A stretch of DNA of 33,329 bases. Origin: Pseudomonadota bacterium. GTDB taxonomy: Bacteria; Desulfobacterota; Syntrophorhabdia; Syntrophorhabdales; Syntrophorhabdaceae. The stretch's first letter is position 1, and each line of letters begins with the position of its first letter. Below the pieces are notes generated by a model. That model made no database searches and was not told the DNA's origin. It worked only from the letters and a program-made list of their open reading frames with translations. Positions 1 to 33,329 of the stretch are shown here, piece after piece. The DNA lies in contig JAPLKA010000083.1 in assembly GCA_026388315.1 (NCBI GenBank), positions 1 to 33,329 of the forward strand. Reading direction: 5' to 3'. Position numbers and translations under genes: made by a program.

Positions 1-90
1 GCGAGGAAGCTTGGTCTTTTGCATATGCAAAAGTTCCGAAGCCGAACGCGAGCGATTGAAGCCGCAGGAGCGGAATGAGCGTGTTTGAGA
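1..90. repeat. G+C-rich repeat-like block with an 18-bp palindrome
   Basis: Positions 16-33 form a perfect 18-bp palindrome (CTTTTGCATATGCAAAAG). It is followed by a G+C-rich stretch with an imperfect direct repeat starting GAAGCCG at 38 and again at 58. All three forward frames stay open for 50-90 bases from the window edge, so the tail of an upstream gene cannot be excluded, but no frame gives a recognisable protein end. I read it as intergenic repeat-like sequence. Confidence 0.3.
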
Positions 91-207
91 GGGATGGTCC
101 GACACCTATATGATTCTAATGATAAATCCGGGTTTAAATTTGTTCATAGAGTTGATATGGTAACAGGTGTATTCTGAATGGAACGTTGGTCGGAGGAGGG
201 AACCGAA

Positions 208-654
208 ATGAAATGTATCAATATCCATCATGTGGGCATGTGGGTAGATAACATCGATGAAGTAATCTCTTTTTTCACTGATATAATGGGATTTCGTTTG
301 CTGACGCGCGGGCCGCGTGGCAGTATCGGACCGGGGGAGCGAGCCCTCATTCATGCCGGCGATCAGCAGGTGCTGGAACTGCTGACGGAACCGAATGTCT
401 TGCCACGTCCCGATTTCCCTGTTCACCCGATAGGCCATGTGGTGGGGATTCCCCATATATGCTTGAGGGTAACGGACGTACCGGCTTGGCGACAGAAGCT
501 TCAAGCGCACGGATATGCTGTTTCGGAACAATTTCCCGAAGCAGGTTTTGCGCATACCGAGTCGGGTTTGCTCCGGTTAATCTTTTTTGTCGGCCCAAGA
601 GGAATAGGGTTTGAATTATTCGAATTTGAGGAGGAATATCCCCTGCCCTGCTGA
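208..654 (+). CDS. VOC (glyoxalase/bleomycin-resistance) family protein
   Basis: A small protein of about 148 residues with one pair of beta-alpha-beta-beta-beta modules typical of the vicinal oxygen chelate superfamily. It opens with an HHVGMWV strand carrying a likely metal-ligand His. The second and later ligands are probably the Glu in VLELL, the His in IPHICLRV and the Glu in GFELFEF. The family includes glyoxalase I, methylmalonyl-CoA epimerase and dioxygenases, and the substrate cannot be told from sequence. The ATG at 208 is chosen because GGAGGAGGG lies seven bases before it; an in-frame ATG at 178 has no such site. It stands alone ahead of dapL with a 112-base gap and is rather G+C-rich. 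Confidence 0.8.
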   Translation: MKCINIHHVGMWVDNIDEVISFFTDIMGFRLLTRGPRGSIGPGERALIHAGDQQVLELLTEPNVLPRPDFPVHPIGHVVGIPHICLRVTDVPAWRQKLQAHGYAVSEQFPEAGFAHTESGLLRLIFFVGPRGIGFELFEFEEEYPLPC

Positions 655-766
655 AAGAAAATGTATTCCACAAAAAAAGCTTTTACCGCTTCACAGTCAG
701 CCGATTATGTTGTATTATATATGGCTTTGGCTGCAAGTCCGGCATAAATACAATCAGGAGTAAAAA

Positions 767-1930
767 ATGGTAAAACCGGCGTTAAGAGTAGAAAAAATTC
801 CACCTTACTTATTTGCAAGAATCGATAAAAAGAAGGCAGAGGCGCGAAGCAAAGGCATCGACCTCATAGATTTTGGCATTGGCGATCCCGATATCCCTAC
901 CCCGAAAAACATCATTGAAAAAATGAAACAGGCCGTTGAAGACCCGAAGAATCACCGCTATCCAAGCTATGAAGGGATGCTTGAGTTCAGACAGGCAGTT
1001 GCAGACTGGTACAAGAAAAGATTCGATGTGAATCTCGACGCGAAAGATGAGGTCTTAACCCTGATCGGCTCAAAAGAAGGAATTGCCCATATGCCGTGGG
1101 CTTATATTGAAAGCGGGGACATAGCCCTTATTCCATCTCCGGGATATCCTGTATATAAGATTATGACACTGCTTACGGGCGGTATCCCCTACATCATGCC
1201 TCTCAGGGAGGAGAATGGCTTTTTGCCCGTATTTGATGAGATTCCGGAAGATATTCTGCATAAAGCAAAAATCATGTTCATAAATTACCCGAACAACCCT
1301 ACAGGCGCACACGCCGGTGATGACTTCTACAAAAAGGTCATTAAGATTGCAAGAAAGTACGATATTCTTATCTGTCATGATGCGGCATACAGTGAAATTG
1401 CTTACGACGGATATAAACCAAGAAGTATCCTTGAGTTTGATAAAGACAAACAATTCTCTGTCGAATTCCACTCCTTATCAAAGACTTACTGTATGACAGG
1501 CTGGAGAATCGGTTTTGCGGTGGGCAATAAGGATGCCATATTCAACCTCGGAAAATTAAAAACTAATATTGATTCCGGTGTGTTCCAGGCTATTCAGTAT
1601 GCAGGCATTGAAGCTCTGACCGGCAGTCAGGATTCTGTTGAAGAAATCAAGAAAACGTTTCAGCGCCGGAGGGATCTGGTTGTGGATGGTCTGAAGTCGG
1701 TTGGCATCAATGTAGCAAAACCGCTTGCAACATTCTATATATGGGCAAAAGTTCCCGAAGGTTATACATCGGCTGATTTCTGTGAAAAACTCATCGGGGA
1801 GACGGGAATAGTGGTAACGCCGGGCAGCGGATTTGGCGATGAAGGTGAAGGTTATTTCAGGATTTCCATAACGATAAATGAGGAACGGATAAAGGAAGCA
1901 GTGAAGAGGCTGAAAGCCCTGAAATTCTGA
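767..1930 (+). CDS. dapL: LL-diaminopimelate aminotransferase
   Basis: A fold-type I PLP enzyme of 387 residues that converts tetrahydrodipicolinate and glutamate directly to LL-diaminopimelate in cytoplasmic lysine and peptidoglycan-precursor synthesis, bypassing the succinylase route. The N-terminal [15 protein letters not shown] segment and the [13 protein letters not shown] motif are typical of the DapL branch found in anaerobes. The NYPNNPTG motif is present, and the PLP lysine is K239 in [12 protein letters not shown]. The length is normal. AGGAG lies six bases before the ATG. The gene ends two bases from the 3' end of the convergent tldD, leaving no room for a separate terminator. Other class I aminotransferases are possible, but the match to DapL is good. 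Confidence 0.88.
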
Positions 1931-1931
1931 T

Positions 1932-3302
1932 CTATTTCCCCCCTACAACTATTTCCGGTATTCTCAGGGTAGGCTGTGCATCTGAAACGGGAACGCCCTG
2001 CCCGTCTTTACCACAGGTTCCAATACCGAAACCCAGGTCGTTTCCTACCATATCAATCCCCTGCAGAACTTTAAGGCCGTTGCCCATCAATGTTGCGTTT
2101 TTAATCATAGGGCCTATGCTGCCTTTTTCAATAATATAGCCTTCCTGAATCTCAAAAACAAAATCACCCCTTACCGTATCTACCTGACCTCCACCCATTT
2201 TTACAACATATACGCCGTCATCCACAGAAGCAATAATCTGTGCAGGGTCATCGCTACCCGGTGAAATCATGGTGTTGCTCATCCTTGGTATGGGCTTATA
2301 CCGGAAAGACTCTCTGCGTCCGTTGCCGGTTGAGCGTGTTTTGTACTTTAAGGCGTGGAATCTGTCAAACATGTAATTCTTCAGAATCCCGTTTTCAACA
2401 AGGACGGTTTTTTCTGACGGTGTGCCTTCGTCATCACAGGCATATGTTCCACGCATATTCGGTACGGTTGCATCATCCACAACATGAATGAGAGGAGAGG
2501 CAATTTTTTTGTTCAGCATCCCTTTATAGCAGGATAGCCCTTCCATTGCAAGGTCTGCTTCAAGTCCGTGACCGATAGCCTCGTGAATCATCGTTCCGCC
2601 TGCTTCAGATGCAAGCACAACGGTTTTCATGCCCATTGGCGCCTCTCTTGCTTCGAGTAGCCCCGTAAGTCTTTTTGCGGTTTTTGTGACAATCTCTTCA
2701 ATCCTTGCTTCCGTAAAGAATTCAAAACCGTAAAAACCTCCTATGGCATCATACGAGGTTTGCATCTCGCCCTTATCTTCGGCCACAAGAAATATATTGA
2801 ACACAACCTGATGTCTTTCGTCATTGATACACTCATTCTCGCTGTTGTGGATTGTAACCCGCTGTTTTGTATCCCTATAGACTATCCTTACCTGCTTTAT
2901 TCTCTTTTCCAGTCCTCTGGCAAGCAATTCTGCATGCTGAACCATATTTAGTTTTTGTTGTATTTCTACATCCTGTGGATCAACGCTCAAAGAAAAGGGA
3001 TAATGGGTCAGAATTGGATTGGCCTCTTTCAGATCCACTGATGTCTTCTCTTTTGTAAACCTGTTAAGCTCTTTTGCCAGTGCAATAAGATTGTCCGTTT
3101 CAAAAGAGTTGGTAGAGGCAAAAAACGACTTCCAGGGGGTTATCACCCTGAGCCCCACACCTTTATCCATCCCCTTCTCTATCTTTTCAAACCTGGAAGA
3201 CTCGCGCTGTATGTGGGTATAAGCCCTTTCTTCAGTGAAGATATCCCCGTACAGACCATTTCCCTCCATGAGAGATTGCAAAACCCTGTTGTTGTCAAAC
3301 AT
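1932..3302 (-). CDS. tldD: TldD/PmbA family metalloprotease
   Basis: A 456-residue TldD-type protein. With its partner TldE/PmbA, this family forms a barrel-shaped zinc protease that cleaves unfolded peptides and matures peptide products such as microcin B17. The HExxxH zinc motif is plain at residues 240-245 (HEAIGHGLEAD), followed by the conserved DD-TVPNMRGTYACDDEGTPS region and the GTCGKDGQGVPVSDAQPT C-terminal segment. GAGGTG lies just before the ATG. The start overlaps the end of the upstream DUF4911-like gene by eight bases, so the two are probably translationally coupled. No tldE/pmbA partner lies in this window. Confidence 0.9.
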   Translation of the reverse strand: MFDNNRVLQSLMEGNGLYGDIFTEERAYTHIQRESSRFEKIEKGMDKGVGLRVITPWKSFFASTNSFETDNLIALAKELNRFTKEKTSVDLKEANPILTHYPFSLSVDPQDVEIQQKLNMVQHAELLARGLEKRIKQVRIVYRDTKQRVTIHNSENECINDERHQVVFNIFLVAEDKGEMQTSYDAIGGFYGFEFFTEARIEEIVTKTAKRLTGLLEAREAPMGMKTVVLASEAGGTMIHEAIGHGLEADLAMEGLSCYKGMLNKKIASPLIHVVDDATVPNMRGTYACDDEGTPSEKTVLVENGILKNYMFDRFHALKYKTRSTGNGRRESFRYKPIPRMSNTMISPGSDDPAQIIASVDDGVYVVKMGGGQVDTVRGDFVFEIQEGYIIEKGSIGPMIKNATLMGNGLKVLQGIDMVGNDLGFGIGTCGKDGQGVPVSDAQPTLRIPEIVVGGK

Positions 3303-3513
3303 CGTTCACCTCGTAGAATACAATGCCATAATGCGCCATATCCTCTATGATCATTCGTAAATCATCTTCAAAATAATGTGTATAGGATATCTCTATCAAT
3401 CCTCTGTTGCCATCAAGGACTGAGAAAATGCCAAGGTCCTCATATGATTCCAGGATCGATTTAAAAAAACTGATACCGTCTCTGTTGATAATGAATCTCT
3501 TTGTTCTCTCCAC
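3295..3513 (-). CDS. Small DUF4911-like protein
   Basis: A 72-residue acidic protein without membrane segments or cysteines. It resembles the short DUF4911 proteins seen in deltaproteobacteria (pattern: FFKSILESYEDLGIFSVLD then GLIEISY), but no function is known to me. The start is GTG, preceded by an ACAGGTAATT leader like that of hcrC elsewhere in the window. It starts two bases after the stop of the HgdB-like gene and overlaps the start of tldD, so it sits inside a tightly packed operon. Family assignment is from memory of the pattern and is tentative. Confidence 0.6.
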   Translation of the reverse strand: MERTKRFIINRDGISFFKSILESYEDLGIFSVLDGNRGLIEISYTHYFEDDLRMIIEDMAHYGIVFYEVNDV

Positions 3514-3515
3514 AA

Positions 3516-4502
3516 TTACCTGTTTCCCAGCATCTCAATAAAGGCTTCTATTCTCAATTTTGTCCTTGTATCAAGCCTCCTCGGGAGATCACCTTCTACG
3601 GTAATAACCGGAATATCGAGCATGTCCCTTAAAATCACATCTTCCATAATCCTGTAACAGAAGGCCTGCACATAATGTATCAGGCCTTTAAGATTACGCC
3701 TTTTTATCTCCCCTTGAATATCGGCAATCCTGTAAAATATCCCATAAGGATAGGTATAATTCAGATATCTCTTCACAATGTTTTTTGAAGAGTATGGAAG
3801 GGCAAACTGTCTCTGCGTCTCATTATAGACCACATGTGCCCCGTTAGATTCACAAAACTCATAGAGGTCAAGCAATATGGGCGGCACCCCGATATACCCG
3901 ATGTTAATGCCCTTTATCTCTTTCCGTTTTTGAGCATCTTTAATGAATTCTTCTGCCATAATATTATATTTTTTATAGTCACCAAGCATATCCGATGCCC
4001 TAACCAGCCAAAGGTGATTTTCCTGGCCTGTAACAACCTTATCATGCCATGTCATCCTGTCTATCAACGCAAGGTTTGACCTGACCCCTTCAATCTCTTT
4101 ATCGACAACGGTGAATACCTCTATATCAGCAGAAAATTCCTTTGTCAGTTTTTCAATTTCCCTTTTCAAAATTTTTCTATCCCGGTCATATGGATAGGCA
4201 AAGGGAATCACCTTTATGCCCTTATATCTTAATATCTCGGAGAGGGCCAGGGTGTTGCTGCAATCACCTTCAATAACTGCTATAACGGTATCGACATGTT
4301 CTTCCATAACAACACCGTAGATGCCTTTTACCCAATTGCACATACTTTTAGGGAACCCGTCTTTCTCTGCTCTTTCGATATAGTGCATGGGATTAGAGTC
4401 TGTTATAAAAACATTATTGAGATCGCATGGCGTGTTCCCTGATGCAAAAATAATTTCTACAGGTATAGTTGTTGTAAACCCGATTGTTTTTTGTTTATCC
4501 AT
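3516..4502 (-). CDS. 2-hydroxyacyl-CoA dehydratase D-component (HgdB) family protein
   Basis: A 328-residue protein of the HgdB/BcrC/double-cubane family, whose members bind iron-sulfur clusters and perform low-potential two-electron chemistry. Four candidate cluster cysteines are visible: in NTPCDL (about residue 26), SMCNWVKG (55), EGDCSNT (81) and QAFCYRIMED (about 282). The family's DIPVITVEGDLPRRLDTRTKLRIEAF C-terminal helix region is also present. The ATG at 4502 is preferred because AAGGTG precedes it at normal spacing; a TTG at 4520 in frame has no good site. No ATP-dependent activator and no second dehydratase subunit are encoded nearby, so it may act as a stand-alone double-cubane-type reductase rather than a dehydratase. 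The substrate is unknown. Confidence 0.8.
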   Translation of the reverse strand: MDKQKTIGFTTTIPVEIIFASGNTPCDLNNVFITDSNPMHYIERAEKDGFPKSMCNWVKGIYGVVMEEHVDTVIAVIEGDCSNTLALSEILRYKGIKVIPFAYPYDRDRKILKREIEKLTKEFSADIEVFTVVDKEIEGVRSNLALIDRMTWHDKVVTGQENHLWLVRASDMLGDYKKYNIMAEEFIKDAQKRKEIKGINIGYIGVPPILLDLYEFCESNGAHVVYNETQRQFALPYSSKNIVKRYLNYTYPYGIFYRIADIQGEIKRRNLKGLIHYVQAFCYRIMEDVILRDMLDIPVITVEGDLPRRLDTRTKLRIEAFIEMLGNR

Positions 4503-4526
4503 GATCTGTTGCACCTTCAAGGGAGA

Positions 4527-5204
4527 TTAACAGGTTTTCAACGGGGGTTGTTTTTTTCGGTCACCCCTTACGAAAATGCTGACAATATAAAGTATAACAA
4601 CTGAAGATAATAATACTATTGACATTTTAAACCCATTGTAACCTGAAAAACATATTTTTGTAAAATCTGCTGTTTTTAAGCTATGCAGAAATACAATGAA
4701 TATCGCTGTTGACCAGAAGCGTAAAATTCTTGATACCTCATTTCGGCTGATTCGTTTTTTTGAGAAACCTGAAAATACATTCCTAAGGTACATAGTAAAA
4801 TAAGAATCCGGAAAAACCTGCGGCACATCAAGCAGGTATTCTATATATGGTTCGTTATGGGCGCCAGCAAGGTATTTTTCTTCTTTCCTCAATGTTGACC
4901 CATAGACCCAGAAAAAAAGGAAGGGATATATCAATAACAGATACGGGTTTCCTGTGAGAAGGCAAAAGCTTACGTCAATGAGATAGTTTGCCATATAATA
5001 AGGGTGTCTTACTATTCCATAAATGCCATTGTTACACATGACAACATTTCTAATCAGTTGCCCTTTTGTTAAGTAATGCACAAAGCAGCCAAGGGTAAGT
5101 AAACAGAATGAAACGATAATTTCGTTGGTGCTTACATTGTATACAAGTACAGACAAATAGCACAACAACCTGATAAAATTTCTTAGATTGCTCCTGGTTA
5201 TCAA
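4527..5204 (-). CDS. PEMT/ICMT-like integral membrane methyltransferase
   Basis: A 225-residue polytopic membrane protein with four to five hydrophobic segments. The GIYGIVRHPYYMANYL motif, with the conserved R-H-P triad, and the downstream LRKEEKYL box match the isoprenylcysteine carboxyl methyltransferase and phospholipid methyltransferase superfamily, which uses S-adenosylmethionine at the membrane face. The substrate cannot be assigned; a lipid or small hydrophobic molecule is likely. The start is a TTG with AAGGAG eight bases upstream. It is the first gene of the operon leading into the HgdB-like, DUF4911-like and tldD genes. A perfect -10 hexamer (TATAAT on the - strand, 5277-5272) lies about 70 bases upstream but has a poor -35. 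Confidence 0.72.
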   Translation of the reverse strand: MITRSNLRNFIRLLCYLSVLVYNVSTNEIIVSFCLLTLGCFVHYLTKGQLIRNVVMCNNGIYGIVRHPYYMANYLIDVSFCLLTGNPYLLLIYPFLFFWVYGSTLRKEEKYLAGAHNEPYIEYLLDVPQVFPDSYFTMYLRNVFSGFSKKRISRNEVSRILRFWSTAIFIVFLHSLKTADFTKICFSGYNGFKMSIVLLSSVVILYIVSIFVRGDRKKQPPLKTC

Positions 5205-5374
5205 AGGTTATAGCTCCTTATCATATTGTCAATGTGCGGAGTGTTCAGGTTTTCCTCTGAAATAATTAATAATTATAAGATTTTTCATCTGGAAATCGAA
5301 AATGAAATTAAAATATTTACAATGTTTTGTCAATCGTTTTTGAGTCAGTCTTTTCAGTTGATCAGGTTTTTTGC

Positions 5375-5404
5375 TTGACACCTAAAGCATGTTGTTACTA
5401 TAGT
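5375..5404 (+). promoter_or_regulatory. Sigma-70-type promoter for the GT39 gene
   Basis: A perfect TTGACA at 5375-5380 and TATAGT at 5399-5404 are separated by 18 bases. The expected transcription start at about 5411 leaves only some nine bases before the GTG at 5420, so the transcript would be almost leaderless. Confidence 0.6.
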
Positions 5405-5419
5405 TCTCCCTGAACACAC

Positions 5420-7126
5420 GTGAAAAAAGATATCTTACATCCAAATTTCCCGGCAAGAAAGTGGTTACGCCAGGACTGGCAATATCTTGGCATTCTTGTA
5501 TTAACCGGTATGATTCTTTTGTTTACAGGGTTATCTGTCAGGTCTTTGTGGGGTTCAGAAGGACGCTGGGCAGAAATTGCAAGAGAGATGCTCATCTCTG
5601 GAAATTATTTTCTCCCGACAATAAATGGGCAGACCTATTTCGATAAACCCCTTTTGAGTTACTGGGCAATCATTCCCTTCGCTATAAATGGCGTTGTCAC
5701 TGAGGTTGCAGCGCGTATGCCCGGTGTCCTGGCCGGCATGGGTACAGTGATTATTACATTCGTAATCGGGCGTCGCCTCTTCGGGAGTAAAACCGGTTTT
5801 ATTTCATCCTTTCTGTTGCTTACTTCCGTCATGTTCGTCCTGTGGTCACGTACCGCATCAGCCGAAATGATCAATGTTTTTGCGATATGGTTATCTTTCT
5901 GGCTTTTTACCTCAGGTGCGCATCACGGTTCTCTGGTATATGTGATATTTCTCTATAGCATTTGCGCTATAGCTTCTTTCTGTAAGGGTCCGGTTGCACC
6001 CGCCGTAGTATTTTCTTCCATTACTTTTTATAGTGTGGTTGAGGCTTTGGTGCAGGCAAGGAAAAATGGTTTTACATTTTCTGCGATAAAAGAAGCATTT
6101 TTGTCAAAATTACGATGGATTATTTCATGGCAGGGCTTTTTTGGGGTTCTTGGAGGTGCTGCTATTTTTATGATTTTCCTTTTAATGCCGGTTATTTTCA
6201 CCGGTTCATGGTCTTCGGTGGAACTTATGTGGAAGGAGAATGTACAACGCTTTTTCCGACCCTTTGACCATATAGAACCTTTGTACACATATTTTAAACA
6301 CATCCCTGTATTCTTCGCTCCATGGACCTTTTTTATGCTTGCATCTCTCCTGGGTATAAGATGCTGGAAAAAAAATATACCGGAACGGCTGATCATACTT
6401 CTCACGCTGGCCATATTCATATTTTTTACTATTTCCGGTTCCCGTCGTAGTTATTATATACTCCCCATATTGCCTGGATTAGCGCTGATTACCGGAAAAG
6501 AGATAACAGATTGGCTGACGACTGCAAGGGAACATGCTAATCAATGGGCTGTAAAATCGGCTGCAATATTAACGTGCTCTATTTTGATCCTGGCTGGAAT
6601 ATGTATAATCTTTGTCTTTTTTGACAACAGGATTCCATCGCATGTTTCTCAATTAGCGATTGGAGTTTTTGCTATTATTGCCGGTAGCACCTCTCTTATG
6701 TTGTTCTGTAAAAAAATACCTCAAAAAGGCCTTATAATACTTGTTTCGCTTATGTTTGTTATGGAGTTGTGGGTCTTTACTGTCGGTATGTCCGTTGCAG
6801 AGAAAAAAAGGACTCTACGACCTTTTGCCCTGAATGTGGCAGATTATTTAAAAAACGTCAGTGACGATAAAATTGCCCTCTGTCAGGGCTATGATTCGGC
6901 ATTTGTATTTTATCTGAAACGTGGCCCTTTAAGGGTATTGAATACAGTTGAGGAAATTAAATCATTTCAAAAGATGCAAACCGACGGCTTTTTGATCGGC
7001 GATTCGTTTTTCATATCAAAATTTCAACAATCAGGAAACCTCGATGGCACATCTGTCGTCTTCATTGAAAAACTCGATCCAAAAAAACACGACGATAGTT
7101 TAGCTTTATTTTCGCTCAAAAAGTAA
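5420..7126 (+). CDS. GT39/ArnT-like membrane glycosyltransferase
   Basis: A 568-residue protein with about a dozen transmembrane segments and a soluble C-terminal portion. The first periplasmic loop has GSEGRWAEIAREML and the next has YFDKPLLSYW. These correspond to the acidic catalytic motif and the KPP-like motif of the ArnT/PMT family, which moves sugars from polyprenyl phosphate donors onto lipid A, glycans or proteins outside the membrane. Length matches ArnT-like enzymes. The start is a GTG with no ribosome-binding site, consistent with a near-leaderless message. The gene is monocistronic here, and its last 11 bases overlap the convergent rsmA. The acceptor is unknown, and no lipid A modification genes are adjacent. 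Confidence 0.82.
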   Translation: MKKDILHPNFPARKWLRQDWQYLGILVLTGMILLFTGLSVRSLWGSEGRWAEIAREMLISGNYFLPTINGQTYFDKPLLSYWAIIPFAINGVVTEVAARMPGVLAGMGTVIITFVIGRRLFGSKTGFISSFLLLTSVMFVLWSRTASAEMINVFAIWLSFWLFTSGAHHGSLVYVIFLYSICAIASFCKGPVAPAVVFSSITFYSVVEALVQARKNGFTFSAIKEAFLSKLRWIISWQGFFGVLGGAAIFMIFLLMPVIFTGSWSSVELMWKENVQRFFRPFDHIEPLYTYFKHIPVFFAPWTFFMLASLLGIRCWKKNIPERLIILLTLAIFIFFTISGSRRSYYILPILPGLALITGKEITDWLTTAREHANQWAVKSAAILTCSILILAGICIIFVFFDNRIPSHVSQLAIGVFAIIAGSTSLMLFCKKIPQKGLIILVSLMFVMELWVFTVGMSVAEKKRTLRPFALNVADYLKNVSDDKIALCQGYDSAFVFYLKRGPLRVLNTVEEIKSFQKMQTDGFLIGDSFFISKFQQSGNLDGTSVVFIEKLDPKKHDDSLALFSLKK

Positions 7127-7907
7127 GCTTCCTCCCCGCTTCTTTTAAAAATAAGTACATTTTTTTAAACCCGGGTGGTTCTATTTCTTCAGCACGAATG
7201 GACAGGGCAAAACCCATGAAATGATAGAGGGCATCTATCATATCTGCGCCGTATTTCTTCATAAGGGCGTTTTTCATATATTTGCGCTTATGCTGAAAAC
7301 ACAATTTCACAAATTCTATCAGCTTTTCATCCACTACCCTTTCATCTTCTTTAAAAGTTATTGAGAGAAAAGCACTGTCTACTTTTGGCGGCGGTATAAA
7401 AACTGTTGGTTTTAAAATGAAAAGCAGCTTTGCTTCAGAAAGAAGCTGTAGATTTACCGATAATGCCCCGTAGGTACGCTTATGGGGTTTACTGACAACC
7501 CGTTCTGCTATCTCTCTCTGGACAGTCAGATGGGCGCTTTCTATTACCGCCCTTTCTGCTATTGCTTTGAAAAGTATAGGACCGGTAATCTTGTATGGGA
7601 TATTCCCTATTATTTTGATTTTATTATTGGTTTTGAACTGGGAAAGAGATATGTTGAGAAAATCTTCAAAGATGATTTCAACATTCTTGTGTGTTTTTTC
7701 AACTTCATCGAGGTATTTTTTGAATGACCTGTCAATTTCTACCGCGTGTACAAACCCTGCTTTTTCTGCAAGACAATGCGTGAGATCACCCTGTCCAGGT
7801 CCAATCTCAACAACAACATCGTCTTTGTTGATACCGGATAGACGCACTATTTTATTGAGCATATGTTTGTCTTTAATCAGATGCTGGGAGAGACTTTTTT
7901 TGAGCAT
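7116..7907 (-). CDS. rsmA: 16S rRNA (adenine1518/1519-N6) dimethyltransferase
   Basis: A 263-residue KsgA/RsmA protein that dimethylates two adjacent adenines in the 3' terminal helix of 16S rRNA late in small-subunit assembly. The N-terminal KKSLSQHLIKD matches the family opening. The S-adenosylmethionine loop EIGPGQGD is at residues 34-41 and the catalytic GNIPYKIT motif (the N-I-P-Y variant of N-L-P-Y) at 101-108. The basic C-terminal region with CFQHKRKYMKNAL is present. It follows tsaD on the same strand with a 24-base gap, and the two are probably cotranscribed. Length is normal. Confidence 0.93.
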   Translation of the reverse strand: MLKKSLSQHLIKDKHMLNKIVRLSGINKDDVVVEIGPGQGDLTHCLAEKAGFVHAVEIDRSFKKYLDEVEKTHKNVEIIFEDFLNISLSQFKTNNKIKIIGNIPYKITGPILFKAIAERAVIESAHLTVQREIAERVVSKPHKRTYGALSVNLQLLSEAKLLFILKPTVFIPPPKVDSAFLSITFKEDERVVDEKLIEFVKLCFQHKRKYMKNALMKKYGADMIDALYHFMGFALSIRAEEIEPPGFKKMYLFLKEAGRKLTF

Positions 7908-7931
7908 AATCTTTTTGAGCTCTGTTCTCCG

Positions 7932-8927
7932 CTATGTCATTGCCATTCTTGAATAACCCTTTACATCCAGCGATGAAGTAATTCCCTTTTTAAAATAATA
8001 ATACCCTGTAATTGCGATCATGGCAGCATTATCTGTGCAAAAATGTGGAGAAGAAAATAAGACATCGAGATTCTCTTGAGTACATCTTTCAGAGAAAATT
8101 TCCCGCAACCTGCCGTTTGCTGCAACACCACCACCTACCACAATCCTTTCAATCCCATAATCCTTTGCCGCCTTTATTGTCTTGTATGAAAGGAGATCGC
8201 AAATGGCTTCCTGAAAAGAGGATAGAATATGGGCTAAATTGACATCGGAAAAACCATTTTTTTTTATATAGTTTATAAAGGATGTTTTTAAACCGCTAAA
8301 ACTGAAGTCGTAGTTAGCCTCTTCTTTCATGGGTCTGGGAAATATTACATAATCCTTTACTCCTTTCCGGGCAATATCCTCAATTATTTGCCCGCCAGGG
8401 TACCCAATCTTAAGATATTTTGCGATTTTATCAAAGGCTTCACCTGCCGCATCATCTCTCGTGCTCCCTAACATTTTAAAATGACAGTAGTCTTCAAACA
8501 AAAGTATAATTGTATGTCCACCTGATACAACAAGGGCGATGAAAGGGAAATCCACTTCATTTTCAAGAAAGACGCTCATCGCATGTGCCTCGATATGATT
8601 AACTGCTATCAGGGGTTTTTCTAATGCAAATGCAAGACCCTTGGCAAAACATAAACCGGCCAGAATAGAGCCGATTAAACCCGGACCGTTTGTAACGCTT
8701 ACCAAATCAATGTCTTGCGATAAAACTCCGGCTTCTTTCAGGACATTACCGTAGATTCCGTCTATCAGCTCAACGTGTTTTCTTGAGGCAATTTCAGGAA
8801 CAATGCCACCGAAGAAACGGTGAAAGTCAACCTGGCTCGAGACAATATTAGAACGTATCTTTTTATCATCTTCAAGGACTGAAATTGATGTATCATCACA
8901 GGATGTATCGATGCCGAGGGTAATCAT
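7932..8927 (-). CDS. tsaD: tRNA N6-threonylcarbamoyladenosine transferase subunit
   Basis: A 331-residue Kae1/TsaD protein with an actin-like ATPase fold. With TsaB and TsaE it transfers threonylcarbamoyl from the TsaC product to A37 of ANN-decoding tRNAs. Visible marks are GIDTSCDDTS at the N-terminus, the metal-binding HIEAH at residues 111-115, VSGGHT, the GEAFDK segment and the C-terminal CTDNAAMIA. The ATG at 8927 has no clear ribosome-binding site, but the GIDTSCDDT motif fixes the start. It lies between ppiD and rsmA on the same strand. A hairpin sits in the 75 bases separating it from ppiD. Confidence 0.95.
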   Translation of the reverse strand: MITLGIDTSCDDTSISVLEDDKKIRSNIVSSQVDFHRFFGGIVPEIASRKHVELIDGIYGNVLKEAGVLSQDIDLVSVTNGPGLIGSILAGLCFAKGLAFALEKPLIAVNHIEAHAMSVFLENEVDFPFIALVVSGGHTIILLFEDYCHFKMLGSTRDDAAGEAFDKIAKYLKIGYPGGQIIEDIARKGVKDYVIFPRPMKEEANYDFSFSGLKTSFINYIKKNGFSDVNLAHILSSFQEAICDLLSYKTIKAAKDYGIERIVVGGGVAANGRLREIFSERCTQENLDVLFSSPHFCTDNAAMIAITGYYYFKKGITSSLDVKGYSRMAMT

Positions 8928-8957
8928 TCGTTTAATTCAGCAATAATTCCTGATGGG

Positions 8958-8985
8958 AAATCCTGGTCGGGGAGGTCCAGGATTT
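8958..8985 (-). terminator. Hairpin between ppiD-like gene and tsaD
   Basis: AAATCCTGG (8958-8966) and CCAGGATTT (8977-8985) form a perfect 9-bp stem with a 10-base loop, starting 17 bases after the ppiD-like stop codon. Only a short T tract follows on the - strand, so it is a weak terminator, an attenuator or an mRNA-stabilising stem rather than a strong terminator. Confidence 0.4.
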
Positions 8986-9002
8986 TAAATTCGCAATCGA
9001 TT

Positions 9003-10391
9003 TCATATTTCTTTCCAGTGTATCTCGATTTTTTGTTGCTTTTTGAGGTCTTCAATCAGGCCTTTATAGTACTCTTCTCTTTTCTTTAATGAAACATATT
9101 GAATGTAACTCTTTTTGTCCTTTTCCCATTCTTCTTTATCGGGTTGTTTTTCATCTTTATACACAAAAACATAGTATATCCCGGAAATATCAACCGGCTT
9201 TTCGTATAATCTATTGTTTTTTGTCAGCGCCAAAACACCTGTATATTCAGGAGGCAATACACCTATCTTTGGAATGGAAGTAGAGTTTCTTGGTATTAAC
9301 CCTGTATCGTTTTTTGTATTCACATTTTTATTACTTATTCCAGCTTCTGCTTCTGCCTTTGCAATAAGTTTTGTCTTTTCTTTCACGACCCGCTCTTTGA
9401 TTTCCTTTATAACAACATTTTTATCGAGCGGTTTCCCTGCCTCTGCATCCACCAACTGGAATATATACGAACGTGCGCCGTCCCTGACCGGAAGGGAAAT
9501 GTCCCCTTTCTTCAGCCCTTTGAGCCATTCGTCTATCTTTAATCCCTTAAATTTTTTGATAAGCTCGCTTTCTTTCATCGCCCCGACATCAGCCACTTCA
9601 AGGCCTTTTTGTTTTGCATATTCAGCAATATCTTTAGCCTTCAACAGGTCTACATAGGCTGCATCATCCTTTACAGAGCTCTTTTCATCTATCACTATAT
9701 ATTTCAATCTGTAAGTGTTTTCACTTTTGTGCCTGTCCTTTTCCTTTTCATACATATCTTCGAGTTCCTTGTCGTTAACGGTTACTTTGTCTTTAAATGC
9801 AGCGGGGTCAAACTGGGCATACGAAAGGTTTATTTTCCCTTTCTCTTCGGTATAGCTTGTCCATGCGCCATTCTCATTTACGAACACACTATTGTCGTTA
9901 AGAACATTAATCAGCTTTGAAGTAAGCAGCCTCGATTTTTCTGATCCTTCAAATTTCTTAGGGTCAATATTATTTCTTTTTAAAACTTCCGCATAAACAT
10001 TCTGACTGAATTTACCGTCACTTTTAAAGGCATCGATATTTGCAATATATTCAGAAAATTCTCTATCAGAAACATTCAGACCCACTTCTTTCGCCTTGAG
10101 AAGTAATACATATTTGTCAACGAGCTCATCCATGGCCTTTTCTTTTATCTTGAGCTGATTGAGGACAGTTTCATCGAGCCTGTCCTTATAAAGCATTCTA
10201 TAAAAATTAAGCAGTCTGTTATACGATTCCTGGTATTCAATGATTGAAACCTCATACGGGCCTATTTTTGCTACAACCTTTTCTCCGCCTCTGAAAGAGC
10301 CTGCGCCCCAGAAAATAAATACCACAATGATTATGCCAAACAAGGCTTTAACCAGATAACCGGTTGCATACTTTCTCATGAATCTTAACAT
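9003..10391 (-). CDS. PpiD/SurA-like membrane-anchored periplasmic chaperone
   Basis: A 462-residue protein with one N-terminal transmembrane anchor (about residues 12-30) preceded by basic residues, followed by a long, lysine- and glutamate-rich periplasmic part. The opening MLRFMRKYATGYLVKALFG and the following SurA_N-like helical segment are typical of PpiD. The middle (about 220-330) sits where a parvulin domain is expected, but I cannot see its conserved motifs, so it may be a chaperone without isomerase activity. A ribosome-binding site GGAG precedes the ATG. It is divergent from mreB across 91 bases. It probably helps outer-membrane and periplasmic proteins fold. Confidence 0.75.
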   Translation of the reverse strand: MLRFMRKYATGYLVKALFGIIIVVFIFWGAGSFRGGEKVVAKIGPYEVSIIEYQESYNRLLNFYRMLYKDRLDETVLNQLKIKEKAMDELVDKYVLLLKAKEVGLNVSDREFSEYIANIDAFKSDGKFSQNVYAEVLKRNNIDPKKFEGSEKSRLLTSKLINVLNDNSVFVNENGAWTSYTEEKGKINLSYAQFDPAAFKDKVTVNDKELEDMYEKEKDRHKSENTYRLKYIVIDEKSSVKDDAAYVDLLKAKDIAEYAKQKGLEVADVGAMKESELIKKFKGLKIDEWLKGLKKGDISLPVRDGARSYIFQLVDAEAGKPLDKNVVIKEIKERVVKEKTKLIAKAEAEAGISNKNVNTKNDTGLIPRNSTSIPKIGVLPPEYTGVLALTKNNRLYEKPVDISGIYYVFVYKDEKQPDKEEWEKDKKSYIQYVSLKKREEYYKGLIEDLKKQQKIEIHWKEI

Positions 10392-10406
10392 TGTCTCTCC
10401 CCACTA

Positions 10407-10435
10407 TTGATTTTGAAACTTTAAAATAGTATATT
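10407..10435 (+). promoter_or_regulatory. Candidate promoter of the mreB-rodA operon
   Basis: TTGATT (10407-10412) and TATATT (10430-10435) are separated by 17 bases in the 91-base gap between the divergent ppiD-like gene and mreB. AGAAGGGA before the mreB ATG is a good ribosome-binding site. Confidence 0.5.
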
Positions 10436-10437
10436 AA

Positions 10438-11523
<1,086 letters not shown>

Positions 11524-11536
11524 TATAAGTGGGTAA

Positions 11537-12340
11537 TTGAAAAAGACCGTAGTTATTATCATCGCTGGCATAATTCTTATATTATCTTTTCTTGTTTTTA
11601 CAAATATTCCATTATTTTTTAAGGGCTACTCAAAAGTTAAAACCAGCGTCGGTGAAGTAACGGGCCCTACCCTGAAACTCATGAGCAAACCCACACAACT
11701 CGTACGATACATGCTTGACTCATACATAAATTTAGTTGGGGTCAAGAAAGAAAACTTCGAGCTAAAAAAAAAGCTTGATACCCTCCAAGTAGAAAATCAG
11801 AAGATAGCAGAATTAGATAAAGAAAACAAAAGATTAAAAGCAATTTTACAACTTACGGAGCAACACCCCAACACCATGATAGCTGCGAGAGTTATTGGCG
11901 AAGATGTAAAAAACTGGTTTAAATGCATCATTATCGATAAAGGAAGAGATCACGGCATAAGAGAAAAGATGCCTGTTGTTACGCCAAAAGGTGTAGTAGG
12001 CCAGGTAGTGGAAATAAACAAGTGGCACTCGAAGGTAATGATAATAAATGATACCAACTCTTCGGTAGATGTTTACATAGAAGGTAAAAACACAAGGGGT
12101 GTACTCGAAGGGACAGGACAGACTACGCTCAAATTAAAATATATACCGAAAAATGATGAAATCGCTATTGGTGATAAATTAATCACATCAGGCAAAGACA
12201 GCATCTACCCCAGGGGTCTTCCAACAGGCATAATCATCACAATAAACAGGAACAAAGCCGGGATTTTTGCTGATGTAGATGTGATGCCTTTTAACAACTA
12301 TAAAAGATTAGATGAAGTTCTCATAGTAAAGAAAAAATGA
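11537..12340 (+). CDS. mreC: Rod shape-determining protein MreC
   Basis: A 267-residue bitopic protein with a single N-terminal transmembrane helix (about 4-24), a coiled-coil stretch rich in K, E and L (about 58-100) and a beta-rich periplasmic domain. That domain contains ARVIGEDVKNWFKCIIIDKGRDHGI and VTPKGVVGQVVEI, the conserved MreC core. It links MreB to PBP2 and the rest of the elongasome. The start is a TTG 13 bases after the mreB stop, with a modest GTGGG upstream. The 3' end overlaps mreD by four bases (ATGA). Confidence 0.93.
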   Translation: MKKTVVIIIAGIILILSFLVFTNIPLFFKGYSKVKTSVGEVTGPTLKLMSKPTQLVRYMLDSYINLVGVKKENFELKKKLDTLQVENQKIAELDKENKRLKAILQLTEQHPNTMIAARVIGEDVKNWFKCIIIDKGRDHGIREKMPVVTPKGVVGQVVEINKWHSKVMIINDTNSSVDVYIEGKNTRGVLEGTGQTTLKLKYIPKNDEIAIGDKLITSGKDSIYPRGLPTGIIITINRNKAGIFADVDVMPFNNYKRLDEVLIVKKK

Positions 12341-12828
12341 AAATAGCTTCATATATTCTGATCAGTATAATCTTCATAATTTTTGAATCAGCTATTCTTT
12401 CCATTTTCCCCGTTGAATTTTTTAAACCTGACGTGGGGATACCCTTTATCATATACATAACCCTCTTTTTAGGGCCGGGGACTGGTTTTTTGACAACATT
12501 AATCATTGGCCTGTTCCAGGAAATTCTCTCTAATGCACCTCCCGGCTCAATGATTTTTACAAAAATTTCTATTTTTCTCCTTGTAACTTTTTTGAAAGGG
12601 AAACTATATATTGACTCAAAATACAGTTTCTCATATATATGCGGTGGATCCGTGGTGGTTGAATCATTTCTTTTTCTTGTTTTGTCGCTCCTTTCCAAGG
12701 GCGAATTGAAGAATGTTATGAATGTGTTTTTCTATATCATTCCAAATGCCATATTTACCGGCTTTATATCTATTTTCATCTTTTCAATGATAGAATATAT
12801 AAATATGAGGTTCTTGAGCAGAGAATAG
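12337..12828 (+). CDS. mreD: Rod shape-determining protein MreD
   Basis: A 163-residue hydrophobic protein with five to six transmembrane segments, the usual size and character of MreD, which completes the MreBCD scaffold in the inner membrane. The sequence is weakly conserved in this family. The call rests on hydropathy, the FFKPDVGIPFIIYITLFLGPGTGF region and the position between mreC (ATGA overlap, coupled translation) and mrdA. The stop at 12826-12828 is immediately followed by a hairpin-rich block. Confidence 0.85.
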   Translation: MKIASYILISIIFIIFESAILSIFPVEFFKPDVGIPFIIYITLFLGPGTGFLTTLIIGLFQEILSNAPPGSMIFTKISIFLLVTFLKGKLYIDSKYSFSYICGGSVVVESFLFLVLSLLSKGELKNVMNVFFYIIPNAIFTGFISIFIFSMIEYINMRFLSRE

Positions 12829-13015
12829 ATTTCCACGGGCAAGTCCGTGTTACTATAGATACGTATGCTTCGCGTGAAAAACGGAAGCATTCACCCACGC
12901 CTGAAGACGTGGTCCTTTGCTGGCTTGTGCCATTCGTGGGAATCCACTCTGCGAGCATAAGCAAGCATGAGGGGAAAGCTCCGCGGGCTTTGCACGTGGA
13001 GGGGGCGACGCAAGC
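12829..13015 (+). repeat. Hairpin-rich repeat-like element between mreD and mrdA
   Basis: This G+C-richer block has three consecutive short stems: CACGG/CCGTG (12834-12838 with 12845-12849), ATGCTTC/GAAGCAT (12865-12871 with 12884-12890) and CCACG/CGTGG around CCTGAAGA (12895-12899 with 12908-12912). The last resembles the terminal hairpins of IS200/IS605-type elements, but no transposase or TnpB remains. The mrdA frame happens to be open through it, so gene finders will extend mrdA into it. Confidence 0.45.
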
Positions 13016-13027
13016 TCCTATAATAGA

Positions 13028-13043
13028 AAGGGACAAAAAACTG
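13028..13043 (+). promoter_or_regulatory. Ribosome-binding site pointing to a CTG start for mrdA
   Basis: AAGGGA at 13028-13033 is followed seven bases later by an in-frame CTG at 13041. The string GGGACAAAAAA here is nearly identical to the leader just before the mreB ATG (GGGACAAAAAATG), suggesting the same leader type with CTG in place of ATG. No ATG, GTG or TTG lies between here and the first transmembrane helix. Confidence 0.5.
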
Positions 13044-14864
13044 GACAATTTTACTAAAGAAGATAAATCAGCAATTAACAGCAAGTATAAATGGTGCAGG
13101 CGATTACTCGTATTTACGGTAATCATACTCTGCATCAGGCTCTGGGATCTTCAAATCATGAAGGGAAATGAGATGCGAAAACTCTCGGAGCAAAATCGCA
13201 TAAGGGTTAAAAAGGTCATAGCTCCAAGGGGGATCATGTATGACAAAAATGGAAAGATTTTAGCTGATACAAGACCTTCCTTTAACATGTATGTAACCCC
13301 TGAAGACATAAAGGACTTTAATCAGACAATCGATGGGCTTGCAAAGCTGCTTGATCTCGACCGTGAAGAGATAATAAACAAATTGAAAGCGGCAAGCGGA
13401 TTTCCCCCCTCATTTCCTGTGAAAATCAAACCTGATATTTCTATGGACGAGGTGGCAAAAGTAGAGGCAAACCGGGTGTATCTTCCCGGTGTGAGCATCC
13501 AGATTGAACCAAAAAGGAACTATCCCTACGGCAAAATGATGGCCCACATGCTTGGTTATGTTTCAGAGATTAGCGATGAAGAAATAAAAGCAAAGGAATT
13601 CAAAAGTTATTCTCTTGGTGATTTTATCGGCAGATATGGGCTTGAAAGAGCATATGAATCACAACTACGTGGGGTAGACGGTGAAAAAAGGGTCGAAGTT
13701 GATGCCATGGGGAGAGAGGTAAGAACCCTCGAAATTAAAGACTCCACTCCAGGGAACAGTTTATATTTAAATATTAACCTTGAGATACAAACAGCCGTTG
13801 AAAAGGCCTATGATGGTAAAAAGGGTGGTTGTATTGCTGTTGAACCAAAGACCGGCGCTGTAGTTGCCCTTTTAAGTCGACCGGCCTTTGATCCGAACAA
13901 ATTTGCCGGTGGAATTTCAAAAGAAGACTGGAAGGCAATTATTACGGACAAAACGCATCCCCTTCAAAACAGGGTGACACAGGGCAGATATCCTCCCGGA
14001 TCAACCTTTAAAATAGTCTCAGCATTAAAGGCACTGGATGAAGGGATTATTAATGAGAGGACAAGTTTCACCTGCCGTGGCGGATTTCCATTCGGTAAAA
14101 GGGTATTCAAGTGCTGGAAAAAGGGAGGTCATGGGACTGTTGCGGTGCATCGAGGTATCGTTGAGTCCTGTGACATCTTTTTTTATAATGTCGGGTTGAA
14201 GCTTGGCGTCGACAGAATACACGAGATGGCTGATGCAATCGGTCTTGGAAAGACAACGGGCATTGATTTGCCCGGCGAGAAGAACGGTCTTGTGCCTTCC
14301 TCTGAATGGAAGAAAAAGACATACGGTGAACAATGGTATGAGGGTGAAACCGTATCCGTTTCAATTGGTCAGGGCGCTGTCTGGCTCACCCCGGTACAAC
14401 TTCTTCAATTATCTGCTTTCGTTGCCAATGATGGTGTCACATTTAAACCGCAGATAGTAAACAGGATAGTTTCACCAGAGGGGAAAACCTTAAAAACCTT
14501 TGAGCCGGTTATGAATTCTAATGCAAAACTCAAAAAGGAAACAGTAAGGATTGTGAAAGAAGGGATGTGGGGTGTTGTTAACGAACCCAGTGGCACAGCT
14601 CATGGCTCGCGCCTTCAAACCGTCAGCATGAGCGGTAAAACGGGTACTGCACAATCTGTTGGAGAAAAAGGGAAAAACCTGGGTGACCATGCCTGGTTCA
14701 TTGCCTATGCACCAGCAGAGGAACCTGCCATTGCCATATCGGTACTCGTCGAGTATGGTGGCCATGGCGCCAGCATTGCAGCCCCCATAGCAAAATTAAT
14801 TACAGAAAATCTTTACAAACCAAAGGTTGAAATAAAAGAGGCAAGAGCTTATGAAAATAGATAA
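13041..14864 (+). CDS. mrdA: Penicillin-binding protein 2 (elongasome transpeptidase)
   Basis: A class B transpeptidase that crosslinks peptidoglycan during side-wall elongation with RodA. From the CTG start it has 607 residues, the normal size. One transmembrane helix lies at about 19-37 (RRLLVFTVIILCIRLWDLQ), then the dimerisation domain with RIRVKKVIAPRGIMYDKNG, then the catalytic domain. Catalytic motifs are S321-T-F-K324, S376-C-D and K533-T-G (SGKTGTAQS). The frame is open back to a GTG at 12909 (651 residues), but the extra 44 residues are encoded by the hairpin-rich block and lack a ribosome-binding site. I therefore prefer the CTG at 13041, which has one. The 3' end overlaps rodA by 14 bases. 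Confidence 0.9.
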   Translation: MDNFTKEDKSAINSKYKWCRRLLVFTVIILCIRLWDLQIMKGNEMRKLSEQNRIRVKKVIAPRGIMYDKNGKILADTRPSFNMYVTPEDIKDFNQTIDGLAKLLDLDREEIINKLKAASGFPPSFPVKIKPDISMDEVAKVEANRVYLPGVSIQIEPKRNYPYGKMMAHMLGYVSEISDEEIKAKEFKSYSLGDFIGRYGLERAYESQLRGVDGEKRVEVDAMGREVRTLEIKDSTPGNSLYLNINLEIQTAVEKAYDGKKGGCIAVEPKTGAVVALLSRPAFDPNKFAGGISKEDWKAIITDKTHPLQNRVTQGRYPPGSTFKIVSALKALDEGIINERTSFTCRGGFPFGKRVFKCWKKGGHGTVAVHRGIVESCDIFFYNVGLKLGVDRIHEMADAIGLGKTTGIDLPGEKNGLVPSSEWKKKTYGEQWYEGETVSVSIGQGAVWLTPVQLLQLSAFVANDGVTFKPQIVNRIVSPEGKTLKTFEPVMNSNAKLKKETVRIVKEGMWGVVNEPSGTAHGSRLQTVSMSGKTGTAQSVGEKGKNLGDHAWFIAYAPAEEPAIAISVLVEYGGHGASIAAPIAKLITENLYKPKVEIKEARAYENR

Positions 14865-15957
14865 AAGAAGATTATACCATTTAGACTGGTATCTCATTAT
14901 TAACGGATTAGCCATATTTGCCATTGGCATATTCAACCTCATCAGCGCAACCAGTTCTTTTTACAGCGGATCGTACAATTTCATAATGAAACAATTTATA
15001 GCCTTTGGAATAGGATTGGTCCTCATTGTAGTTATTATCCAGTACGATTATAAAGTAATAGCGGAGCATTCCAAGTGGTTTTACGCAGCGGGATTGTTTT
15101 TTATTGTCCTTGTCCTTGGAATAGGAATGGCAGCGGGTGGAGCGAAACGGTGGATCAATATTTTTGGTATAAGCATTCAACCGTCAGAATTTATGAAACC
15201 TATACTCGTCCTTTTTCTTGCTAACATGCTTTATCAAAGGAAAAGGGAAAATATCCCACTCGGTTTGAGGGATATTGGTCTGCCAATGCTTTATATTATA
15301 ATCCCCTTTATACTTATCGTTAAACAACCCGACCTTGGCACAGGCATAATTGTTGTGCTGGTAAGTCTTTCTATTCTATGGCTTGTAGGTTTGAAAAAAT
15401 CCACTTATGCTGTGCTTATGAGTTTTGGTGCAATCATCCCCTTCGTTGCCTGGAGTTACCTTCTGAAACCTTACCAGAAAATGAGGGTATTGAGTTTTAT
15501 AAATATCGATGCTGACCCCTCAGGCTTCGGATATCATGCAAAACAGGCAATGATAGCTGTAGGATCAGGGAAATTAATCGGTAAAGGGTATATGTCTGGA
15601 ACTCAGCACAAACTCCAGTTTATCCCTGAACACCACACTGATTTTATATTCACTGTAATAGGAGAAGAATGGGGATTTATCGGTTCAATAATCCTTTTTC
15701 TACTTTTTGTATCTTTTATTTACCGATGTCTCAAGATAGCTCAGGAAGCACATGATGAGCTTGGGTCTATTATTGCTTTTGGGCTTGCGTCAATCATTTA
15801 TCTACAGTTTACGATCAATGTTATGATGGCGATACACCTTGCTCCTGTAGTCGGGATACCCTTACCATTTATCAGTTACGGGGGTTCATCTCTCGTTTCA
15901 ATCCTTGCTTCTGTTGGGCTCCTGTTAAACATCAGCATGAGAAGATATATGTTTTAG
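14851..15957 (+). CDS. rodA: Peptidoglycan glycosyltransferase RodA
   Basis: A 368-residue SEDS protein with about ten transmembrane helices that polymerises lipid II into glycan strands together with PBP2. Family marks include GGAKRWINIFGISIQPSEFMKP, VKQPDLGTGIIV with the functional Asp, PEHHTDFIFTVIGEEWGF and the C-terminal VGIPLPFISYGGSS. The start lies inside the 3' end of mrdA, so the two are coupled, as expected for a partner pair. It is the last gene of the cluster; a small palindromic repeat follows the stop. Confidence 0.95.
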   Translation: MKIDKRRLYHLDWYLIINGLAIFAIGIFNLISATSSFYSGSYNFIMKQFIAFGIGLVLIVVIIQYDYKVIAEHSKWFYAAGLFFIVLVLGIGMAAGGAKRWINIFGISIQPSEFMKPILVLFLANMLYQRKRENIPLGLRDIGLPMLYIIIPFILIVKQPDLGTGIIVVLVSLSILWLVGLKKSTYAVLMSFGAIIPFVAWSYLLKPYQKMRVLSFINIDADPSGFGYHAKQAMIAVGSGKLIGKGYMSGTQHKLQFIPEHHTDFIFTVIGEEWGFIGSIILFLLFVSFIYRCLKIAQEAHDELGSIIAFGLASIIYLQFTINVMMAIHLAPVVGIPLPFISYGGSSLVSILASVGLLLNISMRRYMF

Positions 15958-15970
15958 ATGAGACATAAAT

Positions 15971-16017
15971 ACTGGATACTTGATACTGGTTTAAGCCAGA
16001 ATACAGAATCCGGTATC
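15971..16017. repeat. GATACTGG intergenic hairpin repeat, copy 1
   Basis: GATACTGG (15982-15989) pairs with CCGGTATC (16010-16017) with one G-T wobble, and a nested CTGG/CCAG lies inside. Related copies are at 28207-28259 and 30783-30813. It lies in the convergent gap between rodA and the next gene and may form the shared 3' hairpin, but no T tract follows. Confidence 0.6.
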
Positions 16018-16030
16018 GGGGTTCTCAGGG

Positions 16031-16606
16031 TTATTTCTCAATTATCCATGAATCAAGCATTGCCTTTGCTGCACCATAATACTTATCATACTGTTCAACA
16101 GGGGCAGAATATATGAAGACGTGAAAAACGTTCCCATTAGCCCTTGGAAGAACAATAAGCCACTGTTTACTGTTTTTGCCGTTGTAGTTATATTCGGCCA
16201 GGAATTGTTGCCCTGCAAGCTTTAAATCGTTTCTGTTATATATAAACGGTTCCGCAGGAAAAACCTTTGCGTGTTTTGTTATCTTCAATTGATTCTGAAA
16301 ATCCTCTATAACAGCGCTGATGCTATGATACTTGCCTTCCTTGACTTTCGTTGACAACAGGTTTTGTATGCCTATTATCGGGACATATTTGTCTACCCCC
16401 TCTTTCCTGCTGAACAACAATATATGTGCAGCCTGCTTGTTGTAAATCCAGTCGGCAGGGTATTGAATGGAGTATCCAAAACCCTTTTCTTGAAATATTT
16501 TTAGCTCATTTGTTGCATTTGCCGCATCTTTGAATAAAGCGGGTTGAATAAAAACAAAAGCAGCTAGAATGATGACAAAAAATACTATGTTACATATCTT
16601 TTTCAT
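16031..16606 (-). CDS. Exported PsbP/DcrB-like protein
   Basis: A 191-residue protein with a clear Sec signal peptide (KKICNIVFFVIILAAFVFIQPALF, cleavage probably before about residue 31) and a compact alpha/beta domain. The pattern GFGYSIQYPADW near residue 43 and the terminal AAKAMLDSWIIEK resemble the PsbP/DcrB-like fold found in many small periplasmic proteins of unknown role. No lipobox is visible. AAGGGGG lies seven bases before the ATG. It is followed, 52 bases upstream on the same strand, by the glycine-zipper lipoprotein. The fold assignment is by pattern and the function is unknown. Confidence 0.65.
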   Translation of the reverse strand: MKKICNIVFFVIILAAFVFIQPALFKDAANATNELKIFQEKGFGYSIQYPADWIYNKQAAHILLFSRKEGVDKYVPIIGIQNLLSTKVKEGKYHSISAVIEDFQNQLKITKHAKVFPAEPFIYNRNDLKLAGQQFLAEYNYNGKNSKQWLIVLPRANGNVFHVFIYSAPVEQYDKYYGAAKAMLDSWIIEK

Positions 16607-16658
16607 ATGAGTACCCCCTTAAGATTTTTTAAACTTGGTATGTATCGTTTTCAATTGG

Positions 16659-17042
16659 TTACGGGTTAACCGGCACCCAGACCTTATGGGCAGGTACCCA
16701 TTGTCCGTTTACCCATTGTCCGGGAACTTCCATCCATCGACCGGGCGGTGGCTGGGTCGTATCCGGAGAAGCATAGACAGCTTTCTGTTTCTGAGCATCA
16801 TCCGCTTTTTTCTGTTTTTGATAATCCATCTCGTGACCCACAAGGGCGCCAGCAAGAGCACCACCTGCAACACCGATGAGGGTTCCCGCTGTGTTGCCGC
16901 CAATGACCTGACCGGCGATTGCACCAAGGCCGGCCCCGACAGCAGCGCCTTTGGTAGTATCGCTCATGCCTCCGATTGATTCACAGGACAAAATTGCGAA
17001 TGGCAATACAATAATCATGGTAAATAAAATAAACTTTTTCAT
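16659..17042 (-). CDS. Glycine-zipper lipoprotein
   Basis: A 127-residue outer-envelope lipoprotein. The signal peptide ends in a lipobox (FAILSC, Cys at about residue 20). Residues 31-68 hold a glycine-zipper repeat (GAAVGAGLGAIAGQVIGG and GVAGGALAGALVG), the pattern of the 2TM glycine-zipper family, which can pack as paired membrane helices. The C-terminal 50 residues contain a Q/P-rich linker and a W-V-P repeat (GQWVNGQWVPAHKVWVPV) of the YXWXX/BcpO-like kind. GGAGGG precedes the ATG. The exact role is unknown; related SlyB-like proteins stabilise the outer membrane. Confidence 0.75.
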   Translation of the reverse strand: MKKFILFTMIIVLPFAILSCESIGGMSDTTKGAAVGAGLGAIAGQVIGGNTAGTLIGVAGGALAGALVGHEMDYQKQKKADDAQKQKAVYASPDTTQPPPGRWMEVPGQWVNGQWVPAHKVWVPVNP

Positions 17043-17131
17043 GGATTACTCCCTCCTTGGATATACATTTTTGTACAGTCCTTCATGTGTAGTATTATTA
17101 TGACCTATTACTGTTTTCAAGTAAATAACTA

Positions 17132-17231
17132 ATACCAATTCGCCTTCATTCATACAACTTCGTTGCCTTCGTCGTCATCTCCTTGTCGCCCGGGTACCCT
17201 CTGGGTGCTATCTTTGAATCCGAATTGGTAT
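17132..17231. repeat. 100-bp element with 11-bp inverted termini (MITE-like)
   Basis: ATACCAATTCG (17132-17142) and CGAATTGGTAT (17221-17231) are perfect inverted repeats bracketing 78 bases that hold no gene. The interior is G+C-richer than its flanks and contains a CCCGGGTACCC segment. It has the form of a non-autonomous mobile element or a dispersed palindromic repeat. It lies between the glycine-zipper gene start and the end of the aminotransferase gene. Confidence 0.6.
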
Positions 17232-17249
17232 AAGCTAAGGTTTTGCCAC

Positions 17250-18506
17250 CTATGTATGATATTTCTCATTTACATATGCCATGGCTTCATCTATTGCTTT
17301 TGCCGTTAAATCCAAGTCTTCTTCGGTGTGCCTGTGGCTGATATATGCATGATGATGGGGGGTAAAAAAGAAGCCTCTGCGGATAAGCTGGGTGTAAAAA
17401 TCATCCCGTCTGTCTTTCTGGGTATTTGCTTCATCCTTCTTGAAGGTTACAAAAAACATCGGCGCAACACCGCTTAATTCGGCCCCAACGTCATATTTGT
17501 TGATGATGCCCTGGATCTTTTTCATAAGACGGGCGCCTTTTTCCCATATGTTTTCAATAACATTGTCACGTTCCATGATTTCAATGGTTTTTAGAGCGGC
17601 AATATACCCGTCACTGTTCGGGAAAAAGGTTGAAGAGATGAAAAGCTTGGATGCTGCAGCCATCATAACGTCAGCCTTTCCGGTTACAACGCTTATCGCG
17701 TATCCGTTGGCCATTCCCTTCCCAAGGACCGTCAAATCGGGGGTGACTTTATAAAGTTCCTGCGCCCCGCCCATTCTGAGCCTGAAGCATGTACGGACTT
17801 CATCAAATATTAGAATTGCGCCATATTTGTTGGCTAATTCTCGGACACCTTCAAGAAAACCGGGCATTGGTTCCTGCATCTTCTGATGGTTATGATGTCC
17901 GAAAGGTGTCATAATGATGGCGGCTGTCTGATTGCCATATTTTGCCATCAAGTCCTCAAGCTGAGCGAGATTATTATAATGAAATTCATGTACATCCTCG
18001 TAGAACTTTTCGGGAATGCCGCCTTTCATCTCAACGCACCAGTCATGCCAGCCGTGGTAGCCGCAGCGCATAACTTTGGTCCGGTTCGTATACGCCCTCG
18101 CAATGCGGATGGCTGCCGTAGTGGCATCTGAACCTGTTTTTAAAAAGATGCTCAATTCTGCACTTGGAATGAGTTTGTTGAGTTTCTTTGCAAGCTCATT
18201 CTGATACCTCTGTGTGAGCGAGAAGCAGAAGCCTTTGTCTTTTATCTGCCTGATAACAGCATCATCAACTTCTTCTTCTCTGTAACCCAGGATAATCGGC
18301 CCATAGCCACAGAGGAAGTCGATAAATTCATTTCCATCAACATCGGTCAGTCTGCAGCCTTTGCCGTATTCAAGAAAAATAGGATACTCTCCCATGATAA
18401 AATCACCGGGTTTTCTGGCACCCAGGACTCCAGCTGGAACCAGTGTTTTTGCCTCCTCAAAAAGCTCCTGACTTTTCGTTATGTTCAATTTTTTAACTTC
18501 TTTCAT
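17250..18506 (-). CDS. Class III aminotransferase, glutamate-1-semialdehyde aminomutase-like
   Basis: A 418-residue fold-type I PLP enzyme. The N-terminal PAGVLGARKPG, DGNEFIDFLCGYGPIILGY and FLKTGSDATTAAIRIARAYT segments resemble HemL, the PLP Asp lies in LIFDEVRT, and the Schiff-base Lys is K263 in VLGKGMANGYA. The Lys context differs from true HemL (usually GKIIGGGFP), and no haem genes are near, so it more likely moves the amine of an amino acid or amino-acyl substrate. AAAGGAGG precedes the ATG. It is the last gene of the long - strand run that begins with hcrB and includes glutamate dehydrogenase, which could regenerate its amino donor. Confidence 0.8.
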   Translation of the reverse strand: MKEVKKLNITKSQELFEEAKTLVPAGVLGARKPGDFIMGEYPIFLEYGKGCRLTDVDGNEFIDFLCGYGPIILGYREEEVDDAVIRQIKDKGFCFSLTQRYQNELAKKLNKLIPSAELSIFLKTGSDATTAAIRIARAYTNRTKVMRCGYHGWHDWCVEMKGGIPEKFYEDVHEFHYNNLAQLEDLMAKYGNQTAAIIMTPFGHHNHQKMQEPMPGFLEGVRELANKYGAILIFDEVRTCFRLRMGGAQELYKVTPDLTVLGKGMANGYAISVVTGKADVMMAAASKLFISSTFFPNSDGYIAALKTIEIMERDNVIENIWEKGARLMKKIQGIINKYDVGAELSGVAPMFFVTFKKDEANTQKDRRDDFYTQLIRRGFFFTPHHHAYISHRHTEEDLDLTAKAIDEAMAYVNEKYHT

Positions 18507-18588
18507 AAATATCCTCCTTTAATTTGTCTCAGTTTTTCAAAAATTATTGCTATTTTTTTGTAAAACTTTTTTATTTTTTATCATTGTT

Positions 18589-20976
18589 TCAATTACTCTT
18601 ACTCTCATAACGGCCTTCAGCAGGTAATCGTGAATTTTTTGGGCATTTAGCCTCATCGCTGCCCCTCTTTGGCCCAAAAAACCCAATGCCTTTCTGATCG
18701 TTTGAATCAAGATACACATGGAGGAATTGTCCGGGGTGTATGGAAGGTATGTGGATCACCCTCACAACACTCTCACAGTTCTTCATCTCCGGAGCGAAAT
18801 CGAGAAACACACTCTCACTAGCTAAAAAAAAGTCCTCGTTGAAGATCGCCCCGGGACTCTCAGGAAAAAGGGGGACCATCACGATGTTTGCCTCCACCAA
18901 ATCCTGAAAGAAGTGGGTGCCATAGGAAACCTCAGGGGTGTACCCTTCTTTTGCAAAGGCAACTTCTGCCAATAACTTGGTCTTTCTGATGTCGGAATAG
19001 GTGACCTTCACCCCCAGGTTGATATCATTACTACCCCAGCGACCAGGTCCCATCAGGGCATATCGGTTATCGGAAAGCCGCTTGTTCAACAGATTGACGG
19101 CACGGGCAATCTCCATCTTTTCTTCAAAGGTACGCAGTCTATCATAGGCCTTCGGATCCACGTAGACCACATAATCCAAATCCTCCACGATGCCGTTGAC
19201 AAGGCCGGCGTTAGTCGTAAAGAGAATCTTATCCCGAGGAACATCCGTGGGAACGATCACGTGATCAGGTTCGGCCCGCATGGAAAGAGACCGGCACTGG
19301 AGGATGTAGAGCTTCTCATCGTCCCATGCAAACTCCATATCAACCGGGCGCCCGTAAGCCGCTTCCACCTTGGAGAGGATCTTTTTCGCGAGGTGTACGA
19401 AAGGGGTGTTTTTCAACAGATTCTCAAAGGTCAGACAAGGAATGCCCTTGCTCAAATCCTGGCCTTTAAAGTGGGGCGCAGCCAGGTTTCCATCCTGATT
19501 AATGGAGACGGCATAGTAGAGATCGGGATGATCTATTTCTCTCCTCAGCGTAAGAAAATCGACAGTTTCCAAGAAGCCGGTTTCCAGGTTCAGAACGTCC
19601 ACCTGCCTTTGGGAATATTTTTCGATCTGGGAAGCGCTGATTTCAGGCCGCAACAGGGGGTGGCTCAGGGGAATCATGCGAGGGTAATCGGAACCAACGC
19701 GGTCTACTGCACGGGTAGCCAACCCCAGGACAATCCGTGCCAACCCTTCCTCCTTCCTGATCTTGGGGCTCCAGGCATAGATATTACGCGAGAAAAGCAC
19801 CCCGGACACAAAGGGGAAGAAATATTTGCCGAACTGCCTGCCCACAACTTTCTGCACCACCATGGCCATGCGCTCGTCAAAGTCGAGCAATCCATGATCG
19901 AGGCGGTAGAGGATCGGGTCTGGCGCAAAGGTACTGGCAAAGACCCGCTTCATTCCATGGATGAACTGGTCCAGTCGGGTCTCCAGATCTCCCTGATTAG
20001 TGAGAAAGACGGAGAGATACTTGCCCGCGAAGGCAAGGCCAAAGCTGTCCTCCAGCATGCTTGAAGAACGGATAATGATCGGGTGTTCCCCAATCTCCGT
20101 GAGGATCTTGCGGAAATCTTCCACCACTTCGTCCGCAAATTCAGCGCTTTTGAATCGCTCTTCCACCCGCTGAGATTCTTCTTCTATAGCCTCCCGGTCT
20201 TTGTATTTGAATGTATGAAAAAGGTAGAGGTTGTTCCGATCAAGGAATTCGGAAAAAACACCCGAATTCAGGTACCATGTGTCGGGAGTCCGGATATACC
20301 TTTCCAGTTCCGGATCCCTTTCTTTCAGACTGGGCAAAAGGATTGCTCGCGCCAGGTTCATGCCCGCGGCCTTGCCGCCCAACCTACCTGGCCGCTTGCG
20401 ACTCCAAAGCGTCCGTTGCAGAATCTTGTCTATATCCCGATAGACAATATGGTTTTTCGCGAGCGTCACAAATGGGAGTTGAGAAGAAAAAAAACGGCTC
20501 AACAATGCGACTCTGATTCCGATAGCCTCCTCGGGGGACATGTAAACCTCCCCCTGGGGTATTTCGCAGGTTTCCCTTAATGCCCTGTAAATCTCCATGG
20601 AGGTTGCCTGATCACGGTTGGCTACCATAGAAAGTATCTGGGCTTTCTCCCTCTTTCGTGCGAGATTGATATAGTTCTCTATTTCCCACGGAGTAAGGAA
20701 ATTGGCCACGTACGCGTCCGTAAGGGCATCCACATATTCCTGGAGGTTTTCTTCGGTCCCTTCTTCCGTGTCGTCCGCTTTCAGGCCCTCAATTGCGAGG
20801 TCATGGAGTCTCTCCCTGGTAATGATTCCCCGTTGTTCAAGGGCCTCAATGAAAGCGTTGTTGATCAACCCGGAAATGTGAGGGAATTGTCCCTTTTTCC
20901 TGGTCAGGAGGTGAATCTTGAATATATTCCAGGGACCATTCATACCAGCGGCTTTCTCAAAGCACAGGATGGGCAA
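18589..20976 (-). CDS. PEP-synthase-like nucleotide-binding protein lacking catalytic domains
   Basis: A 795-residue protein with a PPDK/PEP-synthase N-terminal ATP-grasp domain in the middle. GRLGGKAAGMNLARAIL is the glycine-rich loop near residue 200, PIIIRSSSMLEDSFGLAFAGKYLS is near 300, and the domain closes with KLYILQCRSLS. About 200 residues of another helical segment precede it. After it comes a tail with GPGRWGSNDINLGVKVTYSDI and SYGTHFFQDLVEANI, seen in a distinct subfamily. The phosphohistidine swivel and the PEP-binding barrel of real PEP synthase are absent, so it cannot be a complete enzyme. The TTG at 20976 or the ATG at 20943 may be the start; neither has a strong ribosome-binding site. 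The gene is clearly G+C-richer than the mre and tsaD regions. Function unknown. Confidence 0.75.
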   Translation of the reverse strand: MPILCFEKAAGMNGPWNIFKIHLLTRKKGQFPHISGLINNAFIEALEQRGIITRERLHDLAIEGLKADDTEEGTEENLQEYVDALTDAYVANFLTPWEIENYINLARKREKAQILSMVANRDQATSMEIYRALRETCEIPQGEVYMSPEEAIGIRVALLSRFFSSQLPFVTLAKNHIVYRDIDKILQRTLWSRKRPGRLGGKAAGMNLARAILLPSLKERDPELERYIRTPDTWYLNSGVFSEFLDRNNLYLFHTFKYKDREAIEEESQRVEERFKSAEFADEVVEDFRKILTEIGEHPIIIRSSSMLEDSFGLAFAGKYLSVFLTNQGDLETRLDQFIHGMKRVFASTFAPDPILYRLDHGLLDFDERMAMVVQKVVGRQFGKYFFPFVSGVLFSRNIYAWSPKIRKEEGLARIVLGLATRAVDRVGSDYPRMIPLSHPLLRPEISASQIEKYSQRQVDVLNLETGFLETVDFLTLRREIDHPDLYYAVSINQDGNLAAPHFKGQDLSKGIPCLTFENLLKNTPFVHLAKKILSKVEAAYGRPVDMEFAWDDEKLYILQCRSLSMRAEPDHVIVPTDVPRDKILFTTNAGLVNGIVEDLDYVVYVDPKAYDRLRTFEEKMEIARAVNLLNKRLSDNRYALMGPGRWGSNDINLGVKVTYSDIRKTKLLAEVAFAKEGYTPEVSYGTHFFQDLVEANIVMVPLFPESPGAIFNEDFFLASESVFLDFAPEMKNCESVVRVIHIPSIHPGQFLHVYLDSNDQKGIGFFGPKRGSDEAKCPKNSRLPAEGRYESKSN

Positions 20977-21004
20977 GAACCTGTTTCTTTCCCCATGCTC
21001 TATT

Positions 21005-22252
21005 TTATACCCAGCCCCTAAGCTTGCATGCTTCTGCTACCCGTGCCACAGCCACATAGTAGGCTGCTTTTCTCATATTGACCTTCTCCTTTGTGTACAT
21101 CTCATAAACCGCGTGAAAGGCTTTGGTCATCTTTTCATCAAGTCTTTTCTGGACCTCATCAAGGGTCCAGTAAAAGTTAGAGGTATTCTGGACCTGTTCG
21201 AAATATGAGACCGTTACACCGCCCGCATTAGCCAGAAAATCCGGGAGTACAAAGACATTGTTCTGAAAGAGAATCTCGTCCGCTTCAGGAGTCGTCGGCC
21301 CATTTGCAAGCTCGCAGGAAATCTTGCAGCGGAGTTTCCCGGCATTCGAAACGGTAATACAATTCTCAAGCGCTGCAGGGAACAGCACCGTCACATCCAG
21401 TTCCAGAAGCTCTTCGTTGCTGATGGCATCTGCCCCCGGAAATCCCTGCAGGCTTCCCGTCTTAAGTTTGTAATCGACAACATTCACCGGGTCCAGTCCG
21501 TTTTTGTTATAAATGCCTCCCTTTGAGTCCGAAGCTGCTACAAGGTTGAGTCCCAGTATCGAGTTGCCCAGCAATGCTGCATACTGACCGGCGTTGCCGA
21601 AGCCCTGGACTGCCATCGGTTTCCCGTTAAGATCAATTCCCAGGATCTTCGCTGCCTCGCGGGTTATATAAATTCCGCCACGCGCCGTGGCATCGGTTCT
21701 TCCTTCGGATCCTCCGAGACTGAGGGGTTTTCCCGTAATGCATCCCGGATGGTGTTCTCCGGCTATCGTCTCGTATTCATCCATCATCCATGCCATGATC
21801 TGCGGATTCGTATAGACATCCGGCGCGGGAACATCTTTGGAGACCGATATGGTGCTTGCCACGGTGCGCATATAGCCCCGTGCGAGACGCTGTTTTTCAG
21901 TGTTAGACAGCTCCTTCGGATTACAGGTCACTCCACCCTTTCCGCCGCCGAGCGGGATGTCCACAACAGACGTCTTCCAGGTCATCCATGCTGCGAGGGC
22001 CCGGACCGTATCAATCGTTTCATCGGGATGCCACCTCAATCCACCTTTTGACGGCCCGCGAGCGAAGTTGTATTGAACCCGATAGCCGTGAAATATCCTG
22101 GTAGATCCGTCATCCATTTGAACAGGAAACGTGCAAACCAGTTCCCGCTGAGGCCACCTGAGCAGTTCATGGGTGGCCGAATCAAGACCCAACTTCTTCG
22201 CAGCGTCATCGAGCTGCTGCTGTGCAATCGTAAAAGGATTTAATTTTGGCAT
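21005..22252 (-). CDS. Glutamate dehydrogenase (Glu/Leu/Phe/Val family)
   Basis: A 415-residue hexameric-type amino acid dehydrogenase catalysing NAD(P)-linked oxidative deamination, most likely of glutamate. Substrate-binding SKGGLRWHP has K69, and the catalytic K105 is in PLGGGKGGV. The Rossmann motif [11 protein letters not shown] is at about residues 215-225, and [19 protein letters not shown] is the family C-terminal signature. An ATG at 22252 is chosen over the one at 22297 because GGGAGGTG lies just upstream of it. It sits between the saccharopine-dehydrogenase-like gene and the PEP-synthase-like gene on the same strand, 34 bases after the former. Confidence 0.9.
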
Positions 22253-22286
22253 AAACACCTCCCTCGGTTGGTAGGTCAGATTTAGA

Positions 22287-23432
22287 CTAAACCGCAAGCA
22301 TGGATCTTATTGCTTCCGTTTGATGGATCCTGGCGCCCCTTTGAAGTAATGCTGCAAGAAATTTTTCCGGATCGATGCAGCCTTCAGGGGCTACCACACC
22401 CTTTACAGTAACTTCACCGGCATCCATCATGAGAGCGGCGATTGAGGCGGGAAGTCCTGTTCCCGGCGCCATCCTGCCTACTATATCGGCTGTATATGTC
22501 ACTTGTTTTCCTTTTCTCTCCCCTTTTACGATCACTTTTAAACCGGAAGCAGCAGGTCCGTTATCTCTATCCTTGGGAATTGTCTCCCATTGTTTTAAAG
22601 TCAGATCATAGGGCACCACCTTTGTCCCCTTGACCTCTATCGGTTCCGTACTGAGAAAACCTGTTTCTTTTTGCTCTTTAATCAGCTCATCCACCCATGC
22701 CGGTATGAGTGCACCTTTGATAACTACCTTCTTTACCCCCTCGATGTAGCGGGGTATTGTGATTGGCTGAGGATGACCCACATAGCGGACAACACATGTG
22801 CCGAGAGGTTCAAGAAATTGAGCCGTCTCCTCACCGGTGCCACCCTCTACGTATTCCAGTTTGCCATCGAGATACTGGGGAATCCTGCCTGTAACCATAT
22901 GAAGGCTGTGATCCCAGGCTGCACCCGCAAGCTCGGCGATACTTACAACCCAGAACAGGTGTATCTCATCAACACGATCCAGTTGATTTGCATACCACTT
23001 GACTAATACATTGTTTGTTCCCGGATCCGATCCCATTCCTGTCAGCACAGTTATTCCTGCTTCTTTTGCAGCTTTATCAATGTCAGTAGAAGAAAAAAGG
23101 ATTGGAACAGCCTCATAGTCATCGCAAATATCTATATAGTTAACCTTTGCTTCAACGGCTGCCCTCGCTACAGCTACAGCCGTTTTATAGAATGGCCCTG
23201 CGCAGTTGATAACAACGTCAACATCCCTGATTGCGCTGACCATGCCGTTGTGATCGTTTACATCAATTCTGATGAGCGATACCTTTTCGCTGGCACGCAA
23301 TTTATCCTGTACTCTACCCGGGTCTGTATTTATGTCCCCTAAAATTACTTTCTTAATCCGCTCCTGTTTAATAAGGTCCCGGGCAACTCCCTGACCCATA
23401 CCCCCGGTTCCGCCTACAACTAATGCTCGCAT
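22287..23432 (-). CDS. Saccharopine dehydrogenase-like oxidoreductase
   Basis: A 381-residue protein with an N-terminal Rossmann motif ([16 protein letters not shown]), the [10 protein letters not shown] strand-loop and the [10 protein letters not shown] segment that characterise the saccharopine dehydrogenase/LYS9 family. The middle [17 protein letters not shown] is also typical. Family members reduce or oxidise imino links between amino acids and keto acids, or carboxynorspermidine. The substrate cannot be assigned. AAGGAGGT is seven bases before the ATG. It is in the middle of the hcr-to-aminotransferase gene run, directly before glutamate dehydrogenase, which fits a role in amino-acid redox metabolism. 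Confidence 0.78.
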
Positions 23433-23474
23433 TCCAACTACCTCCTTAGATTATAATTTTCTCATATGGGCACA

Positions 23475-23897
23475 TTATTTCTTGTTAATATCGAAATCCC
23501 CTTCCAGAAGCTCGGTAAGCACCCCGTGGAGCTTATTGGGGTGATGTACGAAGGCATATCTTGTCCCGAAGAGCTCTCTTGGTTTGCTATCAATAAGTTT
23601 GATGTTTTTTTCTTTAAGCTCCAACATTGCCTTTGAAAGGTCATCTACTTTGTACGATATAAGGAAGGCGCCTTCTCCTCTGTTATCAATAAATTTAGCG
23701 ACTTCTCCATCCGGTGCAGTTGATTCCATAAATTCTACAGCCACTTCACCTATACAATACCGTGCTACTTTGATTTTTTCTGATTCCGCAGTATATTCAC
23801 ATGTTGGCATTAACCCGAAATCTTCTCTGTATATCCTTTTCGTTTGTTCAAGGTCTTTTACCGCAAAACAGATATGGTCAATCTTCTCTATCTTCAT
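23475..23897 (-). CDS. VOC protein resembling methylmalonyl-CoA epimerase
   Basis: A 140-residue single-chain VOC protein whose whole length aligns by eye with methylmalonyl-CoA epimerase, which interconverts the 2R and 2S thioesters. The first metal His (H8 in IDHICFAV), the Glu of VEFME (E55) and the catalytic-side Glu of HGVLTELLE (E129) are in place. The usual GLHHIAFEVDD motif is replaced by GAFLISYKVDD, so the metal-binding His is Leu79. It is thus probably not a normal epimerase. AGGTGAAGGA precedes the ATG. It lies between hcrA and the saccharopine-dehydrogenase-like gene and likely acts on a product of the same pathway. Confidence 0.75.
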   Translation of the reverse strand: MKIEKIDHICFAVKDLEQTKRIYREDFGLMPTCEYTAESEKIKVARYCIGEVAVEFMESTAPDGEVAKFIDNRGEGAFLISYKVDDLSKAMLELKEKNIKLIDSKPRELFGTRYAFVHHPNKLHGVLTELLEGDFDINKK

Positions 23898-23952
23898 TCC
23901 TTCACCTCTTATCTTTTAAACCAGTATCTCGTGAAACGTATCTCGTCTTATA

Positions 23953-23973
23953 ACTATTCACTATTCACTATTC
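23953..23973. repeat. Three tandem ACTATTC units at the hcrA 3' end
   Basis: ACTATTC is repeated three times without interruption at 23953-23973, and the third unit overlaps the hcrA stop codon. The same family recurs as GTGAATAGT/ACTATTCAC at 29383-29443. Confidence 0.6.
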
Positions 23974-26265
23974 ACTGCCTTCATCACCTTTCACCTTTTG
24001 CTTTTTCTCTATCGCATTTAATATCTTATCCGGTGTAAGCGGAAATTCTTTAATATCGACACCAATGGCATTACAGATGGCGCCACAATAAGCCTGGGCT
24101 GCTGACATTGCAATGGACATTCCTGCCTCTTTAGCCCCGTATGGCCCGTTCGGATCAATGGTTTCAACAATAATATTATTGATTCTGGGCATATCGATAG
24201 CCAATGGCACCATGTAGTCAAGCTGGTCAGGGTTTAATACCCTTCCGTTATACCAGAGAATATATTCGCTCAGCATACCACCCTGTCCACCCATAGCAAT
24301 ACCACCCTCGAATTGACCTTCGATTACCTTCGGGTTAAGCGCATATCCTACATCCTGAGCAGCGGTAACTTCGAGGACATCAACCTTTCCTGTCTCAGGA
24401 TCAACTTTCACTTCAGTGATTACCGTACCAAAAGAAAAGGTCTCAGAGAGCTGACCGGAGGGATTTTCCACCCATTCACGCTTGCTATCCACCTTGGGCC
24501 AGTAAGATCCTTCACCGCTGATTGACTCGCTCCGGCTTAATGCTATCCTGATTACCTTCGATAGGGATATGGATTTATCCGGACTTTTTTCAATATAAAT
24601 TTTCCTATCCTTAACGGTGAGTTCATCAGGGCTTGCCTTGAGGGCTTCTGAGGCTATTTTTAAAAGTTTATTTTTTGCGTCCTGGGCAGCAAGCCTCACA
24701 GCATTGCCTCCGATAAAGGTCTCACACATTGAGTATGATCCGGGATCGCTTGGCGTGACCTCTGTATCAGCATTGACAAGCTGAACGTCACACACGCCTA
24801 ATCCTAACTCTTCAGCGGCAATTTGAACGATCATATTGTCGTTACCCTGGCCATTGTCGACAATACCTGTTATGACTGTAATTCCGCCTTCTTCGTTGAA
24901 TTTAATAAAGGCCTGTGAACCTCCCCTGATCCCCATGGGAAAACCGGTTTGCACTGAGTTGCAACCGATGCCTATTCCATGATATGGGGGAAGTTTACCC
25001 CATTTTTCATTCCAGCTCGCTTTCTCGCCGGCCTTAAGAATCGTTTCCGTCATACCACAGCTCGCAACATATGATTTGGTCGGTGTAAACTCACCGACCT
25101 TTCTTGCATTTCTGAGACGCATTTCAAGGGGATTAATCCCCAGTTCCTGACCTATCATATCAAGCTGCAGATCAACACCACAGGCAAATGCCCTTCCATG
25201 TGTTCTGAACATTCCCCGGATAGGTTTGTTTGTAAAGACCCTGTAACCATTATACCGTATATTATCCATCTGATAGGCCTGTTCCATACACAGAAATGGA
25301 ACGCTTACCGCTATAGGGCCGGTACTACTGTATGCACCACCATCCATGTGACACGTTATATCACGTGAGATTACCCTACCCTCTTTATTTACCCCTGTTT
25401 TTATTGTGGCAATCATGGAATGTGCCTGCCGTGTGGCAATGGAATTTTCCTCCCTTGTATAGACAAGTTTGACAGGTCGCTGGGATTTTCTGGCAAGGAA
25501 GGCACAGATCACATCTGCAGGAGAAATCTCGGAACGTCCGCCAAATGCACCACCTATAGCAATCTTCCTCACCCTTACTTTATTTAGGGGTATTTTAAGT
25601 ACGTTCGATAAGGGTTTTGCCTTCAAGTGAGGACCGGCATTGGGCATCCAGATTTCAAGGCTGCCGGTATGATCGTATTGTGCAACCACAGCATAAGGCT
25701 CTCCCTGAAAATATGAGTCCTCCGGCGCTGTGAATGTATCTTCCCTGACATAATAAGACTCCCCAAATCCCTTTGCCACATCACCAACGTCAATGTTTAC
25801 ATGGATATTAATGTTCCCCGGATGATCCTGATGAATCAGTGGTGCACCGGATTCAAGTGCTGATTTCATATCGAATACTGCCGGAAGTTCTTCATATTCT
25901 ACTTTAATGAGTTTCAGTGCCTGAATTGCCGTGTCTTCATCAACTGCCGCGACAGCCGCAACTTCTTCTCCCACATAACGAACCTTATCCGTCGGCAGGA
26001 ACTGCTGGTCCTGTGTATAGCGGAACACACCCCATTTGTCAGCACATGTGTCTTTCGCCGTTATAACAGCCTTAACACCTGGAAGTTTTTCAGCTTTTGA
26101 TATGTCAATCTCAAGGATTTTTGCGTGGGCATAAGGGGATCTCAGGACTTTCCCGATAAGCATACGGGGGAGCATGAGGTCAGAGCTGAATTGGGCCTGT
26201 CCTGTTGCCTTTAAAGGCGTATCTATTCTTTTCATGCTTTTTCCGATAAGCGAAAAATCACCCAT
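23968..26265 (-). CDS. hcrA: 4-hydroxybenzoyl-CoA reductase-like molybdopterin subunit
   Basis: A 765-residue large subunit of the xanthine-oxidase family, which binds the molybdopterin cofactor and the substrate. The N-terminal a/b hammerhead region is followed by MoCo motifs GGAFGGRSE, RTHGRA, GQGNDNMIVQIAAEELG and the C-terminal GPYGAKEAGM with the catalytic Glu at about residue 713. Length fits the HcrA subunit (about 770). GGGAGGG lies seven bases before the ATG, three bases after hcrC. Alone it could be any hydroxylase of the family; the neighbouring FAD subunit makes 4-hydroxybenzoyl-CoA reductase or a close relative the best call. In that enzyme the para hydroxyl of 4-hydroxybenzoyl-CoA is removed reductively with ferredoxin electrons. 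Confidence 0.82.
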   Translation of the reverse strand: MGDFSLIGKSMKRIDTPLKATGQAQFSSDLMLPRMLIGKVLRSPYAHAKILEIDISKAEKLPGVKAVITAKDTCADKWGVFRYTQDQQFLPTDKVRYVGEEVAAVAAVDEDTAIQALKLIKVEYEELPAVFDMKSALESGAPLIHQDHPGNINIHVNIDVGDVAKGFGESYYVREDTFTAPEDSYFQGEPYAVVAQYDHTGSLEIWMPNAGPHLKAKPLSNVLKIPLNKVRVRKIAIGGAFGGRSEISPADVICAFLARKSQRPVKLVYTREENSIATRQAHSMIATIKTGVNKEGRVISRDITCHMDGGAYSSTGPIAVSVPFLCMEQAYQMDNIRYNGYRVFTNKPIRGMFRTHGRAFACGVDLQLDMIGQELGINPLEMRLRNARKVGEFTPTKSYVASCGMTETILKAGEKASWNEKWGKLPPYHGIGIGCNSVQTGFPMGIRGGSQAFIKFNEEGGITVITGIVDNGQGNDNMIVQIAAEELGLGVCDVQLVNADTEVTPSDPGSYSMCETFIGGNAVRLAAQDAKNKLLKIASEALKASPDELTVKDRKIYIEKSPDKSISLSKVIRIALSRSESISGEGSYWPKVDSKREWVENPSGQLSETFSFGTVITEVKVDPETGKVDVLEVTAAQDVGYALNPKVIEGQFEGGIAMGGQGGMLSEYILWYNGRVLNPDQLDYMVPLAIDMPRINNIIVETIDPNGPYGAKEAGMSIAMSAAQAYCGAICNAIGVDIKEFPLTPDKILNAIEKKQKVKGDEGSE

Positions 26266-26267
26266 AT

Positions 26268-26741
26268 CTATTCCCTCCCCCTATTTGATAATGCTTGTAT
26301 TGCTTCAACTATCTTTGCGTATCCGGTGCAACGGCAGACATTCCCGGAAATGGCAAACCTGATCTCTTCTTCTGTGGGTGCAGGATTGTGATTGAGGAGT
26401 GAACGGGCCGTTAGTATCATCCCGGGACTGCAGAATCCACATTGTATTGCATGATGTTCGATGAATGATTCCTGGACAGGGTCGAGTTTTTCACCTTTTG
26501 CTAATCCTTCAATTGTGGTTATTTCACAATCTTTTGCCTCTGTGACAAGCAGAAGGCATGATCTCACAGGAAGACCATCAAGCAATACAGTGCACGCCCC
26601 GCATGCTCCTTCACCGCAGCTTTCCTTTGTTCCGGTCAATAACAAGTCATCTCTTAAAATCTCTAAAAGGGTGCGGTTCGGGTAAGTGATAATTTCGTAT
26701 TTTTCATCATTGATTTTTAGTGTTAACGTGATTTTTTTCAT
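26268..26741 (-). CDS. hcrC: 4-hydroxybenzoyl-CoA reductase-like [2Fe-2S] subunit
   Basis: A 157-residue small subunit carrying two [2Fe-2S] clusters. The plant-type ferredoxin cysteines are C42, C47, C50 and C62 (CGEGACGAC), and the second cluster uses C101, C104, C136 and C138 (CGFC and CRC). It passes electrons between the FAD subunit and the molybdenum centre. Length matches HcrC (about 160). It sits between hcrB and hcrA with two-base gaps, so the three are one transcription unit. GGTAATT and a weak AGG precede the ATG. All eight cluster cysteines are present. Confidence 0.88.
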   Translation of the reverse strand: MKKITLTLKINDEKYEIITYPNRTLLEILRDDLLLTGTKESCGEGACGACTVLLDGLPVRSCLLLVTEAKDCEITTIEGLAKGEKLDPVQESFIEHHAIQCGFCSPGMILTARSLLNHNPAPTEEEIRFAISGNVCRCTGYAKIVEAIQALSNRGRE

Positions 26742-26743
26742 AA

Positions 26744-27742
26744 TTACCTGTCCTTTCTTAAATCTTTCAGTGCCTTCTGAATTGCCCTTTTTGTATATAT
26801 TACTGCCATTTTTCGACGGTATGAAGCAGGCACGGGCAGATTATCAGCAACTTCAACAAATTGAAGAACCGCCCCTGATGCCGCTTCAATGTCTTTATTC
26901 GATGGTTTTTTTCCTTTAAGTACTTTGGATGCCTTATCAATGATCTTTGGAGATGACCCCGCAGCACCAAGGACAATGCGCGCATCAATTACTTCTCCAT
27001 TCATATTTCCAGACACAAACACTGCAGAAGACATTAACGGATATTCAAGGCTCTTCCTGATTCTCAGTTTTTCATAAGCAGAAGAGTATTGTCCTTTTGG
27101 GATGGGGATTATAATATCCGTGAGCAGTTCGTTCTCCCCAATTGAGTGCGGGTTCTCACCTTTTCCCGTGAACAGATCGGAAATTAAAATAGTGCGTGAC
27201 GAGTCACTTTTTTCCAGCTTTGCCTTCGCATTAAAAGAGATTAATGCAGGAGCCATATCACTCTGGTAAACGCTAAAACACCGATTCCCCCCTTTTACCG
27301 CCCGGCACATAACGCCACCGGCCTTATAGCAGGGCTTAAGACCATTTCTGAAAAGTTCTGACTGGTTATAATACATACAGCGGCTGTTCTGGAAAATATT
27401 CCCCCCGATGGTGGCCCTGTTCTGGATCGGAGGAGCAGCAACTAAGTTTGCAGCTTGAGAAATTCCCTTAAAGAGGTCATTTATCAATGAGGATTCAATT
27501 ATCTCTCGCAAGGTAGTATTACTTCTGATTATAATCTGGCCCTTACTTTCCTTGATGCCCTGAAGATTTTTTATTTTTCTCAGGCTCAAAATATATGGAG
27601 GCACAGAAAGGCCGAGTTTCATTAAACCCACAATTTCAGTGCCCCCTGCAACAATTTTAACCTTTCCCTTGTGTTTTTCAAGCATGGATAAGGCGTTTTT
27701 TAATGTGGCCGGTTCCAGAACTTCAAAAGGCGGCAATCTCAT
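26744..27742 (-). CDS. hcrB: 4-hydroxybenzoyl-CoA reductase-like FAD subunit with extra [4Fe-4S] loop
   Basis: A 332-residue FAD-binding medium subunit. The FAD motifs VAGGTEIV (31-38) and TIGGN (111-115) are clear. Directly after the second one comes an insertion with cysteines at 122, 138, 146 and 155, spaced C-X15-C-X7-C-X8-C. This matches the loop that holds an additional [4Fe-4S] cluster in the beta subunit of Thauera 4-hydroxybenzoyl-CoA reductase and is absent from ordinary xanthine dehydrogenases. That cluster accepts low-potential electrons and lets the enzyme run in the reductive direction. AGAGGAG precedes the ATG. It is the first gene of the operon, divergent from the Fis-like gene, with a promoter and operator-like palindrome upstream. 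Confidence 0.88.
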   Translation of the reverse strand: MRLPPFEVLEPATLKNALSMLEKHKGKVKIVAGGTEIVGLMKLGLSVPPYILSLRKIKNLQGIKESKGQIIIRSNTTLREIIESSLINDLFKGISQAANLVAAPPIQNRATIGGNIFQNSRCMYYNQSELFRNGLKPCYKAGGVMCRAVKGGNRCFSVYQSDMAPALISFNAKAKLEKSDSSRTILISDLFTGKGENPHSIGENELLTDIIIPIPKGQYSSAYEKLRIRKSLEYPLMSSAVFVSGNMNGEVIDARIVLGAAGSSPKIIDKASKVLKGKKPSNKDIEAASGAVLQFVEVADNLPVPASYRRKMAVIYTKRAIQKALKDLRKDR

Positions 27743-27786
27743 AAATACTCCTCTTGTTACAATTTTGAGTTGTTAAGCATTAAGGC

Positions 27787-27816
27787 TTGACAACAATATA
27801 AAGACCATTCTAATAT
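27787..27816 (+). promoter_or_regulatory. Candidate promoter toward the Fis-like gene
   Basis: A perfect TTGACA (27787-27792) and TAATAT (27811-27816) are separated by 18 bases. It lies upstream of a tandem 12-mer and the operator-like palindrome, and reads toward 27929. Confidence 0.45.
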
Positions 27817-27835
27817 AAAATACAATATAAAATAC
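27812..27835. repeat. Tandem 12-bp repeat in the hcrB/Fis-like intergenic region
   Basis: AATATAAAATAC is repeated exactly twice head to tail (27812-27823, 27824-27835) inside the A+T-rich divergent control region. It could be curved DNA or a pair of binding sites on one helix face. Confidence 0.6.
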
Positions 27836-27845
27836 AAAAGAAGTT

Positions 27846-27860
27846 TGTATACAGTATACA
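27846..27860. promoter_or_regulatory. Operator-like 15-bp palindrome TGTATAC-A-GTATACA
   Basis: The perfect inverted repeat has 7-base arms around a single base. It lies ten or more bases downstream of the candidate hcr -10 region and downstream of the candidate promoter of the Fis-like gene, where a bound repressor could affect both. GTATAC-type palindromes are common operators for GntR/FadR-type regulators; no such gene is in the window. Confidence 0.5.
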
Positions 27861-27869
27861 GTGATTAAA

Positions 27870-27896
27870 ACTATAATTTAATTATTTTCTTGTCAA
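27870..27896 (-). promoter_or_regulatory. Candidate promoter of the hcr operon
   Basis: On the - strand a perfect TTGACA occupies 27896-27891. The -10 is less clear: TATAGT at 27875-27870 gives a short 15-base spacer. The palindrome at 27846-27860 would lie over the start site region. Confidence 0.4.
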
Positions 27897-27928
27897 CTAA
27901 AAATTAGATTTGTCACCGTAAGCCAAAA

Positions 27929-28198
27929 ATGGCACCGATCATGAATGATAGTAAAACACCAAATGATAATACTGAGTTATACAATATATTTGAGGTAAAA
28001 ATGGAACATATAGCAAAAAACCTGTTGTTATCAAAGGTGAATGATAAAGACAAAGTACTCATGGAGATTCAGGCAATCATTGAGAAGGTATTTATCGGTT
28101 CTGCCATGAAACTCTCAAAAAACAATGTTTCAAAGGCAGCAAAACTTTTAGGAATTAACAGAAATACATTAAGTAAAAAACTGAAAGAAACCAGATAA
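27929..28198 (+). CDS. Small Fis-type helix-turn-helix protein
   Basis: An 89-residue protein whose last 45 residues form a Fis/NtrC C-terminal-type helix-turn-helix (MKLSKNNVSKAAKLLGINRNTLSKKLKE), the same domain that ends sigma-54 activators. There is no AAA+ or sensor domain, so it is a stand-alone DNA-binding or bending protein, and the start is not a fragment boundary as far as I can see. ATGs at 27929 and 27941 are both possible, and neither has a clear ribosome-binding site. It is divergent from the hcr operon, which suggests it regulates or co-regulates that operon. A GATACTGG repeat follows directly after its stop. Confidence 0.75.
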   Translation: MAPIMNDSKTPNDNTELYNIFEVKMEHIAKNLLLSKVNDKDKVLMEIQAIIEKVFIGSAMKLSKNNVSKAAKLLGINRNTLSKKLKETR

Positions 28199-28206
28199 TA
28201 AAACAA

Positions 28207-28259
28207 GATACTGGATACTGGTTTGAACCAGAATCCAGTATCGAGAATATCCAGTATTC
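28207..28259. repeat. GATACTGG intergenic hairpin repeat, copy 2
   Basis: GATACTGG (28214-28221) and CCAGTATC (28235-28242) are a perfect inverted pair, with a nested CTGGTT/AACCAG stem. Extra partial units (GATACTGG at the left, CCAGTATTC at 28251-28259) flank it. It lies between the convergent Fis-like and IPMDH-like genes and could serve as a bidirectional 3' hairpin. Confidence 0.7.
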
Positions 28260-28298
28260 AGTCTGCACTTCACTCTTCACGAATGATGCTTCACGGAT

Positions 28299-29363
28299 TT
28301 ATTTATTAACATATTTCACTATCAGGTCACCTGCTTCTTTTGTCCCCATCCCCATCTTCCCTGCATCGAGAGATTTGATATCCTCTTTCAAGGCCTTTTG
28401 AACAGCTTTTTCTAAAATTTTCCAGCCTTCTCCTTCGCCAATGAATTCGAGCATCATTCCGCCTGCAAGTATTGCAGCAAGGGGATTTATCACATTTTTC
28501 CCCGTATATTTGGGAGCAGACCCACCCATCGGTTCAAACATGGACACTCCCTCAGGATTTATATTCCCGCCTGCAGCGATGCCCAGGCCGCCTTGAATCA
28601 TTGCCCCGAGGTCAGTGATAATATCTCCAAACAGATTATCAGTAACAATCACATCAAACCACTCCGGGTTTTTCACCATCCACATACAGGTAGCGTCAAC
28701 ATGGGCATAGTCTGTTTTTATATCAGGGTATTCCCTGGCAACCTCATAAAAAGTTCTTTCCCAGAGGTCAGAAGCATAAGTAAGGACATTCGTTTTGGCA
28801 CACAAAGTAAGTTTTTTTTCTTTGTTACGTTTTTTTGTGTAGTCAAAAGCAAAACGTATGCATCTTTCCACACCTTTTTTTGTGTTAATAGACTCCTGTG
28901 TGGCAACTTCATCTTTTGTCCCTTTTTTTAAAATTCCACCTGCCCCTACATACAGCCCTTCCGTGTTCTCCCTTATGACAACAAAGTCAATATCGTCAGG
29001 TCCTTTATTTTTAAGCGGCGTGTCAACACCTTCATAGAGTTTCACGGGTCTCAGGTTGATATACTGGTCAAGCTCAAATCTTGTCCTTAATAGAATGCCT
29101 TTTTCGAGTATCCCGGGTTTAACGTCAGGATGACCTATTGCCCCAAGATATATTGCATCGAACTGTCTCAACTCGCCAAGGACACTATCAGGAAGTATTT
29201 CACCTGTCTTTAAATAACGTTCCCCCCCAAGATTATAATAGGTGTATTTCAACGTAAATCCCAATTTTTTCGATATGACATTAATAACTTTTATCCCTTC
29301 TGCAACCACTTCAGGACCGGTCCCGTCACCTGGTATTACAGCGATATTATATGTTTTACCCAT
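28299..29363 (-). CDS. 3-isopropylmalate/isocitrate dehydrogenase family protein
   Basis: A protein of 354 residues (from the ATG at 29363) of the beta-decarboxylating dehydrogenase family. The N-terminal [16 protein letters not shown], the [18 protein letters not shown] substrate loop, [12 protein letters not shown], the metal-binding [12 protein letters not shown] and the [14 protein letters not shown] nucleotide loop are all present. The most likely role is LeuB in leucine synthesis, oxidising 3-isopropylmalate with NAD. The family also includes isocitrate, homoisocitrate and tartrate dehydrogenases, and no leuA, leuC or leuD is adjacent, so the symbol is left blank. GGAGG before 29363 decides the start over an ATG at 29375. 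It follows purD after 100 bases. Confidence 0.8.
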
Positions 29364-29382
29364 TGCTACCTCCATATTTTTT

Positions 29383-29443
29383 GTGAATAGTCGTTAGTGA
29401 ATAGTATATAGTCAAAGATATTTTGTGCTGTTCACTATTCACT
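29383..29443. repeat. GTGAATAGT/ACTATTCAC hairpin repeat
   Basis: GTGAATAGT occurs at 29383 and 29397, and ACTATTCAC at 29434-29442. AGTGAATAGT (29396-29405) and ACTATTCACT (29434-29443) make a perfect 10-bp stem with a 28-base loop. Imperfect CGCTCTAT units follow at 29452-29480 and run into the purD 3' end. Confidence 0.65.
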
Positions 29444-29462
29444 GTCTTAACCGCTCTACGCT

Positions 29463-30755
29463 CTATGCTGAGCGCTCTATACTGTATTTTAAGGCTTTTG
29501 CCCCGATGTCTTTTCTGTACTGCATGCCTTCGAACTCTATATATGAAACCGCGTCATAGACTTTCTTTATGGCGTCTTCATATGTTTTTCCTGTAGCGGT
29601 TACTCCGAGAACCCTCCCGCCGGAGGTATAAAAATCATTTCCAACCTTTTTTGTGGCGGCGTGGAATACCATGATATCTTTCTTGTTTTTCAGGTCTTCG
29701 AGGCCTCTGATAACTTTGCCTTTTTCCGGTTTATCAGGGTACCCCCTCGAAGCGATGACAACACATATGGAGACGCCCTCTTTCCATTTGATATGCTCAA
29801 TCGTATTCAATTTACCTTCTACACAGGCTAAAACGATGGGCACAATATCGCTTTCCATTTTAAAAAGAATCGGCTGTGTTTCCGGGTCCCCGAGTCTGGC
29901 GTTGAATTCAAGGGTATAGGGGGTACCGCCTGACAGCATTAATCCGTCATATAATACTCCTTTATACACTACCCCTTCGCTCTGTAAAGCCTGTATGGTT
30001 TTGAGCATTATGTTTTGATTAATCGCCTCTTCCATATCCTTACCGATAAATGGAATCGGTGTATAGGCGCCCATACCGCCGGTATTAGGACCTTTGTCAT
30101 CGTCTAACAGCGCTTTATGGTCCTGCGAGGCGAGCATAGGCAATATCGATTTCCCATCGGTAAATGCAAGGTATGATGCCTCAACACCCGGTAGAAAATC
30201 TTCAATAATAACGTTTTTACCTGCATCTCCATGAATCAGGTTGACCAACAGATCTTTAAGAACACTTTCACCTTCTGCCTGGTCTGTTATAACATAAGCC
30301 CCCTTCCCCGCGCATAAACCATCAGCCTTTACAACATATGGCGGTTTTAATCCCTTCAGGTATTTTTCTGCCTTATCATAGTCAGAAAATATTTTGAAAG
30401 GAGCTGTAGGTATCCCGTATTTATCCAGCAATTCCTTTGTAAATACCTTGCTTGTCTCAATCAAGGCACCTTTCTGCCTGGGTCCGAAAATGGGAATACC
30501 CTCTTTTTCGAAGCCATCTACAATCCCTGATGCAAGAGGATTTTCAGGTCCCACGATGACAAGCTCAATTTTTTCTTTTTTTGAGAATGCGATGAGCCCA
30601 TCCGTGTCATTAGCATTCATATCAACACAGGTTGCCATCTCGGAAATTCCCCCATTTCCGGGGATACAGAAAATAGTGTTTACCTTTTTTGACTGCGACA
30701 ATTTCCATACGAGGGCATGTTCTCTCCCACCACCACCAATAACAAGAACCTTCAT
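29463..30755 (-). CDS. purD: Phosphoribosylamine-glycine ligase
   Basis: A 430-residue ATP-grasp enzyme that joins glycine to phosphoribosylamine, the second step of purine synthesis. GGGGREHALVWKL at the N-terminus, IVGPENPLASGIVD, the PYVVKADGLCAGKGAYV nucleotide loop, the DDKGPNTGGMGAYTP signature and LEFNARLGDPETQ are all present. GAAAGGAAAATC precedes the ATG at 30755. The last residues (SIERSA) are encoded by the CGCTCTAT repeat that overlaps the 3' end. It is the gene after purH in the same operon, with a GATACTGG repeat in the 57-base gap between them. Confidence 0.95.
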   Translation of the reverse strand: MKVLVIGGGGREHALVWKLSQSKKVNTIFCIPGNGGISEMATCVDMNANDTDGLIAFSKKEKIELVIVGPENPLASGIVDGFEKEGIPIFGPRQKGALIETSKVFTKELLDKYGIPTAPFKIFSDYDKAEKYLKGLKPPYVVKADGLCAGKGAYVITDQAEGESVLKDLLVNLIHGDAGKNVIIEDFLPGVEASYLAFTDGKSILPMLASQDHKALLDDDKGPNTGGMGAYTPIPFIGKDMEEAINQNIMLKTIQALQSEGVVYKGVLYDGLMLSGGTPYTLEFNARLGDPETQPILFKMESDIVPIVLACVEGKLNTIEHIKWKEGVSICVVIASRGYPDKPEKGKVIRGLEDLKNKKDIMVFHAATKKVGNDFYTSGGRVLGVTATGKTYEDAIKKVYDAVSYIEFEGMQYRKDIGAKALKYSIERSA

Positions 30756-30782
30756 TCCGATTTTCCTTTCATATTTGTGTCT

Positions 30783-30813
30783 GATACTGGACCAGTATCC
30801 AGTATCAAGTATC
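30783..30813. repeat. GATACTGG intergenic hairpin repeat, copy 3
   Basis: GATACTGG-A-CCAGTATC (30783-30799) is a perfect palindrome with a one-base centre, followed by a further CAGTATC and AAGTATC. It fills the purH-purD gap and touches the purH stop codon. Confidence 0.7.
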
Positions 30814-31403
30814 TATCGTTTCACTCCTGCCAGATATGCAGTAATAGCGCCATCATAATCTGCGGTAGTTGCAAATACCTTTTTAGCCAGATAAAACCTG
30901 AAATCCTCTGTGGTTGCACCGTTGTTTGCCTTAATATTTTCCATAGCCTTCGAATAATCCTCATGGTCGACAACTACAGTAACAAATTTAAAGTTTTTTG
31001 CTGCCGCCCTTATCATCGACGGGCCGCCGATGTCTATATTCTCTATCGCTTCCTCAAAGGTACAGCCTTTGCTTATCACTTCCTTAAAAGGATAGAGATT
31101 CACAACTATCATATCGATATGTTTTATCTCTAAAGTCTCCATTGCTTTCTGATGTTCCGCATTATCCCTGATATTGAGTATCCCGCCGTGTACCTTCGGA
31201 TGCAACGTCTTTACCCTTCCATCCATAATCTCAGGAAAACCCGTATAGGCGCTTATCTCGATGGGGTTAACACCTATGCTGTCGAGATATTTTTTTGTGC
31301 CACCCGTTGAAAGGATTTCCACATCATAGCCTTTCAGGAATGGAGCCAATTCCGATAGACCTGCCTTGTTCGATACACTTATCACTGCCCGCTTAATCTT
31401 CAT
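30813..31403 (-). CDS. purH: Stand-alone IMP cyclohydrolase domain of PurH
   Basis: A 196-residue protein equal to the N-terminal MGS-like IMP cyclohydrolase half of PurH, which closes FAICAR to IMP. Conserved segments are [69 protein letters not shown] and TTADYDGAI. Standard PurH has about 520 residues, with an AICAR transformylase domain following. Here the frame stops right after the first domain, no remnant of the second follows, and the domain end is clean. Either the transformylase is a separate gene elsewhere or another formyltransferase supplies it. AAAGGAGGG precedes the ATG. Confidence 0.9.
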
Positions 31404-31415
31404 ATAACCCTCCTT

Positions 31416-32054
31416 TTAGAGTCCCAATTCTTCGTTGATTAAATAAACAGAGATGTCTGTTCCGCCCGGTTTTCTCTGCATAATCGATATAATCCTGCAT
31501 ATTCTCGCCTCAGATCTGCAATCATGACAGTGGCCTGTTTCTGCACATGGCAGCGAGAGATTCAGCCTTTTTGCATTCATTGGTGCAGCTACATTTTTAA
31601 TCCTCTCAATTCCTGCATTCATGTCAGGCACTATTTTATTGTAACCTGCAATAATGATTACTTTTTTTGGTCCATATGCTGTGCTGTTGGTCCTGTTGCC
31701 AGAACCATCGATATTGATAATTTCACCTTTTTCTGTGATTGCATTGGCGCTTGAGAAAAAAAGATCGCATGTCAACTGCTGAAATCTGATCTCGCTGATC
31801 TCCTCCTTTGAAAGCCCTGGTTTCCAATGGTCAAGAAGCACAACATCCTCGTTTTTCAAGTGCTCAACAATACCCAAATCCCTTACGGTGAGGGAGCCGC
31901 CAAACCCTATTTTCATCTTGGGTTTTACATAACTCAACACCTTGTCCATAAGGGTTTCCCTGTCAGGGAAAAAGGCCGCGTCAAAAAAATTTGACTCAAG
32001 TGATTTTACTGCCCTCTGGATCGTTTTTTCGTTATGCCATTTTCTTATCTCCAT
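31416..32054 (-). CDS. LUD (LutC/YkgG) domain protein with C-terminal cysteine cluster
   Basis: A 212-residue protein of the LUD family, whose best-known members are subunits of lactate-oxidation complexes. GFGGSLTVRDLGIVEHLK, DLFFSSANAITEKGEIINIDGSGNRTNSTAYGPKKVIIIAGYNKI is the domain core. It ends with LPCAETGHCHDCRSEARIC, a C-X5-C-X2-C-X6-C cluster that many stand-alone LUD proteins carry and that may hold an iron-sulfur centre or zinc. GAGAGGTG precedes the ATG, and a candidate promoter lies at 32117-32146. It is 12 bases upstream of purH and so looks cotranscribed with it, though no link to purine synthesis is known. Confidence 0.8.
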   Translation of the reverse strand: MEIRKWHNEKTIQRAVKSLESNFFDAAFFPDRETLMDKVLSYVKPKMKIGFGGSLTVRDLGIVEHLKNEDVVLLDHWKPGLSKEEISEIRFQQLTCDLFFSSANAITEKGEIINIDGSGNRTNSTAYGPKKVIIIAGYNKIVPDMNAGIERIKNVAAPMNAKRLNLSLPCAETGHCHDCRSEARICRIISIMQRKPGGTDISVYLINEELGL

Positions 32055-32116
32055 ACTTGCACCTCTCTTTCATCCCCCTGAAATTTTTTTTGGAAGGAAA
32101 ACACAATACGGGATTT

Positions 32117-32146
32117 ATAGTAAATGCTGGTACGATAATTTGTCAA
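32117..32146 (-). promoter_or_regulatory. Candidate promoter of the LUD-purH-purD operon
   Basis: On the - strand a perfect TTGACA at 32146-32141 and TACTAT at 32122-32117 are separated by 18 bases, about 60 bases before the LUD gene start. Confidence 0.5.
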
Positions 32147-32189
32147 TAACAATCTTCCCGGTAATGTGTTGTTCTCGTACTATACCGAG

Positions 32190-33119
32190 TTATTGCTCTT
32201 TATGCATATAGAATATGTTGTTGCCGAAATGGAAACTTTTTATTTTTCCTGCATGCTCCATAGTCCGGAGGGTATCTTTCGCCTTTTGTAATGTCAAGCC
32301 GGTAGTCCTTACAATATCATCTAATGTTAATGATCTTCTTTTGAGTATATCCAGGATTGTTTCTGCCCGGTCTTTAATATCCTTTTTCGGCCTGAATTTT
32401 TTAAAACTGCAGACAACTTCACAATTATCTCCAAAAAATCTGCTTATCTTTTGAAGCTCAGATTGACTTATCCCTTTCGCAGCATCATCTTTTGGAGGTC
32501 TTGTCACGGTATTCAACTGAACCTTATCAACACCAAGAAGACCGATGATCTTTTTGAATTTATCCAGTTCTTCTGCGTCATCATTTATATCCTTCATAAG
32601 CATGGTTTCAAGCCAGATTTTACCTTCATACTCGTTTCTGAATTTTTTCAGACTCTTAATAATTAAGTCCAGTTCTATGAGGGAATGGGGTCTGTTAACA
32701 TAATGGAATATGTCTTCGCTTGCTGCATCGAGGGATGGCAGAACAATATCTGCGAATTTTAAATCTTGTCTGACATCTTCATCATAGAGAAGTGAGCTGT
32801 TTGTGATTACCGATACAGGAATATCAACCCTCTTTTTAATCTCTTTTATCATCCGACCAATATCGACATTAAGGGTTGGCTCACCTGAGCCGGAGAAGGT
32901 TACAATATCAATATGGTTTTGGGGGGCACACGCTTCGACTATTTCATCAACCACTTCCTGAACATCAAAAAAACTTTTTCTCTGAATCTCCTGATTTGTT
33001 GTTTTGCCTACCTGACAGTAAATGCAGTCAAAACTACAGAATTTTCTCGGAATAATATCAACCCCAAGGGAAAACCCCAGTCTTCTCGATGGAACCGGAC
33101 CAAAGATAAATTTATTCAT
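32190..33119 (-). CDS. Radical SAM protein (COG0731-like) with C-terminal winged helix
   Basis: A 309-residue radical SAM enzyme. The opening FIFGPVPSRRLGFSLGVDIIP is the family mark of COG0731 Fe-S oxidoreductases, and the SAM-binding [4Fe-4S] cysteines are C28, C32 and C35 (CX3CX2C in CSFDCIYCQ). FSGSGEPTL is the GGE-like S-adenosylmethionine motif. Residues from about 230 on look like a winged helix (TILDILKRRSLTLDDIVRTTGLTLQKAKDTL), suggesting binding to a nucleic acid or regulation. The substrate is unknown. The ATG at 33119 has a weak ribosome-binding site. The gap to the tRNA contains the tRNA promoter, and the gene is divergent from the tRNA. Confidence 0.82.
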   Translation of the reverse strand: MNKFIFGPVPSRRLGFSLGVDIIPRKFCSFDCIYCQVGKTTNQEIQRKSFFDVQEVVDEIVEACAPQNHIDIVTFSGSGEPTLNVDIGRMIKEIKKRVDIPVSVITNSSLLYDEDVRQDLKFADIVLPSLDAASEDIFHYVNRPHSLIELDLIIKSLKKFRNEYEGKIWLETMLMKDINDDAEELDKFKKIIGLLGVDKVQLNTVTRPPKDDAAKGISQSELQKISRFFGDNCEVVCSFKKFRPKKDIKDRAETILDILKRRSLTLDDIVRTTGLTLQKAKDTLRTMEHAGKIKSFHFGNNIFYMHKEQ

Positions 33120-33216
33120 AGTGAAATAATAATAGATTATTAACGGGAAAAATCAAACAAAAATTCATTTCAGAGTGATATTCTGCCCTTCACTTATTTT
33201 AAAATTGTTGATAACA

Positions 33217-33246
33217 TTGACTTTAATTTTGCAAATAGTGTATTAT
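33217..33246 (+). promoter_or_regulatory. Promoter of tRNA-Val
   Basis: TTGACT (33217-33222) and TATTAT (33241-33246) are separated by 18 bases, close upstream of the tRNA 5' end at 33255, consistent with a short precursor leader. Confidence 0.6.
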
Positions 33247-33254
33247 TAAAATAT

Positions 33255-33329
33255 GGGCGGTTAGCTCAGATGGTTAGAGCGCTGGTCTCACATACCAGAG
33301 GTCGTAGGTTCGACTCCTATACTGCCCAC
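33255..33329 (+). tRNA. tRNA-Val (anticodon CAC)
   Basis: A complete cloverleaf: 7-bp acceptor stem (GGGCGGT with ACTGCCC, one G-T), D stem GCTC/GAGC, anticodon stem CTGGT/ACCAG with loop CTCACAT (anticodon CAC, valine codon GTG), variable AGGTC, T stem GTAGG/CCTAT with loop TTCGACT. Discriminator A is at 33328 and the first C of CCA is the last base of the window, so only the CA end is cut off. Confidence 0.93.

Follow-up and report, generated by a model that had tools for sequence, protein, structure and literature searches.

The mreD–mrdA junction and the open frame upstream of mrdA

The window, by which we mean the whole analysed stretch of 33,329 nucleotides, contains the genes mreB, mreC, mreD, mrdA and rodA, all of them running in one direction. 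mreD occupies positions 12337–12828 of the forward strand (163 amino acids, PF04093 with 1.6e-05) and terminates with a TAG stop codon at 12826–12828. The neighboring mreC (11537–12340) has a non-ATG start too, namely TTG, and is preceded by AAGTGGG and no strong Shine–Dalgarno sequence.

For mrdA, which encodes PBP2, our mechanical ORF finder began the frame at a GTG at position 12909. The sequence-only reading had proposed that the first 44 residues of this frame are a false extension caused by a repeat-like block and that a CTG at 13041 might be the real start. Its coordinates and residue counts hold on re-reading the sequence: the frame is open upstream of CTG 13041 for 44 codons, giving 651 residues from the GTG and 607 from the CTG (13041–14864, forward strand). 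The putative false extension (12909–13040, same strand) consists wholly of repeat and leader sequence. We found no Shine–Dalgarno sequence before GTG 12909, which sits in the 3′ arm of a predicted hairpin (12895–12899 pairing with 12908–12912), and a Pfam search with the 44 residues matched no family, in agreement with the expectation of an extension devoid of homology and of a ribosome-binding site. In the open frame of the window, GTG or TTG codons lie at codon positions −43, −37, −34, −16 and −14 relative to the CTG, and none of these five has a Shine–Dalgarno sequence. Such a sequence, AAAGGGA, is found at 13027–13033 of the forward strand directly 3′ of the repeat; its last six bases, AAGGGA (13028–13033), are followed by a 7-base spacer and the CTG. 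As had been noticed, this leader resembles that of mreB, with which it has the stretch AAGGGACAAAAA in common. The PBP2 equivalog model TIGR03423 matches the CTG-started protein with 705 bits, the match beginning at residue 17.

An open frame of 651 amino acids could also mean that the repeat is now part of the protein in this species, with translation starting at GTG 12909 or at one of the inner GTG or TTG codons, and for bacterial MITEs such in-frame fusion with genes is on record (PMC2229807). We consider such an extended PBP2 quite improbable given the five in-frame codons devoid of a Shine–Dalgarno sequence, the location of GTG 12909 in a hairpin arm, the extension without a Pfam match and the ancestral CTG, which together with its Shine–Dalgarno sequence is untouched.

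An inserted block between mreD and mrdA

The region from 12829 to 13026 (forward strand) is a composite repeat, consisting of a module Z followed by a module Y, and measures 198 bp when the TAG on its left is assigned to the target. It is GC-rich and, as the sequence-only reading had remarked, rich in hairpins; its predicted fold is more stable than that of shuffled sequences both as RNA (z = −3.47, 0 of 200 shuffles being as stable) and as DNA (z = −2.81, 2 of 200). Rfam holds no family matching the block and returned one chance snoRNA match (E 0.23) outside of it.

Comparison with the sister species G002, whose PBP2 is 95% identical to that of the window and whose mrdA gene is 93.8% identical at the DNA level, revealed an empty site reading GAGAGTAG|AAAGGGATAAAAACTG, the corresponding ends of the block in the window being TAG|ATTTCC ... 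CTATAATAG|AAAGGG. The block is absent at mrdA in G002, where no trace of it is left, and likewise in G001 (PBP2 85% identical). When 57 mrdA loci were scanned with the repeat profiles (30 and 27 loci from two sets, with some genomes counted twice and the two G014 loci cut before the junction), the window's own locus gave the only match. Judged by these comparisons, the block is an insertion between the stop codon of mreD and the Shine–Dalgarno sequence of mrdA, and by landing exactly there it would have broken neither gene. The reverse history, in which an ancestral element of the junction was lost from all relatives, has in its favor that losses occur, as the remnant-like CCTCCGTAATAG at site L006 in G002 indicates; with all other junctions seen lacking the block and with G002 traceless we regard it as very improbable.

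A search with the block gave 46 matches at E ≤ 1 in its own genome, the window copy included, so that the suspicion of a repeat and the expectation of further copies were both well founded; matches were also present in 30 of 60 relatives. A repeat search confined to the mreD–mrdA region was negative, since the other copies are located outside it. The block is a mobile-looking element of about 200 bases that separates two genes for cell shape in an uncultured bacterium.

The start codon of mrdA in relatives

The junction was readable in 43 of the 44 genomes of the order that we examined, that of G014 being cut by a contig end. In G002 it reads GAGAGTAG AAAGGGATAAAAA CTG: the TAG of mreD stands directly before AAAGGG, the CTG follows 13 bases after this stop, and within the sequence TAA AAA CTG an in-frame TAA lies two codons before the CTG. 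The first 30 mrdA codons of G002 include no ATG, GTG or TTG. G001, with the junction TATTAG AAAGGGTAACAAA CTG, has its CTG at the same place as the window; upstream of it the frame is open for 13 codons without ATG, GTG or TTG, and the next TTG is codon 22, within the membrane anchor segment. AAAGGG and the distance of about seven bases to the CTG are kept in both relatives, and in both the conserved start of the protein aligns with the CTG and no usable ATG, GTG or TTG is present. Eight genomes have TTG at the aligned start codon (G003, G004, G005, G013, G015, G016, G021 and G025), G021 having an additional TTG two codons upstream. Residues 2–8 after the start are similar in all 11 genomes with CTG or TTG (e.g., LDNFTKED, LENFIKED, LENFVKDD).

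Translation of mrdA therefore most likely starts at CTG 13041, and the 44 residues counted from GTG 12909 are most likely repeat DNA read by chance. Since the CTG is found in G002 and G001 together with empty sites, the CTG start most likely predates the insertion. The sequence-only reading had left the choice between a CTG start and an in-frame fusion of the element; the CTG with a stop just upstream in G002 speaks for the former and disfavors the latter. A conserved N-terminal extension in relatives without the block, which that reading had named as counter-evidence, was looked for in the junction comparison and not seen. One might also ask whether position 13041 was wrongly assembled or sequenced as C, hiding a true TTG or ATG start, as the TTG at the aligned codon of eight relatives might suggest, but the same C occurs in three separate assemblies of different origin with 85–95% protein identity, and an error is very improbable.

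A protein tree of 44 rows, including 14 short ones, unites the three CTG rows in a single branch (SH-aLRT 100), which lies in a group of 11 rows that have either CTG or TTG (support 86). The start-codon labels, all taken together, require 4 changes on this tree vs 12.4 in shuffles, where ATG is a label assigned by default to rows without CTG, TTG or GTG. The genus is represented by three genomes only. The simplest history is probably a single change from UUG to CUG in the ancestor of the genus. In the accessible part of the respective source, such a switch is given for 1 of 2,468 reconstructed ancestral UUG starts (PMC5622118), and CUG is put at 0.024% of bacterial starts in the available portion of another (PMC11497404). 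The putative mrdA start resembles known bacterial CUG starts in being an in-frame CTG at a conserved gene start with a Shine–Dalgarno sequence at normal spacing; it differs from them in being kept across three species of a genus and in belonging to a core cell-shape gene. That three species keep a CUG start would be a rare situation, yet one of a known kind.

We also looked for relaxed decoding as an explanation of the CUG start. The anticodon stem–loop GGGCTCATAACCC of the initiator tRNA is present in G000 and G002, a match was not found in the G001 assembly (86% complete), and IF3 is present in all six genomes searched. Both components look ordinary, and relaxed decoding therefore does not explain the CUG start. 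The accessibility of the region from the Shine–Dalgarno sequence to the CTG differs little between the window (0.64 unpaired) and G002 (0.56).

In G002 AAAGGG and the CTG follow closely on the mreD stop, and in this genus mrdA might be translated mainly by ribosomes finishing mreD. If the CUG worked only through such coupling or re-initiation, the insertion, which sets stop and CTG 212 bases apart in the window, would have uncoupled the two genes and lowered the amount of PBP2. We hold this to be possible yet doubtful, as a Shine–Dalgarno sequence is present in all three species; it is compatible with our preferred explanation rather than opposed to it. In either case the species of the window would have lost the close coupling of mreD and mrdA.

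Our preferred explanation, which we consider very probable, is that a structured intergenic repeat of the Syntrophorhabdales, composed of Z and Y, inserted recently at the mreD–mrdA junction, exactly between the stop codon and the Shine–Dalgarno sequence. The inserted repeat would have left the mrdA frame open by chance, and the ORF finder would stretch PBP2 to GTG 12909 as a consequence. mrdA would be translated from CTG 13041, a start that probably replaced an older UUG once, before the three species split and before the insertion. Initiation at this CUG would presumably be inefficient. mrdA is normally essential in rods. That it should begin with a very poor start codon, CUG initiation having 0.86% of the efficiency of AUG according to the part of the source at hand (PMC11497404), is odd and counts against our explanation.

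Architecture of the repeat

Module Z (12826–12946, forward strand; defined by alignment, nhmmer 8e-31) is about 120 bp long, starts with the palindrome TAGATTTCCACGGGCAAGTCCGTG (12826–12849) and is bounded by TAGATTCCC and GGGAATCTA, the latter being the consensus of the inner inverted end, which reads GGGAATCCA in the window (12938–12946). The first three bases of the consensus TAGATTCCC coincide with the mreD stop codon TAG at 12826–12828. The ATTCCC...GGGAAT palindrome of Z resembles the Neisseria dRS3 repeat.

Module Y (12947–13026, forward strand; alignment, consensus fold and nhmmer 2e-17) has a length of about 82 bp and three hairpins. Hairpin 1 is followed by the purine-rich stretch GAGGGGAAAG, hairpin 2 (about 12979–13001), the conserved core GAGGGGGCGACGCAAGC, which contains hairpin 3 (13002–13018), and the end TATAATAG. 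In the consensus fold of 44 aligned copies, 7 of 19 pairs have changed on both sides with pairing kept. On the reverse strand of Y the sequence CGTC is invariant (44 of 44 copies) and lies in the loop of hairpin 3. A short ATG frame within the Y of the window was discarded as a candidate, not being kept in copies that read GAGAGGGG.

The two modules are also found separately. In at least nine genomes there are full-length copies, whose alignment runs from TAGATTCCC to GTAATAG; its ends are sharp, and the DNA beyond them is unrelated. An inverted pair of the TAGATTCCC/GGGAATCTA type is not present at the ends of the whole element and belongs to module Z alone. TAG stands at both ends; the AATAG at the 3′ end is mostly repeat sequence, and a 3-base duplication is indistinguishable from the element. 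In the aligned copies, A and G are about equally frequent immediately before TAG.

Distribution of the repeat and other sites

We counted 47 occurrences of the Y core pattern GAGGGGGCGACGYRAGCCCC in this genome, and of 46 genomes from the order 30 contain it. The pattern read backwards gave no match. In a phylum sample of 395 genomes the core was found in 12, and outside the Syntrophorhabdales in 1 of 378 sampled genomes. The repeat family belongs to the order Syntrophorhabdales, to which it is nearly limited in our sample. The sole match outside the order is a single copy (G074:C9:55887-55906), for which lateral transfer or chance is possible.

We joined the flanks of five copies and searched with them for another empty site. 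The L015 site is empty in G005 and G016. The L006 site is empty in G002, yet the CCTCCGTAATAG mentioned above is kept there and looks like the remnant of a lost copy, so that insertion and loss are indistinguishable at this site. At the orthologous site L281/L299 a Y copy is common to G002 and G000, and the copy of G000 is without the middle part (hairpin 2), which suggests decay of Y by internal deletion. Y also occupies the same place directly before a gene's Shine–Dalgarno sequence in two genera (L263:1222-1452 in G005 and L304:1212-1442 in G000); Y and the gene are conserved between the two whereas the upstream DNA is not. From its translation we take this gene to be that of a V-type ATPase subunit A.

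Mechanical ORFs of this genome start inside or before a Y repeat at L006:1473-2414 and L011:1527-3011 as well, and the start annotation is therefore probably wrong at several repeat sites.

Placement of module Y

Where Y lies between co-directional genes it is on the gene strand in 41 cases and on the opposite strand in 4. This count comes from 110 clusters, of which 21 within ORFs and 13 at the edge of a contig or locus were left out and 16 divergent and 15 convergent ones set aside. After merging of sites with similar 3′ flanks to 104 (19 inside an ORF and 13 at an edge left out) the numbers are 38 vs 4 (p = 5.7e-8). By genome the counts are 22:2 in G000, 8:0 in G005, 5:0 in G016 and 5:1 in G002. 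In 27 of 114 Y copies the 3′ end is followed after 0–5 bases by a Shine–Dalgarno sequence with a start codon, vs 2.3% of random positions; at the other end of Y, read outward, this holds for 2 of 111. Both tests were devised after viewing the copies, and the genes in them are mechanical ORFs of at least 100 amino acids. The Y of the window obeys the rule, lying on the sense strand between two co-directional genes and ending at AAAGGGA. Given the pairs changed on both sides with pairing kept and the non-random placement, it seems that selection acts on module Y, either as RNA or as folded DNA.

That Y lies so close to Shine–Dalgarno sequences may in part be due to short gaps within operons; the strand bias is not accounted for in this way. 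One reading of this bias is that the CCTCC runs of a reverse Y could mask the Shine–Dalgarno sequence that follows. Going further, Y could be a mobile cis-acting RNA element of translation that inserts in sense orientation into operons and docks with its 3′ end on the next Shine–Dalgarno sequence. Its purine-rich stretch between covarying hairpins would then be a stand-by or re-initiation site for ribosomes, and CCTCC pairing would make reverse copies rare. We regard this as rather unlikely. If it were so, Y would support the weak CUG start at mrdA. The repeat may in any case have some effect on expression.

Comparison with known repeat families

The repeat resembles MITEs such as ERIC, Correia/NEMIS and YPAL in being structured, intergenic, non-coding, about 200 bp long and located between genes of the same direction, and in having TA at its ends (TAG...AATAG) and empty as well as filled sites (PMC2229807, available part). 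Like these it is a short non-coding repeat with many copies and defined ends. Unlike them, it is built from two modules also found apart, has no target-site duplication separable from its ends, abuts Shine–Dalgarno sequences with its 3′ end and is nearly confined to one order in our sample. How ERIC is oriented within an operon is described there as crucial for its effects on the mRNA (PMC2229807); our repeat may work like a bacterial MITE of this type.

With REP elements, as far as the available part of PMC3733652 describes them, it shares its palindromic, multi-copy and extragenic nature, and with CGTC REPs an invariant CGTC (here on the reverse strand of Y) and the absence of a linked transposase. 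REPs, however, measure 20–40 bp and are said to lie mostly downstream of genes, whereas our repeat spans 82–200 bp with several hairpins and lies directly upstream of genes. Membership in the GTAG super-family was rejected, ATAG and GTAG being mixed, and so was membership in the CGTC REPs, which carry an unpaired CGTC at one end of an 8–9 bp stem, the CGTC of Y lying in the loop of hairpin 3 (PMC3733652, same part).

Transposase linkage was analyzed for the Y1 and IS110 families. Z or Y occurred within about 1.5 kb of only 1 of 37 Y1 (IS200/IS605) loci, in this case a Y, and beside 0 of 3 IS110 loci. A RAYT flanked by the repeat was not found, and G005, with 17 repeat matches, and G037, with 15, gave no PF01797 match. 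A Y1/RAYT transposase as the driver was therefore rejected for lack of linkage. Text searches of an open-access library listed no description of the repeat family. Within the MITE/REP kind it represents an apparently new family, and its placement is unusual.

Implications

If our reading of the junction is correct, mrdA would be a clean natural example of a core cell-shape gene in which CUG has become the fixed start codon of a genus. Annotation limited to ATG, GTG and TTG would miscall this gene: too long here owing to the repeat, and too short or missed in the sister species. The same analysis has brought to light a repeat family that extends across the order, has covarying hairpins and is strongly biased in its placement with respect to strand and Shine–Dalgarno sequences. 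Other start annotations in the order are probably corrupted by it, e.g., those at L006 and L011.
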